Origin: Gordonibacter urolithinfaciens
GTDB taxonomy: Bacteria; Actinomycetota; Coriobacteriia; Coriobacteriales; Eggerthellaceae
Assembly (NCBI RefSeq): GCF_900199375.1
Contig: NZ_LT900217.1
Span: 744,001-808,000 of the forward strand
DNA length: 64,000 nucleotides
Direction of reading: 5' to 3'
Positions 1 through 64,000 of the stretch are shown here, one piece after another. Each line of letters starts with the position of its first letter. The first letter of the stretch is position 1. Under the pieces are notes generated by a model that saw only the letters and a list, made by a program, of their open reading frames with translations, searched no databases and was not told the DNA's origin. The translations under genes were made by a program, and so were the position numbers.

Positions 1-300
<300 letters not shown>

Positions 301-314
301 AGACTGGGTCCCCC

Positions 315-785
315 TTAGAAGCGGTAGTGCGAGAACGCACGGTTGGACTCGGCCATCTTGTACAGGTCCTCGCGCTTCTTCACCGACGCGCCGGTGTTCT
401 CGGCGGCGTCCATGATCTCGGCGGCGAGGCGCTCCTTCATCGTGTGCTCCTTGCGCTTGCGCGAGAAGTCCACGATCCAGCGGATGGCGAGCGTCGTCGA
501 ACGGCGGGAGTTGACCTCCATCGGCACCTGGTAGGTGGCGCCGCCGACGCGCTTGGGCTTGACCTCGAGGGTCGGGCGGACGTTGTCCATGGCCTTCTTG
601 AACACGGCCAGCGGGTCGCCGCCGGTCTTCTGCTCCACGATGGCGAACGCACCGTAGACGATGCCCTCGGCGGTGGCCTTCTTGCCATCGAGGAGGACCT
701 TGTTGATCAGCTGCGTGACCAAACGGTTGTTGTACTGTGCGTCCGGCTGAACTTCACGACGGACTGCTGCTGCACGACGCGGCAT
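315..785 (-). CDS. rpsG: 30S ribosomal protein S7
   Basis: S7 is a primary 16S rRNA-binding protein that nucleates the 30S head. The 156-residue product starts [15 protein letters not shown] and contains the conserved stretch [20 protein letters not shown] and a C-terminal NRAFSHYRF, matching bacterial S7 in length and order. The reading frame is open 18 codons further upstream, but the start at 785 is preceded by an AGAAGGAGAA ribosome site and fits the family N-terminus. It lies between rpsL and fusA on the same strand. Confidence 0.98.
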
Positions 786-906
786 GTATTTCTCCTTCTG
801 GTTCCTGCACGCTTCCGGGCGGCTCTTCGTCCCGCCCATTAGGCCGCCGCCCCACGCCCCCTTTGGGCGGAAGCGGCCTTAGCGGCCCGCGCGTCTTATC
901 GGTTGC

Positions 907-1278
907 TTACTTGGGGCGCTTGGCGCCGTAACGGCTGCGGGCCTGCTTGCGGTTGTCCACGGCGGCGCAGTCGAGCGCAGCGCGGATGACCTTGTAGCGG
1001 ACGCCGGGGAGGTCCTTCACGCGGCCGCCGCGCAGCAGCACCATGGAGTGCTCCTGCAGGTTATGGCCGACGCCCGGGATGTAGGCCGTCACTTCCATGC
1101 CGTTGACGAGGCGCACGCGGCAGACCTTGCGGAGAGCCGAGTTCGGCTTCTTCGGCGTGGTCGTGAACACGCGGGTGCACACGCCGCGCTTCTGCGGGTT
1201 GCCCTTCAGGGCCGGTGTCTTGCTCTTGTCGACCGTCTTTTTGCGGCCCTTGCGGACCAGCTGGTTGATAGTAGGCAA
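907..1278 (-). CDS. rpsL: 30S ribosomal protein S12
   Basis: S12 acts at the decoding centre of the 30S subunit. The 123-residue protein begins [14 protein letters not shown] and carries [14 protein letters not shown], in which both lysines of the streptomycin site are wild type, and the [13 protein letters not shown] region near the C-terminus. A GGAGAGAAGC-type ribosome site precedes the ATG. It is the first gene of the str operon here. The 121-base gap to rpsG holds a GC-rich hairpin (GGCCGC/GCGGCC arms near 841-880) and no gene. Confidence 0.98.
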
Positions 1279-1410
1279 AGCTTCTCTCCTTTTACCTCTT
1301 GCTTGTTCCGATTACCTTTATATAGATAGGGAATCGCTTCTGCGGTGCCTCCCTGTGCGCTCAGCTGATTCGCACAGGAAAACATACGCCCACGTGGGAC
1401 GCGAACGAGA

Positions 1411-1439
1411 ACTTTATCATCGCCCCCGCAGCTTGTCAA
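1411..1439 (-). promoter_or_regulatory. Promoter of the str operon
   Basis: On the - strand TTGACA (1434-1439) is followed after 17 bases by TAAAGT (1411-1416). That is a consensus -35 with a fair -10 at ideal spacing. Transcription would begin near 1404, leaving an untranslated leader of about 125 bases before rpsL. This leader contains the AT-rich CTATCTATATAAAGG run near 1315-1330 and no coding sequence. Confidence 0.7.
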
Positions 1440-1541
1440 ACGCCACGCACCCGGGAGTATCTATAGTCTTGCTCTGCGTTTCGCCTGATGGAACGCCTGA
1501 TAGGCGATTCGATGGGCGGGAGCCTCCACGTAATCTCGAAT

Positions 1542-2054
1542 TTATTCCGCGTCGGCCGCCGCGGCACGGGCGCGCAGGAGCGCGCGCATGTCGACCGGGT
1601 CGAGGCAGGCCACGGGCGCGTGGCGCAGCAGCGCCCGGTCCGACGTGACCACGTAGTCGGCATCGACGCGCGCGGCGGCGGCCAGCAGCAGGTCGTCCTC
1701 GAAGTCGTCGTGGAGGTCGCGGTAGGTCATGGCGCGCAGGGCCTCGTTCTGCCCCACGGGCACGATCAACGAGAGCCCCATGACGTTGCGCACGCTCGAC
1801 CACGCCGATTCGCGCACCGCCGCGGCAAAACGCTCGTCAACAGGCTCGCCGTGCTCCCGCAGATACCGCTTCGTCTCCTGGCAGAGCAGGAAGAAAAGGT
1901 CGGGCATCGTTGCCGACGAGGTGTACAGCGCGGCATCGGCCGCCGTCGCCTCCGCCACGAATCCCATCGCCGCCTCATGCGCCTCGGGCCTGCGCTCAAG
2001 GAAGTAGTCGACCCATACGTTCGTATCGACGAGCAGCTTCAGCGGCAGGCTCAT
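1542..2054 (-). CDS. PIN-domain toxin, VapC-like ribonuclease
   Basis: The 170-residue product starts MSLPLKLLVDTNVWVDYF and has the acidic pattern of PIN nucleases: LVDTNVW (Asp near residue 10), a central Glu region (RDLHDDFEDDLLLAAA) and a late DADYVVTSDRALL. PIN toxins of toxin-antitoxin pairs cleave RNA. The start at 2054 overlaps the stop of the upstream antitoxin as ATGA, which decides the start over a codon six positions upstream. The pairing with a RelB/DinJ-type antitoxin rather than a VapB type is a mixed arrangement. The RNA target cannot be inferred. Confidence 0.85.
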   Translation of the reverse strand: MSLPLKLLVDTNVWVDYFLERRPEAHEAAMGFVAEATAADAALYTSSATMPDLFFLLCQETKRYLREHGEPVDERFAAAVRESAWSSVRNVMGLSLIVPVGQNEALRAMTYRDLHDDFEDDLLLAAAARVDADYVVTSDRALLRHAPVACLDPVDMRALLRARAAAADAE

Positions 2055-2470
2055 AGCAGGCCCCTCTCGCACGCCTTCTCGAGGTACGCCTCGTAGCGCA
2101 GATCGTCGTAGTAGGCCTCGTGGACCTCGTCGTCGTCGAGCTCCTCCTTCGGCTTGCCGAAGTACTCGTCCTCGCGCAGGTCCTCGGGCGTGATCTTGCG
2201 CGGCCCCGGCACGGGCAGCCCGTTGTCGATGAAGAACTTCCGCCAGATGCCGGCCCCCTCGCGCACGAGGGCCAGGCGGCGCTGCACCTCAGCGTCGTGC
2301 TCGGCGTCGAGCGCGGGGCGCATGAACGCGGGCGGCTCGCCCTTCTCCTCGGCGTACTCCCACACGGCGCGCACCACCTGCGAGGGCGTGAGCCCCCAGC
2401 GGGCGAACACCTCGTCGCCGCGGGCCTTCGTCTCCTCGTCGATGCGCACGTTCATCTGCACGGCGGGCAT
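2051..2470 (-). CDS. RelB/DinJ-family antitoxin
   Basis: The 139-residue protein opens MPAVQMNVRIDEETKARGDE and continues FARWGLTPSQVVRAVWEYA. This is the ribbon-helix-helix pattern of RelB/DinJ antitoxins, which bind their own promoter and neutralise the toxin through the C-terminal part. The remaining 90 residues are acidic and longer than in typical DinJ. An AAGGAGG ribosome site sits 7 bases before the ATG. The gene overlaps the PIN toxin by four bases, indicating translational coupling. A palindrome over the likely -10 box (2500-2516) fits autoregulation. Confidence 0.85.
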   Translation of the reverse strand: MPAVQMNVRIDEETKARGDEVFARWGLTPSQVVRAVWEYAEEKGEPPAFMRPALDAEHDAEVQRRLALVREGAGIWRKFFIDNGLPVPGPRKITPEDLREDEYFGKPKEELDDDEVHEAYYDDLRYEAYLEKACERGLL

Positions 2471-2499
2471 GGCGCCTCCTTTGCGGTCAGGCTGCTTGC

Positions 2500-2516
2500 T
2501 GCTATATAGTATAGCA
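2500..2516 (-). promoter_or_regulatory. Palindromic operator over the antitoxin -10 box
   Basis: The sequence TGCTATA-TAG-TATAGCA is a perfect 7-bp inverted repeat with a 3-base centre. On the - strand it contains TATACT (2508-2513), a good -10 element 38 bases before the antitoxin ATG. An operator placed there would let the ribbon-helix-helix antitoxin shut its own operon. No convincing -35 is visible. Confidence 0.6.
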
Positions 2517-2558
2517 CAGAGAAGGACGCCGCCGGTAGGCGGATCCCGGCGGCGGACG

Positions 2559-3671
2559 CTACTCGGCGCCTTCCCTCACCAGCGCCTCCACGAGACGGGC
2601 GGTGCCCTCGAGGTCGGCCACGGAGATATGCTCCTCCGGCGAGTGGAAGGCCGTCATGCCCACGCCGAGCGTCACAGCGCGCACGCCGCGGGCCGCCAGG
2701 ACGTTCGCGTCGGAGCCGCCGCCGTCGTGGCGGAAGCACGGTTCCAGGCCGGCGGCGCGCGCCGCGCGGGCGGCCGCCTGCACGAGCGCGTCGTCCTCGT
2801 CGTAGAGCACGGCGCCGTAGCTCGGCGTCCAGTCGATGTCCACCGTGCCGCCGAAGCGCGCGGCAGCCTGCTCGAGGGAGACCGTCATGGCGGCCTTCTG
2901 CGCCTCGGCGCGCTCGGGGTAGAGCGAGCGGCACTCGCCGCGCAGCATGCACGCCTCGGGCACGACGTTCGTCTCGCGGCCGCCGGCGATCACGCCGATG
3001 TTGGCCGTGGTGGCCTCGTCGATGCGCCCGAGCGGCATGGCCTCGATGGCCGCCGCGGCCATTTGGATGGCCGAGATGCCCGCCTCGGGCACCACGCCCG
3101 CGTGCGACGCGCGGCCGGCGAACGCGGCTTCCAGCGTCCAGTGGCAGGGCGCGCCCGTGATGACGGTGCCGGGCGCGCCGTCGGCGTCCAGAACGTAGCA
3201 CGGCGCACCGGCGGGCAGCGCATCCGGCGCGAGCGCGCCGGAGCCCAGCAGGTGAAGTTCCTCGCAGGTGGTGAGGAGCACCGTGACGTCGGGGCGCGGC
3301 GCGCCCTCCTCCGCCACCGAGCGCACGCCCTCCAGGATGGCCGCGACGCCGGCCTTGTCGTCGGCCGAGAGGATGGTGTCGCCGGCCGAGCGCACTACGC
3401 CGCCCTCCACCACCGGCTCGATGCCCGCGCAGGGCTGCACCGTGTCCATATGCGCCGAGAGCACCACGTGCCCCGGCGCCGTGCCCGGCAGGTGCGCCAC
3501 AAGGTTGCCCGTGTCCGCCCCCGTCTGCGCGGCCGAGTCGTCGAAGCGCACGGAGAAGCCCAGGCCCCGCAGCTCGTCGGCGCAGCGCGCGGCCATGGCG
3601 GCCTCGTGGCGCGAGGGGCTCTCGATGCGGACGATCTCGCAGAACAGGTCGAGCAGGCGGGTGGGGTTCAT
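2559..3671 (-). CDS. M20 family metallopeptidase, PepT-like
   Basis: The protein has 370 residues. It shows the zinc-binding features of M20 exopeptidases: SAHMDTVQP near residue 72 (His and Asp ligands), SADDKAG near 100 (bridging Asp), TCEELHLLG near 134 (catalytic Glu pair) and HSPEEHIS near the C-terminus (last His). The middle portion, with RASHAGVVPEAG, is the usual dimerisation domain. Such enzymes remove N-terminal residues from tripeptides or hydrolyse related amides in the cytoplasm; the substrate cannot be told from sequence. It stands alone between the toxin-antitoxin pair and ppaC, with an AAGAGGACC ribosome site. Confidence 0.88.
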   Translation of the reverse strand: MNPTRLLDLFCEIVRIESPSRHEAAMAARCADELRGLGFSVRFDDSAAQTGADTGNLVAHLPGTAPGHVVLSAHMDTVQPCAGIEPVVEGGVVRSAGDTILSADDKAGVAAILEGVRSVAEEGAPRPDVTVLLTTCEELHLLGSGALAPDALPAGAPCYVLDADGAPGTVITGAPCHWTLEAAFAGRASHAGVVPEAGISAIQMAAAAIEAMPLGRIDEATTANIGVIAGGRETNVVPEACMLRGECRSLYPERAEAQKAAMTVSLEQAAARFGGTVDIDWTPSYGAVLYDEDDALVQAAARAARAAGLEPCFRHDGGGSDANVLAARGVRAVTLGVGMTAFHSPEEHISVADLEGTARLVEALVREGAE

Positions 3672-3767
3672 GGGTCCTCTTCTTTCTCTTGTGGCAGTGT
3701 CGCAAGTTCATCTATTCGCGCGCCGGCGCGAAAACAGCCGCCCCGGTTGGCGCAGCAAGTCAGCGAG

Positions 3768-3867
3768 GGCGCCTGCAGTGCCCGAGGTTCGCGGGATCGC
3801 GGAGGCGAAGCGTGCCTTGGGCACGCGAGCCTCCGAGATCGCACGAAGATCGGGCGCTGCAGGCGGC
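3768..3867. repeat. Long imperfect hairpin of about 100 bases
   Basis: Arms of about 49 and 48 bases (3768-3816 and 3820-3867) face each other around a TTG loop. Matching blocks include GCGTGCC/GGCACGC next to the loop, GATCGCGGAGGC/GCCTCCGAGATC, and CGCCTGCAGTGCCCGA/TCGGGCGCTGCAGGCG at the ends. It lies in the non-coding gap between the peptidase and ppaC, just beyond the ppaC terminator. It may be a REP-like repeat or a structured transcript. Confidence 0.6.
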
Positions 3868-3882
3868 CGCAGCGTCGGGCGA

Positions 3883-3908
3883 TTCCGGCGGCCGTCAGGC
3901 CGCCGGAA
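3883..3908 (-). terminator. Hairpin terminator after ppaC
   Basis: A perfect 11-bp stem (TTCCGGCGGCC / GGCCGCCGGAA) with a GTCA loop lies three bases after the ppaC stop codon. There is no T-run, so it may end or protect the transcript without a classic U-tail. Confidence 0.6.
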
Positions 3909-3911
3909 CTC

Positions 3912-5285
3912 CTAGGCTCCCAGGATCTTCGCGGCCACCTGCTTCTTGCGGCTCAAGACGCCCGGCATCCAGGCGCCGCCCTCGGCGGAGCAGTCGATGT
4001 TGAACACGCGGTTCACGGTGCGCGGGTTGCCCTCGCACAAAAACTGGCTGCCCTCGGCCAGGATGTCCGTCACCATGAGCAGCACGAACTCGTAGCCGCG
4101 GTCGTCCTTCAGGCGGCGCATGTAGGCGCGGATCTCGTCCTCGCGCTTCATGACGGCCGGCAGGTCCACCGTCTCGTGCTGCGCGATGAGCACGGTGGAG
4201 TCGCCCAGCTGGAACTCCTTGGAATCGGCGCCCACGAGCTTCGCGACGGGCATGTTGTCCTCGCCGCCGCGGCACTTGAACACGGCCAGGCCGAACGCGG
4301 TGGGGTCGACGCCGGCCACGTCCGCCAGGAAGTCCACGATCTCGTGGTCGACGTAGGTGGCAGTGGGCGACTTCAAGATCACCGTGTCGGTCATGACGGC
4401 CGAGAGGAGCACGCTCGCGATGGCGGGGGGCATCTCCACGCAGTGGCGGCGGAACTCCATGGCCACGATGGTGGCCGTGGAGCCCACGGGCAGGTTCAGG
4501 AACTTGATGGGGTTGGCCGTCATGACGTCGGCGATGCGGTGGTGGTCGACGATCTCCACGACCTCGGCCTCCTCGATGCCGTTGGCAGCCTGGCGCGTCT
4601 CGTTGTGGTCCACGAGCACCACCTTGCGCCGCGGGTGCACCGCCACGTCGGAGCGCGTGACGATGCCGATGGCGAACCCGTCGTCGTCCAGCACCACGGC
4701 CTCGCGCAGGGCGCTGGCCATGAGGTCCTCGACGGCCTCCTTCAGCAGGCCGTCCTTGGCCAGCTCCAGCACGTCGGTCTCGGTGATGTCGTTGACCTTC
4801 TGTCCCAGAGACGCAATGAGGTCGCCCGCCACGGCCATCTCGTTCGCGCCGCCCTCCTCCAGCACGTCGGTGGCCGCGATGTAGCGCTCGGCGATCATGC
4901 GGGTGGTGATGAGGCCCCGGTAGGTGCCGTCGTCGTTCGTCACCACGAGCGCGCGCACGTTGTGCTGGCGCAGCAGGCGCCCCGCCTCCAGGAGCGTGGC
5001 GTCGTGGGCGATGGAGATGGGGTCGGGCGTCATGACGTCGGACACGCGCGCATGGACGTGGCCCACGACCTCGGGCAGCGGCAGGCCGTTCTCCTTCAGG
5101 ATCCAGCTGCTCTCGGGGGGCAGCGGCCCCAGGCGCGCGGGCACGTACACGGCCGGCACCTCCCCGTCGCGCGCCTCGCGGCGCGCCAGCTCGTTCTTCA
5201 GGTAGGCGTAGCCCACCGCAGCGCAGATGGAATCGTTGTCGGGGTTCTTGTGGCCCACCACGATGATGGGTGCCGCTGTGGCCAT
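3912..5285 (-). CDS. ppaC: CBS-containing manganese-dependent inorganic pyrophosphatase (family II)
   Basis: Family II pyrophosphatases of the DHH superfamily hydrolyse PPi to phosphate using Mn or Co. The 457-residue protein has the N-terminal DHH motif VGHKNPDNDSICAAV, then two CBS halves (about residues 70-125 and 185-235: DVMTPDPISIAHDATLLEAG, AVVLDDDGFAIGIVTRSD). The catalytic core resumes at VVLVDHNE and EIVDHHRI, with a C-terminal DHHA2 domain ending near RKKQVAAK. The length fits the CBS type without DRTGG; CBS pairs in this family bind adenine nucleotides that inhibit or activate. The start at 5285 has a GGAG site and fits the family, so the 55 open codons upstream are rejected. Confidence 0.93.
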   Translation of the reverse strand: MATAAPIIVVGHKNPDNDSICAAVGYAYLKNELARREARDGEVPAVYVPARLGPLPPESSWILKENGLPLPEVVGHVHARVSDVMTPDPISIAHDATLLEAGRLLRQHNVRALVVTNDDGTYRGLITTRMIAERYIAATDVLEEGGANEMAVAGDLIASLGQKVNDITETDVLELAKDGLLKEAVEDLMASALREAVVLDDDGFAIGIVTRSDVAVHPRRKVVLVDHNETRQAANGIEEAEVVEIVDHHRIADVMTANPIKFLNLPVGSTATIVAMEFRRHCVEMPPAIASVLLSAVMTDTVILKSPTATYVDHEIVDFLADVAGVDPTAFGLAVFKCRGGEDNMPVAKLVGADSKEFQLGDSTVLIAQHETVDLPAVMKREDEIRAYMRRLKDDRGYEFVLLMVTDILAEGSQFLCEGNPRTVNRVFNIDCSAEGGAWMPGVLSRKKQVAAKILGA

Positions 5286-5625
5286 GCTCGCTCCTTCGCC
5301 GCGCGGCGCCCCGGGCGGGGCGCCTTCGTCTGCCTTTTTTCGTATCGGAGTAGGGCTGCGCGGGCATGCCCGCGGCCTTGATGGGATAACAGTATAGCGA
5401 CGAAGGGGCGGGCACCGCGGTTTTACCATCGTTTCGTCGTGGAATCTCACGAAATGAGCGGTCGGCGGAGCGCGCTTGCCGTCTTTGCGCTACCATGGCA
5501 GCGCAGCAGGCGCCCTGCCGATGAGGTCAGGGCAGCCGGAGACCGCCCTGCCCCGCCTGCTGACGCAGGGCTGCACGGAGGGCGGTCGGGCCAGCCCCGC
5601 AGCAACGGCACACGAAAGGACGCGC

Positions 5626-7275
5626 ATGGATACGTTCGGGTTCGCCGACATCGTCGGCCCCATCATGGTGGGCCCCTCCAGCTCCCACACGGCGGGCGCG
5701 CTGCGCATCGCGCGCATGGCGCGCAGCCTGCTGGCGGCGGCGCCGGTGCGCGCGGAGTTCACGCTGTACGGCTCGTTCGCGCACACGCAGTCGGGCCACG
5801 GCACCGACAAGGCGCTCGTCGCGGGCCTTTTGGGCCTGGAGCCCGACGACCTGGGCGTGCGCAACTCGTTCGAGCGCGCGCATGCAGCCGGGCTGGCCTT
5901 CTCGTTCTGCTGCGACCGCGAAGCCGCCGTGGAGCATCCTAACACGGTGGACGCGCGCATCGTGGACGCGGAAGGCGGCGCGCTGGAGGTGCGGGGCGTG
6001 AGCGTGGGCGGCGGCGCGGCCGTCGTCACGCGCATCGACGGCATCGACGTGAACGTCACCGGCGAGCACACGAGCGTGGTCGTGCGCCAGCGCGACGAGA
6101 CGGGAGTGCTCGCGCACATAGCAGGCTGCTTCTCGGACTGCGCGGTGAACATCGCCACGGCGCGCATGTACCGCACGCGCCGCGGGTCCGAGGCGTTCAC
6201 GGTCATGGAGCTGGACGGCCCGGCGCCCGCCGAGGCGAAGGCCGCCATCGAACGCCACCCCGCCGTGCGCGACGTGCGCATCGTGCCCGCCGACGGCGCA
6301 GCGGGACGGGCGGCGGGCGATGCCGCGGGACGGCCCGCGGGCGGCACGGGCTCGTGTGCGACCGCAGGTGCGGAGCAGGCCGAGGAGCGCTTCGCCGCCT
6401 GCGACTTCGCCTCGGGCGCCGAGCTGCTCGCCCGCTGCACCGAGCAGGGCACGGGGCTGGCCGGCGCGTTCCTGGCGCGCGAGCAGGCGCTCGCCGCCCT
6501 CGACGGGCGCGCGTGCGACGCCCTCCCCTACGCCGACCGGGTGCTCGCCGTCATGCGAGCCTCGGCCACGGAGCCCCTGCGCGAGCCCGTGCCCTGCATG
6601 GGCGGGCTCATCGGCGGCGAGGCGCGCGACGTGCGTCGCTCGCGCGAGCAGGGGCCCGCGGTGGTCGACGGCCTTGCGGGCGCGGCCATGGAGTACGCGC
6701 TGGCCGTGCTGGAGACGAACGCGTCCATGGGCCGCATCGTGGCCGCCCCCACCGCCGGCTCGGCCGGCGTCGTGCCCGGCGTGCTGCTGGCCCTGGAGCA
6801 GGAGCGCGGCCTGGACGCCGCCGCGCTGCGCCGAGGGCTGCTGGCCGCCGGTGCCGTGGGGTACCTCATAGCCCGCAACGCCACGGTGTCGGGCGCCGAA
6901 GGCGGCTGCCAGGCGGAGATCGGCGCAGCCGCCGCCATGGCCGCCGCGGCCGCCGTGGAGATGGCGGGCGGCACGCCGGCGCAGGCGCTCGATGCGGCCG
7001 CGAACGCGCTCTCCTCGCTCATGGGGCTGGTGTGCGACCCGGTGGGCGGCCTCGTGGAGGTGCCCTGCCAGAAGCGCAACGCCACCGCCGCGGCCACGGC
7101 GCTCGTGAGCGCGCAGATCGCGCTTGCGGGCGTGGGCAACCTCGTGGGTTTCGACGAGACGGTGGCCGCGATGGATGCCGTGGGACGCACGCTGCCCTTC
7201 GAGCTGCGCGAGAGCGCCCTCGGCGGCATCGCCGCCGCCCCGAGCGCCTGCGCCTGGTGCGCCGCGCACGCCTAG
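5626..7275 (+). CDS. sdaA: L-serine ammonia-lyase, single-chain Fe-S type
   Basis: This enzyme deaminates L-serine to pyruvate and ammonia through a [4Fe-4S] cluster. The 549-residue chain joins the beta part (residues 1-215: GPIMVGPSSSHTAG, then an ACT domain around ETGVLAHIAGCFSDCAVNIA) to the alpha part (about 245-549). Cluster cysteine candidates are GGCQAEIGAA, LVCDPVGG and VPCQKRN. In the two-subunit Firmicutes enzymes these are separate SdaAB and SdaAA. The alanine-rich linker at about 215-240 is not conserved-looking. The start at 5626 (MDTFGFADIVG) is set by the family N-terminus and an AAAGGA site. Confidence 0.94.
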   Translation: MDTFGFADIVGPIMVGPSSSHTAGALRIARMARSLLAAAPVRAEFTLYGSFAHTQSGHGTDKALVAGLLGLEPDDLGVRNSFERAHAAGLAFSFCCDREAAVEHPNTVDARIVDAEGGALEVRGVSVGGGAAVVTRIDGIDVNVTGEHTSVVVRQRDETGVLAHIAGCFSDCAVNIATARMYRTRRGSEAFTVMELDGPAPAEAKAAIERHPAVRDVRIVPADGAAGRAAGDAAGRPAGGTGSCATAGAEQAEERFAACDFASGAELLARCTEQGTGLAGAFLAREQALAALDGRACDALPYADRVLAVMRASATEPLREPVPCMGGLIGGEARDVRRSREQGPAVVDGLAGAAMEYALAVLETNASMGRIVAAPTAGSAGVVPGVLLALEQERGLDAAALRRGLLAAGAVGYLIARNATVSGAEGGCQAEIGAAAAMAAAAAVEMAGGTPAQALDAAANALSSLMGLVCDPVGGLVEVPCQKRNATAAATALVSAQIALAGVGNLVGFDETVAAMDAVGRTLPFELRESALGGIAAAPSACAWCAAHA

Positions 7276-7320
7276 CCGGACGCCCGGGCGAGCCGTCCGG
7301 GCGCATGAGAGCCGCACGGC

Positions 7321-7357
7321 CTCCGGCTTTCCGGGCATTCTGCCCGGAAAGCCGGAG
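7321..7357. terminator. Strong bidirectional hairpin
   Basis: A perfect 17-bp stem with a TTC loop (arms 7321-7337 and 7341-7357, CTCCGGCTTTCCGGGCA and its complement) separates the convergent serine dehydratase and zinc-ribbon genes. There is no T-run on either side. Confidence 0.65.
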
Positions 7358-7408
7358 CCCGTCGGAGAAGCGGCGGGCGAACCAAAGAGGCGCCGGTCCG
7401 GGCGAAGC

Positions 7409-7693
7409 CTACAGCGGCTCGCTCACGCGCACCTGGCACGGGCGCAGCTCGCCGTCGGGCTGCTCGGTCTTTCCCTTGCGGCAGGGGTTGTAGCACACCT
7501 CGCCGCAGATCGTGCAGGTCACCGGCTCCGGCAGGGCCAGGTCGGTCAGGTCGAAGCCGCATTTGGTGCACGGGTTGGGCTTCGAGAAGTGCTCGAGGTC
7601 AACCGCGTTGAACATGCCGCATTCGGGGCACTTCACCGGGCGCTTGCGCGGCGGCCGGCAGCCGCCGCAGATGGGATTGCACGACCAGCACAT
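7409..7693 (-). CDS. Small zinc-ribbon protein, unknown function
   Basis: The 94-residue protein starts MCWSCNPICGGCRPP and contains further CPECG, CTKCG and CTICG-type knuckles plus VCYNPC, in all about thirteen cysteines, enough for several zinc ribbons. No catalytic signature is visible. The start codon overlaps the stop of the FKBP gene by one base (TAATG), which implies translational coupling, so it is probably made together with the isomerase. It could serve in metal handling or as a small nucleic-acid-binding protein; this is open. Confidence 0.75.
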   Translation of the reverse strand: MCWSCNPICGGCRPPRKRPVKCPECGMFNAVDLEHFSKPNPCTKCGFDLTDLALPEPVTCTICGEVCYNPCRKGKTEQPDGELRPCQVRVSEPL

Positions 7694-8211
7694 TAGCGGA
7701 AGTCCTCGCCCTGGTCGCCTCCCAAGAGCTTCGCCTGCTCCTTCAGGTGCTGCGCCTTCTCGGCGGCGGACACGAAGTCCTCGGGAGCGTCCTCCACCTC
7801 GAGCAGCTCCACCTCGAACGTCAGGCTCTTGCCTGCCAGGGGGTGGTTCAGGTCGAACGTCACCAGGCCGTCCGTTATGTCCAGCACGGTGGCGGGCATC
7901 GGCGCTCCGTCCTCGCTGCTCGACAGCATGATGCGCTTGCCCACCTTCACGTCGTTCACGGGAATCTGCTCGAGGGGGATCTTCGCCACGTGGCCCTCGA
8001 GGTACTCGCCGTAGGCGCCGTACTCGTCCACCGTGAACGTCTTCTTCTCGCCCGCCTCGTTCATCTCCAGGATGGCCTTCTCGAAGCCTTCGATGGCCAT
8101 GTCCATGCCCGTTTGGAACTTCATGGGCTTCTCTTCCGTGGCGAAGCCGAACACCGTGCCGTCGTCGAGCTTGCCCGTGTACACCAGGGTTACCGTTGAG
8201 CCAAGTTGCAT
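7693..8211 (-). CDS. FKBP-type peptidyl-prolyl isomerase, SlyD-like
   Basis: The 172-residue protein begins MQLGSTVTLVYTGKLDDGTV, the start of SlyD-type FKBPs, followed by the IF (insert-in-flap) chaperone domain around KTFTVDEYGAYGEYLEGHV and DLNHPLAGKSLTFEVELLEV, which closes the FKBP domain. Such cytoplasmic proteins speed prolyl isomerisation and act as chaperones, often for metalloenzymes. SlyD of Escherichia coli has a His/Cys-rich metal-binding tail; here the tail is missing, but a Cys-rich protein is coupled directly downstream. An AAGGAGAT site precedes the ATG. Confidence 0.9.
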   Translation of the reverse strand: MQLGSTVTLVYTGKLDDGTVFGFATEEKPMKFQTGMDMAIEGFEKAILEMNEAGEKKTFTVDEYGAYGEYLEGHVAKIPLEQIPVNDVKVGKRIMLSSSEDGAPMPATVLDITDGLVTFDLNHPLAGKSLTFEVELLEVEDAPEDFVSAAEKAQHLKEQAKLLGGDQGEDFR

Positions 8212-8562
8212 CGTCTTGATCTCCTTCTTTCGCATTGACAGGAACGTAAACCGACGGCAAGGCGCGGGCAGGGGCCCTCCCCTCCCCGCGACCACGCGGC
8301 GCATGCAGCGCCGAGGGTCCGCGAGCCGTCGGGTCGCCTTCGATTGGATGCCGCAGGAGGGACAGAGGCCCCGCGGCCGGCCTTCAGGTAAGCCGCGCGT
8401 CCCGCAAGGCCCCGGCACGCCGGGACGCAGCACGACGAACGGGCTGGGAACGAATGACCGCTTTGACAGTTCTACCGAGTGGACTCCATTGTAGCACACG
8501 GACGCCGCCCCTGCCCGCCGTGCCGGCGCCAATCGGCGCCCTCGCCCGACCGGCCCCCGCCC
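8212..8562. other. Gene-free stretch with the FKBP leader
   Basis: About 350 bases without a convincing gene. A - strand TACAAT (8488-8493) could be the -10 box for the FKBP/zinc-ribbon pair, giving a GC-rich leader of about 270 bases. No known riboswitch class is recognised in it. Confidence 0.4.
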
Positions 8563-8841
8563 TCACGCCGGATCGGCCGTGTTGAGGCGGATGGCGCACC
8601 GCTGCAGCTCGTCCACCATGTCCTGGCTCGGCGGCGCGTCGAGGGGCACGCCCGCCTCCATCCGGCCGTCAAGCTCGAAGCAGGAGCGCACGAACGCCTC
8701 GTCCTCGGGCTTGAGCATGCCCAGCCTGCGCGCCTCCCTGAAGCCATCCTCTACGTCAGTGGACCTCGCCACACGCCAGAGATGCAGCGTCACGAGGCGC
8801 ACCGAGCCGCGGAACCGCCTCTCTATCGAAACCTCTGCCAT
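8563..8841 (-). CDS. Hypothetical protein, 92 residues
   Basis: The product begins MAEVSIERRFRGSVRLVTLHLW and is mostly charged and helical, with one internal cysteine pair region (VRSCFELDG, QRCAIRLN). No family is recognised. The start at 8841 has a GCGAGGAC ribosome site; a much longer open frame upstream is antisense to the radical SAM gene and is rejected. It is divergent from the radical SAM gene, with 93 bases between the two start codons, so the two may share regulation. Confidence 0.6.
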   Translation of the reverse strand: MAEVSIERRFRGSVRLVTLHLWRVARSTDVEDGFREARRLGMLKPEDEAFVRSCFELDGRMEAGVPLDAPPSQDMVDELQRCAIRLNTADPA

Positions 8842-8897
8842 ACCGTCCTCGCTTCCGTTTTCCGACCACAGTCTACCACGAACGGCGACTCGTGCCC

Positions 8898-8903
8898 TAT
8901 AAT
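8898..8903 (+). promoter_or_regulatory. -10 box of the radical SAM gene
   Basis: A consensus TATAAT sits 31 bases before the ATG, which has its own AAGGAGAA site. No good -35 is seen at 16-18 bases upstream. Confidence 0.55.
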
Positions 8904-8934
8904 GGAAAGCCGCAGATAACGAAGGAGAATCCCC

Positions 8935-10215
8935 ATGTCGAATGAAGCCCTGGACGCAGCCCTCGCAGAGTACGAGGCGGTGGGTGCGCGCTACGTTGCG
9001 GCGCTCGAGGAGAAGGGCCTCGTGTTCGCCGAGGAAGGTGCGGGAGAGCGGCGGCGCGCCGAGCTGCGCGCACAGCTGGCGGCGCGCGGCGTGGCCGTGC
9101 GCAACGCGGGCGCCAGCCTGAGCGCGGGGCACTTGTCCCCTGCCTGCGTGGAGTGCACGGGCAATCGCGGGTCGGAGACGTTCTCCACCACGTTCAAGTG
9201 CCACCGCGACTGCTACTTCTGCTTCAACCACAACCAGCCCGACTACGAGAAGTTCTTCCGCGAGGGCTGCCCATGGGAGGAGGGCGTGGACCGGGCGGCG
9301 GCCGAGAACGGCGCGCTCGCCTGCGTGGGCCTGACCGGGGGCGAGCCGCTGCTCGACCTGGAGAACGCCCTGCGCTTCCTCGGCCGCGCGGGCGAGCTGT
9401 GGCCCGGCGCCCACAAGCGCCTCTACACCTCGGGCGACCTGTTGACCGTCGAGGCCGCCGCGCGCCTGCGCGACGCCGGCCTCGACGAGATCCGCTTCAG
9501 CGTGAAGGACGACGACGCCCCGGAGCAGCAGGAGCGCGTGATCGCGGCCATGCGGCTCGCCAAGGAGTTCATCCCCTCGGTCATGGTGGAGATGCCGGTG
9601 ATCCCCGGGGCGCGCACCCACCTTCAACAGCTGTTCCGCCAGTTCGAGGACGTGGGCATCGACGGCATCAACCTGCTGGAGTTCTGCTTCCCCTTCTGCA
9701 ACTGGGACGAGTTCGCCCGGCGCGGCCTCACGCTCAAGAACCCGCCGTTCGAGGTCATGTACGACTACGGCTACTCGGGGGGCCTGGCCGTTGCGGGCAG
9801 CGAGGAGCTGGCGCTCGAGCTCATGCTGTGGGCGCTCGGCGAGGGCCTGGGCTTCGGCATGCATTACTGCTCGCTGGAGAACAAGCACCGCAGCGAGATG
9901 CGCCAGAAGAACGAGCGCGCCGCGCATGCGCACCCGTGCGTCGCGTTCGACGAGGGCGATTTCTTCCTGAAGACGGCGAAGGCCTTCGGGCCGGACGTGG
10001 AGCCGGTGCGCGCCGCGCTCGAGGCGGAGGGCTGCACGGACTTCATGGAGGATGCCGAGGAGGGCTCGCTCGCGTTCCCGCCGCGCTACCTCGAGACAGT
10101 GCGGAGCGTCCGGCGCCCAGACGGCGAGCCGGTACAGCTCCAAAGATGCTTCCTCGTGTACGAGACCGGCGAGGACGGCGGCTACCTCATCGACGTCGCC
10201 CTGCGCCCGGCGTAG
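8935..10215 (+). CDS. Radical SAM protein of unknown substrate
   Basis: The 426-residue protein has the radical SAM cluster motif CHRDCYFCF (CX3CX2C, about residue 91), preceded by ECTGNRGSETFSTTF. A glycine-rich SAM contact follows (GLTGGEPLLDLENALRF), then the barrel strands LYTSGDLLT and EIRFSVKDDD. This predicts an S-adenosylmethionine radical enzyme with one [4Fe-4S] cluster. The N-terminal 80 residues are a charged helical extension, and the C-terminal part has a further Cys/His set (GFGMHYCSLENKHRSEM) that might bind a second metal. No activator or glycyl-radical partner lies nearby, so the reaction is unknown. Confidence 0.85.
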   Translation: MSNEALDAALAEYEAVGARYVAALEEKGLVFAEEGAGERRRAELRAQLAARGVAVRNAGASLSAGHLSPACVECTGNRGSETFSTTFKCHRDCYFCFNHNQPDYEKFFREGCPWEEGVDRAAAENGALACVGLTGGEPLLDLENALRFLGRAGELWPGAHKRLYTSGDLLTVEAAARLRDAGLDEIRFSVKDDDAPEQQERVIAAMRLAKEFIPSVMVEMPVIPGARTHLQQLFRQFEDVGIDGINLLEFCFPFCNWDEFARRGLTLKNPPFEVMYDYGYSGGLAVAGSEELALELMLWALGEGLGFGMHYCSLENKHRSEMRQKNERAAHAHPCVAFDEGDFFLKTAKAFGPDVEPVRAALEAEGCTDFMEDAEEGSLAFPPRYLETVRSVRRPDGEPVQLQRCFLVYETGEDGGYLIDVALRPA

Positions 10216-10248
10216 GGCATGGCACCGGCAGCCAGCACGCCGCGCACT

Positions 10249-10287
10249 ACGGGAAAGGCCCGCGCTTGCGGCGCGGGCCTTTCCCGT
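10249..10287. terminator. Hairpin between convergent genes
   Basis: Perfect 17-bp arms (ACGGGAAAGGCCCGCGC and its complement) around a TTGCG loop follow the radical SAM gene by 33 bases. On the + strand the descending arm ends in CTTTCCCGT; probably works in both directions. Confidence 0.7.
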
Positions 10288-10343
10288 AACGATGTTTGCA
10301 GATCGGCCCCCGAGGTGCGGGCCCTTCGTGCAGGGAGGGGGAT

Positions 10344-10682
10344 CTAGCAGGCCCGCTTCCAAGGCGCGCCCGCCGGGTTGAGCTTGCGGCGTGCGGAGAG
10401 CTCGTCGGCGAACATGATGCAGTAGCGCAGGCCCTTGAGCGTGACGTACAGGCAGGCTATCTCGTGCTTGCCGCCGTGGTTGAACACGTCGTACGTCAGG
10501 TACTCGCGCTCGATCATGGGCTCGTAGAGGGGGCTGCCCTTCACCTTCTCCATCAGCAGGTTCGTGGACTCGCGTCCCAGCTCGTCCTGCTTGAGGGAGA
10601 TGTTGTACAGGATGTCCTCCTGCTCGGGGGTCAGGCGACCCATTTCCTCGATCTCGGCCCTGATGACGTCTTCGGTTCCCAT
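10344..10682 (-). CDS. Hypothetical protein, 112 residues
   Basis: The product starts MGTEDVIRAEIEEMGRLTPE, is strongly acidic in its first third (a likely helical region) and ends KLNPAGAPWKRAC. No family is recognised. The start at 10682 has a GGAGACGAGGG site; the open frame upstream of it overlaps a non-coding gap and is rejected. It lies downstream of the molybdoenzyme operon on the same strand with a 195-base gap, so it could be its last gene or independent. Confidence 0.55.
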   Translation of the reverse strand: MGTEDVIRAEIEEMGRLTPEQEDILYNISLKQDELGRESTNLLMEKVKGSPLYEPMIEREYLTYDVFNHGGKHEIACLYVTLKGLRYCIMFADELSARRKLNPAGAPWKRAC

Positions 10683-10877
10683 AAGCCCTCGTCTCCTTGT
10701 GCGGTTCGGTGCCCGCGTTCCCAATGGTTCCCACAGTTCCCAATACGGTGCCCGTAAGGCTTTATCGCCAGCAAAGCGCTGCAGGCGCCGTAGTGCTCGC
10801 CATTCTAAAAGAGGACCCACTTCGAGCAACAAGCGAGTCCTCCCTTTACCTCTGCGCAAGCTTTACTGCTTAAAAGC

Positions 10878-11147
10878 TTAGCTCACCGGCTTGATGTCCT
10901 TGAAGCTGCCGCCGAGGCCAAGCTCGCCAGCACCCTCGTTGCCGGTAGCCTTCGTGGAGGTGTAGCCGCCCCAAGCGCGAGCGATGTACTTGTCCTTCAC
11001 GAAGAAGACGTTCAGCTTCAGCAGGTCCGGCTTGGTAAGCTCGAACTCGGCCGCAGCCTCGTCCTGGCTCTTGCCCTCGGCCATGAGAGCGTTCAGCTTG
11101 TCGGCTGCTGCCTGAGGATCGAGATCCATGAACTCATCATGCGTCAT
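10878..11147 (-). CDS. Small HTH-like protein in the molybdoenzyme operon
   Basis: The 89-residue product starts MTHDEFMDLDPQAAADKLNA and continues LMAEGKSQDEAAAEFELTKPDLLKLN, which reads like a helix-turn-helix of the kind that recognises a site after an acidic first helix. The tail is glycine-rich. AAGGAGGGC precedes the ATG. It is the last clear gene of the operon, 81 bases after the small subunit. Because it is co-oriented and close, a regulatory or accessory role for the enzyme is the best guess, not shown. Confidence 0.6.
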   Translation of the reverse strand: MTHDEFMDLDPQAAADKLNALMAEGKSQDEAAAEFELTKPDLLKLNVFFVKDKYIARAWGGYTSTKATGNEGAGELGLGGSFKDIKPVS

Positions 11148-11228
11148 TGTGCCCTCCTTGTCAGTCGTTACAGAGTCGTGGCCGCCGACCGCGAAGGCGG
11201 CGGCCACGACAATCATAGCATTTTCAGC

Positions 11229-11588
11229 TTAGAGCTGGAACAGGACCATCGGGCGGTCGAACTCCGCCATCTTGGCCTGCATCTCCTCGAGCGTGCCGTA
11301 GTACATGGACGCGGACTCCTCGACCTGGACGGCCAGGGGACGCTGGCCGGCCTTGTCGCCGCCGGTGCCCCAGTGCTCGGAGAAGATCGACGTCGGGCAC
11401 GGGATGTAGAACCACTCCCACGCGTCGCCGTCGGAACCCTCGCCCTTGCGGAACGGGCCGACCTCGACCTCTTTGATGCCGAACTGGTCGAGCGGGAGGC
11501 CCAGCTCTTCCTTGCAGGCGATCTCTGCGGCATGGTTGCCGGAGAAGTAGGTGTAATCAACGAGCAAAGCGTATTTCTGGTCTGCCAT
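11229..11588 (-). CDS. Degenerate ferredoxin-like small subunit of a molybdoenzyme
   Basis: The 119-residue protein follows the layout of the Fe-S electron-transfer subunits of DMSO-reductase-family enzymes: KYALLVDYTY, then the first cluster loop, KEELGLPLDQFGIK, a second cluster region near IPCPTS, and a closing MVLFQL. The cluster cysteines are almost gone. The first loop reads YFSGNHAAEIACKEE where CTGCHACEVAC is expected, the second reads PCPTSIFSEHW, and the third region (RPLAVQVEESASMYYGTLEE) has none. Only Cys25 and Cys64 remain. It begins 20 bases after the large-subunit stop, so the two are surely co-made. It probably binds the large subunit without carrying electrons. Confidence 0.75.
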   Translation of the reverse strand: MADQKYALLVDYTYFSGNHAAEIACKEELGLPLDQFGIKEVEVGPFRKGEGSDGDAWEWFYIPCPTSIFSEHWGTGGDKAGQRPLAVQVEESASMYYGTLEEMQAKMAEFDRPMVLFQL

Positions 11589-11608
11589 TATCGCCACTTC
11601 CTTTCGGG

Positions 11609-13921
11609 TTAGTCTTGGTCCAGGCTACGGACGCGGCGGACGTTGCACATGACACCCTTGTACGGGGCGCCGAAACCGAGCTTGCCAACGTTGAAGTGCG
11701 GCACCAGGCTGTTGAAGTTGGACTTCCACACGCCGAACAGGTTGGGCTCCTCGCCGTCCTGCTCGGGGAACCACCAGCCGTGCGCGCAGTTCAGGATGCC
11801 GGGCTTCATGACCGGGGTGACCTCGGCCTTGAAGCGGGCCTCGCCGAACATGTTGTACACCTCGCACCAGTCGCCGTCGGTGATGCCGTACTCGGCAGCC
11901 GTCTCCGGGTTGATCTGGACCCACGGCCACGGATCGATCTGGCGCAGCGAGGGCACGTGGCGATGCTCGGAGTGGAACGAGCTGTAGCGGCGCGAGCCGG
12001 ACGTGGTGATCAGCGGGTACTGACCGGCGAAGTCGGGCTTGCTGATGGGGCTGTAGTTCGGCTCCTCGTAGTAGGGCAGCGGATCCTCGCCCCAGGATTC
12101 GTACAGGATCGAGTAGGCTTCGATCTGGCCCGTGATGGTGTTGAAGCCGGGCTCGCCGTCGAAGCGGAGCAGGCCCTTCTCGTACTTCTCGTACTCGAAG
12201 CCATGGGCGCCGGGCTGGTAGAGACCCTCCTCGCGGAACTGGTTCCAGTCCATGCCGAGCTCCTTCAGCTGGTCGCTGTAGAAGTCCTCCACGGCAACCG
12301 CCAAGGCGTCGAGGTCGAGGGACTTGCCGTCGGCCGGCTTGTACCACGGCCACCAGGACGGGTTGAGGCGCTGGCCGAACATGAGGCAGATCTCCACGTC
12401 GGACTTGCACTCGCCCACCTGCAGGGCCTTGTTCATGGGGCCCATGAACACGGTGTTGCGGCCGTAGTGCGTGAGCACGATGCCGTTGTGCTCGGCCCAC
12501 GTGGCCATCGGCAGGAAGTAGTCGCCCACGGCCATGGCCGTCGGGGTCATGGTCAGGTCCTGGACCACGACGAACTCGAGCTTCTGCAGGGCCTTGTGCC
12601 AACGCTTAGGCTGCGCGGAGCACGTCGGGGTGAGGAAGTTGGAGCTGTTGAACCAACCCATCTTCAGGGCGTAGGGCTGGTCGGTCTCCATGGTGTTCAG
12701 CGTCTCGTCGGGCTGGGTGGTAGCCATGCCGGTGGACAGGCCGGGCCACGCCGCCGCGCCGATGCGCTTCGACCACACCTCGTCGGCCATGGCGCCGCGC
12801 TGCTCCATGCGCCACTTGCCGAGCAGGGCCGACGGAGGACCGAGGGTCAGGCCGCCGGGACGGTCGATGGAGCCGGCGAGGGCAGCCAGGACGATGAACG
12901 CCTGGGACAGCTGCACGCCGTTCTTGTTCTGGTCGAACGCGAGGCCCCACGCCCAGCCGATCGGGCGCTCGGTGCCGATGATGTGCGCGACGCGCTTGAT
13001 GTCCTCGGCGTCGACGCCGGTGATCTCGGCAACCTTGTCGACGGGGTACTCGGCCGCGCGGGCCTTCATGTCGTCGAGGCCGTAGATCCACTTTTCGGCG
13101 AACTCCTGGTCGTACTCGCCGTTCTCGAACATGAGGTTCATGATGGCGAGGGCCAGGGCCGTGTCGGTCTGCGGGCGGACCTGCAGGTTGATGTTGCCGT
13201 CGTGCGCGCCCACCCACGTGATGCGGGGGTCGATGGAGATGATCTTAGTGCCAAGCTTCATCAGGTCGACGAGGCAGTGGCCGAAGAAGCCGTCACCGTT
13301 GGAGGGCAGGGGCTCCTTGCCCCAGACCACGATCCACTTCGGCACGGTGTAGCGCGGGTCCTGGTAGCTGCCCGGCAGGTGGCCGGCGTAGTCGAGCTCG
13401 GGGTAGCCGGCGCCCAGCACGTAGTCGGAGATGGAGCAACGCGGGCCGTAGCAGGACCAACCGGACTGCGTGTAGCAGCAGTTGGGCGACTGCAGCACCG
13501 AGAACGTCAGCGCATAGTAGAAGATGCAAGCCTCGCGGCCGGTGCCGCCGAAGACCACGATGGACTCGGGGCCGTAGGTGTTCTGGAAGTAGCGAACCTT
13601 GTCGCAGATGGTGTCCAGAGCCTCGTCCCACGTGGTCTGAACCCACTTGTCCTTGCCGCGGTCCTCCGGGTTACGCTTCATCGGGTGGATGATGCGGGAA
13701 GGCGCGTAGGTGTACTCGCGCAGCGCGAGGTTCATCGCGTTCACGCGGCCCGTGGTGATGGGGTTGTCGTCGTCGCCCTCGATGCGGACGAGCTCGCCGT
13801 CCTTCGTGACAACCTTGACGCCGTATCCCACCGGGTGGCTTCCCGGAGGCGACCACGTGTTGCTGCGGGTTACGACAGTCCCGTCTTCCATCACGGTTTG
13901 CCACTGTTTACCGTATGCCAT
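11609..13921 (-). CDS. Molybdopterin oxidoreductase-family catalytic subunit lacking the N-terminal Fe-S motif
   Basis: The 770-residue protein has the DMSO-reductase-family course: VTKDGELVRIEGDDDNP (about 38-54), WDEALDTICDKVRYF, the pterin-binding segments KIISIDPRITWVGAHDG and WGLAFDQNKNGVQLS, and a C-terminal molydopterin-dinucleotide-binding domain (LITTSGSRRYSSFHSEHRH onward). The first cysteine is residue 106, so the usual CX2CX3C cluster is absent; the position normally reading GRxCxKG is GRVNAMN. Molybdenum-ligand candidates lie in YTQSGWSCYGPRCS (about 150-163). There is no Tat or Sec signal, so it acts in the cytoplasm. Relatives in Eggerthellaceae act on phenolic compounds; pyrogallol transhydroxylase also lacks the cluster in its large subunit. 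Substrate unknown. Confidence 0.88.
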   Translation of the reverse strand: MAYGKQWQTVMEDGTVVTRSNTWSPPGSHPVGYGVKVVTKDGELVRIEGDDDNPITTGRVNAMNLALREYTYAPSRIIHPMKRNPEDRGKDKWVQTTWDEALDTICDKVRYFQNTYGPESIVVFGGTGREACIFYYALTFSVLQSPNCCYTQSGWSCYGPRCSISDYVLGAGYPELDYAGHLPGSYQDPRYTVPKWIVVWGKEPLPSNGDGFFGHCLVDLMKLGTKIISIDPRITWVGAHDGNINLQVRPQTDTALALAIMNLMFENGEYDQEFAEKWIYGLDDMKARAAEYPVDKVAEITGVDAEDIKRVAHIIGTERPIGWAWGLAFDQNKNGVQLSQAFIVLAALAGSIDRPGGLTLGPPSALLGKWRMEQRGAMADEVWSKRIGAAAWPGLSTGMATTQPDETLNTMETDQPYALKMGWFNSSNFLTPTCSAQPKRWHKALQKLEFVVVQDLTMTPTAMAVGDYFLPMATWAEHNGIVLTHYGRNTVFMGPMNKALQVGECKSDVEICLMFGQRLNPSWWPWYKPADGKSLDLDALAVAVEDFYSDQLKELGMDWNQFREEGLYQPGAHGFEYEKYEKGLLRFDGEPGFNTITGQIEAYSILYESWGEDPLPYYEEPNYSPISKPDFAGQYPLITTSGSRRYSSFHSEHRHVPSLRQIDPWPWVQINPETAAEYGITDGDWCEVYNMFGEARFKAEVTPVMKPGILNCAHGWWFPEQDGEEPNLFGVWKSNFNSLVPHFNVGKLGFGAPYKGVMCNVRRVRSLDQD

Positions 13922-14081
13922 GTTCTCCTTCTTTCTACACTCTCACTCGTGTTTCGGTAGAAGCATCTCTGCGCTTGTCATCGCGCGAAACCTCGTGTAG
14001 ATCCTCGTGCTGGGGACCACCCCCTTCCGTGGTCGCGGCGCCCGTCCCCTTTGCAGGCGCCGCTTAAAGCATCGCGTCCGC

Positions 14082-14333
14082 TTACGCGGTGGGAGGCTTG
14101 GGAGCGCCGGGGGCCGCGGGTGCCTTCGGGGCGCCGGGAGCTGCGGGGGCCGCGGGGGCACCGGGAGCCGCGTTCGGCAGCGGCTTCTCACCGTTGATGT
14201 ACGGCGTGAAGTCAGCCTTGCAGAACGGGCATGCCTTCAACGTAACGCCGGCCATCATCTGGATGGTCTTGCCGCACTCGGGGCACTTGTTCATGCCGCC
14301 GCTCGCACCTGCATCTGCTGGTCTGAAGCACAT
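14082..14333 (-). CDS. Small Cys-rich protein leading the molybdoenzyme operon
   Basis: The 83-residue protein starts MCFRPADAGASGGMNKCPEC and has a four-cysteine zinc ribbon (CPECG ... CPFCKADF) followed by a low-complexity tail of Ala-Pro-Gly repeats (about residues 55-83). GGAGGATTCC precedes the ATG. It is the first gene of the operon, 160 bases before the large subunit. Similar small Cys-rich proteins often stand next to molybdoenzymes in Eggerthellaceae. A role in maturation or metal delivery is possible but not shown. An internal Met at residue 14 is an alternative start. Confidence 0.7.
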   Translation of the reverse strand: MCFRPADAGASGGMNKCPECGKTIQMMAGVTLKACPFCKADFTPYINGEKPLPNAAPGAPAAPAAPGAPKAPAAPGAPKPPTA

Positions 14334-14701
14334 AGGGGAATCCTCCGTCTCATTTCTTCGGCCGGCTCGGGCGGCGCATCGCGCCGTCTTGCTGCCAACC
14401 CCTTGCCATAATGTTCGTCAGCGAAAGCCTGACGGGAAACAGCTTAGTTGCCTGGGCGGATGGGGCATCGAATCACGGGGACAATTTTGAGGATCATACC
14501 ATCGTCCCCGGAGGTTGATTTTCGTCAACCCGGTGGGTTACTGTTTGTTATTTTACCTGTTCAAAGGCCATTTTTAGACTTTCGTCACCAAAGCGCTCAA
14601 ACCCCGACGAAGCCCCTGAAAACAGCCCCGAGCGCCCTGCGCCAAGCACCCCTGCGCTATAATCGAAGCAAGCGAAAACGCGCCTTTTAAGGGGGATTTC
14701 T
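14334..14701. other. Divergent intergenic region with shared motif
   Basis: This 368-base gap separates the operon leader gene (-) from a hypothetical gene (+). It holds an IR GGTTGA-TTTTCG-TCAACC (14513-14530), a - strand TATGAT (14493-14498) as a possible -10 for the operon, and a + strand TATAAT (14658-14663) 39 bases before the TTG start of the + gene. Confidence 0.5.
14500..14522. promoter_or_regulatory. Candidate regulator site shared with the MFS/LuxR region
   Basis: The 23 bases CATCGTCCC-CGG-AGGTTGATTTT differ at only two positions from 17807-17829. On the - strand it lies directly upstream of TATGAT, covering the -35 region of the operon promoter, where an activator would be expected to bind. 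Confidence 0.55.
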
Positions 14702-15295
14702 TTGAAGAACAACAAGGTGTACTTTCCGGTGGACGCCATCGCGCGCCACGAGGACTTCGACGTGTGGTACGAGGACGGCGACGTGTTCCTGAGCCTCAAG
14801 GGAGCCTGGTCGGGCGAACGCGACCGGGTGGCCATCTTCGGCCGCATGGGCGGAGAGATGGGCTCCATCAAGCCCGATGCGAAGGCGCTCACCTACTACC
14901 TGAAGCTGGAGCGATGGGAGTACGTGTTCCACACGCTGCACCTGTTCGAGCACTACTACGTCAACGGGATGAAGTGGCAGATCGACGGCAGCCTGAGCAA
15001 CCCGCCCTTCGACTTCGTGGACGAGGAGGACGGCCGCAAGGAGGTGCACGTGCAGGTGGTGGACTTCAAGAACCGCGGAGCGTGCTACGAGATACGGGTG
15101 CGCGACGTGGCCAAGCTGCGCATCGCCACGGCGGCCGTCATCGCCATGGGCATCAAGGAGGAGTACAAGGGCCTGAGCGAGGGCCTCAAGAACCCGGGCG
15201 CCACCAAGCTCGAGAAGGCGAAGAACTGGCTGTTCTCGGGCAAGGGCTACACCTACGAGGAGCTGCTGGCGCAGGAGGAGGGGGGCAACGCCTAA
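14702..15295 (+). CDS. Hypothetical protein, possibly tubby/LURP-one-like fold
   Basis: The 197-residue protein starts at TTG after an AAGGGGGA ribosome site. It is rich in beta-strand-like alternations (VYFPVDAIARHEDFDVWYED, REVAIF-type turns, EYVFHTLHLFEHYY, MKWQIDGSLSN). These are followed by a hydrophobic helix (LRIATAAVIAMGIKEEY). That pattern resembles the tubby-like/LURP-one barrel with a C-terminal helix, but the match is only structural impression. It has no membrane signal apart from that helix. It stands between the molybdoenzyme operon and the convergent MFS gene, with its own TATAAT. Confidence 0.6.
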   Translation: MKNNKVYFPVDAIARHEDFDVWYEDGDVFLSLKGAWSGERDRVAIFGRMGGEMGSIKPDAKALTYYLKLERWEYVFHTLHLFEHYYVNGMKWQIDGSLSNPPFDFVDEEDGRKEVHVQVVDFKNRGACYEIRVRDVAKLRIATAAVIAMGIKEEYKGLSEGLKNPGATKLEKAKNWLFSGKGYTYEELLAQEEGGNA

Positions 15296-15326
15296 GGGCT
15301 GCAGCCTTTCCCGCACCGAGCACCAT

Positions 15327-15363
15327 GAGAAAGGGCCGGAACCCGCAGGTTCCGGCCCTTCTC
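15327..15363. terminator. Bidirectional terminator
   Basis: Arms GAGAAAGGGCCGGAACC and GGTTCCGGCCCTTCTC pair with one bulged A around a CGCA loop. It lies between the convergent hypothetical gene and the MFS carrier and could serve both. Confidence 0.7.
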
Positions 15364-15399
15364 GTTCAACGCGCGTATGCGCGGCAGGTCAAAGAGCGC

Positions 15400-17127
15400 T
15401 TAAGCCTTCGTGGAGGCCTCGTCGCCCAGGGAAGCGGAGGCCTTGGCGGCCTTGTTCTTGGCGAGCTGCGCGCCGCCGAACACGAAGAAGTACACGAACG
15501 GGAGCAGCAGGCCGATTGCCATGAGCGGCAGGGCGTAGGGCTGCTTCGCCCAGTTCGGCACGATGAGCGGGCAGGCGATGCAGAGCACGGCCAGGATGGC
15601 CACGATCACCAGCATGATGATGAAGCGCATGTTGCCGTCGCGCTCGGAGGCGCCGAGCTTCTCCTCCTCGGCCGCCAGCTGGTCCATGGTCTTGCCAGCC
15701 GTCTCTTTCACGAACAGCACGGTGCAGACGAAGCCCAGGGCGAACGGCACGATGAGCACGAGCACGACCGTCGACCAGTTCGTGGCGCCGGTGGCCGTCT
15801 GGAAGAACGCCATGCCGGCGATGCCGCCGAGCACGATGGAGGAGGCGGAGCCGCCGAAGCGGGCGAACGCCTGGCACCAGGACGTGCCGGTGTTGCGAAT
15901 GGCCGTGGGATAGCTCTCGGGCATGAGGGGCTGGACGGCCGTGATGGCGTAGTTCAGCGCGAAGCCGAACAGCAGCATGAGGGCGATGCACAGGCCCATG
16001 TTGTTCGGGGCCACGAAGATGGAGCACAGGACGATGGCCACGATGCAGAAGAGCCAGGAGAACGCCAGGTTGCGCTTGCGGCCCACCTTGTCGGACACGA
16101 AGCCCACGGCGATGTTCGAGGCGATGGCCGCCACGTTGTTCCACGTCTGGAGGGCGACCGAGTCGGCCTGCGAGTAGCCCAGGCCCACGAACCACGTGGG
16201 GATCCAGGCGTTCATGCCGTACACGCAGAACTGGCCCACGAAGTAGGCGGCCCAGATAGCGCAGGTCGCCACGATGAACTTGCTGGAGAACAGCACGCTC
16301 GGGCCCGTCTTGGCCGGCTTCGGCGGCACGATGAGCAGGGCGGGGTCGTACTCATGGGACGTGTGGCGCGTGGCCTGCTCGATCTCGGTCAGGCGCTTGC
16401 AGGCCATGGCCTTGTTGCCGGAGTTGGCGTACCAGTGCGGCGTCTCGTGCATGGCGAAGATGAGCACGATGCCGTAGAGCAGCGGGATGGCGCCGATCAG
16501 GTAGCACAGACGCCAGTTGGCGTACATCGTGGCGGTGCCGCCGTCCGCGAGCGTGTAGGTCACCTGGTTCGTGAAGTCGCCCAGCAGCGGCGTGGCCGCG
16601 TTGCAGATGGGGTTGGCGATGAGGCCCGCGAGCACCCAGCCCACGACCATGAACGCCATGCCGAACGTCACGAAGATGCCGCGCTGCTTGGAGGGCATGC
16701 TCTCGGAGAACACCGTCGTCACAACGGGGATGCAGGAGCCCACGCCGAAGCCGGCGATCAGGCGGAACGCGGCGAAGAACGCCAGGTCGTTCGCGAACGC
16801 CTGCGGCAGCGTGAACAGGCCGTAGAACATGACGGCCGCGATCAGCGTCTTCTTGCGGCCGATCTTGTCGGACATGATGCCGCCGAACGCGCCGCCGAGC
16901 ACCATGCCCAGCAGGCCCCACGTGGTCAGCGAGCCCATGAGCGCGCCCGGGTTCGCGTTGTCGGGCCAGAACGTATGGGCCACGAACAGGTTGGTCGAAT
17001 TGACGATCATGAAGTCGTAGCCGTCGAAGATCATGGCAAAGGCCAGCAGCACGAACACGACCCACGTGTGCTTGCTGATGCCGATAGAGTCGATGACTTC
17101 CGAGACCGTGAACTCTTTTTTATCCAT
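15400..17127 (-). CDS. MFS transporter, aromatic acid/H+ symporter-like
   Basis: The 575-residue membrane protein has the DGYDFMIVN motif in helix 1 (about residues 35-43) that marks the AAHS family of aromatic acid:proton symporters. It also has the loop 2-3 motif GGIMSDKIGRKKT and its second-half copy VGFVSDKVGRKRN. After the twelve standard helices two further hydrophobic segments follow (IIMLVIVAILAVLCIACPLIV and LPLMAIGLLLPFVYFFVF), so it has about fourteen. It is probably a carrier of a small aromatic or organic acid. GGAGGG precedes the ATG. Near a molybdoenzyme and a LuxR regulator it may import that enzyme's substrate. Confidence 0.85.
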   Translation of the reverse strand: MDKKEFTVSEVIDSIGISKHTWVVFVLLAFAMIFDGYDFMIVNSTNLFVAHTFWPDNANPGALMGSLTTWGLLGMVLGGAFGGIMSDKIGRKKTLIAAVMFYGLFTLPQAFANDLAFFAAFRLIAGFGVGSCIPVVTTVFSESMPSKQRGIFVTFGMAFMVVGWVLAGLIANPICNAATPLLGDFTNQVTYTLADGGTATMYANWRLCYLIGAIPLLYGIVLIFAMHETPHWYANSGNKAMACKRLTEIEQATRHTSHEYDPALLIVPPKPAKTGPSVLFSSKFIVATCAIWAAYFVGQFCVYGMNAWIPTWFVGLGYSQADSVALQTWNNVAAIASNIAVGFVSDKVGRKRNLAFSWLFCIVAIVLCSIFVAPNNMGLCIALMLLFGFALNYAITAVQPLMPESYPTAIRNTGTSWCQAFARFGGSASSIVLGGIAGMAFFQTATGATNWSTVVLVLIVPFALGFVCTVLFVKETAGKTMDQLAAEEEKLGASERDGNMRFIIMLVIVAILAVLCIACPLIVPNWAKQPYALPLMAIGLLLPFVYFFVFGGAQLAKNKAAKASASLGDEASTKA

Positions 17128-17896
17128 CAGTCCCTCCTTTTGAGGTAACTCGTATGATAAGGAACCGGGTCGCCCGCCCCCGCTCGAAGCGGGTGCGTGC
17201 GCCTCCGGCGCTTAACTCTTCCCCTTTGCACAGTGGCAAGACCGGAACCGCAACGTGCCTTCAGGAAATTACGGACGCTTCAGTATTGCTTGAATAACCG
17301 ACGCTTCCGTAGTTTCGACCGCCGTCCCTCAACGGCGTTCGCAACCCGCCTACAAGACCGTGCCGTCTCCAGAAGAAACGACTGCGCGCACCCTCCTTCC
17401 CCGATTCTCTTGCCTGATCGCGTTATTTCCTTTTGCGCAGGAGACCGAAACGGCCGTGAGCATGCAAAAGAAATATCCAAGTCGAAGGGTACGAAACACG
17501 GGGCGAGCGGTCATCCTCTCGCGGGTACGCTTTACCGACCGGGCATCGACCCCTGGGATCGATTTATCGGACGCGCCTTTTCAGGTCGTTTCGCGCAGGC
17601 CCGGGCTGGCCGGACGGCCGAGGGCCGGGCGGGCGCAGGGCGCAGGACTGTGCAGACACCGGCGGGCGCTGGAGGGCGGTCGGTGGGCCGTCGCCCCGAC
17701 CTAGGCCGATCGGCAGCGCAAGCCTCCCCGCCTGCAGCTATCCCGCGCGCGGGCCGGCCCAATCCTTGCAGGACGGCCGCGCCCCTTACGGCGCCGCACG
17801 GGGAAGCATCGTCCCGAGAGGTTGATTTTTATCGTCCCTACGGCATAGACAACCCAATATCCCCAGATAAGGGTGGTAGCCACGCGATCGCGTCAT
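17128..17896. other. Long divergent intergenic region, MFS/LuxR
   Basis: About 770 bases upstream of the two divergent genes without a credible gene; the long open frame across it has no start with a ribosome site and no family resemblance. It contains the 23-bp motif at 17807-17829 and, near 17275-17320, the similar tracts GGACGCTTCAGT and CGACGCTTCCGT. It is less GC-rich around 17210-17480 than the flanks. Confidence 0.5.
17807..17829. promoter_or_regulatory. Second copy of the shared 23-bp motif
   Basis: CATCGTCCC-GAG-AGGTTGATTTT matches 14500-14522 at 21 of 23 positions. It lies 68 bases before the LuxR -35 box and about 680 bases from the MFS start. Confidence 0.55.
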
Positions 17897-17925
17897 TTGA
17901 ACAGAACCGCGGAAACGTTTATAGT
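17897..17925 (+). promoter_or_regulatory. Promoter of the LuxR-type regulator
   Basis: TTGAAC (17897-17902), 17 bases, TATAGT (17920-17925): good -35 and -10 at ideal spacing. The leader to the ATG would be about 123 bases. Confidence 0.65.
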
Positions 17926-18054
17926 GGAGCCCATCGGCCGGATCGGCGCCGCAGGCGACGCCGACAGACACGGAGGCAGCAGCAGGACAGCATCCGACCG
18001 AGAAGACTATGTCCGATGATCGCCTCGACAGGGGAATGCGAGGAAAAAACGCCC

Positions 18055-19878
18055 ATGGCCATCAACCTCCCGCGCATCAGCATCACCGTAGACGACCACC
18101 GAGGCATGGGGACGCAGGGAGAGCTCAACATCCTGTCCTTGGGCTTCGGCATACACCAGGCATGGATCTACGCTGCCATGTTCGGAACGAACTCCATCTT
18201 CCAGATCCCCTCGCCCGAGGGGTTCTTCGGCCAGTCGCACTCCTTCGTATCGTATGTTTTCCTCATCTCCATCGTGGTGTTCGGGCTGTCGCTTCTGTTC
18301 GCCGCCATAACCGACCAGAAACTCCTCAAGCTCTACACCGCCAAGCGCGTGCTGCTCGGAGCGGGTATCCTCACCTCGGCGGGCACGTTCGCCGTGTTCG
18401 CCGCCACGCTGCCCGGGACGCTGGGCATAGCGGCCACCGTGTTCGCCGGTGTGTCCACGGGCATCGGATCGGCCTTGCTGCTGCTGTTCTGGGGCACCGC
18501 CTATTCGCGCCACGGCGCCGCCACCATCGTCATGAACACGGCCGTGGCCATCGTCATAGCCGTGGCCATCTACTCCATCGCGCTCCATATGGTGCCCGCG
18601 CCCTACTCGGGCGTGCTCACCGCCTGCCTGCCGCTGCTGGAGCTGCCCATTTTGTGGCACCTCACGCCGGTGAGCTATGCCGTGCGCCACGCCATACCCA
18701 TCTTCAACCCGCTGCCGGTGCACAAAGGGCCGTTCTGCCTGCGCTTCGCGCTCCCAGTGTTGCTGTTCGGCTTCGCGCTGGGCGCGCTCCGCTCGCTGTC
18801 CACGCAGGTCATCTTGCCGTCGTCCGACCTCACCACGCAGCTGCTGGCGCTGTTCGCCGGCGGCGCGGCCACCGTGCTGCTGTTGGTCACCACGTTCTCC
18901 ATCGACAAGCGCAGCCACTGGGATTTCCTGTTCCGGCCGCTTGTACCGTTCATCGCCATCACGCTGTTCTTCCTGCCGTCCCTCGCGTTGGACAACTCCA
19001 TGATCGCGGCACTCGTGCTGCTCACCGGCTACATGTGCTTCGAGGCGCTCATGTGGGTGTTCTTCGGCGAGCTGTCGCAGGAGTTCCGCCTGTCGCCCAT
19101 CTTCGTGTTCGGCATCGGGCGCGGCTGCCTGGCCCTGGGCTCGATAGCCGGGTCGCTGTCGATGGCCGACCTCACGTTCCTGTCGTCTCTCACGCCGTTC
19201 GGCGAGGCCGGTGGCGCCGTGCTCATCATGATGGCCATGGTGGTGGCGTACGCGCTGCTGCCTCGCGTACGCGACATCAAGCGCATCGTGGTGAAGGGCG
19301 GACGCGATTTCGACGCCATAGAGTCCTTCAACCATCAGATAGAGAGGGTTGTCTGGGCTTCGCGCCGGGCAAGCACGGAGGCATCCGACGACAGCGCCGA
19401 GATGGAGGCTTTGCCGATGCCCACGCCCGGAACGCTCTTCGGCATGGACTCCGTGGCGGCCGAGACGCCGTCAGACCTTCCCTCTTACGGCTCGGCCGGC
19501 ACTCCCGGCTGGCGCGCCGCCAGCATAGGAAGCGCGACGCCGTCCAAGCTGGCGGCGGACACCCAGCTGGCCAAGGAACCGGCGAAAGAGGCGGTCAAGG
19601 ATCCGGACGCGGCCTCGTCGGAGGCCGAGCGCTCGCGCAAGAGCGGGCGGTTCCGCTCGCAATGCGAGGTCATCGCCGACCGCTACCTGCTGTCGCGCCG
19701 CGAGGCCGAGGTCATGTTCCTGCTGGCCAAGGGCCACAACGCCGCCTACATCCAGGACAAGCTGTGCATCTCGAAGAGTACGGCCAAGACGCACATCAGC
19801 CATATCTACCGCAAGCTGGACATCCACAACCAGCAGGAGCTGCTGTCCATGGTGGAGGAGGCGCGCGACGAGCTTTAG
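18055..19878 (+). CDS. Membrane-bound LuxR-family regulator
   Basis: The 607-residue protein has about twelve hydrophobic segments over residues 20-430 (for example VFLISIVVFGLSLLFAAI and LPVLLFGFALGALRSL). A charged, alanine-rich linker follows (about 430-530), and then a C-terminal LuxR helix-turn-helix: LSRREAEVMFLLAKGHNAAY, SKSTAKTHISHIYRKLDIH. Such membrane-sensor LuxR proteins are numerous in Eggerthellaceae and often regulate a neighbouring transporter or oxidoreductase, so the divergent MFS gene and the molybdoenzyme operon are natural targets. Start at 18055 follows GAGG; an ATG at 18016 is an alternative. Confidence 0.85.
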   Translation: MAINLPRISITVDDHRGMGTQGELNILSLGFGIHQAWIYAAMFGTNSIFQIPSPEGFFGQSHSFVSYVFLISIVVFGLSLLFAAITDQKLLKLYTAKRVLLGAGILTSAGTFAVFAATLPGTLGIAATVFAGVSTGIGSALLLLFWGTAYSRHGAATIVMNTAVAIVIAVAIYSIALHMVPAPYSGVLTACLPLLELPILWHLTPVSYAVRHAIPIFNPLPVHKGPFCLRFALPVLLFGFALGALRSLSTQVILPSSDLTTQLLALFAGGAATVLLLVTTFSIDKRSHWDFLFRPLVPFIAITLFFLPSLALDNSMIAALVLLTGYMCFEALMWVFFGELSQEFRLSPIFVFGIGRGCLALGSIAGSLSMADLTFLSSLTPFGEAGGAVLIMMAMVVAYALLPRVRDIKRIVVKGGRDFDAIESFNHQIERVVWASRRASTEASDDSAEMEALPMPTPGTLFGMDSVAAETPSDLPSYGSAGTPGWRAASIGSATPSKLAADTQLAKEPAKEAVKDPDAASSEAERSRKSGRFRSQCEVIADRYLLSRREAEVMFLLAKGHNAAYIQDKLCISKSTAKTHISHIYRKLDIHNQQELLSMVEEARDEL

Positions 19879-19916
19879 GCGCGGCTATGGCTGCAGCCGC
19901 GGCGAGACCGCCTCGC

Positions 19917-19987
19917 GGGCAAGGGCTCTGCCCTTGCCGCCGACCGGGGCCATTCGCCACGCTGCTGCAAGGGCAGAGCCCTTGCCC
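19917..19987. repeat. Double hairpin with complementary arms
   Basis: Two 21-base arms (19917-19937 and 19967-19987) are exact reverse complements. Each arm is itself a hairpin (GCAAGGGC-TCT-GCCCTTGC and GCAAGGGC-AGA-GCCCTTGC). It lies between the convergent LuxR and degV genes and probably ends transcription from both sides. Confidence 0.65.
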
Positions 19988-20009
19988 TGCACTCTACCTG
20001 CCAGCCTGT

Positions 20010-20864
20010 TTACGAGAGATCCAAGTCAGGGCATGCGGCCAGGTCGACTGCCTGGATGGCGATGCAGCTGGGGCCGCCCTGCGTGATGAAGGCCGGGCCG
20101 AGCTCGAACAGGCCGAAGCGGCAGCCCGGGAAGCGCTCCTCCAGGTAGGCGAGCGCCTCGGCTGCCTGGCAGGGGTTGTCGGCGTGGCTCACGCCCACGT
20201 AATACCCCTCGCCTACCCCGCGTCCCTCGAAGTCGGCCGCAACGGCGGCGATGGCCTTCTTGAACGAGCGGGCGATGGCAAGCTTGCCCAGCCTCCGACC
20301 GTCGTCGGTCTGCTCCATCACAGGGAACGCCTTAACCAGGTGAGCGAACTTGGCCGCAAGGGGCGTGAGCCGGCCGCCGCGGCGCAGGTAGTCGAAATCC
20401 TCGGGTATGAGGCAGGAGCGCGCGGTGCCCATCATGGCCTCCAGCCGCCCCACGACCTCCGCCGCGCCGAGGCCCTGTGCAGCCAGCTTCACGGCATAGC
20501 ACGCGAGCGCACGGTGCGGCACGCAGAGCGTCCGCGTGTTCAGCACGTGAACGCGCTCGGGGTGCCGAGCCTGATCGCGCAGGCCGCAGGCCATCTCGTA
20601 GGCGCCGGACAGGCCGTCGGCCATGGCCAGGTGCACCACTTCCTCGTCCGTGTCGTAAGCTGCCAGCGTGAGCGCGGGCGGCGGGGAGGCGCTCTGGGGA
20701 AGGGCTCCGGCACGCACGAGGGCCAGGAACTCCTCCGACGAGATATCCTCGTATTCAAGCCAGGTAGCTCCGTCTATGGACACGGTCAGCGGAAGCACCG
20801 CCATGCCGCGCCTCGCCCCCTCCTCCACGGAGAACATCACGGATGAGTCGGCCACGATCCTCAT
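20010..20864 (-). CDS. DegV family fatty-acid-binding protein
   Basis: The 284-residue protein starts MRIVADSSVMF, the DegV opening (VxDSS), and continues VLPLTVSIDG, then SASPPPALTLAAYD and VVHLAMADGLSGAYEMA with the conserved S-G pair. It then has CLIPEDFDYLRRGGRLTP (family FxxLExLxxGGRI-like) and near the end ELGPAFITQGGPSCIAI. DegV proteins bind fatty acids in the cytoplasm and can hand them to a kinase (FakB role); no FakA-like kinase is in the window. The start at 20864 has an AGGAGAAAG site; 22 further open codons upstream are rejected. Confidence 0.88.
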   Translation of the reverse strand: MRIVADSSVMFSVEEGARRGMAVLPLTVSIDGATWLEYEDISSEEFLALVRAGALPQSASPPPALTLAAYDTDEEVVHLAMADGLSGAYEMACGLRDQARHPERVHVLNTRTLCVPHRALACYAVKLAAQGLGAAEVVGRLEAMMGTARSCLIPEDFDYLRRGGRLTPLAAKFAHLVKAFPVMEQTDDGRRLGKLAIARSFKKAIAAVAADFEGRGVGEGYYVGVSHADNPCQAAEALAYLEERFPGCRFGLFELGPAFITQGGPSCIAIQAVDLAACPDLDLS

Positions 20865-20905
20865 GCGGGCCTGCTTTCTCCTCGTCGTCGTCAGGGTACG
20901 CACCG

Positions 20906-20916
20906 CCCCCCCCCCC
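20906..20916. repeat. C11 homopolymer upstream of degV
   Basis: Eleven consecutive C on the + strand, 42 bases before the degV start, probably within its promoter or leader region. Confidence 0.7.
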
Positions 20917-21021
20917 GCGGTATCGCGCACCCCCGTTGAATTCCATCATGCAGGATCAAGCCGCAACAAGCAAGGCCGCTGCGAAAAAAGCGCGCGTCAC
21001 CGCACCGTCGGCACCTGCCGC

Positions 21022-23370
21022 CTAAGCGCCGATCTTCACGATGGGCGCGTAGTCCTTCAGCAGCTTCTTCGTCTGGCCCGACTTGGCGAACTTCACGTAG
21101 AGCGTGTCGCCGTCCACCTTCGTCACCTTGCCGCGGCCGAACGTCTTGTGGTCCACGGAGTCGCCGGCGGCGAACGCCATTTTCGCCGCAGCCTTCTTTC
21201 CCGCGTCGGGACGCGCGTACGCCTCGGCGCGACGGTCGGAGCGGCCGGCGGAACCCGAGGCGCTCGAGCGGCCGAACACGCGGCCCTCCCCCGCCTCGGC
21301 GCCGGAGCCCGCGATGCCGCGGCGGCTGCCGCGCTTCTCCCAGCCCGTGCCGCTGAAGCCCGCCGACCCCACGCCGGAGGACTGGCGCAGCTCGGCAGGG
21401 ATCTCCTGGATGAAGCGCGACACCGGGTTCGCCGACGTCTGCCCGAAGATCTGGCGCTGCGAGGCGCAGGTGAGGAACAGGCGCTTGCGGGCGCGCGTGA
21501 TGGCCACGTAGGCCAGGCGGCGCTCCTCCTCGACGCTCGCCGCGTCTCCCACCGAGTTCATGTGGGGGAACAGCGTCTCCTCCATGCCGGCCACGAACAC
21601 GCAGTCGAACTCGAGGCCCTTCGACGAGTGCACGGTCATGAGCGTGACCGCGTTGCCGTCCTCCGCCACGGTATCGAGGTCGGTGCGCAGGCGCACCCAC
21701 TCGATGAAGTCCGCGAGCGAATCACCCCGCAACACGCGCGCGGGGGCCGCATCTGCAGCCTCGTCGTCGCCCTCCGCCGTAGGGGCCGCGTAATCCGCAT
21801 CCTCGTCGTCATGGGTATCCACGAACTCGTCCACCACGCCCAGGAACTCCTGGATGTTCTCGATGCGGCCGCGCGCCTCGTCGGTGTTCTCGGCCTGCAG
21901 GGCGCCGATGAGGCCGCTCTTGTCGATGACGGCCTCGATGACCTTGCGCAAGTCGCCGCCGTAGGTGCGCGCCTCGTTGATCAGGCCCACGAACGAGGCC
22001 ACTGACTGGCGCGTGGAGGCGCGCAGCTCCGGGTCCACGATGGCGAGCTCTGCCGCCTCGATGAACGGCATGTCCATCTCGCGCCCGAACTGCTCGATGC
22101 GCTCGATGGTGGTCTTGCCGATGCCGCGGCGCGGCACGTTGACCACCCGCTTGGCGGCGATGTCGTCGGCAGGGTTCACGATGAGCGTGAGGTAGGCCAT
22201 GACGTCGCGGATCTCGGCGCGGTCGAAGAAGCGCGTGCCGCCCACGATGCGGTAGGGCACGCCGGCGCGCAGCAGCATGTCCTCCAGCATACGGGACTGG
22301 GCGTTCGTGCGGTAGAACACGGCCATCTGGTTGTACGAAAGGCCCGCCGAGCGCTGCTTCTCTATCTCGCCGGCTATCCAGCGGCCCTCGTCGCGCTCGT
22401 CGGAGGCCAGGTACACGTTGATCTTCTCGCCATCCTCTGAGGCCGTGAAAAGCTTCTTCTGCTTGCGGTGCTGGTTGTTCGCGATGACGGCGTTGGCCGC
22501 GGCCAGTACGTTGCCCACGCTGCGGTAGTTCTGCTCCAGCTTCACCACGTGGGCGTTCGGGTAGTCCTGCTCGAACTCCAGGATGTTGCGCAGATCGGCG
22601 CCACGCCACGAGTAGATGGACTGGTCGTCGTCGCCCACCACCATGATGTTCTTGTGCCCCTCCGCCAGAAGCTGCGTGATGGCGTACTGGGCGTGGTTCG
22701 TGTCCTGGTACTCGTCCACCATGAGGTAGCGGAAGCGCTGCTGGTAGGCGGCGCGCACGTCCTCGTGGTTCTTGAGCAGCAGGTAGGCGTAGAGCAGGAG
22801 GTCGTCGAAGTCGAAGGCGTTCGCGGCGCGCAGGCGCTCCTGCAGGCGCGCGTACACGCGGGCGGCCACCTTCCCCACCGGGTCGGAGGCCTGTTTCTCG
22901 AAGTCGCCCGGCACCACGAGCTCGTTCTTCGCCGTGGAAATGCGATTCATGAGCGCGTTCACCGGGAAGCGCTTGGGGTCGATGTCCAGCTCGGCCATGA
23001 TCTCCTTGTACAGGCGCTTCTGGTCGTCCACGTCGTAGATGGTGAAGTTGCGCGTGAAGCCCAGCTTCTCGGCGTCGGCGCGCAGGATGCGCACGCACAT
23101 GCTGTGAAACGTGGACACCCACATGCCGCGGCAGCGCGGGCCCACGAGGCCGTTCAGGCGCTCGCGCATCTCGGCGGCCGCCTTGTTCGTGAACGTGATG
23201 GCCAGGATCTCCCACGGGGCAACGCCGTGGTTCTCGATGAGGTTCGCGATGCGGTACGTGAGCACGCGCGTCTTGCCCGAGCCGGCGCCCGCCAGCACGA
23301 GCAGCGGCCCGTCGATGGTGACGACCGCCTCGCGCTGCGGCCCGTTCAGGGTTTCGATGTCGATTGGCAT
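21022..23370 (-). CDS. pcrA: ATP-dependent DNA helicase PcrA/UvrD
   Basis: Superfamily 1A 3'-5' helicase used in repair and replication-conflict resolution. The 782-residue protein has all SF1 motifs in order: Q/NGPQREAV, Walker A LAGAGSGKTRVL (about 27-37), TFTNKAAAEMRER, DEYQDTNHAQY, VGDDDQSIYSWRGA, the LEQNYRS motif, VTLMTVHSSKGLEFD and LAYVAITRARK. The C-terminal 150 residues are a low-complexity basic region followed by an SH3-like domain (DHKTFGRGKVTKVDGDTLYV) as in PcrA. GGAG precedes the ATG. It is a stand-alone gene. Confidence 0.95.
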   Translation of the reverse strand: MPIDIETLNGPQREAVVTIDGPLLVLAGAGSGKTRVLTYRIANLIENHGVAPWEILAITFTNKAAAEMRERLNGLVGPRCRGMWVSTFHSMCVRILRADAEKLGFTRNFTIYDVDDQKRLYKEIMAELDIDPKRFPVNALMNRISTAKNELVVPGDFEKQASDPVGKVAARVYARLQERLRAANAFDFDDLLLYAYLLLKNHEDVRAAYQQRFRYLMVDEYQDTNHAQYAITQLLAEGHKNIMVVGDDDQSIYSWRGADLRNILEFEQDYPNAHVVKLEQNYRSVGNVLAAANAVIANNQHRKQKKLFTASEDGEKINVYLASDERDEGRWIAGEIEKQRSAGLSYNQMAVFYRTNAQSRMLEDMLLRAGVPYRIVGGTRFFDRAEIRDVMAYLTLIVNPADDIAAKRVVNVPRRGIGKTTIERIEQFGREMDMPFIEAAELAIVDPELRASTRQSVASFVGLINEARTYGGDLRKVIEAVIDKSGLIGALQAENTDEARGRIENIQEFLGVVDEFVDTHDDEDADYAAPTAEGDDEAADAAPARVLRGDSLADFIEWVRLRTDLDTVAEDGNAVTLMTVHSSKGLEFDCVFVAGMEETLFPHMNSVGDAASVEEERRLAYVAITRARKRLFLTCASQRQIFGQTSANPVSRFIQEIPAELRQSSGVGSAGFSGTGWEKRGSRRGIAGSGAEAGEGRVFGRSSASGSAGRSDRRAEAYARPDAGKKAAAKMAFAAGDSVDHKTFGRGKVTKVDGDTLYVKFAKSGQTKKLLKDYAPIVKIGA

Positions 23371-23511
23371 GTGAGCAGTCTCCTACGGATGGAGGTGAAA
23401 TCAAGCTTCCGTATTCTACCGCTTTTCCCGCAGGGCCGCGGACAAACGCGCGCAATCTGCGCAAGGGGCAACGTCGGTAGGTTCGCCGAGAGCGCCGAGA
23501 ACCTGATTCCA

Positions 23512-23663
23512 TGGCAGTTTTTGACGTTAGTCGATCATCGGGCGGCACCGCAGCATCGCCGCCAACATCTCGCCCGTCCATCGCCCCAGCTCAGCGATGT
23601 GGCGCCTCATACCCACGCAGCAAGGGAGCCGAGGGAATGATCAACTAACGTCAAAAACTGCCA
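23512..23663. repeat. Candidate MITE with 26-bp terminal inverted repeats
   Basis: The ends, 23512-23537 (TGGCAGTTTTTGACGTTAG...) and 23638-23663, are inverted repeats that match at 25 of 26 positions. They enclose 100 bases without a gene. The element lies in the gap after the Na/Pi gene and before pcrA. No target duplication is seen. Confidence 0.6.
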
Positions 23664-23813
23664 CGAGACGTCGTTTCGCGCGCTTTCGCACCGAAAGCGG
23701 CAGGGCAACGTGAGAAAACACGACTATGAGACGTCATCCCCGTCCCTGCGTCTCCGTCCTGCGTCTCCGTCTCCCCACCACGTCTCCCCATCTCGCCCCA
23801 GGCTGCCGGCCCG

Positions 23814-25550
23814 CTATGCGCACGCCTCGGCCAGCTCGTCGAGCGGACCGGCGGGCTCGTCGCCGCCGGGGCGGCCGGCGCCGAGGGAGTCGCGCCACAT
23901 GGACAGCTCCGCGCCGTGCTCCACGAGGTTCGAGCACTCGTTGCCCGCGCGCTCGAGCCCGAGCAGCAGCTGGTTGTACACGGCCTTGTTCTCGGGCGCG
24001 CACTGGCGGCTGCTCACGCGGCGGAAGTGGGCTTTGCGGGCCTTGCTCTGGCGCTTGATGATGGCGCGCCGGCGCTCGTCGAGCACCTGCTCGGATGCCG
24101 CATCCTGGTCGCTTAGGAACCGCAGCACCGCATCGTACATCTCCGACACCATGGCAGCGCTCTCGGCCAGCTCCTCGCGCGCCTCGTCCGAGAACGGCTT
24201 CTTGGATGCGAGGTTCTCGCCGTAGAGCCCGGCCACCTCGCCGCAGCGCGAGCCGATGCGGCCCACCGCGTCCACGATGGACATGAGGTCGGTGATCTCG
24301 GCCGCCTGCCGCTCCGAGGTCGCGCCGGCGCTCAGCAGCTCCACCGCGTAGTTCGCAAGCTCCACCTCCGCGGCCTCCACCTGGGCGCAGTCGCCTTGCA
24401 GGGCCTTGAGCGCGGCGGCGTCCCGGCTCGCGACGGCCCCGGGCAGCGTCTCCAGCATGGAGCCCACCTTGTCGCAGAACTTCTGCAGCTCCTCGCCGAA
24501 CATGCGGATGGCGAACACCGGCTGGCCGAGGATGTTCTCGTCGAGCGTGACGAGCGCGCCCGGCCCGTGCTCTTCCTCCTTGCCCGGAACGAGGAACGTG
24601 ACGATCTTCACCATCACGCCCAGAAGCGGCAGCCACAGAAGCGTGCAGACGACGTTGAAGGTGGTGTGGGCGTTCGCGATCTGCCGCGCGATGACGTCAA
24701 GCTCGGGACCCGGCGTGATGAGCTGCACGAACGAGGCGAGCACTGGCACGAACCAGATGAACAGAAACGCGCCCGTGACGTTGAACACGCTGTGCGCCAC
24801 GGCCGTGCGCTTCGCGTCGCGCGACTGCCCGATGCAGGCCAGAAGCGCGGTGATGGTGGTGCCTATGTTGTCGCCCAGCAGGATGGGGATGGAGCCCTGC
24901 AGGCCCAGCACGCTGGTCACGCCGTCGGGGCCGGGCTGGGAGGCGAAGCTCTGCAGCACGGCGATGGTGGCGCTCGAGCTCTGCACCACGAGCGTCATCA
25001 CCGTGCCCACCACCACGCCGAGCGCAGGGATGTCCTTCACCTGGTCGATCATGGTCAGGAACACGTCGCTCTGCGCGAGCGGCTTCATGACGGCGCCCAT
25101 CGTGTCGATACCCACGAACAGGAGGCCGAACGCGAACACGGTCTGGCCGATGTTCTTGATTCGCTCGTCTTTCGCCACGAACCACACGATGAAGCCCACG
25201 AACACGATGAGCCAGATGTAGTCGCTGATCTTGAAGGCCATGAGCTGGGCCGTCATCGTAGTGCCGATGTTCGCGCCGAAGATGACCGCGATGGCCTGGC
25301 GCATGGTCATGAGGCGCGCGCTCACGAAGCCGATGGCCATGACCGTGGTGGCGCTCGAGCTCTGCAGCACGGCGGTGGCCACGGCGCCGGCCAGCACGCC
25401 GAGCACGGGATTGGAGGTGAGCAGAGACAGGATCGACTTCATCCTGGCGCCGGCGGCCTTCTGCAGGCCCTCGGACATCATGTTCATGCCGAACAGGAAC
25501 ACGGCCAGTCCGCCCAAGAGGCCGAACACGGTTTCCATCGGAGCGTTCAC
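23814..25550 (-). CDS. Na/Pi cotransporter family protein with PhoU-like domain
   Basis: The 578-residue protein has the two inverted repeats of the SLC34/NptA family, each with the QSSSAT signature (TAVLQSSSATTVMAIG about residue 65; LVVQSSSATIAVLQ about 190). It has about eight helices in the first 320 residues. A cytoplasmic PhoU-type helical domain follows (about 350-550: EELQKFCDKVGSMLE, AAEITDLMSIVDAVGRIG). It is predicted to move phosphate with sodium. The GTG start at 25550 has a GGGGAG site at good spacing; an ATG four codons later is possible. No pst genes are nearby. Confidence 0.9.
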   Translation of the reverse strand: MNAPMETVFGLLGGLAVFLFGMNMMSEGLQKAAGARMKSILSLLTSNPVLGVLAGAVATAVLQSSSATTVMAIGFVSARLMTMRQAIAVIFGANIGTTMTAQLMAFKISDYIWLIVFVGFIVWFVAKDERIKNIGQTVFAFGLLFVGIDTMGAVMKPLAQSDVFLTMIDQVKDIPALGVVVGTVMTLVVQSSSATIAVLQSFASQPGPDGVTSVLGLQGSIPILLGDNIGTTITALLACIGQSRDAKRTAVAHSVFNVTGAFLFIWFVPVLASFVQLITPGPELDVIARQIANAHTTFNVVCTLLWLPLLGVMVKIVTFLVPGKEEEHGPGALVTLDENILGQPVFAIRMFGEELQKFCDKVGSMLETLPGAVASRDAAALKALQGDCAQVEAAEVELANYAVELLSAGATSERQAAEITDLMSIVDAVGRIGSRCGEVAGLYGENLASKKPFSDEAREELAESAAMVSEMYDAVLRFLSDQDAASEQVLDERRRAIIKRQSKARKAHFRRVSSRQCAPENKAVYNQLLLGLERAGNECSNLVEHGAELSMWRDSLGAGRPGGDEPAGPLDELAEACA

Positions 25551-25671
25551 GCGGGACTCCCCTTCGCTTCATCGGTTGCAGCGTCAGTGCACGTGAGTCG
25601 AAAGGATACCGGGCGGACGGTAAGGCCTTCGTCAAGGGAAGGTAAAGCTCGGGTAAAGTTTTTACGAACGG

Positions 25672-25710
25672 GGCGTGTCCGCCGGGTTTCCGCCCGTCGG
25701 ACGCGTCCGA
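25672..25710 (-). terminator. Possible terminator after the aromatic-pathway genes
   Basis: Downstream of the DAHP synthase stop, CGTCCGACGGG can pair with CCCGGCGGACACG across a short loop, with a 2-base bulge and one mismatch. No T-run follows. Confidence 0.35.
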
Positions 25711-25714
25711 TCCT

Positions 25715-26515
25715 TTACACGATGCGCTTGCCGAAGACGGCGGCGATCTCGCGGAGCTTGGCGACGAGCACCTCGAACTGGGCGGGCGTCAGCTGCTGCG
25801 GGCCGTCGGAGAGGGCCGCGGGCGGGTTGGGGTGCACCTCGATCATGAGGGAGTCGGCCCCGGCCGCCACGGCGGCGTAGGCGAGCGACGGCACGAGGTC
25901 GCGCTGGCCGGCGGGGTGCGACACGTCGATGCACACAGGGCACAGCGACTGCTTGTGGATCACGGGCACGGCCGCGATGTCCAGCGTGAAGCGCGTGGCC
26001 GTCTCGAACGTGCGGATGCCGCGCTCGCACAGCACCACGTTGTCGTTGCCCTCGGCGGTGAGGTAGTCGGTGGCGGCCAGCCACTCGGCGATGGTGCCCG
26101 CGAAGCCGCGCTTGTACAGCACCATCTTGTGCGACTCGGCGGTCACCTGACCGATCTTCTTCAGCAGGCTGAAGTTCTGGAAGTTGCGCGCGCCCACCTG
26201 TAGACCATCCACGTAGGAGTGCACGAGCTCGCAGTGCGCGGAGTCCATGACCTCGGTGAGCGTCTTCAGGCCGTGCTTCTCGCCCGCGTCGCGCATGATC
26301 TTGAGGGCTTCCTCGCCCAGGCCCTGGAACGAGTGCGGGTTCGTGCGCGGCTTGAACGCGCCGCCGCGGATCCAGGTGAGGCCGAGGCCGGCCACACATG
26401 CGGCCACTTCGTCGAACTGCTCGACCGACTCCACGGAGCACGGGCCGGCGAAGATGGTGATCTCGTCGGAGCGCGATCCGAGATCGGGGATAGAGGGGAT
26501 GTTGACTTCGCTCAT
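25715..26515 (-). CDS. aroF: 3-deoxy-7-phosphoheptulonate synthase (DAHP synthase, type I beta)
   Basis: It condenses phosphoenolpyruvate with erythrose 4-phosphate, the first step to chorismate. The 266-residue protein has FAGPCSVES (metal-binding Cys), RGGAFKPRTNPHSFQGLG, GARNFQNFSLLKKIG, VLCERGIRTFE and LMIEVHPNPPAALSDGPQQL, the pattern of the short type I beta/KDO8P-like enzymes. Its ATG overlaps the stop of the chorismate mutase gene (ATGA), so the two are translated together. In related enzymes chorismate mutase and DAHP synthase are fused or complexed for feedback control. Confidence 0.93.
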   Translation of the reverse strand: MSEVNIPSIPDLGSRSDEITIFAGPCSVESVEQFDEVAACVAGLGLTWIRGGAFKPRTNPHSFQGLGEEALKIMRDAGEKHGLKTLTEVMDSAHCELVHSYVDGLQVGARNFQNFSLLKKIGQVTAESHKMVLYKRGFAGTIAEWLAATDYLTAEGNDNVVLCERGIRTFETATRFTLDIAAVPVIHKQSLCPVCIDVSHPAGQRDLVPSLAYAAVAAGADSLMIEVHPNPPAALSDGPQQLTPAQFEVLVAKLREIAAVFGKRIV

Positions 26516-26793
26516 ACCGACGGGGTCTCCTTCATGATCTTGAGAATGGTGGCGTAGATCTCGCGCAGGTTCTCGTTGTACAGGGGACCCTCGTTGTAGC
26601 TGCTCACCTTGGCGAAGATCTCCTCTTCGCGCTTGGCGTCGTACAGGCCCAGATGGGCACCGGGCTTGAGACCGCGGATGACCAGCGAATGGCCGGCGCG
26701 CTTGTTGAGCAGCGCGACGATCTGGCGGTCGATCTCGTCGATCTTGGCACGATGTTCTTGAATCTCCGCAAGGGAGGTGTCTTTCTCAGACAT
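26512..26793 (-). CDS. Chorismate mutase, AroQ type
   Basis: The 93-residue all-helical protein carries the AroQ pattern: LAEIQEHRAKIDEIDRQIVA, LLNKRAGHSLVIRGLKPG, YDAKREEEIFAKV and YNENLREIYATILKIMKE. It converts chorismate to prephenate for phenylalanine and tyrosine. GAGAGGAAAG precedes the ATG. It is coupled by ATGA overlap to DAHP synthase downstream. The RGLKPG stretch departs from the usual AroQ helix-1/2 sequence, so it may also act as a regulatory subunit. Confidence 0.88.
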   Translation of the reverse strand: MSEKDTSLAEIQEHRAKIDEIDRQIVALLNKRAGHSLVIRGLKPGAHLGLYDAKREEEIFAKVSSYNEGPLYNENLREIYATILKIMKETPSV

Positions 26794-26981
26794 CGGCTTT
26801 CCTCTCATGGCTCTCATGCGATAACGAGCGTGGCCGCGCCGGAAGCGGCGTGCGGCCCTCGTGTGCCTGACATGATAGCAAAAGCGGCGCGCCCGGTAAG
26901 CGCGCCGCTGGGATTTAGCGGGAAGAACCACGGAAGCGGACAGGTCGGGGGTTCGCCGAGCGCTCGCTTGCGGACGCCGCC

Positions 26982-27917
26982 CTACGGCAGCATGCCCATC
27001 GACTCGAACACGAAGTAGCCCAGCACCAGCACGCCCACCACGATGCGGTACCAGCCGAACGCGGTGAAGTCGTTCTTCTTGATGTAGCCCATGAGGAACT
27101 TGATGGCTACCACCGACATGACGAACGCCGTCACGATGCCCACCGCGAGCACGACGACCTCCGTCATGGTCATGGCCAGGCCCGCGGCGAAGAACTTGAG
27201 GCACTTCACCAGGCCCCAGCCGAACATGATGGGAATGGCCAAGAAGAACGTGAACTCGGCCGCCGCGGTACGCGAGCAGCCCGACAGCATGCCGCCGATG
27301 ATGGTGGCGCCGGAGCGGCTCGTGCCGGGGATGATGGCGAGCACCTGGAAGCAGCCGATCTTGAGAGCGGTCTTCCAGTCGATCTCGTCCACGTCGGTGA
27401 TCTTGAACAGCTGCGCCTCGGCCTCGTCGGCCACGTCGCCGTACGGCTGGCGCGCGTGACGGCCGCGCGGCGCGGCGAGGACCGCCTCCGCCTCGCGCAG
27501 GCGGCGGCGGTTGCGACGCTCCAGCACGATGAACGCCACGCCGTACACGATGAGCATGGCCGCGACGGTCACCTTGTTGTAGAAGTGCTCGTTGACCCAG
27601 TCGTCGAACAGAAGCCCGATGATGGCGGCCGGGATGCAGCCGATGGCCACCATGCCCCAGAGGCGCCAGGTACTCTTCTTCTGCACGCTCGTCTTCTTCG
27701 GCGAGAAGGGGTTGAGCTTATGGAAGTACAGGATGAGCACGGCCATGATGGCACCCAGCTGGATGACCACGAGGAAGAGCTTGAGGAATTCGTCAGACAC
27801 CTGCAGCTTCACGAACTCGTCCACGAGAATCATGTGGCCGGTGGACGAGATGGGCAGCCACTCGGTGATGCCCTCCACGATGCCGATGAGAAACGCTTTC
27901 AATGCTTCGATGATCAT
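26982..27917 (-). CDS. uppP: Undecaprenyl-diphosphatase
   Basis: Recycles the lipid carrier of cell wall synthesis by removing a phosphate from undecaprenyl pyrophosphate at the membrane. The 311-residue protein has the two signature regions [20 protein letters not shown] (about 12-31) and [15 protein letters not shown] (about 193-207), and about eight helices. A charged insert at about 135-175 ([20 protein letters not shown]) is longer than in the Escherichia coli protein (273 residues) and probably forms a cytoplasmic loop. A PGTSRSG-type arginine is present. Confidence 0.93.
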
Positions 27918-27947
27918 GCGCGAGTACTTCCTCGTTGTCCTTCGATA

Positions 27948-28190
27948 TTACTGTTTGTGCTGGTAATGGTCCTGCAGCATGGCGATGGCCAGCAGGGCGA
28001 CCGAGAGGCACAGCCCCATGAGCACGAACTTGGGGGCTTCCTGCCCCACGGCGATGGTGGCGAACGCCACGACGGCTATCACAAGCGCCGCCAGCTTGCA
28101 CAGGTACGAGATGCGCCGGTTGAACGAGGCATGCAGGTCGCGCCTGCGCTCCTCGTCGAGCTCGCCTCTGTCCCTGTTCGCTTTCTCCAT
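27948..28190 (-). CDS. Small membrane protein, unknown
   Basis: The 80-residue product has a charged N-terminus (MEKANRDRGELDEERRRD) and two hydrophobic helices (LCKLAALVIAVVAFATIAVG and FVLMGLCLSVALLAIAML). No family is recognised. No Shine-Dalgarno is visible. A TACAAT (- strand) ends seven bases before this ATG, so the transcript could begin at or next to the start codon. An ATG three codons upstream is alternative. It follows guaA-side genes on the - strand and precedes uppP by 30 bases. Confidence 0.55.
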   Translation of the reverse strand: MEKANRDRGELDEERRRDLHASFNRRISYLCKLAALVIAVVAFATIAVGQEAPKFVLMGLCLSVALLAIAMLQDHYQHKQ

Positions 28191-28294
28191 GCCGGGCATT
28201 GTACACGACGCCGACCGGCGAGGTCGAAGAAACCACAGGGGGAACACGGGCGGATTGGGAAGGTGATCGGGACGCCGCGGATGCCAGGAGGACG

Positions 28295-29209
28295 CTAGTT
28301 CTCCAGGTAGGCGCGCTCGAGAAGGGGCTTCACCTCTTCGAGCTCGTCGAGCGAGGTGAGGCCGACCTCGATATCGCCTGTTCCCCAATGGCCTTTGCCC
28401 GAGCAGTCCCTCACCAAACTCGTCTCCGCAACCGTCGAGGCGTCGAGCGCCAAATGAAGGATCACCCGCTTCTGGTTGACCTCTATGCACACGATGTTGC
28501 GCACCTTCTTGATGGCGAGGTAGAGCTTCAGCTCGTTCTCCGACACGTCGTCGCCGAACGAGGCCATGTAATGGCGGACCTCGTCGACCACCTCGCGCAG
28601 CTTCTCCGGCGCTCCGGCCAGCTGCTCGGCGAATGTCTTGTCCACGTATTTCTTGCCGAGCGATCCGCCCGTCGTCGCCGAAACCGACGGAGCGGTCGAC
28701 GGCGCGTTCAAGAACTCGAACAGGATGACGTCGTCGCTCTTCGCGTAGCGGACGAGCCGGATGTTGCGATTCATCTGCTTGATTGCGTGGAGATCGTATT
28801 TTCCGAAGGAGCTGGCGACGCAGTACACCGCCGGAGAGCTCCAGTCTATCGAGTCGGCGACCTGCTTGCCGAGCTTGTCGAGCACTAGCCGCCAGAAGTC
28901 CGCACGATGATCCATGAGCCAGTCCAAGTAGAACAGTCCCTGATTGATGACGTTCTCGTTGGAGTCGCGTTTGTACTCGAACACGATCGGAGAGTTGTTC
29001 TCGTCAATACCGAGGCTGTCGATCCGACCGGCCTGGTTCTCGTATTCCCCCGCATGGTTGATGACGTACTCCGTTTGCAAGAACCTGATGCCGAAGAAGG
29101 CCTCCATGTTCGCCTCGATGAGCTGCTGCACGCCTTTCTCGAGCTTTGCCGGCTTGAGCTCGATGGCGCGCACCGAAGGCTTGATGTTGAACAGCTTGAT
29201 GTCTCCCAT
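28295..29209 (-). CDS. DUF5655-type protein with nuclease-like N-terminal domain
   Basis: The 304-residue protein begins MGDIKLFNIKP and has RIDSLGIDENNSPIVFEYKR (about 62-81), where Asp and the E-x-K pair give a PD-(D/E)XK-like nuclease pattern. The C-terminal half (LREVVDEVRHYMASFGDDVSE, LYLAIKKVRNIVCIEVNQKRV, ending GTGDIEVGLTSLDELEEV) is the DUF5655 domain. This family is annotated only as 'predicted transport protein' or unknown. A DNA-related role is more likely from the motif, but this is inference. TATAAT lies at 29248-29253 (- strand), divergent from guaA. Confidence 0.75.
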   Translation of the reverse strand: MGDIKLFNIKPSVRAIELKPAKLEKGVQQLIEANMEAFFGIRFLQTEYVINHAGEYENQAGRIDSLGIDENNSPIVFEYKRDSNENVINQGLFYLDWLMDHRADFWRLVLDKLGKQVADSIDWSSPAVYCVASSFGKYDLHAIKQMNRNIRLVRYAKSDDVILFEFLNAPSTAPSVSATTGGSLGKKYVDKTFAEQLAGAPEKLREVVDEVRHYMASFGDDVSENELKLYLAIKKVRNIVCIEVNQKRVILHLALDASTVAETSLVRDCSGKGHWGTGDIEVGLTSLDELEEVKPLLERAYLEN

Positions 29210-29416
29210 TGGATTCCCCTTCGCATGGCGAGTGATGGCTCAATTTGATTATAAAGGCTGTCAGGCCGGCGGCTCATGCTGTTTTTTGTGCAGTGCGCGT
29301 ATATGAAGCTGCGACCTGCGCCGGAGACGGTGATTCGTGTAAGATGGGACGCTGAGAAGAGAGATGCGTACTGCGGGCGCCTCCGCTTGGCCGCCGCCCG
29401 CGCGAAGGAGAGCCCC

Positions 29417-31024
29417 ATGCCTGCCACCCCGTCCAGCCAGTTGGTCATCGTCGTCGATTTCGGAGCGCAGTACGGGCAGCTGATCGCCCGCCGCGTGCGC
29501 GATCTGCACGTGTACTCGGAGATCGTCCCGTGCGACGTCACCGCCTCCGAGGTTGCCGCGCTGGCGCCGGCGGCCATCATCCTGTCGGGAGGGCCGGCCA
29601 GCGTGTACGCCGAGGACGCGCCTTCCATCGATCCGGGCATCTTCGAGCTGGGCATTCCGGTGCTCGGCTTCTGTTACGGGCAGCAGATCATGGCCGTGAC
29701 GCTGGGCGGCACGGTCGGCCATACCGACGCCGGCGAGTACGGGGCGGCCGCCTTGACGCGCCGCGACGAGGGCGCGTCCGCGCTGTACGGCGAGACGCCC
29801 GTCGAGCAGACGGTGTGGATGAGCCACCGCGACGCCGTGGTCGAGGTGCCCGCGGGCTTCGCGGTGACGGCCTCGACCGCCACGTGCCCCGTGGCGTCGA
29901 TGGAGTGCGCCGAGCGCCGTTTGTACGCGACGCAGTTCCACCCCGAGGTGCGCCACACGCCGCACGGCGACGAGCTTTTGCGCAACTTTCTGTTCGGCAT
30001 CTGCGGCCTCGAGGCCAGCTGGACGATGGACTCCATCATCGACGACGCCGTCGCAGCCATCCGCGCGCAGGTGGGCGGCGACCGCGTGATCCTGGGATTG
30101 TCGGGCGGCGTGGACTCCTCCGTGGTGGCCGCGCTGTGCGCGAAGGCCATCGGCAAACAGCTGACCTGCGTGTTCATCAACCACGGCCTGCTGCGCAAGA
30201 ACGAGCCCGAAGAAGTGGAAGAGGTGTTCACGAAGCAGTTCGACGTGGACTTCGTGCACGTGCACGCCGAGGATCGCTACGCCGCCCTGCTGGCCGACGT
30301 CGTCGAGCCCGAGCAGAAGCGCCGCATCATCGGCTCGCAGTTCTGGAAGGAGTTCTTCGCCGTGGCGGAGGACCTCGCCGAGGGCGGCCGGCCGGTGAAG
30401 TACCTGGCCCAGGGCACCATCTACCCCGACATCATCGAGAGCGGCGCCCGCAAGACCGGCGGCAAGGCATCCACCATCAAGAGCCACCACAACCTGATCC
30501 CCTTCCCCGACGGCGTGTCGTTCGACCTGATCGAGCCGCTGGATCACTTCTTCAAGGACGAGGTGCGCGCGCTGGGCACGGCGCTCGGGCTGCCCGACCA
30601 CATCGTGCACCGCCAGCCCTTCCCGGGGCCGGGCCTGGCCATCCGTATCATCGGCACCGTGACGCGAGAGAAGCTGGAGATTTTGAAGAACGCCGACGCC
30701 ATCGTCCGCGAGGAGCTGGACGCCTACAACGCCCGCGTTTTCGAGGAGACCGGCGAGCGAAACAGCGAGCGCAGCGTATGGCAGTACTTCGCCGTGCTGC
30801 CCGAAATCAAGAGCGTAGGCGTCATGGGCGACGAGCGGACGTACGGCTACCCCATCGTCGTCCGCGCCGTGGAGTCAAGCGACGCCATGACCGCCGACTG
30901 GGCAAAGCTGCCCTACGACGTGCTGGCCCGCGTGTCCGGCCGCATCGTGGCCGAGGTGCCGGGGGTCAACCGGGTAGCGTACGACATCACCAGCAAGCCC
31001 CCCGCGACGATTGAGTGGGAGTAG
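29417..31024 (+). CDS. guaA: GMP synthase (glutamine-hydrolysing)
   Basis: GuaA turns XMP into GMP with ATP and glutamine. The 535-residue chain has the class I amidotransferase (Cys in LGFCYGQQIM about residue 81, His/Glu in QFHPEV), then the ATP pyrophosphatase with LGLSGGVDSSVVA (about 225-237). The C-terminal dimerisation domain ends in EWE, as in most bacterial GuaA. AAGGAG precedes the ATG. The 3' end is intact, although it is also the probable attachment site of the integrative element that follows. Confidence 0.97.
   Translation: MPATPSSQLVIVVDFGAQYGQLIARRVRDLHVYSEIVPCDVTASEVAALAPAAIILSGGPASVYAEDAPSIDPGIFELGIPVLGFCYGQQIMAVTLGGTVGHTDAGEYGAAALTRRDEGASALYGETPVEQTVWMSHRDAVVEVPAGFAVTASTATCPVASMECAERRLYATQFHPEVRHTPHGDELLRNFLFGICGLEASWTMDSIIDDAVAAIRAQVGGDRVILGLSGGVDSSVVAALCAKAIGKQLTCVFINHGLLRKNEPEEVEEVFTKQFDVDFVHVHAEDRYAALLADVVEPEQKRRIIGSQFWKEFFAVAEDLAEGGRPVKYLAQGTIYPDIIESGARKTGGKASTIKSHHNLIPFPDGVSFDLIEPLDHFFKDEVRALGTALGLPDHIVHRQPFPGPGLAIRIIGTVTREKLEILKNADAIVREELDAYNARVFEETGERNSERSVWQYFAVLPEIKSVGVMGDERTYGYPIVVRAVESSDAMTADWAKLPYDVLARVSGRIVAEVPGVNRVAYDITSKPPATIEWE
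31013..31024. other. Candidate attachment site at the guaA 3' end
   Basis: The last codons GAG-TGG-GAG-TAG form a conserved target often used by integrative elements. Integration here keeps guaA intact. The next bases are outside guaA and lead into the element. The right-hand copy is not in the window. Confidence 0.55.
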
Positions 31025-31138
31025 GCTGATAGGGTTCTGACCTGCATTTTTGAGTGCCGCACTGTGCCGCTGAGTTTCGTTTCGTACGAGAGTCATGGCA
31101 AAGCCGCCAGCGATGTTGGTGAGTAAATACGATAACCG

Positions 31139-31177
31139 AGCCTCCGTTCCCGCGTTGGGACGGAGGCTTTTTCTTTG
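31139..31177 (+). terminator. Rho-independent terminator after guaA
   Basis: AGCCTCCGT...ACGGAGGCT form the stem, extended inward by TCCC/GGG, followed by TTTTTCTTTG. It lies 114 bases after guaA. Confidence 0.85.
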
Positions 31178-31181
31178 TCGT

Positions 31182-31551
31182 TTTACTCCCTTTCACCTGC
31201 GATTTCGCAATTTACTCCCCCGTGTTTCAAGACGGCAAGGCACGGTGCGGCATTCGGAGGAACGGGAGTAAGGATTCATCCCAAGTGAGTAGACGCGCGA
31301 TTTTTGTCTCCGAGAGCCAAACGGGGCCGTTTCGGGGCCTGTGAAACTCAAATCGAACTCAATAGGCTTTTCGGCGGTCTTCTCACAGCGTTTTCCCAGG
31401 TGGTTAATGGGGAGTAAAGAATCTCGCCGCCTCAATGAAAACGGGAGTAACCAGGGGAAATGCCGCGGCGTACTGCCGCGTGCCGCCGTGTAAGCCACCG
31501 CGTCATTTACTCCCCAGGTGCGCCGGAAATGCCTTGGCATGCAATGGGGAG
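31182..31551. repeat. Seven GGGAGTAA repeats between guaA and xre
   Basis: Copies of GGGAGTAA or its complement at 31182-31190 (-), 31211-31220 (-), 31264-31271 (+), 31410-31419 (+), 31443-31450 (+), 31506-31515 (-) and 31542-31551 (+). A weaker one is at 31121. They could be arm-type binding sites of the integrase. The 618-base gap (31025-31642) has no gene. Confidence 0.65.
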
Positions 31552-31642
31552 TAAAAACTCAGCTTACGCAGGCCCGAGCGGCGCTCGCCGCCTGGTCCAC
31601 CGTCCTGATTCGGTTGCGTTGATCGCGAAATGCGGAGAGCCG

Positions 31643-32056
31643 CTACAGCGAGGCTTTCCAGTCCTCGTATTCGTCGGCGTCGATCTTGCCGTTTTCGAGC
31701 TGCGCGCGCTTCTCTGCCCACAGTTCGATCGCCATCGCGGCTTTGGGCGCGTGCGGCGCCTTGGGGTTCAGGGAGAGGCCCGTGCCGTCGGCTGCGGGCA
31801 CGATGCCGAAGGAGTCCTCGAGCCGCACGAGCAGCGACATGAGGTCGCCCGCAGTCTCGACGCCGTAATCCTTGAGGGCGTTGACGGACACGCCGAGCGC
31901 CGCGGAGATGGACTCGAGCAGCTCGGGCTTCACGGCGCGGATGCCGCTCTCGTAGTGGCGCACGGCCCCCTCGGTCAGGCCGACCGCCTCGGCGAGCTGC
32001 GCCTGCGTCATGCCGCGCGACTTGCGGTACCGCCTTATGTTCTCGCCTACGGACAT
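31643..32056 (-). CDS. Xre-family transcriptional regulator
   Basis: The 137-residue protein starts MSVGENIRRYRKSRGMTQAQ and gives a complete helix-turn-helix: LAEAVGLTEGAVRHYESGIR. The C-terminal half (LWAEKRAQLENGKIDADEYE) is helical. It is divergent from xis/int with 140 bases between them, the arrangement of element master repressors. AGGAGGAGG precedes the ATG. The GTAC-N6-GTAC palindromes in the intergenic region are its likely operators. The open frame upstream of its start is rejected. Confidence 0.85.
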   Translation of the reverse strand: MSVGENIRRYRKSRGMTQAQLAEAVGLTEGAVRHYESGIRAVKPELLESISAALGVSVNALKDYGVETAGDLMSLLVRLEDSFGIVPAADGTGLSLNPKAPHAPKAAMAIELWAEKRAQLENGKIDADEYEDWKASL

Positions 32057-32096
32057 GAGCCCTCCTCCTGGAATTACGTACCAGCACATCTTATCA

Positions 32097-32177
32097 GCGT
32101 ACGCAAATGTACGCAATTCTATTGACAGTACAGATATGTACGTTTACTCTGAATCTGTGAACCGTACGTATCCGTAC
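32097..32177. promoter_or_regulatory. xre/xis control region with three GTAC-N6-GTAC palindromes
   Basis: The palindromes lie at 32097-32114 (GCGTAC-GCAAAT-GTACGC), 32128-32141 (GTACA-GATA-TGTAC) and 32164-32177 (GTACG-TATC-CGTAC), each with two GTAC cores spaced 10 bases. The middle one falls exactly in the 17-base spacer of a + strand promoter, TTGACA (32122-32127) and TACTCT (32145-32150), so a bound repressor would block xis/int. Confidence 0.65.
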
Positions 32178-32196
32178 GCCATTGATTGGAGGAGCC

Positions 32197-32400
32197 ATGG
32201 ACGAGAAGGTGGCGAAGACGCCGAGGCCGCACATGCTGGACGCCGACGAGGTCGCGGAGCTGCTGAGGATCAAGAAAGGCAGCGCCTACGAGGTGATCAG
32301 GAAGATAAACGCCGAGCAGGAGGCGCGCGGGCGCGTGGTCATCCGCGGGCGCGTTCGAAGCGACGTCTTCGACGCCCTGTACTTCCCGGAGGTGGACTGA
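32197..32400 (+). CDS. xis: Excisionase-type DNA-binding protein
   Basis: The 67-residue protein MDEKVAKTPRPHMLDADEVA continues LLRIKKGSAYEVIRKINAEQ, a winged/MerR-like helix pattern of the helix_turn_helix_17 type found in excisionases. GGAGGAG precedes the ATG. An in-frame ATT five codons upstream is not used. It ends one base before int, so the two are coupled. It should direct excision together with the integrase. Confidence 0.8.
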   Translation: MDEKVAKTPRPHMLDADEVAELLRIKKGSAYEVIRKINAEQEARGRVVIRGRVRSDVFDALYFPEVD

Positions 32401-32401
32401 C

Positions 32402-33472
32402 ATGCCCGTGTACAAGGACGACGGCAACGGCACGTTCTACGTGCAGTGCTACTACCGCGACGCCCGCGGCTCGAAGCGCCACAAGACGAAGCGCGGCTTC
32501 TCCTCCGAGGTGGAGGCCGCAGTGTGGGAGAGCCAGTTCAAGAGCCTTAACGGCGGGGCCATGGACATGACGTTCTCCGAGTTCGTCGAGGTGTACGCCT
32601 CCGAGGTGAAGCCGCGCATACGCGAGCACACGTGGATCACCAAGGAGTACATCATCAACGACAAGCTCGTGCCGTTCTTCGGGGACATGCGCATGTGCGA
32701 CGTGAGGCCGATCGACGTCATCAGGTGGCAAAACGAGCTCACCGAGCACCGGGACGCCGACGGGAAGCCCTGGGCACCGACGTACCTGCGCACAGTGAAC
32801 AACCAGCTCAACGCCATCTTCAACCACGCCGAGCGCTACTACGGCCTCAGCGACAACCCGGTGCGCAGGGTCGACAAGATAGGCTCGAAGAAGGGCGGCG
32901 AGATGCAGTTCTGGACCAAGGACGAGTACCTGAGGTTCAGCGAGGCCGTCATGGACAAGCCTCTCTCATTCCACGCCTTCGAGCTGCTTTACTGGACGGG
33001 CATACGCTGCGGCGAGCTCCTGGCGCTCACGCCGTCCGACTTCATGCTGGAGAGCTCGCGGCTGCGCATCAACAAGTCGTACCAGAGCCTCAACGGCGTT
33101 GACACCGTGACCGACCCCAAGACGCCCAAGTCCGTGCGCACGATCGTCATGCCCGCCTTCCTGCGCGACGAGATGGCGGACTTCATCGAGATGCGCGACG
33201 ACGTCGCCCCCGACGAGCGCCTGTTCGCCGTGACCAAGCACTTCCTGGCCCACGAGATGGAGCGCGGGTGCAAGGCGTCGGGCGTGAAGCGCATCCGCAT
33301 ACACGACATACGCCACAGCCATGTGAGCCTGCTGATAGAGATGGGCTTCTCCGCGCTGGCCATCGCCGAGCGCATGGGCCACGAGGCGGTGGACATCACC
33401 TACCGCTACGCGCACCTGTTCCCCACGAAGCAGGACGAGATGGCCGCCGCGCTCGACGGGGCGAGGGGGTAA
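32402..33472 (+). CDS. int: Tyrosine-type site-specific integrase
   Basis: The 356-residue protein has an N-terminal arm-binding/AP2-like region (VYKDDGNGTFYVQCYYRD, KTKRGFSSEVEAAVWE), a core-binding SAM-like domain (FSEFVEVYASEVKPRIREH) and the catalytic domain. There the tetrad is visible: Arg in YWTGIRCGELLAL, His-x-x-Arg in IHDIRHSH, His in ERMGHEAVD and Tyr in TYRYAHLFP. It is the likely recombinase for the guaA site. It begins immediately after xis. Confidence 0.92.
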   Translation: MPVYKDDGNGTFYVQCYYRDARGSKRHKTKRGFSSEVEAAVWESQFKSLNGGAMDMTFSEFVEVYASEVKPRIREHTWITKEYIINDKLVPFFGDMRMCDVRPIDVIRWQNELTEHRDADGKPWAPTYLRTVNNQLNAIFNHAERYYGLSDNPVRRVDKIGSKKGGEMQFWTKDEYLRFSEAVMDKPLSFHAFELLYWTGIRCGELLALTPSDFMLESSRLRINKSYQSLNGVDTVTDPKTPKSVRTIVMPAFLRDEMADFIEMRDDVAPDERLFAVTKHFLAHEMERGCKASGVKRIRIHDIRHSHVSLLIEMGFSALAIAERMGHEAVDITYRYAHLFPTKQDEMAAALDGARG

Positions 33473-33477
33473 GAAGG

Positions 33478-33903
33478 ATGCCGTGCGAGAACAGCGCCCG
33501 CAAGCGCAGCAAGACGATGGCGTTCCGCTGCACGCCCGAGGAGCGCAAGCTCATATGCGAGATGGCAGCCTGGAGCGGCATGAACAGGCAGGACTACATC
33601 ATCGCCAAGCTCACCGATACCCAGGTCGAGGTGAGGCCCTCCGTGAGCGTGCAGAAGGCACTGAGGGACTCGATGGCGGAATTGGCCAAGGAGGTGCGGC
33701 TGGCGGCCTCCTACGGCGAGCTGAGCGAGTCCCTGCAACAGAGAATTGAGCACGTGATGAGGTTCTTCCTAGCGCTCGGCGAGCCTCTTGACGCGCCGAC
33801 GGAAGAGACATCGCCACGAACTACGTTTTTGGAAGAGCCGGTTCCATCCGTCATCGATGCGGGTTCCGACACCGCAAGCATCTTCGAGATGGGACGCAGG
33901 TAG
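33478..33903 (+). CDS. Mobilisation-type ribbon-helix-helix protein
   Basis: The 141-residue protein, after a short basic leader, reads TMAFRCTPEERKLICEMAAW then SGMNRQDYIIAKLTDTQVEV, the ribbon-helix-helix pattern of bMobC-like and CopG-like proteins. It has no relaxase next to it. It follows int by five bases with an AAGAAGG site, so it is in the xis-int transcript. It may be an auxiliary relaxosome or regulatory factor. The C-terminal 50 residues are acidic. Confidence 0.65.
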   Translation: MPCENSARKRSKTMAFRCTPEERKLICEMAAWSGMNRQDYIIAKLTDTQVEVRPSVSVQKALRDSMAELAKEVRLAASYGELSESLQQRIEHVMRFFLALGEPLDAPTEETSPRTTFLEEPVPSVIDAGSDTASIFEMGRR

Positions 33904-33906
33904 GGC

Positions 33907-35610
33907 CTAGCGCCAGACCTCCAACGCCTTGTCCGCAAGCCATTCGGCGCGATCGGCGATATCGCCCTCGTTCCAAGACTCCTTCTCTAGGGCGCCGGCC
34001 ATGGTCGCAAGGCCGGCGGCGCAGAGGGCAAGGCCGTCCTTGTATCCCTTTCCCTGCTTCTTGGTGGGCCAATCGGCATCGCGGATGGAGGCGTTGAGCG
34101 AATGCGTGATGATGGCGAGGTTGCCGAGCGTGAGGAGCTTCCGGTCCCTTCGCGTGGCAGCCTCATCGTCGAGGGCTCCCCATTTGTTGCGCCACTTCTT
34201 GGGCATCATGTGCTCGAGGGTGTACTGGTTGAACCCGAGCAGGGCCGTGCTGCTCATGCCCGGACGAATGGCGCTTTCCAGCAGATAGAGGACGCCCTTG
34301 GACTGGAGGTTGTACAGACACGATTCCTCGAATGCCGCTCGAACCTCGGCGTCGCCGGGCATGTACGTCGTCGCCTCGTCATTGGCTTCGAGAGCCTTCC
34401 TCAGCGCCTCCGCGTCCTTCACCTCGTTCAAGATCAGCGAGGTGAACAGCCTGTTGTAGTTCTTCGTGGTCGCCTGAACCAGCATTCGGCGGACGATGTA
34501 GCTCTCAAGCAGGGCGTAGATCTTAGATTCCTCGCTCGAAGACTCCGCGTTCTTTCGAACGTAGAGCACGTACGGGATGAGCGTCGAGTTCTTGAGGCCG
34601 AATATCAGCACGTTCAGGCGCTCGACGCCGGAAGCGGAGGGGATGTCCGCGTCGCAGTAGCCAGGGTCGAACGTGGACTCGAACGCCTCGGCATACGCCT
34701 TCATGTTGTCGAGAATCTCGACCTTGTCGCCGTTGCAGTACCTGCCGATGAAATCCTTGTAGGACTGGAAGAGGTTCGAAGTACGCGAATAGAAGAGCTT
34801 GTCCTCGGTCGTGACGCCACGCCTCTTGTCCTGGACCAGAATCTGGAGGAACGCGTCGAAGAAGAGGTCGACGAGCGTGCGCTTGATGCGCCCGGTAACG
34901 ATCTCCTGCTCCCAATACTCCCTCTTCTCAGCCGTGGGCTCGAAGACGTCTTCCCAGCACTCCTTGAACGCCTGCTCGTTCTCGCGGTTGAAGAAGTAGT
35001 TCTTAAGGAGCTCCGCCGTCGTCAGGCGCACCCCGAGCGAGTTGATGGTGTCGAATATCTGCTGCTCGTCCTCGCCCTCGGTAAGATCGATGCAGACGAA
35101 CTGGACGTTCGACTTGATCGTGTTCCTGTCGACCTTCTCCGGGTCGATATTCTTGAGGAAGTAGTTGTAGGCAAGGACGATGGCCGAGGAGCCCTCGAGG
35201 GGTTCGCAGCCCGTGGCGCTGACGACCTTTTCGAAATCCTGCCGGTCGTACTTGCCGTGCCGCAAGGCGACATCGCCGGTCTCCAGGACGAAATCTCGCT
35301 CAAACAAATTGTTGGTGCCGTTTTTTGCACAGAGTGCCTTGAAGAAGATGACCATGGTCGTGAGTCGCTGCTGGCCGTCGATGACGGTGCGAACCTCGGA
35401 GACCTCGGACCAGGTGTTGCCGGAGGAGGCCTGCTTCAGGATGATGGAGCCCAGGAAATAGGGCCGCTTCGAGGCCGTGACGAACTCCATGTCGCCGAGG
35501 AAACGCTCCCATTGCTCTTCTCCCCAGACGTACGCCCTTTGGTAAAAAGGTATTTCGAGCAGGCGCGATCCGTTGAACACGCCGCTTATCGTTGCTTTTC
35601 CTGCATCCAT
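33907..35610 (-). CDS. DUF262/DUF1524 protein, GmrSD-type
   Basis: The 567-residue protein has the DUF262 signature IPFYQRAYVWGEEQWERFL (about 20-38), VIDGQQRLTT (about 75) and EDEQQIFDTINSLGVRLTTA. These motifs form an NTP-using, ParB-like domain. The C-terminal DUF1524 part has LEHMMPKKWRN and LTLGNLAIITHSLNASIRD, an HNH-type nuclease region. Such proteins are type IV restriction enzymes that cut modified phage DNA. It ends the defence block, convergent with the preceding mobilisation gene. The ribosome site is weak (TTTAAGG). Confidence 0.85.
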   Translation of the reverse strand: MDAGKATISGVFNGSRLLEIPFYQRAYVWGEEQWERFLGDMEFVTASKRPYFLGSIILKQASSGNTWSEVSEVRTVIDGQQRLTTMVIFFKALCAKNGTNNLFERDFVLETGDVALRHGKYDRQDFEKVVSATGCEPLEGSSAIVLAYNYFLKNIDPEKVDRNTIKSNVQFVCIDLTEGEDEQQIFDTINSLGVRLTTAELLKNYFFNRENEQAFKECWEDVFEPTAEKREYWEQEIVTGRIKRTLVDLFFDAFLQILVQDKRRGVTTEDKLFYSRTSNLFQSYKDFIGRYCNGDKVEILDNMKAYAEAFESTFDPGYCDADIPSASGVERLNVLIFGLKNSTLIPYVLYVRKNAESSSEESKIYALLESYIVRRMLVQATTKNYNRLFTSLILNEVKDAEALRKALEANDEATTYMPGDAEVRAAFEESCLYNLQSKGVLYLLESAIRPGMSSTALLGFNQYTLEHMMPKKWRNKWGALDDEAATRRDRKLLTLGNLAIITHSLNASIRDADWPTKKQGKGYKDGLALCAAGLATMAGALEKESWNEGDIADRAEWLADKALEVWR

Positions 35611-35661
35611 CCTTAAAGCCCTATCTATCCTTTGCGGTTATTGCTGGCGGGGTCAATTTTA

Positions 35662-35880
35662 TCAATACGCTGCTTGACCCTTTAATGTTCCCGGTCCTTG
35701 CCGTCTTCTCCCCAGAAGGTGCTCGAAGATGATGCGCAGGTCCTCGTCATCAAGGCAGCCGCCCTCGAGGCAGCCACGGTCGATGGTATCGATCATCGTC
35801 TGCCCCTTCTTCTTCGAGCGGTCGTAGATCACTGTGTCGAGGGATAGCTCCCTGCCGTCGCGCGTGAACATCTCGTGCAT
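35662..35880 (-). CDS. Small hypothetical protein, uncertain
   Basis: The 72-residue frame begins MHEMFTRDGRELSLDTVIYD and is charged, with no recognised family and no clear ribosome site. It lies between the DUF4238 gene and the DUF262 gene on the same strand and may be a small gene or a remnant. Confidence 0.35.
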   Translation of the reverse strand: MHEMFTRDGRELSLDTVIYDRSKKKGQTMIDTIDRGCLEGGCLDDEDLRIIFEHLLGRRRQGPGTLKGQAAY

Positions 35881-35904
35881 GAATTCGGCACTGTTCGCTT
35901 GACT

Positions 35905-36789
35905 TCAATCGCGTACCGCGTGCTCGAGCGGGCCGCTTCCCCTCGATATGGCGACATCCCAATGCTCGCAGTTAAGCAGAAGAAGTCGGTTCATGAACTC
36001 GACGCCCGAAAAACCGAGTCTCGCAAACGGCGGAAATAGAGGGTCATCTGAAAAGACCGCAGCATACTCACTGCTCAACGGCATATACGCGAGATGAAAA
36101 TCGTACGAGTCGTCCTCGGGCCCGATGATGAACATAGGCATCGACGTCGTAACGAACCCTGAGCCGACGGGTGCCCTAAGGATGGAGAAGCTCTTCTCAA
36201 AAAAAGCCTTTCGAATACGGTTAACTGGCACAATATCATCGTTGGAGAAGAGCATGGTTGCGGCGGCGGCAAGCTCGACCACCGCTTGGGAATCCCCGCG
36301 CCAATCCGACCAATCGAGCAAGCCGAGCTCATAGGGTGTCAGATGAACGTTTCTGAGCAGCTCTTCGGCAGTCTCGCGTGACCATTTCTTGTCGACGCGC
36401 ATACTGATAGGGTGCCGGACGATGATATTTGCTGCCAGCTCGCAAACGGCGGCTTTCCCATCAGAATACCCTTCGTCTTCGCACTGGTCTTCTTTCTGGC
36501 GTTCCAAAAAGCGATCGTAAAGCGGCGCGATGCGGCTCTCGAGCTCAGATAGCTTAACCTCGATGAGGTTCTGCGCATAGAATCTGTCTGTCGCATCGCC
36601 TGTCGCATCGGCATGCTCGACCTCATAAAGATCGCGCATGCTGCAAAGGTTCTCGCAATTCGTGCGGAAGAAGGAGCCCTTCTGTCTGCTGTAGGCATGA
36701 AGCTGCCCGGAGGAATCCGCGAAATGGCGCAGGTAGAACCGCGGCACCCAGTGCTGCTTTCGCGTCATCTTTCCGGGCAGCTTCGACAT
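35905..36789 (-). CDS. DUF4238 protein
   Basis: The 294-residue protein starts MSKLPGKMTRKQHWVPRFYL, then RHFADSSGQLHAYSRQKG. KQHWVPRFYLRHF is the hallmark of DUF4238. Further features are KAAVCELAANIIVRHPISM and FIIGPEDDSYDFHLAYMPLS. This family is unknown in function but frequent in defence islands; no catalytic site is clear. Its ATG is one base after the Res stop codon, so it is coupled to the restriction subunit and probably belongs to the same system. Confidence 0.8.
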   Translation of the reverse strand: MSKLPGKMTRKQHWVPRFYLRHFADSSGQLHAYSRQKGSFFRTNCENLCSMRDLYEVEHADATGDATDRFYAQNLIEVKLSELESRIAPLYDRFLERQKEDQCEDEGYSDGKAAVCELAANIIVRHPISMRVDKKWSRETAEELLRNVHLTPYELGLLDWSDWRGDSQAVVELAAAATMLFSNDDIVPVNRIRKAFFEKSFSILRAPVGSGFVTTSMPMFIIGPEDDSYDFHLAYMPLSSEYAAVFSDDPLFPPFARLGFSGVEFMNRLLLLNCEHWDVAISRGSGPLEHAVRD

Positions 36790-36790
36790 C

Positions 36791-39700
36791 CTAAGCCTTC
36801 ACCGCCTCGTATTGGTAGGTCGTGCGCACGTTGTAATGGAAGTCGTTTCCGAGGTCCAGCGCCTCGAAGTGCTTCTTGGCGCAGCCGATCTTGATCTTCT
36901 CCGCGTCGCGCAGGGCGGGCTCGCCGTTCTTGCCGCCCTTGGTCTCGGTCACGAAGTACACGCGGCGCTCGCCGTCGGCCTCCTCGACGTACGCCCAGTC
37001 GGGGTTGTAACTGCCGAGCGGCGTGTCGATCTTGAACGCCGAGGGCAATTTCGCGAACACGAGAACCTCCTCCTGCTTGTCTAGAGCCTCGGCAAAGGAG
37101 CGCTCGACCCCCGCCGAGTCGTAGACCACGTAGTTGTACAGGCTCTTGCTCGTCATGTCCGGCTTCCACGCGTTCTGCCCAAGGTAGGCCGTGTAGTCGT
37201 CAAGCTCGAGGTCGCGCATGGTGTACCACTCGTCCTCGGGAAGGCGCACGTACTTGATGCCCTGGGCGATGAGGTCGTTCTTCACGCGGTTGATCTTGTC
37301 GCCGACCTGCGCGAGGAAGGTCGCGGGGTCGATCTCGAACTCGTCGAGGCGGCTGCAGCCCTCGAGGATCGCCTTGATGGTGCCGCGGGTGAGCCCGACG
37401 GCGTCCTGCAGCTCTGCGATCGGGTCGGGAAGGTCGTATTTCACCTTTCCCGAAACGGACACCACGGAGGTGCCCGTGCCCTCGGCGCTCACGCCCGCGT
37501 CGTCGATGCCCAGCGAGGCACGCTCGCTCGTCACCTGGGGCGGGCGCACGGCGAGCATGCCGTCGACAGCTTCGATGGCATGTTCGATGAGCTTGCCGGA
37601 GTCGACCTCGACCTGGAAGCGCGTGCGCTGGCGGATGCGGTCCCACAGGGCCTGGAACGCAGGGTCGAGCGTGACGTCCTTCTGCAGCTCGACCGAGACC
37701 TCCTTGGCCTTGTCACGGATCTGGACCCTCTGGGACTTGTGGATGATGATCGCCTCGACCTGCTCCTTGGCAGGCTCGAGCTCGGCGGGGAGCTCGACCT
37801 TGCCCTCCTCGGCGGCCGCCTTCAGCTCGGGCGTCACCGCGCCCTTGTCGTCGACCATGCCGGTCGCGACGAGGTGGTCGTAGACCTGCTTGGACTTCTC
37901 GTAGCCCAGGCGCTCCTCGACGCCATCATCGCCCTTGACCGTGACCTTCGTGAAGCTCTCCGGAGTGATGACGCCGAACTTGAAGTCCTCAGCCTCAAGC
38001 TCCTTCTGCAGGCCGTTGGCGAAGTCGTCGTAGCTCTCGTTCGCGATGACGGTGAGCACGTTCGCCTCTGGGTCGTACAGGCGCTCGCCATCCTGGTTCA
38101 CGCACAGGCGCAGACCGCGGCCGATCTTCTGGCGCTTGGTCAGGTTGTCCTTTGTCTCGACGAGCGTGCAGATCTGGAACACGTTGGGGTTGTCCCAGCC
38201 CTCCTTGAGCGCGGAGTGGCTGAAGACGAAAGAGACGTCCTTGTCCGCGTCCTTGCCGTCCGGGAAGGAGATGAGCGTCTCCTTCTTCTGCATGATGAGC
38301 TCGAAGGCCCCGGCGTCGTCGGCGGTGCCGGCGGCTCCCTTGGAGTCCTTGAACTTGCCCTTCTTGTCCTTGGCGAAGTATCCCTGGTGCACGGCGTGGG
38401 GGTCGCGCACCAGCGGGGCGCCGACGGCTTCGTAGCACTCGAGCCACGTGCCCTTGCCGATCCCCGCCGCCTTTGCGATGCGACGAGGCGCCTTCGAGTT
38501 CAGGGCACCTGCGTACTCCTCCTCAAACATCAGGGCGTACAGGCCGCCGTGGACTTCGGGCTCGTAGACGCGGTATCGGTCGACGCGGTCGATGAAGAAG
38601 AGCGAGAGCACCTTCACGCCGCGCGGCCACAGCTCGAACTGGCGGGCCAGGTGGTCCTCGATGGTGCGGCGGATCTGCGCGCGCTTGACGACCTCCTCGT
38701 TGACGTCGCCCAGCGCCTCGCCGAGCTCGAGCACCTCGCCGTTCTGGAACTCTATGAACTCGTCGCCCACTGCGGCGCCGATGTTGTTGACCACCCAGCC
38801 GCTCTCGTAGTCGCTGTTCTCGCCGCTCTTCTGGTAGAGGTCGTTGCCGGTCTTCACCGTGACGGCCTTGCGCTTCTGCGTGCCGTCGGCCTGGCGCACG
38901 TCGATGGACACCTTGGCGGAGAACGGGTCGGACTTGACGGACTCGAGCCTCACGTACGCGCCGTTGAGGTTCGCCTCGGCCTTGATCGAGTCCACGCAGA
39001 TGCCCTTCACCAGGTGGCGCTCGAAGGCGTCGACCGGCGTGAGGCGGTAGATCATGTTGTAGGCCTGCTTGTGCGTGGCCGAGTAGCGCAGCACGAACAG
39101 CGGGTTCAGGCTCTTGATGGCGGCCTTGGCCTGCTTGGTGTTGTCGACGCTCTGGGGCTCGTCGATGATGACGACGGGCTTGCAGGCGCTCACGAGCTCG
39201 CGAGGGCTGAAGCCGCCGGTGAGCTTCTCGCTGGGACGGTGGAAGAGGTTGCCCTCCTTCGCGGTGCCATCCTTCTCGAGGCCCTTGTTGAACGCGTCGA
39301 TGTTGATGACCATGACCTGGATGGAGCTCGACGTGGCGAAGTTACCCACCGGCCCCATGTCCTTCGAGTCGTACACGAAGTAGTCGAGCGGCGTGCGGTC
39401 GTAGAGCGTCTCGAAGTGCCTGCGGGTGGTCTGGAGGCTCTTGAGGACGCCCTCGCGGATGGCCACGCTCGGCACGACGATAACGAACTTGGTGATGCCG
39501 TAGCGGCGGTTTAGCTCGTAGATGGAGCGGATGTAGACGTAGGTCTTGCCGGTGCCGGTCTCCATCTCGACGGTGAAGTCTCGCAGGCGCCCATCGGTGA
39601 GGACGTCGGTTGCCGGGAGGCAGCCCTCCTCCTGCACGGCGTGCAGGTTGTCGAGGAGCTGGCCCGGCGCCACGCGAAGCTCGTTGCCGTGGCCGACCAT

Positions 39701-39853
39701 GAGCTCGCCGATTGCCGTCTGGCCTTTGCGGCCGGAATCGGCGGAGAATACGCTGCCAATAAATTGTTGTCCGCGGAACAGGTCGCAGGTTGCTTCGATG
39801 GCCTCCAGCTGGTGCTGCTGGTCGGATGAGAACTTGAACTCGAGCGCCGCCAT
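36791..39853 (-). CDS. res: Type III restriction endonuclease subunit Res
   Basis: Res forms a Mod2Res complex that translocates or diffuses along DNA and cuts. The 1020-residue protein has the SF2 helicase motifs in order: MDF-like start, VEMETGTGKTYVYIRSIYEL (about 95-114), VVIIDEPQSVDN (about 227) and FVLRYSATHK. Later motifs are VFSHSALKEGWDNPNVFQIC and KIGRGLRLCVNQDGER. Near the C-terminus PDWAYVEEADGERRVYFVTETKGG-type spacing gives the PD...E-x-K nuclease. It starts one base after the mod stop. Because mod is split, Res has no working partner, and type III Res is not active alone. Confidence 0.93.
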   Translation of the reverse strand: MAALEFKFSSDQQHQLEAIEATCDLFRGQQFIGSVFSADSGRKGQTAIGELMVGHGNELRVAPGQLLDNLHAVQEEGCLPATDVLTDGRLRDFTVEMETGTGKTYVYIRSIYELNRRYGITKFVIVVPSVAIREGVLKSLQTTRRHFETLYDRTPLDYFVYDSKDMGPVGNFATSSSIQVMVINIDAFNKGLEKDGTAKEGNLFHRPSEKLTGGFSPRELVSACKPVVIIDEPQSVDNTKQAKAAIKSLNPLFVLRYSATHKQAYNMIYRLTPVDAFERHLVKGICVDSIKAEANLNGAYVRLESVKSDPFSAKVSIDVRQADGTQKRKAVTVKTGNDLYQKSGENSDYESGWVVNNIGAAVGDEFIEFQNGEVLELGEALGDVNEEVVKRAQIRRTIEDHLARQFELWPRGVKVLSLFFIDRVDRYRVYEPEVHGGLYALMFEEEYAGALNSKAPRRIAKAAGIGKGTWLECYEAVGAPLVRDPHAVHQGYFAKDKKGKFKDSKGAAGTADDAGAFELIMQKKETLISFPDGKDADKDVSFVFSHSALKEGWDNPNVFQICTLVETKDNLTKRQKIGRGLRLCVNQDGERLYDPEANVLTVIANESYDDFANGLQKELEAEDFKFGVITPESFTKVTVKGDDGVEERLGYEKSKQVYDHLVATGMVDDKGAVTPELKAAAEEGKVELPAELEPAKEQVEAIIIHKSQRVQIRDKAKEVSVELQKDVTLDPAFQALWDRIRQRTRFQVEVDSGKLIEHAIEAVDGMLAVRPPQVTSERASLGIDDAGVSAEGTGTSVVSVSGKVKYDLPDPIAELQDAVGLTRGTIKAILEGCSRLDEFEIDPATFLAQVGDKINRVKNDLIAQGIKYVRLPEDEWYTMRDLELDDYTAYLGQNAWKPDMTSKSLYNYVVYDSAGVERSFAEALDKQEEVLVFAKLPSAFKIDTPLGSYNPDWAYVEEADGERRVYFVTETKGGKNGEPALRDAEKIKIGCAKKHFEALDLGNDFHYNVRTTYQYEAVKA

Positions 39854-39854
39854 G

Positions 39855-40525
39855 CTAGACCGTCCTCAATTCGATCTCACAGCCCATGCGCTCGCCGGCG
39901 TGCTTGAAGATCTGCACGGCGTTGAGCTTGAGGGTGTCGTCGAGGACGGAATCGAGGATGAGAACGCGCCTGGGCTCCATGTCGGCGATGGCCTCGAGCG
40001 CCTCAATGGTGAGGCCTCGGGACATGCAGCAGACGAGCTCGTCGCAAGCGACGGACCAGATGGGATAGCCCGCGGCTTCAGACTTCTCGACGGGCAGCGT
40101 GAGCTCGAGGCCCCATTTGAGCATCATCTCGAAGACGATATCCATATCGGAGCGATCGGGCTTGACCACGTCGAAGAGGAGCTGACCGGGCTCGGGCTTC
40201 TCAATGCCGGACTCATCGAGCTCGAACACACGGAAGCCGATGTCGGGAAGCTGCTTGGGTCCCTCGCCAAGCTTGAGTTGACGGTTGGATTCCTCGAGCT
40301 CGGTTTTGATTTTGTCGCCTGCGCGGCGAATGCGTCCTTCGCCTATGTCGCAGAGAGTCTCATACCCGTCCTTGTAGGCGTCGCGTTTCGGGTCACAAGG
40401 CTCTGGAAGCTGGACAAGGATAAACTGATAGCGATCATCTTTTCCGAGCTCCTGCAGGAACATGGCATGGGCGGTCGATGCTGAGCCTGAGAAAAAATCA
40501 AGCACAATATCACCCGTGCTTAAAT
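39855..40525 (-). pseudogene. mod: 3' part of the type III mod gene, split by the tet(W) insert
   Basis: Begins after the insertion point and reads HLSTGDIVLDFFSGSASTAH, the AdoMet-binding motif I (DFFSGS). QFILVQLPEPCDPKRDAYKD follows, and the C-terminal domain to EIELRTV. In beta-class type III Mods motif I comes after the catalytic DPPY, which is on the other half. Joining 45101-43898 to 40525-39855 gives 1875 bases and one frame of 624 residues, a normal length for Mod. An open frame continues into the insert (to 40772) but is unrelated sequence there. Confidence 0.9.
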
Positions 40526-40863
40526 GCTCATGTACGGTAAAGAAGCAAGCAACCGAAAACAATAGATAGACCGCCAGCACTACACTATTCCGAACCAAAG
40601 ACCAAAAGATAAGCATTTTGAGAAAATCTAAACTTTTGGATTTTCCTACAATGCCGACTACGGCGGAATCCCTCCCACTCCTTATATATTTCTTTCTGTA
40701 TACATTGAATTTGTATTTAGTAAAATGCAGACAACACCACGGATCGGCTTTTGGCTGGACAATTCCAACCAAACACCGCAGCAGACAGTAGAAACCATTC
40801 TGAACGTTAGGAAGCCGGTATGATTGTTACATATAAGGGGAAGAAAAATTTCTTTTAGATACT

Positions 40864-40891
40864 TGTTTTCCTAAAACTGATGTGATATAAT
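40864..40891 (+). promoter_or_regulatory. tet(W) promoter
   Basis: TTGTTT (40864-40869), 16 bases, then TGA-TATAAT, an extended -10 (TATAAT at 40886-40891). Typical of the AT-rich Firmicutes origin. Confidence 0.7.
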
Positions 40892-40920
40892 AATTCAAGT
40901 CCAGAAAAGGAGTAAAAAAT

Positions 40921-40944
40921 ATGCGGCAAGGTATTCTTAAATAA
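40921..40944 (+). CDS. Leader peptide of tet(W), 7 residues
   Basis: ATG CGG CAA GGT ATT CTT AAA TAA (MRQGILK), with AAAGGAG 12 bases before the ATG. Such leader peptides precede tet(M)/tet(W)-type genes and work with the attenuator downstream. Confidence 0.6.
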   Translation: MRQGILK

Positions 40945-41112
40945 AACTATAATCAAATAGTGGGAACAAAGGATTATGATAGTCCCTTTTGTAGGGGCTT
41001 AGTTTTTTGTACCCAATTTAAGAATACTTTTGCCTTATCAATTTTGACATATCCCCAAAAACAGCACTCACAAACAGGTGTATGCTGCATATGTGTATGT
41101 CCGCAAATTATC

Positions 41113-41152
41113 ATCCCCAGTGGTAAAAGTATTTTACTGCTGGGGATTTTTA
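41113..41152 (+). terminator. Attenuator hairpin before tet(W)
   Basis: ATCCCCAG (41113-41120) pairs with CTGGGGAT (41140-41147) and is followed by a T-rich run. A second hairpin near GCCCTTCGGGGC (41153-41164) lies next to the ribosome site AGGGAGG. This is the transcription attenuation layout known for ribosomal-protection tet genes. Confidence 0.75.
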
Positions 41153-41185
41153 TGCCCTTCGGGGCAGTAAAGGGAGGACAATCAC

Positions 41186-43105
41186 ATGAAAATAATCAAT
41201 ATTGGAATTCTTGCCCATGTAGACGCTGGAAAGACGACCTTGACGGAGAGCCTGCTATATGCCAGCGGAGCCATTTCAGAACCGGGGAGCGTCGAAAAAG
41301 GGACAACGAGGACGGACACCATGTTTTTGGAGCGGCAGCGTGGGATTACCATTCAAGCGGCAGTCACTTCCTTCCAGTGGCACAGATGTAAAGTCAACAT
41401 TGTGGATACGCCCGGCCACATGGATTTTTTGGCGGAGGTGTACCGCTCTTTGGCTGTTTTAGATGGGGCCATCTTGGTGATCTCCGCTAAAGATGGCGTG
41501 CAGGCCCAGACCCGTATTCTGTTCCATGCCCTGCGGAAAATGAACATTCCCACCGTTATCTTTATCAACAAGATCGACCAGGCTGGCGTTGATTTGCAGA
41601 GCGTGGTTCAGTCTGTTCGGGATAAGCTCTCCGCCGATATTATCATCAAGCAGACGGTGTCGCTGTCCCCGGAAATAGTCCTGGAGGAAAATACCGACAT
41701 AGAAGCATGGGATGCGGTCATCGAAAATAACGATAAATTATTGGAAAAGTATATCGCAGGAGAACCAATCAGCCGGGAAAAACTTGTGCGGGAGGAACAG
41801 CGGCGGGTTCAAGACGCCTCCCTGTTCCCGGTCTATTATGGCAGCGCCAAAAAGGGCCTTGGCATTCAACCGTTGATGGATGCGGTGACAGGGCTGTTCC
41901 AACCGATTGGGGAACAGGGGAGCGCCGCCCTATGCGGCAGCGTTTTCAAGGTGGAGTATACAGATTGCGGCCAGCGGCGTGTCTATCTACGGCTATACAG
42001 CGGAACGCTGCGCCTGCGGGATACGGTGGCCCTGGCCGGGAGAGAAAAGCTGAAAATCACAGAGATGCGTATTCCATCCAAAGGGGAAATTGTTCGGACA
42101 GACACCGCTTATCCGGGTGAAATTGTTATCCTTCCCAGCGACAGCGTGAGGTTAAACGATGTATTAGGGGACCCAACCCGGCTCCCTCGTAAAAGGTGGC
42201 GTGAGGACCCCCTCCCCATGCTGCGGACGTCGATTGCGCCGAAAACGGCAGCGCAAAGAGAACGGCTGCTGGACGCTCTTACGCAACTTGCGGATACTGA
42301 CCCGCTTTTGCGCTGCGAGGTGGATTCCATCACCCATGAGATCATTCTTTCTTTTTTGGGCCGGGTGCAGTTGGAGGTTGTTTCCGCTTTGCTGTCGGAA
42401 AAATACAAGCTTGAAACAGTGGTAAAGGAACCCACCGTCATTTATATGGAGCGGCCGCTCAAAGCAGCCAGCCACACCATCCATATCGAGGTGCCGCCCA
42501 ACCCGTTTTGGGCATCCATCGGACTGTCTGTTACACCACTCCCGCTTGGCTCCGGTGTACAATACGAGAGCCGGGTTTCGCTGGGATACTTGAACCAGAG
42601 TTTTCAAAACGCTGTCAGGGATGGTATCCGTTACGGGCTGGAGCAGGGCTTGTTCGGCTGGAACGTAACGGACTGTAAGATTTGCTTTGAATACGGGCTT
42701 TATTACAGTCCGGTCAGCACGCCGGCGGACTTCCGCTCATTGGCCCCGATTGTATTGGAACAGGCATTGAAGGAATCAGGGACGCAACTGCTGGAACCTT
42801 ATCTCTCCTTCACCCTCTATGCGCCCCGGGAATATCTTTCCAGGGCTTATCATGATGCACCGAAATACTGTGCCACCATCGAAACGGTCCAGGTAAAAAA
42901 GGATGAAGTTGTCTTTACTGGCGAGATTCCCGCCCGCTGTATACAGGCATACCGTACTGATCTGGCCTTTTACACCAACGGGCAGAGCGTATGCCTTACA
43001 GAACTGAAAGGGTATCAGGCCGCTGTCGGCAAGCCAGTCATCCAGCCCCGCCGTCCAAACAGCCGCCTGGACAAGGTGCGCTATATGTTTCAGAAGATAA
43101 TGTAA
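41186..43105 (+). CDS. tet(W): Ribosomal protection protein Tet(W)
   Basis: A GTPase related to EF-G that frees the ribosome from tetracycline. The 639-residue protein begins [20 protein letters not shown] with the P-loop, then [15 protein letters not shown] and [11 protein letters not shown] (NKID), and ends RYMFQKIM. Its length and text match Tet(W). AGGGAGG precedes the ATG. Base composition is clearly lower in GC than the neighbouring genes, so it came from a low-GC donor. It lies inside the mod insert, read opposite to the host operon. Confidence 0.97.
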
Positions 43106-43209
43106 CGTCTTGCGCAATGCAAGCGTTCATTGCTGGCTATTGCGAAATATCATTGATAAAATCAGTATCAGAGAGGAGAAACTATTTTGAACCAGGAACA
43201 GACGAATAG

Positions 43210-43812
43210 AACCGCAAGCAGGACTGTTATATCTGCGGCAGCTACAAGAAGCGTACCCGTGACTGTACGGCACACTTTATCCGCACCGACCTTTTGACGG
43301 CGGGCGTGCTTTCCAATCTCCGGCAAGTGACGGAATACGCCGCCAGGCATGAGAGCCGCTTTGTAAAGCTGCTCATCCAGCAGAACGAAATCGGCGGCAA
43401 GAGAAAGACCGCCGCAGCCACGAAGCAGCTTGAACAGGCCCAGACACGCATTGCCGAAGTGAACCGCATTATCAAGCGGCTGTATGAGGACAATGTAAGC
43501 GGCAAAATCAGCGACGAGCGTTTCATGGAGCTGTCGGCGGACTATGAGCAGGAGCAGCGGGAACTGAAAGACCGGGCTGCCGCTTTGCAGGAGGAACTTT
43601 CCAAGTCGCAGGCCGCCACCGTCAACGCCGAGAAATTCATGGGGATTGTGAGAAAGCACCTTGCTTTTGAAGAATTGACCCCCACCCTCTTGCGGGAAAT
43701 GATTGAGAAAATCGTCGTGCATGAGTGCAGCTATGACGAGAACGGCACCCGCAGGCAGGACATTGAGATTTATTACAGCTTTGTCGGCAAGATAGACTTG
43801 CCGGAAGCCTAA
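43210..43812 (+). pseudogene. C-terminal fragment of a large serine recombinase
   Basis: Open from the stop at 43207-43209. The frame reads CYICGSYKKRTRDCTAHFIR, the zinc ribbon of TnpX/Tn4451-type recombinases. It then has the DUF4368-type coiled coil (AATKQLEQAQTRIAEVNRII, LYEDNVSGKISDERFMELSA) and IEIYYSFVGKIDLPEA. The N-terminal catalytic serine domain and the recombinase domain are absent; the join lies about 100 bases after tet(W). A TTG inside (43294) is not a genuine start. It probably marks the vehicle that brought tet(W). Confidence 0.8.
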
Positions 43813-43819
43813 CGCCTGA

Positions 43820-43851
43820 CCTATCCGACACAGCCCTAAGTGCCGGATAGG
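43820..43851 (+). terminator. Hairpin after the recombinase fragment
   Basis: CCTATCCG pairs with CGGATAGG across 16 bases, just after the stop at 43812. It is inside the insert, near its right end. Confidence 0.5.
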
Positions 43852-43897
43852 AACGGCAAAATTTTTTACACTTCTATTACTTCTTTATCGCACATTA

Positions 43898-45101
43898 GCA
43901 GATTCGCAAGGGTTATCAGGCGCTGAAGTAGTTTCGTCGGTTTCGGTCCATCGAAATAGCCCTTTCCGTCAAATAGAGATACGAGCTCCTTGGCGCCTTC
44001 CTGGCTGTGACCCACTTCTTTGTAAAACATGATTGAAGTTGGAGCCATTCCATCATATTTGAGCTCTGTTAGGAAACGCTTGATGCAAGGGACGCTGTCG
44101 CCGTTTGGGCCAAACCAAATGCGGTTATCCTGGAGTCTCTCGCGAAACGCGTTTCGCGAGAGCCTCCAGCAGCGTCCTGCTGGAGGCTCTACAACACGCC
44201 CCGAGGGCGTTGTGATTGGATAGTCGGAATCTGGGCTGTAAGTCTTTACACTGAGGTCGCTTGGCTTCCAAACGCCTCGAGGGTCGTTGTCTGGATTCTT
44301 GTAGCGGGCGTTTGCCTCGTCTGTTCTCGGCAGGCGTCCAATCACAAAGCGCTCAATGGATTTGGCGTATACGAGAACATAATCATGGCTATTTGAAACG
44401 TATTTGGCGTCATTCTTGGGCGAGTAAGCTCGTTCCCAGATTAGCTGAGAAACGAAATTTGCCTCTCCGAACACCTCGTCACAGAGGATGCGCAAATTGC
44501 GGTCTTCGTTATCGTCAATCGAAATGAAAATGACGCCATCGTCGGTTAGGAGCTCTCGAGCCAGTCTCAACCTAGGGTACATCATCGAGCACCAGTCGCT
44601 ATGGTAGCGGCCACTTGTGTCGGCGTTGGACTGGCCGGCGAGTCCCGCCTGCTCCTTATAGTTATCGACAGAGTTGCCGAAATTGTCCTTGTAGACAAAG
44701 TCGTGACCCGTGTTGTAGGGTGGGTCGATGTAGATCATCTTGACCTTGCCGTGGTAGCCGCGCTGTAGGAGCTTCAGCACCTCGAGATTGTCGCCTTCGA
44801 TATAAATGTTGTCCGAGTCGAAGGACCCATCCTCTCCATCGCGGCTGCGGCTTTTCTCGATACGGGGACGCAAAGTAGCAGTGCTGGACATCTGCGACTG
44901 GCGGATGGCATCGGCCTTGCCGGGCCACGTGAACGCATAGCGCTCCAGGCCCTCGTCTACCTCGTCGCCAAGCTCCAGCCGCAGTTTGTCGAAGTCGATT
45001 CCGCTCTCGGAGAACACTTCGGGCATCAGCTCCTTGAGCTTATTCAGGCGGTCGTCAATAAGACTCTCCGATTCAAGAGTCATCTTTTCTATCTCGCCCA
45101 T
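43898..45101 (-). pseudogene. mod: 5' part of the type III mod gene, split by the tet(W) insert
   Basis: This N-terminal part (about 401 residues before the insertion point) starts MGEIEKMTLESESLIDDRLN. It holds NIYIEGDNLEVLKLLQ, the catalytic IYIDPPYNTGHDFVYKDNF (DPPY, about 127-130), VIFISIDDNED and the conserved PPAGRCWRLSRNAFRERLQ plus NRIWFG. Target-recognition sequences lie around 200-300. The frame ends in the insert (LMCDKEVIEV, stop 43866). Without motif I from the other half it cannot bind AdoMet normally. AGGAGGAG precedes the ATG, 11 bases after the upstream gene. Confidence 0.9.
44137..44190. repeat. Nested perfect palindromes inside mod
   Basis: A 26-base perfect palindrome (44137-44162, centre AAACGCGTTT) overlaps a hairpin with 14-base perfect arms (44159-44172 and 44177-44190, AGAGCCTCCAGCAG) and a CGTC loop. 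A third weaker inverted repeat follows (44191-44213). They lie in a conserved coding part of mod. Confidence 0.6.
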
Positions 45102-45112
45102 GAGGTCTCCTC

Positions 45113-45907
45113 CTAGGAAAGTTGAGATTTGATTAGTTGAACTATGTAGGGCATGGCGGCAATAAAAACGTCGGTGCCCTTGCCGGCAAGCCAGCTCAGG
45201 AGTTTGTCAAGCTTGCTGCCCCGTTTGCTTTTATCTTTTGTGTTGAGATCGCCCATCATCCCTTTGAGCAGCGTCTTCTCGTCATCGGAAAGCGTTGTCT
45301 CTGGCAATTTGTCAATCTGTTCAAAGGTTGCCTCTAACGTGACCTGTACGTTGCTCGTGGCGGATGCCGTGAGGCTGACGCTAGCGCCCTGCGCTTCGGC
45401 GATTTTCAGCTTACGGAGCTCCTCATCACGGAAATGCTTCAGTTTGTCGATACGTAGTTGCGTCTGTTCATCGTTGAAATCATTGCGATTGGAAGACCCA
45501 TAGGAATAGGAGGCTAGTCCGTCCGTGTAGGAGTCGTAGCCCCTCGCGTTTGCGTAGACGTAGTCGATTGAGTCGTATACGGCTTTGAGCTCGTCGTCTT
45601 TCACGCCCTCTTCAAGAGCTTGCTCCAGTCTCCTGATATGCTGCGTTATAGTTGCGCAGAATGCGGCACCGAACGCTTTGTCGTCTGAGTCTTCCCGCTT
45701 TAGGCGCAGCTTCTGGAGAATCATCCCTAGGTCGCTTTTCGAGTAGCGAAATGAGCTTGAGGAATTGATATATTTTAAAGCCTCGGGGTTAGTGTAGTCG
45801 AGGTCGAAGACCTGCATGATTTCACGGCAGAGCGCATCAACATCCTCATCTGCAGCATCACTCAAAAGGCGCGCCGCTCGCAAAATATACTCATCTAGAA
45901 CGGCCAT
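45113..45907 (-). CDS. Uncharacterised protein in the defence operon
   Basis: The 264-residue protein starts MAVLDEYILRAARLLSDAAD. It is helical and charged over residues 1-180, with a serine/threonine-rich beta-like stretch (ASVSLTASATSNVQVTLEAT) and a hydrophobic C-terminal helix (GTDVFIAAMPYIVQLIKSQL) that may touch the membrane. No family is recognised. Its start lies 17 bases inside the DUF4391 gene, and mod starts 11 bases after its stop. Its fixed place between DUF4391 and mod makes it a candidate component of the system, possibly the effector. Confidence 0.7.
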   Translation of the reverse strand: MAVLDEYILRAARLLSDAADEDVDALCREIMQVFDLDYTNPEALKYINSSSSFRYSKSDLGMILQKLRLKREDSDDKAFGAAFCATITQHIRRLEQALEEGVKDDELKAVYDSIDYVYANARGYDSYTDGLASYSYGSSNRNDFNDEQTQLRIDKLKHFRDEELRKLKIAEAQGASVSLTASATSNVQVTLEATFEQIDKLPETTLSDDEKTLLKGMMGDLNTKDKSKRGSKLDKLLSWLAGKGTDVFIAAMPYIVQLIKSQLS

Positions 45908-46673
45908 TGCAGATCTCCTTTATCTCATCGGCGACCGCCCTCAGGCGTCGCTCCTCTTCCTTCATTTCCATCCTCAGCTTCGCGGACTCGTTGAGCGTTA
46001 TGTCCTTCGACCGCCGCTGCTCCTTCAGCCGCTTGACGGAGGCTCCCATCTCATCGTAGCGCGACGTGAGGGCGATCAGCTTTTCCCGGTCTCGAGCGGG
46101 GCATACGGGGTAGAACCCCAGGCCGCCAATCGCGCGGGACAGCGCTACGGTGCGCGACAGGTCGACCAGGTACTCCCAGAGGTCGCCCTGCGAGAGCCGC
46201 CCGAATGCCAGCGCGCCTAGGAAGTCCGCGTATTCTGAACGGCCAGGATCGAACGCGCCCGTCGACTCGACTCGGTCGACGACCGTCGCGCCCTGCTCGG
46301 CCTGGCTCCTCCGCGTGAGGGCGACCGATATGCACGCGCAGCCGCCCGCCTCGACCAGGAGCACCGTCGGGTTCGGGAAGCACTTGTGCACGAGCTCCGC
46401 CACCTCGGCCACCGCCATGGTCCCGGCTGTCATCTCGCAACGGAGGAAGACGACGCTCTGCACGTTGCGCTCGTCGTCCTCGTACGGCGGGATGCGCGTC
46501 GTGGACTTCTGGACCGTGGCGAAGTGCTCGAGGCGCGCGACCTTGTCGAGCCTCTTCTGCTCGGTCTTGGTGAGCATGGCCTGCTTGACGAGCACCGTCT
46601 TGGGAATGCGGCGGCATCCCGCGAGCGCCGCTTCGGGCAGGCGCAGGATTCCGTTCCAGTCGATGCCGCTCAT
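45891..46673 (-). CDS. DUF4391 protein
   Basis: The 260-residue protein starts MSGIDWNGILRLPEAALAGC and reads RRIPKTVLVKQAMLTKTEQK then ARLEHFATVQKSTTRIPPY, the IPK and LxPxTxxIPxY-like sequence of DUF4391. The C-terminal 70 residues are a coiled coil (SVKRLKEQRRSKDITLNESA). The family is unknown but commonly placed with SNF2 helicases and type III-like methylases. It overlaps the helicase stop by four bases (ATGA). The start at 46673 is chosen for this overlap. Confidence 0.8.
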   Translation of the reverse strand: MSGIDWNGILRLPEAALAGCRRIPKTVLVKQAMLTKTEQKRLDKVARLEHFATVQKSTTRIPPYEDDERNVQSVVFLRCEMTAGTMAVAEVAELVHKCFPNPTVLLVEAGGCACISVALTRRSQAEQGATVVDRVESTGAFDPGRSEYADFLGALAFGRLSQGDLWEYLVDLSRTVALSRAIGGLGFYPVCPARDREKLIALTSRYDEMGASVKRLKEQRRSKDITLNESAKLRMEMKEEERRLRAVADEIKEICNGRSR

Positions 46674-49600
46674 CGCAGCACCGCGAAACATACCAACGAG
46701 TAGTCGTTGAAGCCCATGACGGTGCCGCTGCCGACCTCTCCCAGGCTGAACAGGCTCTCGATGCCTTTGTCCTGCTGCGTTCCGGTGATGGCCGCAACGA
46801 CATCGTCAAGCAGGTGGGTGTAGGCGTCCATCCTCGTCCCGTCGCGGGTCTCGCGGTTGAACTCGCGGCACAGCTTAGCGATGGGCTCGGGATGCCCAGA
46901 GCAGACGGCGCGCATGATGTCGAGCGCCGGCTTGGGCTGGGTGTGCTTCGTCATGACCTCGCCGTCGGCCGACACGTACACCACGTAGTACGGGAAGACA
47001 GGGTTCGTGTCCCTGGGATCGTTGCCCTCGTCGTTCTGCTTGAGGCAGAAGACCACGCCTGGCTTCACGTCGCTGCGAAGCTCGTCGGGGATGGGGGCCA
47101 CGGCGTGCAGTCCCGCCGGCGAGTTCTCCAACGCGCCGGGATGCTCCTTGGCGTAGCGCTGGAGCTCCACGCGGAAGTCGTCGAAGGCGAAATCCGTGAT
47201 CGAGATGCCGCCCGAGATGTCCTCGAGGTCGAGCACCTCGCTCTTGAGCTGCTGGAGCTGCCGGCGACGGTACTTGAGGTCGTTCATCTCTCCATTGCCC
47301 TTGGCCTCCAGCACGTTCTCCTCGCCGGTTGCCGACGCGTCGAGCAGCGCCATGCGCCCCTTCACGCGGCCCTCGAGCTGGATGTACTCGTCGAGCGCGA
47401 TGTCCGGCCAGAAGTTGACCAGCTGGATCTGGGAGTTCTTCGATCCCAGGCGGTCGATGCGGCCGAAGCGCTGGATGATACGCACGGGGTTCCAGTGGAT
47501 GTCGTAGTTCACCAGGCAGTCGCAGTCCTGCAGGTTCTGGCCCTCGGAGATGCAGTCCGTCGCGAAGACGACGTCGATCTCGCCGAGCTCCCGCTGGCTC
47601 TCCGGCAGCTCCTTTGAGACGGGAGAGAACCTCGCGAGGATGTTCTCGAAGGTGGTCCTGGGAAGCTTCAGCGAGTAGGTCCGGTTGGAGCTGCCCGCCA
47701 CCTCGGCGCACTCGATTCCGAGCTCGCGCTTCAGCCAGGGCGCCAGCTGCTCGAAAAGGTACGCCGTCGTGTCGGCGAACGCGCTGAACACCAGCACCTT
47801 GCGGTTGCCGGGGTTGTACGGCTCGCTGACCTTGCCCGCGATGAAGTCGCGCAGCTTCACGAGCTTGGCGTCGCGCTCGGGCGTCACCGCGTCGGCATAG
47901 GTTAGCAGGGCCCGGAGCACCTGGATGTCGAAGTCGAGGTCCTGGCCCAGGCGCAGGGCGTCGACGTCTCGCAGGTCGACTCGCACCTTGCCGCCGGCCT
48001 CGAACTCCTCGGCATCGTCGTCGTCGAACCCGTCCTCGAGGCCCTCGGTGCCGTAGGCGACCCCCGACGCGTCGGCGTCGAGCCTCGCGCGCAGGTCGAC
48101 GCAGCCGTCGAGGATTCGTCGCAGCGTGATGCGGAAGCTGTTCACGGAGGACTCCATGCGCTTGAGGACGTTGACGCGCATGAGGTTGGCCACCGCCGTC
48201 GTGCGGTGGACCTGGCTCTCGAAGTCCTTGCCCCACGTGTCCCCGTAGCGGTCCTCGTACTTGCGGCGCTGGTCGGCGCGCACGTAGGAGAGCACCTGGT
48301 ACTGGGCGAACGTGAGCTGGGCGATCATGTCGTTGAGCACGGCAATCGGCGGCAGCTCGCCTTCTAGGTCAATGGGCGTCTGAAACGACAGGGGCGGCCG
48401 GCGCGCCGGGAAGGTACCGCTCGCGGCGCCGTAGTACTTCGTGATGTGCTTGCGGCTGCGCGCGATGGTCAGCACGTCGAGCAGCTTGAAGTAGTCGGCG
48501 TTCACCGCGTTCACGAAGCTCTCGGTCGTGCGCTCGGAGTCGGAGAGCTTGCTCCACTCGTTGAACCTCTGCTGGGCGACGCGCGTCACGTGGGTGATCG
48601 ACGGGATGCCATCGGTATCGGCGAGGTACGCGTCGTCTCCCTCGGTGATGAGCTCGATCTGGTTTCGCAGGTCGAGCAGGCGGTTGTTCACCGGGGTGGC
48701 AGAGAGCATGAGCACCTTCGTGCGCTGGCCCGACTTGATGACGTCCTCGATGAGGCGCGTGTAGCGGTCGGTCTTGTCCGCGTCGGTGCTCTTGTTCCTG
48801 AAGTTGTGGCTCTCGTCGATGACGAGGAGGTCGAAGTGGCCCCAGCGCAGGTGCTCGAGGTCCACCTCGCCGCTCATGCCGTGGTAGCGCGACAGGTCGG
48901 TGTGGTTGAGCACCGTGTAGCTGAAGCGGTCGTCGGCCAGCGGGTTGCGGTCGTCGTTGTCCTGCGTCCACAGGGTCCAGTTGTCCCGCAGGCGCTTCGG
49001 GCACAGCACGAGGATGCGGTCGTTGCGCTCCTGGTAGTACTTCATGACGGCGAGCGCCTCGTAGGTCTTGCCCAGGCCCACCGAGTCGGCGATGATGCAG
49101 CCCTTGTACTTCTCCAGCTTGCGGATGGCGCCCACGACGGCGTCCTTCTGGAAGTCGTAGAGCTTGCTCCAGACCACGGACTCCTCGAACTTGAGGCCGG
49201 GGCGGATGCCGTTGTCCTCGTCGTCCTCCATGAAGTCGCGGAACAGGTGGTACAGGGTCAGGAAATAGATGAACTCGGGCGGGTTCTCGCGGTAGAGCGT
49301 CTCGACCTGGGCGGCCACCTGCGCGGTGACCTCCTCGACCATGGCAGGGTTGTCCCAGACCGACTCGAACATCATCTTGAGGCCGACGGCCTCGGTCGCG
49401 TTCTCGAAATGGCTCACGCAGGTCACGGTTCCCGGACGGCGCTCGTAGCCGAGGCCCTCCTGCGTGAAGTTCGCGGCGGCGCCCATGAAGGCGTGGTCGT
49501 CGCCGGATGGGTTCTCCACCACGTAGGTGCCGCCCGGCTGAATGGCGCCGGACGTCTTGGCGGACTTGAAGACGCCCTTCTCGCGGATCCACTCGGCGCA

Positions 49601-49915
49601 TTCGCGGGCGAGCGCGCGTTGGTTTAGGTTGTTGCGCAGCGTGAGCTCGAGCCCCGAGCCGCCGACGCCGACCTCGCGCGCGCGGCGGGCTACCTCGAAC
49701 TCGCGCGGCTCCTTCGAGTCGGCCATGCGCTTGATGAAGGTGGGCTCGCTGAACAGGAAGCGCACCTCGTCGACCTTGGAGAGCTCCTCTTTGAGCTCCC
49801 CGTAGGCGAACACGGTGAAATACGAGCTGATTATCGACAACTTCGCGCCGTCGTCGATGGATTCGCCGAGGGCGTCTCCCAGGCGCTCCGCGCCGACGTT
49901 GCTTAGCGACTTCAC
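46670..49915 (-). CDS. SNF2-type helicase with PLD-like N-terminal domain
   Basis: The 1081-residue protein has an N-terminal domain (1-200) like phospholipase D nucleases, with HAFMGAAANFTQEGL as the HxK...GSxNxT-type site; the lysine is not obvious, so activity is uncertain. The helicase part has IADSVGLGKTYEALAVMKYY (about 275-294), LLVIDESHNFRN, VLMLSATPVNNR, DVVFATDCISEGQNLQDCD and RIIQRFGRIDRLGSKN, a complete SF2/SNF2 set. It starts with GTG after GGGGGCATAGAGG and is followed by DUF4391 with ATGA overlap. It is probably the translocating engine of the defence system. Confidence 0.88.
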   Translation of the reverse strand: MKSLSNVGAERLGDALGESIDDGAKLSIISSYFTVFAYGELKEELSKVDEVRFLFSEPTFIKRMADSKEPREFEVARRAREVGVGGSGLELTLRNNLNQRALARECAEWIREKGVFKSAKTSGAIQPGGTYVVENPSGDDHAFMGAAANFTQEGLGYERRPGTVTCVSHFENATEAVGLKMMFESVWDNPAMVEEVTAQVAAQVETLYRENPPEFIYFLTLYHLFRDFMEDDEDNGIRPGLKFEESVVWSKLYDFQKDAVVGAIRKLEKYKGCIIADSVGLGKTYEALAVMKYYQERNDRILVLCPKRLRDNWTLWTQDNDDRNPLADDRFSYTVLNHTDLSRYHGMSGEVDLEHLRWGHFDLLVIDESHNFRNKSTDADKTDRYTRLIEDVIKSGQRTKVLMLSATPVNNRLLDLRNQIELITEGDDAYLADTDGIPSITHVTRVAQQRFNEWSKLSDSERTTESFVNAVNADYFKLLDVLTIARSRKHITKYYGAASGTFPARRPPLSFQTPIDLEGELPPIAVLNDMIAQLTFAQYQVLSYVRADQRRKYEDRYGDTWGKDFESQVHRTTAVANLMRVNVLKRMESSVNSFRITLRRILDGCVDLRARLDADASGVAYGTEGLEDGFDDDDAEEFEAGGKVRVDLRDVDALRLGQDLDFDIQVLRALLTYADAVTPERDAKLVKLRDFIAGKVSEPYNPGNRKVLVFSAFADTTAYLFEQLAPWLKRELGIECAEVAGSSNRTYSLKLPRTTFENILARFSPVSKELPESQRELGEIDVVFATDCISEGQNLQDCDCLVNYDIHWNPVRIIQRFGRIDRLGSKNSQIQLVNFWPDIALDEYIQLEGRVKGRMALLDASATGEENVLEAKGNGEMNDLKYRRRQLQQLKSEVLDLEDISGGISITDFAFDDFRVELQRYAKEHPGALENSPAGLHAVAPIPDELRSDVKPGVVFCLKQNDEGNDPRDTNPVFPYYVVYVSADGEVMTKHTQPKPALDIMRAVCSGHPEPIAKLCREFNRETRDGTRMDAYTHLLDDVVAAITGTQQDKGIESLFSLGEVGSGTVMGFNDYSLVCFAVLR

Positions 49916-49919
49916 GCCT

Positions 49920-50132
49920 CTATGCCCCCTTTTTCGCGAGCTCTTCGATCATGCAGGTGCGCACGAAGGCGGAGAAGCTCATGCCCCGCAGGGCCGCCTC
50001 CTCCTTCGCCGCGTCGCGCAGGGTGTCGGGGATGCGCAGGGTCACGGAGACCTGGTCGCCGTCCACCAGGAAGCTTCTGATCTCGGTCTCGTCGGGATTG
50101 CTCTTGATGAGCTCCTTGTAGCTGTCGGGCAT
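49920..50132 (-). CDS. Ribbon-helix-helix protein, likely operon regulator
   Basis: The 70-residue protein MPDSYKELIKSNPDETEIRS continues VSVTLRIPDTLRDAAKEEAA then LRGMSFSAFVRTCMIEELAK, a clear ribbon-helix-helix. GGGAG precedes the ATG at 50132; the ATG at 50144 has no such site. It ends four bases before the helicase start and is the first gene of the defence operon, so it may regulate it or act as an antitoxin. The sequence CAAATGCGTTTG (50161-50172) near its start is a possible operator. Confidence 0.7.
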   Translation of the reverse strand: MPDSYKELIKSNPDETEIRSFLVDGDQVSVTLRIPDTLRDAAKEEAALRGMSFSAFVRTCMIEELAKKGA

Positions 50133-50176
50133 CTGCGCTCCCATCGCTCGAAATGCAATACAAATGCGTTTGCAGC

Positions 50177-50182
50177 ATTATA
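50177..50182 (-). promoter_or_regulatory. -10 box of the defence operon
   Basis: TATAAT on the - strand, about 45 bases before the first ATG. No good -35 is visible, so an activator or extended contact may be involved. Confidence 0.5.
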
Positions 50183-50300
50183 ACGCGACGGCACGCGGCG
50201 GCACTGGGAATGCGAGGACAGCCGATGTCCAGGCTTTATATGAGCGCGGACGGCGATGGACGCCCTGATCGGGCTTGGATGGCCGCTTTCGTTCGGGTCC

Positions 50301-50576
50301 TCATCTCTCGTTTTCGCGAGGTTTGGCGTTTGCCCATTCCTCGGCGTAGAGAACCTCGTTCTGAGCCTCCAAGATTCGCGCGGCGTCGCCGATGCGCTCG
50401 GCGCACCTCTCACTTATCGACTTCAGGGCCAGAATCCCCTCGACGTCGAGCGGGTCCAGCTGGTCGGCATGCGCCAGGGACTCGAGCAGCTGGTCCAGGC
50501 CCCTCGCCAGCCTCCCGGCATCGCACACGGCATCGATGAGCTCGATGCGCTCCAACTTCTCTTCGTGGCTCAACAT
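50301..50576 (-). CDS. Hypothetical protein, 91 residues
   Basis: The helical product starts MLSHEEKLERIELIDAVCDA and continues LARGLDQLLESLAHADQLDP. GGAGG precedes the ATG by seven bases. No family is recognised. It stands between the defence operon and a gene-free stretch. Short helical proteins of this kind are common in actinobacterial integrative elements. Confidence 0.6.
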   Translation of the reverse strand: MLSHEEKLERIELIDAVCDAGRLARGLDQLLESLAHADQLDPLDVEGILALKSISERCAERIGDAARILEAQNEVLYAEEWANAKPRENER

Positions 50577-51123
50577 CAGCTCGCCTCCTTCTCTCAACGG
50601 ACGTGTCGCGCAGCACCGTAGCCGTTCCATGCGGAGAACCATCTCGCCGCCCGCGGTCCCGTGCGCATATCGGCCGCAAGCGGCACGGGAAAGCCGTCCG
50701 TCCCGACTCATGCCGCGGCGCCGCGACTCGGGAACCCGCCTCCGTCCCCGCCACGACGTCGTCGTCAATCCCCGCGGGAGCCCAGCAACCGCCGATGGGC
50801 CGCATCCCATGCCCGGAGGGTCTCGGCGCCCACGCCGGATTCCATGCCGCACGCCTGCGCCCCTTTGATCCGAATACCCGCCCCGGCGCTCCTTGGACGC
50901 GCAGGGTCGCACGCCGGCAGGCGGCCAGCAAGGGCCGCGACACTTTTTCGGGTTCTTCGCCCCATGCGCTCCGCGCGCGAACAACGCGAAAAACTGCCGT
51001 CGGGAGACTTCTATTTCCATGCCCGACTTCGCTTCCTCCCTTGCAGGCACGCCCGCGCTGCATGCGACTCACGCGGCGCAAGGCACGCCACAGGGGCGGG
51101 CCTCAGAGTCTAAGGAGCAAGAC
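50577..51123. other. Gene-free high-GC stretch
   Basis: No credible gene on either strand despite long open frames. It holds short inverted repeats (for example CCCGTGC...GCACGGG near 50665-50692). It could contain an origin or a transfer-related site, but nothing recognisable is seen. Confidence 0.4.
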
Positions 51124-51495
51124 ATGAACGACATGAAGGAAAAGGCGATGGGCGCGGTCAAGGCCTTCCTCGAGCGCAAGGGCTACGAGATCGTCGACGA
51201 GGCCTGGCAGGGACCCGAGGGCATCGGCGGGATCGACCTCGTGGCGGTGGACGAGGACGGGACCCTGGTCTTCGTCGACGCCACGGTCCGGATCGGGACG
51301 GACGGCTTCCCCGAGGCCCACAGGGCGCGCGGGCTGCGCGAGGCGCTGGCGGCGAGGTGGCTCGCCGGCAACGGCGACGACTACGCCGACACCCCGGTCC
51401 GCTTCGACGAGGTGGCGATGATGGTCGTCAAGGAGAACCGCGCACTCCTTCGCCACCACATCAACTGCTTCGGCGAGATGGAGCCGCTCTCCTAG
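51124..51495 (+). CDS. YraN/UPF0102-like protein
   Basis: The 123-residue protein reads MNDMKEKAMGAVKAFLERKG then YEIVDEAWQGPEGIGGIDLV and DEDGTLVFVDATVRIGTD. This is the layout of YraN, in which GEIDLI and VFVEVK give a PD-(D/E)XK fold. Here the E-x-K position is D-A-T, so a nuclease centre is doubtful. AAGGAGC precedes the ATG. It starts the maintenance/transfer block of the element. Such proteins regularly open similar blocks in actinobacterial elements, role unknown. Confidence 0.7.
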   Translation: MNDMKEKAMGAVKAFLERKGYEIVDEAWQGPEGIGGIDLVAVDEDGTLVFVDATVRIGTDGFPEAHRARGLREALAARWLAGNGDDYADTPVRFDEVAMMVVKENRALLRHHINCFGEMEPLS

Positions 51496-51551
51496 GCGGC
51501 GCGCCCGGCCCCGGGCTCCCGGGGCCGGGCTTTCCCCCGAAACCGGCCCCT

Positions 51552-51631
51552 GTACCACGAAAACGTACATATACGTACGTTTTCGTGGTACACTCCGCTT
51601 GTCGGACAAATCCGTACGGTTTTGTCCCGAC
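51552..51631 (+). promoter_or_regulatory. Palindromic control region upstream of parA
   Basis: A palindrome with perfect 17-base arms around ATATAC (51552-51591, arm GTACCACGAAAACGTAC) includes GTAC-N6-GTAC (51565-51578). A second imperfect palindrome follows at 51601-51631 (GTCGGACAAA ... TTTGTCCCGAC, with CCGTACGG at its centre). TACACT at 51589-51594 could be a -10. They fit binding of Xre-type and ParA/ParB-type regulators. Confidence 0.65.
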
Positions 51632-51700
51632 GCTCCGAGACTCGGGGCGCGCCGGACCGGATGCGGCGAGGCGCGCCCCACGCTAGAGAGGACGCGACCC

Positions 51701-52465
51701 ATGCGCACGATAGCCATTTCCAACTACAAGGGCGGCGTCGGCAAGACGACGACCGCCGTCAACCTGGCGGCCATCTTCGCCGCCAGGGGCCTTCGGACCC
51801 TGCTCGTCGACCTCGACCCGCAGGCGTCTGCCACCGACTTCTTCGGCCTCTACGACCGCGCCGCCTCCGAGCGCCGCACCTCGGTCGAGCTGCTCTACGG
51901 CGGCGCGCCCGTGGAAGAGGTCGCTTACGCCGCCGGGGAGGGCCTCGACGTGGTGGCCTCGACCATCGACCTCGTCGACCAGAACGAGATGCTCCTGCGC
52001 GAGCAGCGCCTCAAGTTCGCCCTCGACGACGCCTCGGGCTCCTACGACGTCTGCCTCATCGACTGCAGCCCCGTGATGCGCAGGCTCGCCTTCAACGCCT
52101 ACCTCGCCGCAACGGAGGGCGGCATGGTCGTCATCCCCGTGAAGCTCGACTCCACCGTGATGCGCGGCACGGCGCTCACCGTGGAGGCGACGCGCTCCAT
52201 CGCGGACGCTCTGCGCATGCCCACGCCCAGATGGAAGATACTGCGCACCTGCGTGCCCGGCCGCATGACCAACGCCGAGGCCACGGGCGCGGCCGTGCTC
52301 GACGGGTTCTTCCCGGGCGAGCAGTTCGAGACGGTCATCCACGCGAGCAGCAAGGTCTGCGAGGGCAGCTGGCAATGGAAGCCGGTGGCGGCCTTCGAGC
52401 CGGGGAGCCGCCCCGCACGCGACTACGAAGCTCTCGCCGACGAGGTGTCCCGTGAGCTCGCCTAG
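51701..52465 (+). CDS. parA: ParA-family partition ATPase
   Basis: ParA ATPases position DNA or protein complexes; on integrative elements they help maintain the excised form. The 254-residue protein has the deviant Walker A NYKGGVGKTTTAVNLAAIF (about 8-26), LLVDLDPQASATDFFG and CLIDCSPVMRRL (Walker B). It also has FPGEQFETVIHASSKVCEG near the end. The start is ATG after AGAGAGGACGC. ParB overlaps the 3' end by 14 bases, so they form one operon. Longer open frames upstream are rejected because they cross the palindromes. Confidence 0.93.
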   Translation: MRTIAISNYKGGVGKTTTAVNLAAIFAARGLRTLLVDLDPQASATDFFGLYDRAASERRTSVELLYGGAPVEEVAYAAGEGLDVVASTIDLVDQNEMLLREQRLKFALDDASGSYDVCLIDCSPVMRRLAFNAYLAATEGGMVVIPVKLDSTVMRGTALTVEATRSIADALRMPTPRWKILRTCVPGRMTNAEATGAAVLDGFFPGEQFETVIHASSKVCEGSWQWKPVAAFEPGSRPARDYEALADEVSRELA

Positions 52466-53408
52466 CCAGGTGGCCGCGGGCTTCACCATCACGGGGCTTC
52501 TCGACGGCGCGTCGCGCACCCGCGGGCGCTACCCGGTGTCCGAGATAGCGGTGGCCGACATCGCCGACCACCCGGCGAACGCCGCCTACTCCATGGACCC
52601 AACGGGGATAGCCGAGCTCGCCGAGTCCATACGCGAGGACGGCCTCACCGACCTGCCGCTCGTGCGCAAGGTCGGCGACGGCTCGTGGCAGATGGTCTCC
52701 GGGCACCGGCGCAAGGCCGCCTACGCGCTGCTCGCCAAGGACGACCCCGCCTACGAGAAGATGCCCTGCCGCGTGATAGAGGGCATCGACGACGAGCGGG
52801 CGGTGACGCTGCTCCACGCCGCGAACTACTTCACCCGCGCGCTCACCGTGACCGAGCGCGCCGCAGCGACCGAGGCGCTCAGGGGCGACGCCGTGCGCCT
52901 GCGCTCCGAGGACCCGTCGCTTTCCGGCATGCGCGTCGACGACGTGAAGGCCGCCATCATCGAGCGGCAGACGGGCCGCAAGGTCTCCGGCAAGACCATC
53001 GCGCGCGAGGAGAGGCTTGCCCGCCGCATCGCCGAGGACCTCTCGCCCGAGTGGGCCGCCGAGGCCGACCGCGGCAACCTCAGCGCCGAGGCGGTGCGCA
53101 CGCTCGCGGGCATGCCGAAGGAGCGCCAGGCGGAGATGCACGCCGCGATGGAGCCCTGGCGGCGCACCAAGCGCGAGCTCTCCGACTACGTGAGGAGCGA
53201 GGGCAAGACGCAGGCAGGCCCCGACGGCCGCATCGCGAAGGCCGCGAGGCTCGTCGCCGACTTCCTGGAGAGCCCGCCCGAGAGCCCGAGCCCGGCCGAC
53301 CTCTCGCTGCTGCGGGAGATGGCGCTCATGACCGCGCCCTACACGGATGCGGGCACCGATGCCCGAAAGCGCCGCAGAAGGGCCTCAGGCCCGAAATCCA
53401 GCAAGTAG
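52452..53408 (+). CDS. parB: ParB-like protein
   Basis: The 318-residue protein starts at GTG within parA. It has the ParB N-terminal CTPase/nuclease-like domain: ISIADI-type IAVADIADHPANAAYSMD, then LVRKVGDGSWQMVSGHRRKA (GxRRxxA box) and TERAAATEALRG. A helix-turn-helix middle follows (KVSGKTIAREERLARRIAED). The end is Lys/Arg-rich (ARKRRRRASGPKS). It should bind a centromere-like site. The palindrome GGGACAA-T-TTGTCCC and the GGACAAA palindrome upstream of parA are candidates. Confidence 0.88.
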   Translation: MSSPSQVAAGFTITGLLDGASRTRGRYPVSEIAVADIADHPANAAYSMDPTGIAELAESIREDGLTDLPLVRKVGDGSWQMVSGHRRKAAYALLAKDDPAYEKMPCRVIEGIDDERAVTLLHAANYFTRALTVTERAAATEALRGDAVRLRSEDPSLSGMRVDDVKAAIIERQTGRKVSGKTIAREERLARRIAEDLSPEWAAEADRGNLSAEAVRTLAGMPKERQAEMHAAMEPWRRTKRELSDYVRSEGKTQAGPDGRIAKAARLVADFLESPPESPSPADLSLLREMALMTAPYTDAGTDARKRRRRASGPKSSK

Positions 53409-53618
53409 CCTATGGCGTCCGACATCGCGTCGGGCGTCCATAGCACTTGGGGACCGGGCGGCCTCGGACCCGTCATGCCGCGGGCCGTTCGGGAGCCCGC
53501 TTTCGCGAGGCCCGGTCCCAGAGGCGGCGCCCGAGCCGGGCCGCCGCCTGCGGGGGATCCCCCGCACCCCTAGAGAGACGCGCCCGCCGCGCGGCGGGCC
53601 CGAGGAAAGGAATCCGCC
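53409..53618. other. Candidate transfer origin
   Basis: Gene-free region directly upstream of mobC and relaxase. It has an imperfect hairpin (53410-53443: CTATGGCGTCCGAC ... GTCGGGCGTCCATAG) and arms GGGACCGGGC / GCCCGGTCCC (53450-53459 and 53510-53519). This is typical layout for an oriT next to its relaxosome genes. The nick site is not identified. Confidence 0.5.
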
Positions 53619-54065
53619 ATGGAAGAGGAAGCCGGCGCCGCCAAAGGCAAGGAGCGCCGCGTCACGTTCCGCATGGAGGGAGGCGACTACGACGCGCTCT
53701 GCGAGCGGTGCGAGCGTGCCGGCCTCAGCAAGTCGGAGTACCTGCGCTACCTCGTTCGCATACCGCTGTCGACGGAGGCCAACGCGGGAGACGAGCACCG
53801 CATACTCGTGGACCGCAGAGCCCTGTGGGCGATGTCGCGAGAGCTCACGAAGTGGGGCTACCACTACAACCAGGCCGTGCACGCGATGAACCTCATCAAC
53901 TTCCACGCCCGCCACGGGCACGTCGACCGCGACCTCGTCGCGGATAGCATCCCGACGATCGAGCGCGAGCTCGCCGACGTGAACGCCGCGGCCCGAGAGA
54001 TGGCGGCGGAGCTCGGTCGCATCGGCGCCGACTCGCTCGTGGAGGGCTCGCCATGCCGATCCTGA
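53619..54065 (+). CDS. MobC-like relaxosome protein
   Basis: The 148-residue protein has KERRVTFRMEGGDYDALCER then CERAGLSKSEYLRYLV, a ribbon-helix-helix, and WAMSRELTKWGYHYNQAVHA with MNLINFHARHGHVDRDLVAD, the bMobC core. Such proteins bind oriT and help the relaxase. GAAAGGA precedes the ATG. Its last codons overlap the relaxase start by 13 bases. Confidence 0.85.
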   Translation: MEEEAGAAKGKERRVTFRMEGGDYDALCERCERAGLSKSEYLRYLVRIPLSTEANAGDEHRILVDRRALWAMSRELTKWGYHYNQAVHAMNLINFHARHGHVDRDLVADSIPTIERELADVNAAAREMAAELGRIGADSLVEGSPCRS

Positions 54066-55324
54066 AGCCGATAAGCGGCCACGGCTCGACGGGCGGCATC
54101 CGCCGCTACCTCGAGAAGGGAGGCCGCGCCCTGGCGCGCGACCTGTTCAACCTGAGCTACGACGAGCGCGACGCCGGCGCGCTGGGGGAAGACGCCAAGG
54201 AGGCCTGCGCCTGGGACGCCGAGATGGACGCCACGCGCGCCGCGTTCGGCACGGACGCACCCTGGAGGGGCAAGCCCGCGCGCACGTTCAAGCACTTCGT
54301 GCTCTCGCCGGACCCCGGCGACGACATCGACCTGGCGACGCTGCGCGAGCTCGCGTGCTCGTGGGCGCTCAGGCACTTCGACGACCACGAGATCGCCATC
54401 GTCTACCACGACGACAACGCCCGCGGCATACCGCACGCGCACATCGTCGTGAACAACGCCAACCTCCGCACCGGCTACCGCATGCAGACCCAGCACCCCG
54501 AGGACCTCAACCGAGACCTGCAGGACATGGCGCGCGAGCGCGGGCTGTCGGGGCTCTCCAACGACCGGGCGCCCGAATCTCCGTCGAAGGCGCGCGGGCG
54601 GGCAGGTGCGGGCGGGCCCAGGAGCCGCAGGAGCGTCTACCTGGGCCGGGCCGAGAAGGAGATCATGCGCTCGGGCGGCTACTCGTGGGTCGGCGACATC
54701 CGCGCCCGCGTCGCGCTCGCCAAGACCACGGCGCGCGACGAGGCGGAGTTCTTCGGCATCCTCGACGCCCTGGGCGTGCACGTCGCCGACAACTCGGCCA
54801 AGGCGCGGCGGGACGACTGGGTGTTCAGCCTGGCGGAGGAACCGTCCAAGAAGGTAACCGGCGAGCGCCTGGGGTTCGTCTACGGCAAGGAGATGCTGCG
54901 CCGGCGCTTCGAGCGCGAAGGCGCCTACCGCCCCACGGACGCGAGCGCCGCGCGGATCCGCGAGGCCGCCGAGCGAGCCCTCGAGCTCAACGACCTCTCG
55001 GAGCTGAGCAGGCTCTCCTCGGCGCTCGAGACGTGCGCGAAGTTCGACGTCGAGTCCATCGAGGAGTTCGGGCTCAGGATGGCGACGCTCGAGCGGCGCG
55101 GCCAGGCGGGCGGCGAGGGATACCGTCGCCTCGAGGCCGCCCGCGCCTACATGGCCGAGAACGGGCTCATGCCGCTCAAGACCCGCTACGGGGACGGTGA
55201 AGGGCGCGACGATGCCAGCGGCAATTCGCGCCAGTGCCACCGAGCGGACGAGCAACAGCGCATCCTCGCCGCCGAGCGGCAGCGGGCCCAGCAGGACCAG
55301 CGCAGGGAGAGGGGCCGGAGATGA
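54053..55324 (+). CDS. Relaxase, MobA/VirD2-like
   Basis: The relaxase nicks oriT and pilots the strand in conjugation. The 423-residue protein has an N-terminal Tyr region (SGHGSTGGIRRYLEKGG, about 8-24), then FKHFVLSPDPGDD and DNARGIPHAHIVVNNANLRT, the HxH metal site (about residue 128). The C-terminal half is helical and basic (RSRRSVYLGRAEKEIM) and ends in a Gln-rich DRRRGRR-like tail. It overlaps the mobC-like gene and its stop overlaps the next ATG (ATGA), so all are coupled. Confidence 0.88.
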   Translation: MPILKPISGHGSTGGIRRYLEKGGRALARDLFNLSYDERDAGALGEDAKEACAWDAEMDATRAAFGTDAPWRGKPARTFKHFVLSPDPGDDIDLATLRELACSWALRHFDDHEIAIVYHDDNARGIPHAHIVVNNANLRTGYRMQTQHPEDLNRDLQDMARERGLSGLSNDRAPESPSKARGRAGAGGPRSRRSVYLGRAEKEIMRSGGYSWVGDIRARVALAKTTARDEAEFFGILDALGVHVADNSAKARRDDWVFSLAEEPSKKVTGERLGFVYGKEMLRRRFEREGAYRPTDASAARIREAAERALELNDLSELSRLSSALETCAKFDVESIEEFGLRMATLERRGQAGGEGYRRLEAARAYMAENGLMPLKTRYGDGEGRDDASGNSRQCHRADEQQRILAAERQRAQQDQRRERGRR

Positions 55325-55875
55325 TGGTGAGGATAGAGTACGAGGGCGGCAGGACGACGCTGTTCGACACGCTCTCGTTCACGGAGGGGTCGCCGTTCTC
55401 CGGCGCGAACATGCTCACGGAGTTCGAGCTCGAGATGCGGGAGGAGCCCGAGAAGGGGCTCTGGCTCACGGCGAACTGGCACCAGGTGCGCGACGACTGG
55501 CGCGCCGACGCGCCCGCGGACGGGATACCGGCCGCGCGCAGGTCCCGTGGCTGGCGCTTCATGCTGGCCTCGGAGGCCGAGCTGGGGCGAGCCCGCCGCG
55601 TCCTGCTCGACGGCGACGAGGCGTTCGCCCGGGTGCGGGGCTTCCTGTGCGACGCGGCCGCGATCGGCGCCTGCTACCGCGAGCACGTGGGCCCTCCCTC
55701 AAAACCGCTGAAATCGCAGATAAGGGACCTGCAGCGCGCTCTGGGGAGGGCAGAGGTCCCGGGCGTGCCCGACGAGCTGGCGAGGCTGCTCGCGCAAGAG
55801 AAGGAGGAGGGCGCCGACGAGGGCGCCCGCAAGGTCAAGGAAGATTGGGGTGACGTCGATGAAGAGGCTTGGTAG
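55321..55875 (+). CDS. Hypothetical protein coupled to the relaxase
   Basis: The 184-residue protein starts MMVRIEYEGGRTTLFDTLSF, continues with a beta-rich part to about residue 120, and ends in an acidic helical tail (ARLLAQEKEEGADEGARKVK). ATGA overlap with the relaxase. No family is recognised. It is probably an element-specific accessory of transfer. Confidence 0.7.
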   Translation: MMVRIEYEGGRTTLFDTLSFTEGSPFSGANMLTEFELEMREEPEKGLWLTANWHQVRDDWRADAPADGIPAARRSRGWRFMLASEAELGRARRVLLDGDEAFARVRGFLCDAAAIGACYREHVGPPSKPLKSQIRDLQRALGRAEVPGVPDELARLLAQEKEEGADEGARKVKEDWGDVDEEAW

Positions 55876-55954
55876 GTTCCTCATGGCGGCGCTTAAGGTC
55901 ACGCTGGGCTTTTTCGTCTGGCTGTTCCGTGCCGTGTTCAAGTGGGTGATGTGA
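55859..55954 (+). CDS. 31-residue basic membrane peptide
   Basis: ATG at 55859 (inside the previous gene) to TGA at 55954. The peptide MKRLGRFLMAALKVTLGFFV continues WLFRAVFKWVM: a basic start and one hydrophobic helix. It has GGGGTG upstream. Overlap with the preceding gene suggests translation coupling. Short conserved peptides of this type are easily missed. Confidence 0.5.
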   Translation: MKRLGRFLMAALKVTLGFFVWLFRAVFKWVM

Positions 55955-55956
55955 GA

Positions 55957-55980
55957 AGAGGCGGGCAATTGCCCGCCTCT
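55957..55980. terminator. Bidirectional terminator
   Basis: Perfect self-complementary arms AGAGGCGGGCAA/TTGCCCGCCTCT, followed by TTTCCG on the + strand, between convergent + and - gene groups. Confidence 0.75.
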
Positions 55981-56009
55981 TTCCGTTGTGCGATTTCGAT
56001 TTCCCACGG

Positions 56010-56105
56010 CTAGTCCCGGTCGTCGTCGCCGGCTGCGCAGCAGGCGTAGGCCGTGAGCGTGAGGAGCCCCATGAGGAGCCCTATTCCGAAGGGCGCGAAT
56101 CCCAT
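56010..56105 (-). CDS. 31-residue membrane peptide after the sortase
   Basis: MGFAPFGIGLLMGLLTLTAY continues ACCAAGDDDRD: one hydrophobic helix with a CC pair and acidic end. GGAGG lies seven bases upstream of the ATG. It begins inside the sortase 3' end, overlapping it by 25 bases. It mirrors the peptide at 55859 in length and position, but is oppositely oriented. Confidence 0.5.
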   Translation of the reverse strand: MGFAPFGIGLLMGLLTLTAYACCAAGDDDRD

Positions 56106-56812
56106 CCTTCCACCTCCTTCGCGTAGACGACGGTGCGCGAGTTGCTCGTCTGGTAGCTGCACGTCACGAAGGCCCAGGCCTGCGCGATGTCCGCCGGCTC
56201 TTCCAGGACGACCTCGCACCGGGACAATTTGTCCCCGAGGTAGGCGGCGAGCTCCGCCGCGTCGGCGAAGTCGGTCCGCTTGCCCTCCGAGCTCGCGTCG
56301 ACCACGTCGGCCGCGAAGACCTTGAGCTCGATCGCCTTCTCGCGGGTGTAGATCCGGATGGTGCGGTGCCCCTCGGCGAAGTCGCGCGACGAGTACTGCG
56401 CGAGCGGCGCGAACATGGTGCCGTCGGACATGTGGTGCCCGTAGACGATGACGAGCGGGCTCTCGGCACCCTGCGCGCACCCGGCATCTATGTAGGGAGC
56501 GCCCCACGCGGATCTTTCGCCGCCGGCGTCGTGCGTGAGGTAGAAGTCGGGCGATTCGGGCCGGCCCTGGACGATCGGGTAGTCGACGGTCGTGCCCGGC
56601 ACGCGCACCCAAGCGACGACGGAGGCGGGAAGGGCGTCCCAGTCGATGCCGCCTCCCGTCTCTTGAGCCTCCATTGTCGCGTCCTCTTCCGCAGTAGGCA
56701 CCTCGTGCACCTCGTAAGGGTTCCTCTCGGACAGCGGCAGGACGGCGAGCGCCCCCATCGCCAGCAACGCCACGGCAATGGCGAGCGCCGTGGCGGCTTT
56801 CCCTTTGTTCAT
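56081..56812 (-). CDS. srtB: Class B sortase
   Basis: Sortases join LPXTG-like proteins to the cell wall. The 243-residue protein has an N-terminal membrane anchor (TALAIAVALLAMGALAVLPL) and the class B pattern: DYPIVQGRPESPDFYLTHDA, VIVYGHHMSDGTMFAPL (catalytic His), FVTCSYQTSNSRTVVYA (catalytic Cys and Arg). GGGAGGAC precedes the ATG. It follows the adhesin gene and should anchor it. A GGGACAATTTGTCCC palindrome lies within it (56221-56235). Confidence 0.92.
   Translation of the reverse strand: MNKGKAATALAIAVALLAMGALAVLPLSERNPYEVHEVPTAEEDATMEAQETGGGIDWDALPASVVAWVRVPGTTVDYPIVQGRPESPDFYLTHDAGGERSAWGAPYIDAGCAQGAESPLVIVYGHHMSDGTMFAPLAQYSSRDFAEGHRTIRIYTREKAIELKVFAADVVDASSEGKRTDFADAAELAAYLGDKLSRCEVVLEEPADIAQAWAFVTCSYQTSNSRTVVYAKEVEGWDSRPSE
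56221..56235. repeat. 15-base palindrome, first copy
   Basis: GGGACAA-T-TTGTCCC, with the following CGAG also shared with the second copy at 63307-63321. It lies in the sortase gene at the codons for GDKL. Confidence 0.6.
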
Positions 56813-56884
56813 GTCCTCCCCCGTTCGCAGGGGAGGCCCCGGGCGAGCGCCCAGGGCCTCCGGTTCGGTATCGATGCGGCGCCG

Positions 56885-59614
56885 CTACTCTTCCGGCTCT
56901 TCGTCTGCCGCGTCCTTGCTTGCGCCGGCCGTCTTGCGCTTGCGGTACGCGAGCGCCCCGCCCGCACCCGCCGCAGCTGCCAGAGCGATGCCCGCGGCCA
57001 CGGCGTAGCCGGTGCCGTCGGGGGCGTCGGCCCCGGTCTTGGCGTAGGGCTCCTCGGGGACCTCGGGCGTGCCGGGGTTGTCCACGACGACGCTCTGCTC
57101 GGCGGAGTCGATGTCCTCGTGGGCCGCCACGACGTTGCCGGCGGAGTCCAGGACCTTCTCGAAGACGACGAGCTCGTCTCCCTCGGCCAGGCCCTCGGTG
57201 TCGAACTCGAAGGTCACCTCGACGGTGCCGGAGGGTGCCTCGGGCTCGAAGGGCGTGCGCGCGGTCACCTCGTTGCCGTCCTTGTCGAGGAACGGCTCTC
57301 CGGTGCCCTTGTCCATGAGCGTGCCCACGGCGATGTAGGTCTCGCCGGGGACGAGGCCCTTGTAGGCCACCGTGTCGATGACCTTGGCCTTGCCGGCCTC
57401 GATGACCTGGTCGCCGTCGGCGGCGTCGGCCGCCTGCGTGCCCACCTCGACGGCGACGTGGACTGTCTGGCCCTCGTCGGAGAGGTCCGCGTGCGACGCC
57501 ACCTCGGCCTCGTCCTTGCGTAGGCTCTCGAACGCGACCAGGTCGCGGCCGCCGAGCAGGCTCGCGTCGAAGGCGATCTCGACGTCCTGGCTGCCGGTCG
57601 AGAGCGCGGGGGCGAACTCGGCCTTGGCCTCCACGGGCACGCCCGAGGCGTCGGCCACGGGCTCGCCGGTCGCCTTGTCGACGAGGGTGGCCGAGAGCTC
57701 GTACTCCTCGCCGGCCTTCAGGCCCTCGTAGGCGACGGTGTCGACGACCTTGGCCTCGGCGTCGGCCGAGACGTCCTTGTCGCCGTCCGCCCCGTCCTTT
57801 GCCGTGGTGGAGATGCGCGGGCCCTCCTGGTCGTCGAGGCCCATCCACACGGCCTTCGCGACCGTCGAGTCGCGATCGACCCAGAAGCTCCTCGTGATGA
57901 GCTCGAGGCCCTCGTTGGCATCGCAGCGCAGCTCGGTCATGGTGTAGGCGCCGTACGGCAGGGCCGCCAGCGAGTCGTCGACCGGCGCCGAGGAGCCGTC
58001 CTCGCCGAGCGAGAACCAGATGCCGGCCTTCGGGTCCATTTCGGCGGGCTCGATCGGACCCTCATGGCCGAGCAGGGCGTCGTTGGCGTTGGTGTCCCTC
58101 GAGTGCCTGTTCCAGCTGCTCGCGGTCGACGCGTCGCCGTTGCGGTCCGTGACCAGCACGTGAGTCTCGCCGGTGGCCGCGTTCTCGATGGCGAACGGGA
58201 CCATGAGGCCGGCGTTGTCGGACTCGCTCTTCTTGGAGAGCTCGAGGTCGTTGCGCACCACCTGGTCGCGGAACTCGAGCGCGGCGCCGTCCGCGGAGGC
58301 GCTCACGATCTCGCCGCCGGTGCGGACCTCGAAGGTGCGGGGCTCGCCGTCGGTCAGCAGGTAGCTCCCGTTCGTCGCCGTCTCCCGCACGTCGTAGGTC
58401 CCGTACGGCAGTGCGTCGGCCGCGGTCTGCGCGGTGTAGGCGCCGGCCTCGTCGTTCCATGCGGTGGTCAGCGTGGCCACGGCTTCGCCCGGCTCGCGCC
58501 ATTCGCCGTCAACGAGGACCTTGTGCGCCGAGCGGTTCGTGACGGTGAACTCGATCCCGTCGAGGCCGGGGTGCTCGCCAGGCGCCTCCTTGTGGCCGCT
58601 GCCCGCGAGCGCCTCGGACGCCTGCAGCTCCTTGTCGGACTTGGTCACCTGCACGCCGCCGCGGAAGACCTCGTCGGTCACGGGGTCGCCCGTGAGGTCG
58701 CGCATCTCGTCGGCCTTCACGGTGAACGTGACGGAGGCGTCGCTGGCGTCGTAGCCCTCGGGCGCGCCGGACTCGACGATGCGGTAATTGCCCGCGGGGA
58801 GGGTGTCGGCGCCGGTCGCGGCGACGTGCGACCCGTCCTCGGGCGCGGTCTTTATCGTGGCGCATACCTCGCCGTCGGCGTAGTACTTGCCGCCGACCAG
58901 CACGTAGCGGCCGGTCTCGTTAACGACGGAGAAGCTCGCGCCGTCGAGCGAGGCGTCGCCCTGGGGCTCCGCGCCCGCCTCGGAGTCCGTTTTGGCGACC
59001 TTGACTCCGCCCGTGGACCAGCTGAAGCTCACGAGCGTCTGAGAGCCGCCGCCGGTCCTGACGCAGAATGCCTCGAACCCGGCGGATACCTTGCCGGCGC
59101 CCGCCTTCATCTTGGCGAAGGTCCCGCCGATCAGCTCGGATTTCGCCCAGGAGGCGAACTCGGCGCTCGTGCCGTGCGTGGCAGCCGACTCGGACCCAGA
59201 GTAGGCGTAGGCGATGAGCACATGGCTCGCCGCGGCGTACTTCGCGTCGTCCCAGCCGCCGCCGTCGTACCAGCTGCCCGGGAACATCGACGCGTCGAAG
59301 CCGGGAGAGCCGAACGAGTACCAGATCGCCGCTGTCACGTCGCCGCTCGGCACGGGGCTCGTCGAGTAGGAGCCCGGCGCGGGCGTCGGGGACGAGGGCT
59401 CGGCGCAGTAGGCGATGTTCCCGTCGGCGCTCATCCACGTGGTGGCGAAGCCGCCGTAGGGGATCTTGCCGCCGATGGACACGTCTACCGTGCTCGGCGC
59501 GGCGTAGGCGGGCGAGGCCGCCACGGAGGCGAGCAGCGCCCCCGCCGCCAGGATGAGCGCCATGGCGCATCGGAGGAGCTTTTCCTGCAGGGTGCAGTCT
59601 TTCGCTGCGTTCAT
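56885..59614 (-). CDS. LPXTG-type surface adhesin with SpaA/VaFE repeats
   Basis: The 909-residue protein has a signal peptide (LLRCAMALILAAGALLASVA, cleaved near AYAA) and a thioester-domain-like start (ADGNIAYCAEPSSPTPAPGS with Cys about residue 73). Then come SpaA/Cna-B-like domains (about 205-500) and two or more VaFE repeats (KVVDTVAYEGLKAGEEYELS, then KVIDTVAYKGLVPGETYIAV). The end is a sorting signal: PYAKTGADAPDG, a hydrophobic span, RKRKTAG. The YAKTG motif departs from LPXTG. It probably mediates cell or matrix contact during transfer. GGGAGGCGG precedes the ATG; the sortase is downstream. Confidence 0.88.
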   Translation of the reverse strand: MNAAKDCTLQEKLLRCAMALILAAGALLASVAASPAYAAPSTVDVSIGGKIPYGGFATTWMSADGNIAYCAEPSSPTPAPGSYSTSPVPSGDVTAAIWYSFGSPGFDASMFPGSWYDGGGWDDAKYAAASHVLIAYAYSGSESAATHGTSAEFASWAKSELIGGTFAKMKAGAGKVSAGFEAFCVRTGGGSQTLVSFSWSTGGVKVAKTDSEAGAEPQGDASLDGASFSVVNETGRYVLVGGKYYADGEVCATIKTAPEDGSHVAATGADTLPAGNYRIVESGAPEGYDASDASVTFTVKADEMRDLTGDPVTDEVFRGGVQVTKSDKELQASEALAGSGHKEAPGEHPGLDGIEFTVTNRSAHKVLVDGEWREPGEAVATLTTAWNDEAGAYTAQTAADALPYGTYDVRETATNGSYLLTDGEPRTFEVRTGGEIVSASADGAALEFRDQVVRNDLELSKKSESDNAGLMVPFAIENAATGETHVLVTDRNGDASTASSWNRHSRDTNANDALLGHEGPIEPAEMDPKAGIWFSLGEDGSSAPVDDSLAALPYGAYTMTELRCDANEGLELITRSFWVDRDSTVAKAVWMGLDDQEGPRISTTAKDGADGDKDVSADAEAKVVDTVAYEGLKAGEEYELSATLVDKATGEPVADASGVPVEAKAEFAPALSTGSQDVEIAFDASLLGGRDLVAFESLRKDEAEVASHADLSDEGQTVHVAVEVGTQAADAADGDQVIEAGKAKVIDTVAYKGLVPGETYIAVGTLMDKGTGEPFLDKDGNEVTARTPFEPEAPSGTVEVTFEFDTEGLAEGDELVVFEKVLDSAGNVVAAHEDIDSAEQSVVVDNPGTPEVPEEPYAKTGADAPDGTGYAVAAGIALAAAAGAGGALAYRKRKTAGASKDAADEEPEE

Positions 59615-59626
59615 CTTTCCGCCTCC

Positions 59627-60085
59627 CTATCTCTCGACGCTTCGCTGTGCGCGGGGCGCCTCGTGCTCGGCGGCGCGGCTCGCCTGGCGGGCGTGCTCGG
59701 CGCGCTCCGCGAGGTAGCGCGAGCGCCCTGCGTCAACGGCCTCCTTGAGCTGCGCGGGCATGACCTTCACGGTGTCCTTGACCGCGCGGCCGTCCTCGTC
59801 GAGCTCGGGCTGGCCGTCCGGGCCCATCACCGTCTTCCTCAGCCACACCTCGCGGTTCGCGAGCAGCGGTATGTCCCGGAAGTCGGCCCCCTTGAAGCGG
59901 CTCTCGTTCACGAACATGGGGCTGAACTCGTAGCCTCCCACGTCCACGCCGTCGACGACGGTGCCCTTGGGAAGGGTCGCCGAGTTGAAGGTCCTGGTCT
60001 CGCCGGTCGCGCGGTCGGTGTACTCGATGCCCTCGCGCACGAAGCTCTTGTGCAGCGAGAGGTACACGTTCTTCCTCTCTTCCAT
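59627..60085 (-). CDS. Conserved hypothetical protein of the element
   Basis: The 152-residue protein starts MEERKNVYLSLHKSFVREGI and has EYTDRATGETRTFNSATLPK, then GYEFSPMFVNESRFKGADFR, and a helical basic end (LAERAEHARQASRAAEHEAP). No known family, no membrane segments. AAAAGGAGGAAAG precedes the ATG. It sits between the VirB6-like gene and the adhesin in the transfer operon. Confidence 0.7.
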   Translation of the reverse strand: MEERKNVYLSLHKSFVREGIEYTDRATGETRTFNSATLPKGTVVDGVDVGGYEFSPMFVNESRFKGADFRDIPLLANREVWLRKTVMGPDGQPELDEDGRAVKDTVKVMPAQLKEAVDAGRSRYLAERAEHARQASRAAEHEAPRAQRSVER

Positions 60086-60194
60086 GTCTTTCCTCCTTTT
60101 CGTTTTCAATCGGTCCTTGTCTTCATCCGCCGGGACGCGTGCCCCGGCGCGGTGCCCCTATCTCATGGCGACCGCCCCCTTCCTCGCTTTTCCG

Positions 60195-61196
60195 CTAGAA
60201 GCCGCTCACGATGTCGCGCGCCCAGGAGCCGCTCTTCACGAGGGCCAGGATGAGCAGCACGCACATGGCCAGGTACTGCAGCGCGTAGGTGAGCCCGTTT
60301 GCGACCGCGTCGGCCGGGGTGCCCGTCCCGGGGTTCGCCCCGGTGAGCCCGCCGAGCACGAGCGGGAACGATATGAGCAGCACGAGGATGATGACGCCGG
60401 CGATGCAGACCGCCCCGAAGCTCTTCAGGTAGCCAAGGCCTATCTGGCGCGTGGCGTCCATGCCGAGGAACGCCAGCGGGATCGGGGCGAACGCGGCCAT
60501 GATGTAGAGCTGGAGCGCGCGGGCCCAGCAGACCACGAGGGCGACGACGTAGGCCGCCAGCACCACGACCCAGCTGATGAGGCTCACGACGAGCATGGCG
60601 ATGAGCGACGGGATGTCGTCGTCGGTGGTGACGACGGACACCTCGGGCAGGTCGAGCGCGCCTCCGGCGCCGAAGAGCGCCTCGACTCGGTCGATGGCGA
60701 GCCCGCAGACCTCGTAGATCGACGCCATCAGGTCGAAGCTGTTCTGTATGAGGAACAGGAACACGGCGAAGAACACGAGGAGGAAAACGACCTCCTTGAC
60801 GCCGGGAAGGCTCTGGCTGCCGTCCATGCGCTGGGAGATCTCGATGAGCTTCAGGGTGAAGACCAGGCCGAGCACCCCGCACCCGATCGGCAGGATGGCA
60901 ACCTGCCATACGCCCCGGGCGACGTCGTGCATGGTCAGGTCGCTCGAGCTCGTGAGCATGTGCGCGAAGTCGGCCGAGAGGATCCCGTTCGCGCCGATCG
61001 ACCCGAGCACGCCCGTCTGAGCCTTGAACATCCAGTTGCAGCAGTCGCGCAGAAGGCCGCACAGCCAATCGTTGACGTCCCCGGCTATGTCGGCGTATGC
61101 CGGCTGCGCGGGGACGAGCAGGAGCGCGCAGAGGGCGAACGCCGCCGCGGCGGAGATGGCGAACGCCCTGCGGCGCTGCGCCTTGAGCGCCCGCAC
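60195..61196 (-). CDS. VirB6/TrbL-like membrane protein of the transfer apparatus
   Basis: The 333-residue protein starts at GTG with GGAGG upstream, inside the end of the preceding gene's region. It has a signal-like start (ISAAAAFALCALLLVPAQPA) and six or more hydrophobic segments, such as LPIGCGVLGLVFTLKLIEI, VFLLVFFAVFLFLIQNSFDL, IAMLVVSLISWVVVLAAYVV and VCIAGVIILVLLISFPLVL. The order and position beside VirB4 fit the polytopic component of a type IV secretion channel, though sequence alone does not settle the name. Confidence 0.75.
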   Translation of the reverse strand: MRALKAQRRRAFAISAAAAFALCALLLVPAQPAYADIAGDVNDWLCGLLRDCCNWMFKAQTGVLGSIGANGILSADFAHMLTSSSDLTMHDVARGVWQVAILPIGCGVLGLVFTLKLIEISQRMDGSQSLPGVKEVVFLLVFFAVFLFLIQNSFDLMASIYEVCGLAIDRVEALFGAGGALDLPEVSVVTTDDDIPSLIAMLVVSLISWVVVLAAYVVALVVCWARALQLYIMAAFAPIPLAFLGMDATRQIGLGYLKSFGAVCIAGVIILVLLISFPLVLGGLTGANPGTGTPADAVANGLTYALQYLAMCVLLILALVKSGSWARDIVSGF

Positions 61197-61198
61197 GG

Positions 61199-61918
61199 CT
61201 ACATCGCCTCCAGCGAGCCGCCGCGCGAGACCACGGTGACCACCGTCGAGGCGGGGTCGTCGAGCGTGAAGGTCGTCGACGCGACGTTCCCGGCGTAGTC
61301 GAGCCACACCTCCTTGTCCCAGGTGGCTCCCGCCGCCTGCGGGGACACCTCCGCCGCCTTCCCGGCGACGGCCTCCTCGATGGCGGCGGCATCCGCGCCC
61401 AGCGCCTCGGAGAGGCGGTCGTCGGTGCCGGTCACGGAGAACGCTCCGTCTTGCGCCTTCTGGGGCACGTAGGCCTGCGTCAGGAGGTCGCATGCCAGGG
61501 TGCGGGCGTCCCCGTCGCCCGAGACCTGGATGAGCGAGAGCCCTCCCGCCTTGTCGCCGGTTCCCTTGACCTCGATGGGCACGCTGAGCACGCCGCCGGC
61601 CTCGGAGGGCTCCTCGGCCGAGAAGAACCAGGCGCGCTCGGTGCCGCCCGCGCTCTCCACCATGGCGCCCTCGACGATCCGCAGCGTGGCTGTCGGGTCG
61701 TCGGCGCCCGTCCATGCGGTGTTCCAGAGCGCCTCGGCGCCCGAGGCGGCCTTCCCGGTTGCCGCGTCGGCGCCTGCAGCCGCGGGCTGCTCTTGCTCCT
61801 GGGGACTATCCTGCGCGCCTTCCTGCGGGGCGATGGCGCAGCGCGCCGCGCCCGCGCCGAGCGCCACGGTGAGCGCGCCTGCCGCGACGGCGGCCATGAC
61901 CCTTGACTTTCCCTGCAT
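61199..61918 (-). CDS. Secreted or membrane-anchored protein of the transfer operon
   Basis: The 239-residue protein has a signal peptide (SRVMAAVAAGALTVALGAGA) and an extracellular-type domain (LWNTAWTGADDPTATLRIVE, WDKEVWLDYAGNVASTTFTL). The GAARC after the hydrophobic stretch is not a good lipobox. AGGAGAAACC precedes the ATG. No family is recognised. It is adjacent to the VirB6-like gene and probably part of the mating apparatus. Confidence 0.7.
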   Translation of the reverse strand: MQGKSRVMAAVAAGALTVALGAGAARCAIAPQEGAQDSPQEQEQPAAAGADAATGKAASGAEALWNTAWTGADDPTATLRIVEGAMVESAGGTERAWFFSAEEPSEAGGVLSVPIEVKGTGDKAGGLSLIQVSGDGDARTLACDLLTQAYVPQKAQDGAFSVTGTDDRLSEALGADAAAIEEAVAGKAAEVSPQAAGATWDKEVWLDYAGNVASTTFTLDDPASTVVTVVSRGGSLEAM

Positions 61919-61927
61919 TGGTTTCTC

Positions 61928-63529
61928 CTATCTCGCGGTGAGCGCGCAGCTGAAGCTGCCGATGCCGCTCGCTATGCGGCACACGTCGCCCGTTCGCGGC
62001 TCGTGTATGTACCTGTCGTCGCCGATGTAGATGGCCACGTGGCCCGAGCGGTAGAGGATGTCGCCGGGCTTCGCCTCCGAGAGCGGTATGCGCCTGAGCT
62101 CCTCGTACTGGGAACCCGTGTAGTGGCTTATGCGGATGCCCGCCTGCGCGTAGCAGTACTGCGTGAGCCCGCTGCAGTCGAGCGCCTTGCCGGGGGTCGA
62201 GCCTCCCCACACGTAGGGCACGCCGAGCTGGCTGTACGCCGCCTCGACGATCGCGTTCCCGTTCGCGGTCGAGTCCTTCAGGTCCTCGACCGTCATGGAG
62301 TCGAGCCGGTAGAGGCCCCATTGCGCCATGATCGACTTCAGGGACTCGACGTAGGACGAGTCGGTCGCCCAGCCGGCGTCCTTGAGCCCCTCGGCCATCC
62401 TGTCCGAGTCGTGCCTCTCGATCGCCTCCCGGATGAGGGCGTTGCCCGAGTAGCGCTCCGCCTGCAGGAAGACCCTGCTGCGGAAGCGGATGCACTCGGC
62501 GTCGCCGGTGAAGCGGATGAAGCTCGCCGTGATCTGGGTGTGCTCGCCGGGCACGTACTCCTCGCTGGTGGCCCAGTTCGCCTTGCCGGCCACCTCGGGG
62601 CAGCCCGCGTAGCCCGACCACCACTTCATGCCGAAGAGGTTGTGGTCGCGCTCTGCGAGCTGGCTCATGCGGTCGCCCTGGCCGGACTCCTGGATGATCT
62701 GCGCGATGGTGCAGCCCGCCGGGTGCCCGTACTCCTCCTGGCACTCGAGCGCCGCCTCGACCATCTCGTAGGTGATGTAGGGCGGCAGCCCCTCGAGGCC
62801 CTGCTTGGAGGCCGCGTCGTCCCAGAAGCCGAACAGCGCGCTCAGCAGCTGCGCGACGGCGAGCGCGCAGGCGACGAAGGCCACGATGCCGGCCACCGCC
62901 CCGAGCAGGGCGGGCGCTGCGCCCGAGACCGCGCCCGCGATCGCGGAGGCGGCGCCCTTCGACCCCGCGGCTCGGGCCGCCTCGCCCGACGCCTGCGCGG
63001 CCGCCTGGGCCGCCTGGTGCTTGGCCGGGGCGGTCGCGCCGGCTGCCTCGGGGCCGCGCGCGCCTCCCTTTGGGGCGCCGAGCGCGGTCGCCGCCTTGCG
63101 GCTGCCTTGGGCTGCTTTCTTCGCCTTCCTCTGCCGCAGCCTTCCCGCGGCCTTCTTGGCCGCACGCCCCGCGTCGTACATGCCCGAGGCGCCCTCGAGC
63201 TCCTCCGAGTCGTCGAGCTGGGAGACGGCCTCCCGGGCGATCGCCAGCTTCGCCGCATCGACGCGCGAGCGCATCGCGGCCGCCGCGCGCCGGTCGCCGG
63301 CTGGTTGGGACAATTTGTCCCCGAGCCCGCCTTCCGGCGCGTCGGGCCTGGAAGGGCGCCCCTTCGCCGTTGCGGCGGGGCCTCCCGCCTCGTCGAGCGG
63401 GCCGGCACCCTCCGAGACGTTTCCCAGGGCGTCGCGCTCGGTCTCCGCGACGTCGCCCGCGGTGAGCACGTCGCGGCGCTGCGCCCCGACCACCTCGAGC
63501 ATCCCGCCGCCCTCGCTCGGGCCGGCCAT
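61928..63529 (-). CDS. Bifunctional wall hydrolase, glucosaminidase plus NlpC/P60
   Basis: Cell wall hydrolases open the peptidoglycan for a conjugation channel. The 533-residue protein has a long charged N-terminal part (about 1-200), one membrane helix (VAGIVAFVACALAVAQLLSA), and a glucosaminidase-like lytic domain (IIQESGQGDRMSQLAERDHN, FGMKWWSGYAGC). The NlpC/P60 end has KALDCSGLTQYCYAQAG (catalytic Cys) and HVAIYIGDDRYIHEP (His). This is the CwlT/Tn916 Orf14 architecture. Start at 63529 is chosen at the first ATG after the VirB4 stop; the open frame continues upstream over it. Confidence 0.88.
   Translation of the reverse strand: MAGPSEGGGMLEVVGAQRRDVLTAGDVAETERDALGNVSEGAGPLDEAGGPAATAKGRPSRPDAPEGGLGDKLSQPAGDRRAAAAMRSRVDAAKLAIAREAVSQLDDSEELEGASGMYDAGRAAKKAAGRLRQRKAKKAAQGSRKAATALGAPKGGARGPEAAGATAPAKHQAAQAAAQASGEAARAAGSKGAASAIAGAVSGAAPALLGAVAGIVAFVACALAVAQLLSALFGFWDDAASKQGLEGLPPYITYEMVEAALECQEEYGHPAGCTIAQIIQESGQGDRMSQLAERDHNLFGMKWWSGYAGCPEVAGKANWATSEEYVPGEHTQITASFIRFTGDAECIRFRSRVFLQAERYSGNALIREAIERHDSDRMAEGLKDAGWATDSSYVESLKSIMAQWGLYRLDSMTVEDLKDSTANGNAIVEAAYSQLGVPYVWGGSTPGKALDCSGLTQYCYAQAGIRISHYTGSQYEELRRIPLSEAKPGDILYRSGHVAIYIGDDRYIHEPRTGDVCRIASGIGSFSCALTAR
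63307..63321. repeat. 15-base palindrome, second copy
   Basis: GGGACAA-T-TTGTCCC again, within the coding sequence of the wall hydrolase at the codons for GDKL. The match to 56221 continues for CGAG. Confidence 0.6.
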
Positions 63530-63531
63530 TC

Positions 63532-64000
63532 CTATTCCTCCGCCTCTCGCGCCGCCCGGCGCATCTCGCGCTCGGCGACCTCTGCGGGCTTGGTGTTCCA
63601 CAGGTCGTAGAGCGGGCCTTTCGGGAAGTCGTCGGTGATGGGCACGCGGATCCCGGCGCTGATGAGCAGGCCCTCGCCGGGCTTGACGGCGTCGCCGATG
63701 TAGCCGCGCTCCGTGGCGGAGAGCTGGAGCATCTCCGCCCATGCGTCGAGGTCGGCGGTGGACTGCTTGTGCAGCAGGAAGAACTCGGAGTTGAGCACCA
63801 TGTCGCGGGCCTCGGCGTTGGCCAGCATGTGGCTCGTGTTCTGGCTGATGCCGGTGCAGATGAGGCCGAACTTGCGCCCCTCGCGCCACAGGCGGGCGAA
63901 GTACTCGACCACCGTCGGGTGCGCGAAGAGGCTCTGCACCTCGTCGATGTAGAGCCAGGTGTAGTTGGGGCGCGGCGGCGTTACCATCACGCGGTTGCGC
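63532..64000 (-). CDS. VirB4-like conjugation ATPase, C-terminal part
   Basis: The frame is open to the right edge, so only the last 155 codons are here. WLYIDEVQSLFAHPTVVEYF is the Walker B region, and FGLICTGISQNTSHMLAN contains the TQN-like motif of VirB4/TraC ATPases, which energise type IV transfer. The end, MRRAAREAEE, is charged. It overlaps the start region of the wall hydrolase gene (stop 63532-63534, next start 63529). Confidence 0.85.
   Translation of the reverse strand, partial: RNRVMVTPPRPNYTWLYIDEVQSLFAHPTVVEYFARLWREGRKFGLICTGISQNTSHMLANAEARDMVLNSEFFLLHKQSTADLDAWAEMLQLSATERGYIGDAVKPGEGLLISAGIRVPITDDFPKGPLYDLWNTKPAEVAEREMRRAAREAEE

Follow-up and report, generated by a model that had tools for sequence, protein, structure and literature searches.

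A conserved 23-bp motif as putative operator of a membrane LuxR regulator and a molybdoenzyme operon in Gordonibacter urolithinfaciens

The window (the whole stretch of 64,000 nucleotides analysed here) holds two nearly identical 23-mers, one in the promoter of a molybdoenzyme operon and the other between the genes of an MFS carrier and a membrane LuxR protein. Does this LuxR act on the enzyme, the carrier and its own gene through the motif, as an earlier note on this DNA had suggested? Our answer, reached by sequence comparison and held with high confidence, is that the motif serves as the putative main operator, called S1, from which the adjacent membrane LuxR, a relative of E. lenta HcdR, switches on the enzyme.

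The motif and the genes around it

The genes and sites concerned are the following.

11229..11588, minus strand: small partner subunit of the enzyme, adjoining it and kept beside it in relatives
11609..13921, minus strand: molybdoenzyme of 770 aa, matching the Gp Hcdh (Unk-9) catalytic subunit
14082..14333, minus strand: small ORF containing CxxC, the gene that directly follows the enzyme-side operator (from the ORF list and relatives)
14500..14522, plus strand: putative main operator copy S1 in the enzyme promoter, CATCGTCCCCGGAGGTTGATTTT; dyad 14501-14519, centre 14510
14702..15295, plus strand: ORF of 197 aa on the opposite side of the enzyme-side operator (from the ORF list)
15400..17127, minus strand: MFS carrier; nearest NCBIfam family aromatic acid/H+ symport, below cut-off
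17545..17563, no strand given: weaker dyad on the MFS side, score 15.2, with identical letters in G. pamelaeae
17807..17829, plus strand: second copy of S1, lying between the MFS gene and luxR, CATCGTCCCGAGAGGTTGATTTT; centre 17817
18055..19878, plus strand: membrane LuxR regulator of 607 aa, with a C-terminal GerE domain and 10 hydrophobic segments

Family searches gave no match for the small partner subunit or the 197-aa ORF. The gene finder was trained from known window genes.

Read on the plus strand, the two 23-mers differ at 2 of 23 positions, as first noted. Their likeness is not due to chance: 0 matches with up to 3 mismatches turned up in 100 shuffles of the window that preserved dinucleotides. 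At the same tolerance, the 3.29-Mb genome contains these 2 copies only, and the reversed control 0. The dyad is imperfect (ATC-NN-CC-N5-GGTTGAT-TTT) and kept across Eggerthellaceae, and in all listed sites it is oriented towards the enzyme or carrier gene. The weight matrix scores of the two copies are 35.5 and 36.8, the sole further window match scoring at least 8 being the weaker dyad at 17545-17563. Around the other GerE genes of the genome (37 partly overlapping stretches, 594,497 bases summed), no score reached 12.

Two further candidates were rejected. A universal operator ATCNNCC-N5-GGNNGAT for these LuxRs has no exact matches in the organism's own genome other than the two known sites; with up to 1 mismatch it has 69 (the two known sites included), versus 42 in the reversed control. 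The GC-rich block at 17564-17800 was considered as a repeat element, and the genome has one other weak match to it, of 27 bases.

The pair itself could be the remnant of a promoter duplication or of a mobile repeat, with no regulatory role. Duplication does happen: in two Slackia-type genomes, L111 and L114, the small ORF is found again ahead of the MFS gene, together with a matching promoter. However, S1 stays while the flanks diverge, the copies in the genome are two only, and the site is missing where the LuxR is missing, so that we give this explanation almost no weight.

Promoter layout on the enzyme side and before luxR

LuxR proteins of the NarL/FixJ type (GerE) use dyad operators with class II activation, the class II site being centred near -41.5 and overlapping the -35. 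The promoter elements predicted around the two S1 copies are these.

14441..14446, minus strand: predicted -10 (TAAGCT) of the enzyme operon, a TANNNT at +64/65 from the motif centre
14464..14469, minus strand: predicted poor -35 (GATGCC) of the enzyme operon, placed by position, 17 bp from the -10
14466..14488, minus strand: S0, weaker direct copy 34 bp nearer the enzyme operon, centre near -42 of the predicted start
14523..14545, minus strand: S2, weaker copy 23 bp behind S1
17830..17852, minus strand: S2-like copy beside S1 at 17807, recognised by its resemblance to S1
17897..17925, plus strand: predicted luxR promoter TTGAAC-N17-TATAGT, with its -10 at +103 from S1

The -10 of the operon had earlier been placed at TATGAT (14493-14498). 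This hexamer is found in 4 of the 13 listed enzyme-side sites, all from Gordonibacter, and was dropped in favour of the TANNNT at +64/65 from the S1 centre, which is kept in 12/12 enzyme promoters and also in 7/7 divergent promoters. At +63 to +65, a -10 is present in 12/12 enzyme, 7/7 divergent, 10/16 MFS/luxR and 2/2 lone MFS promoters, and the next commonest offset reaches 2, 3 and 3. The listed site L144:442, which precedes a small ORF standing alone, was left out of this spacing count.

The weaker copies on either side of S1 (S0 at 34 bp, S2 at 23 bp) were absent from the earlier note. S0 matches S1 at a mean of 12.9 of 23 positions over 12 enzyme promoters (background 6.0, sd 1.5), and S2 at a mean of 10.3/23 in enzyme promoters. 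Next to the other S1, the S2-like copy has a mean of 9.25/23 over 16 MFS/luxR regions (background 5.7, sd 0.9). Relative to the predicted enzyme start, S0 would be centred near -42 and S1 near -76, compared with the class II criterion of about -41.5. The window resembles NarL/FixJ-type operators by its inverted-repeat site and, on the predicted start, would do so by a copy near -42 overlapping the -35; it differs from them by a membrane-fixed regulator, by sites repeated at 34 and 23 bp, and by the receiver domain, of which none was found in the LuxR (Pfam gives GerE only).

On the luxR side, the promoter layout of the window was found in 8/15 MFS/luxR regions, and by the same test 7/15 have no luxR -10. 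At 17807 the window has lost the carrier-directed S0 and -10, the -10 being lost in five other MFS/luxR regions as well; the two MFS genes located away from a LuxR keep S1 (2/2).

Could the conserved letters be a core promoter rather than an operator, with TTGATT of the right arm serving as a -35? TTGATT of S1 does lie 17 bp before a TATAAT towards luxR in 4/7 divergent loci, but by the same test this -10 is missing from the remaining 3 divergent loci and from the 15 MFS/luxR regions, and the ATC-NN-CC arm is conserved as well. We consider this very unlikely, and keep S1 as a putative operator.

Presence of the site with the regulator across relatives

Co-occurrence was counted over 30 informative genomes carrying the same molybdoenzyme, the contig-edge enzyme loci L115, L116 and L071 and genome G139 being outside the count. 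S1 was present in 23/23 enzyme-bearing genomes with this LuxR type, and in 0/7 where none was seen in the stretch. A sister operator occurs exactly twice in each of the 7 Eggerthella-type genomes searched, before the HcdR-like gene and before the Hcdh-like enzyme gene, with -10s at +62/63 and +100/101 (7/7 each). In the g13 genomes, the paired sites belong precisely to the LuxR and an enzyme gene; they are 110 and 121 kb apart in two of these genomes and on separate contigs in a third.

These distant pairs, together with the restriction of the site to two copies in its own genome and its absence from 7/7 enzyme loci without this LuxR type, argue against a different transcription factor, global or a paralogous LuxR, co-regulating the same genes. 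Such a factor is unlikely, even if the sites are inferred by sequence, if a second factor is made possible by CCWGNY, a distinct distal element whose distance is fixed in most classes, and if GGTTGAT-type dyads are found at four distant LuxR loci, about 2 kb before the HTH.

Of the control by LuxR proposed earlier, the part concerning the enzyme stands: action through the shared motif is well supported by comparison, from the 23/23 versus 0/7 count and the hcdR/hcdh site pairs. Control of the carrier is clearly supported in relatives by the site together with its -10, while the layout is lost in the window; self-control of luxR is suggested by position.

A shared operator pair is not a rule for membrane LuxR loci of this genome. 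For the 31 such genes (8 or more hydrophobic segments), the non-coding DNA ahead of luxR was compared with other non-coding DNA of the same locus, and the own-locus mean (17.10) was not above that of cross-locus controls (17.03). The window was best (20/22, with 0/30 controls equally high); L169 and L175 each reached 19 (0/30 controls), L175 giving the impression of coding repetition.

Relation to known hydrocaffeate dehydroxylase systems

The window LuxR has a C-terminal GerE HTH (PF00196, residues 546-599, 49.7 bits), and its 10 hydrophobic segments, from a crude hydropathy count, fit 10-12 N-terminal transmembrane helices. By pairwise comparison, it shares 45% identity and 61% similarity with the HcdR-like protein of genome G098, which we take to be E. 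lenta DSM 2243; the window enzyme shares 18% identity and 29% similarity with E. lenta Hcdh. These values agree with those given for the Gordonibacter and E. lenta pairs in the portion of PMC11585353 consulted, 44/60% for the regulators and 17/29% for the enzymes. As in Gp Hcdh (Unk-9) and its regulator Unk-9R, described there, the window has a 770-aa catalytic subunit (start MAYGKQWQ, by eye), no Tat signal, one adjacent small partner, two subunits in all, and a co-localised membrane LuxR, in common host genera. The Fe-S signature of the Gordonibacter-type catechol dehydroxylase small subunit was not found in the window partner (2 Cys in 122 aa), and the catalytic subunit has no Cys in its first 72 residues in 32/32 aligned relatives; the published prediction of an Fe-S-binding small subunit applies to Dodh-like enzymes. 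Both the enzyme and the LuxR match their published counterparts in G. pamelaeae, the hydrocaffeate dehydroxylase and its regulator. Dehydroxylation of hydrocaffeic acid is reported for the purified G. pamelaeae enzyme, and also by deletion in G. urolithinfaciens; the same portion describes no operator or carrier link (PMC11585353).

In E. lenta, according to the part of PMC9734109 consulted (Dong 2022, 12-TM LuxR family), HcdR responds to hydrocaffeic acid, activates hcdh and is required for its induction, and three membrane LuxR regulators are known activators of enzymes that metabolise polyphenols or dopamine; no operator is named there for HcdR. This regulon resembles the window by its related membrane LuxR, a sister operator before both genes, the same orientation and a similar -10 spacing, and its target, as in Gordonibacter, is a hydrocaffeate dehydroxylase. 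In contrast to the window enzyme, E. lenta Hcdh is exported and made of three subunits; this regulon has no MFS homologue in the stretch, and its operator centre is AT where the window has TT. The sections of the literature searched contained no published operator or DNA target for these membrane LuxR regulators.

Between the two enzyme groups, the regulator helix reads S-K/R-S-T versus S-E-G-T, together with the operator centre TT versus AT. The L111 enzyme side and the L133 sites have GGATGAT despite a TT-type helix, and the four distant loci with GGTTGAT-type dyads have helices SEAT or SEST. A strict helix/operator code was rejected on these grounds, and what is left is a tendency. It seems fairly probable, the strength of this reading being lowered by the L111 and L133 exceptions, that one regulator-operator cassette is coupled to two nearly unrelated hydrocaffeate dehydroxylases, the enzyme having been swapped and the switch kept, while helix and operator centre drifted (with at least 2 exceptions). 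One would be a cytoplasmic two-subunit enzyme whose operator also covers an importer, the other an exported three-subunit enzyme without importer.

The mechanism that we propose is as follows. The transmembrane part of LuxR would sense hydrocaffeic acid and activate the C-terminal HTH, held at the membrane. By binding S1 together with S0, which overlaps the poor -35 at about -42, the HTH would bring RNA polymerase to the operon of the hydrocaffeate dehydroxylase. The MFS carrier would be driven in the same way in many relatives, and self-activation of the regulator is the probable role of the S1 copy that lies some 115 bp ahead of the predicted start of luxR transcription.

Gut Coriobacteriia are rich in membrane LuxR regulators, and this poorly understood family is made directly testable by the concrete operator, promoter layout, two-site regulon in this genome and helix/operator pairing proposed here. 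It also becomes possible to test by what means an activator anchored in the membrane gets to its DNA sites when these lie at separate loci. For the gut bacterium, the operator is the very probable switch of a polyphenol-processing enzyme, and in relatives of an importer as well.

The two copies of the 23-mer and their conservation

The earlier note had reported two copies of a 23-mer, here called S1 and taken as a candidate operator, at 14500-14522 (enzyme side) and at 17807-17829 (between the MFS carrier gene and luxR). Both positions were confirmed, with 2 mismatches in 23 between the copies. Shuffled windows gave no such pair, so that a chance origin is indeed unlikely, and a search of the 3,294,868-bp genome, in which the window spans G000:C1:744001-808000, returned just these two copies at up to 3 mismatches, the reversed control returning none. 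A shorter pattern gave one extra weak match at 3 mismatches, TTCGTCCCCGTAGGCTGATTTT (locus L057, G000:C1:1763851-1763872). Another membrane LuxR gene is found about 4 kb away from this weak related site, and G. pamelaeae has a similar site. Scanned with the S1 matrix, 37 partly overlapping stretches surrounding other GerE genes of this genome, 594,497 bases in sum, gave no score of 12 or above. At another membrane LuxR locus (L169, G000:C1:704299-720299), a shared non-coding segment agrees at 19 of 22 positions (controls as high: 0/30); it is possibly a second operator pair.

Over 33 aligned sites, the S1 consensus is the dyad ATC-NN-CC-N5-GGTTGAT with TTT after it; in some relatives the dyad is a perfect palindrome, ATCAACC-N5-GGTTGAT. 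Orientation was scored for 13 enzyme-side sites (one before a lone small ORF), 7 divergent, 16 MFS/luxR and 2 lone MFS sites. All have a single orientation, AAAATCAACC read first towards the enzyme or carrier side, and luxR, where adjacent, lies on the opposite side of S1.

The motif is kept in orthologous regions: the nearest five complete loci, from four Gordonibacter and one Paraeggerthella, share both sites and the gene order. The window enzyme is 99.6% identical in Gordonibacter pamelaeae 7-10-1-b, and 96-98% in three other Gordonibacter, which places the window in that genus. A 22-mer at up to 3 mismatches was found in 8 genomes, the window's own included, in the search of 60 relatives (reversed control, 1), and a degenerate dyad at up to 1 mismatch in 50/138 family genomes (reversed control, 4/138). 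Among the exact dyad matches listed for the family, 21 of 24 adjoin an enzyme, MFS or LuxR orthologue in the loci examined; in genomes G089 and G128 the match precedes the HTH of a different LuxR gene by about 2 kb, and that of G088 is on a 5.9-kb contig bearing no such gene.

Association with the regulator and the dehydroxylase

The enzyme is present at 78% identity or more in 34 of the 138 family genomes. Thirty-three of these loci were examined, and three near a contig edge were set aside, leaving 30 informative. With the LuxR type defined by an HTH sharing 65% identity or more with that of the window, the site was present in 23/23 enzyme genomes having this LuxR (on another contig in G100), and upstream of the enzyme in 0/7 where the stretch shows no LuxR of this type. 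Fisher's exact test, calculated by hand, gives about 5e-7, a value too optimistic owing to relatedness, LuxR absence being judged within the stretch. Two of the seven site-less genomes carry a LuxR at 49-55% HTH identity; locus L125 has one matrix match, scoring 12.0, within the enzyme gene. In four of the 23 genomes (L118, L122, L132, L133), and on the enzyme side of L111, the site came from the matrix alone; these five sites scored 22.9-25.9 and played no part in building the matrix.

Where LuxR and enzyme genes are divergent neighbours, a single strong site between them suffices (e.g. G020, G068, G069, G109, G101). Lone MFS orthologues, on stretches without LuxR or enzyme, occur in Adlercreutzia faecimuris (G101, 84%) and in MAG G103 (83%); both loci (L147, L148) keep an S1 site about 390 bp upstream of MFS.

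At position 5397 of L145 (G066:C29:1-15000), a one-mismatch dyad lies past a uvrD-like gene, in the place of luxR in relatives; no LuxR was found in this 15,000-bp stretch. In Slackia-type genomes (L111:7370-7531, L114:6839-7000), the small CxxC ORF occurs twice, the additional copy standing with its promoter ahead of the MFS gene.

For the 770-aa enzyme and the LuxR of the window, the matches are Gp Hcdh/Unk-9, the G. pamelaeae hydrocaffeate dehydroxylase, and its membrane regulator Unk-9R, as described in PMC11585353. Against the presumed E. lenta proteins, the window LuxR is 45% identical and 61% similar, and the enzyme 18% and 29%; the same paper gives 44/60% and 17/29% for the published regulator and enzyme pairs, and an induction of unk-9 of more than 250-fold by hydrocaffeic acid in G. 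pamelaeae. The literature covered on the enzymes also included PMC7028382 and PMC11887054. None of 32 aligned relatives has a cysteine in the first 72 residues of the enzyme, and the partner subunit has 2 in the window and in most relatives, up to 5 in others. Because cysteines are scarce or absent, usual 4Fe-4S clusters seem, from the sequences, beyond the capacity of enzyme and partner alike.

Predicted promoter layout

Features of the two regions
14446-14441, minus strand: TAAGCT, predicted -10 of the enzyme operon, from the TANNNT position; -35 poor
14556-14561 and 17863-17868: second conserved element, CC(A/T)G(A/G/T)(T/C), on the far side of S1
17545-17563: MFS-side dyad, identical letters in the window and G. 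pamelaeae
17564-17800: GC-rich block between S1 and the MFS side, in the window and G. pamelaeae (there partly unsequenced)
+103 from S1: -10 of the predicted luxR promoter, TTGAAC-N17-TATAGT

Towards the target, S1 has a weaker direct copy, S0, 34 bp further on, with mean matches to S1 of 12.9/23 in 12 enzyme promoters (background 6.0) and 11.4/23 in 7 divergent promoters (background 6.1). S2, 23 bp behind S1, averages 10.3 in enzyme promoters and 9.25 in MFS/luxR regions. Measured from the S1 centre, TANNNT is at +63 to +65 in 12/12 enzyme, 7/7 divergent, 10/16 MFS/luxR and 2/2 lone-MFS promoters, the next commonest offset counting 2, 3 and 3. Given the window TAAGCT, the predicted positions are about -42 for S0 and about -76 for S1. 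The second element begins, counted from the S1 centre, at 46 bp in 9/12 enzyme promoters, 45-46 bp in 11/15 MFS/luxR regions, 35 bp in 6/7 divergent loci, and 22 bp in 4/7 Eggerthella-type luxR promoters.

The carrier-directed -10 is absent for the site at 17807 in the window, in G. pamelaeae and in four other regions. The GC-rich block is single copy in the genome apart from a weak 27-base match, and is absent from two other Gordonibacter. A luxR -10 lies at +102 to +105 in 7/15 MFS/luxR regions and at +93 in 1/15, with none by this test in 7/15; in 4/7 divergent loci S1 itself provides the -35, TTGATT, 17 bp before TATAAT towards luxR. In a relative, FLAG-DadR rises after dopamine, a hint of self-control (PMC9734109). 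Carrier control in this species and luxR self-control are the weakest points of the model.

A candidate sister operator and the proposed mechanism

Eggerthella-type genomes of genera g32 and g13 carry, with the nearest LuxR, an AT-centre form of the dyad, ATCATCC-N5-GGAT(G/T)ATTTT. One g32 genome is presumably E. lenta DSM 2243. Exactly two copies at up to 1 mismatch were found in 7/7 genomes searched (controls, none), the first preceding the LuxR start by 130-161 bp and the second lying before a molybdoenzyme with, by eye (L138, L220), an N-terminal twin-arginine stretch. Four g32 genomes have the copies 5.1-7.1 kb from each other and two g13 genomes 110 and 121 kb; in a third g13 genome they are on separate contigs. 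On the enzyme side TANNNT is at +62/63, and on the luxR side TATNAT is at +100/101, each in 7/7. This pair fits the published hcdR/hcdh pair: according to PMC9734109, E. lenta hcdR is near hcdh without adjoining it, and its deletion abolishes hcdh induction.

LuxR recognition helices read (I/V)S(K/R)STAKTHI(S/G/N) in the GG-TT-GAT group and ISEGTAKTHIR in 7/7 sister-operator regulators. A strict helix/operator code was rejected: the L111 enzyme-side and L133 sites are GGATGAT yet belong to regulators with the first type of helix, and GGTTGAT-type dyads occur at four distant LuxR loci whose helices are SEAT or SEST.

No published operator for these regulators was found in the literature searches or in the passages covered of PMC9734109, PMC11585353 and PMC12771579. 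We infer that, most likely, hydrocaffeic acid would activate the membrane-held LuxR, whose HTH would bind S1 with S0 as a helper, and that the bound protein would recruit RNA polymerase at the predicted starts.
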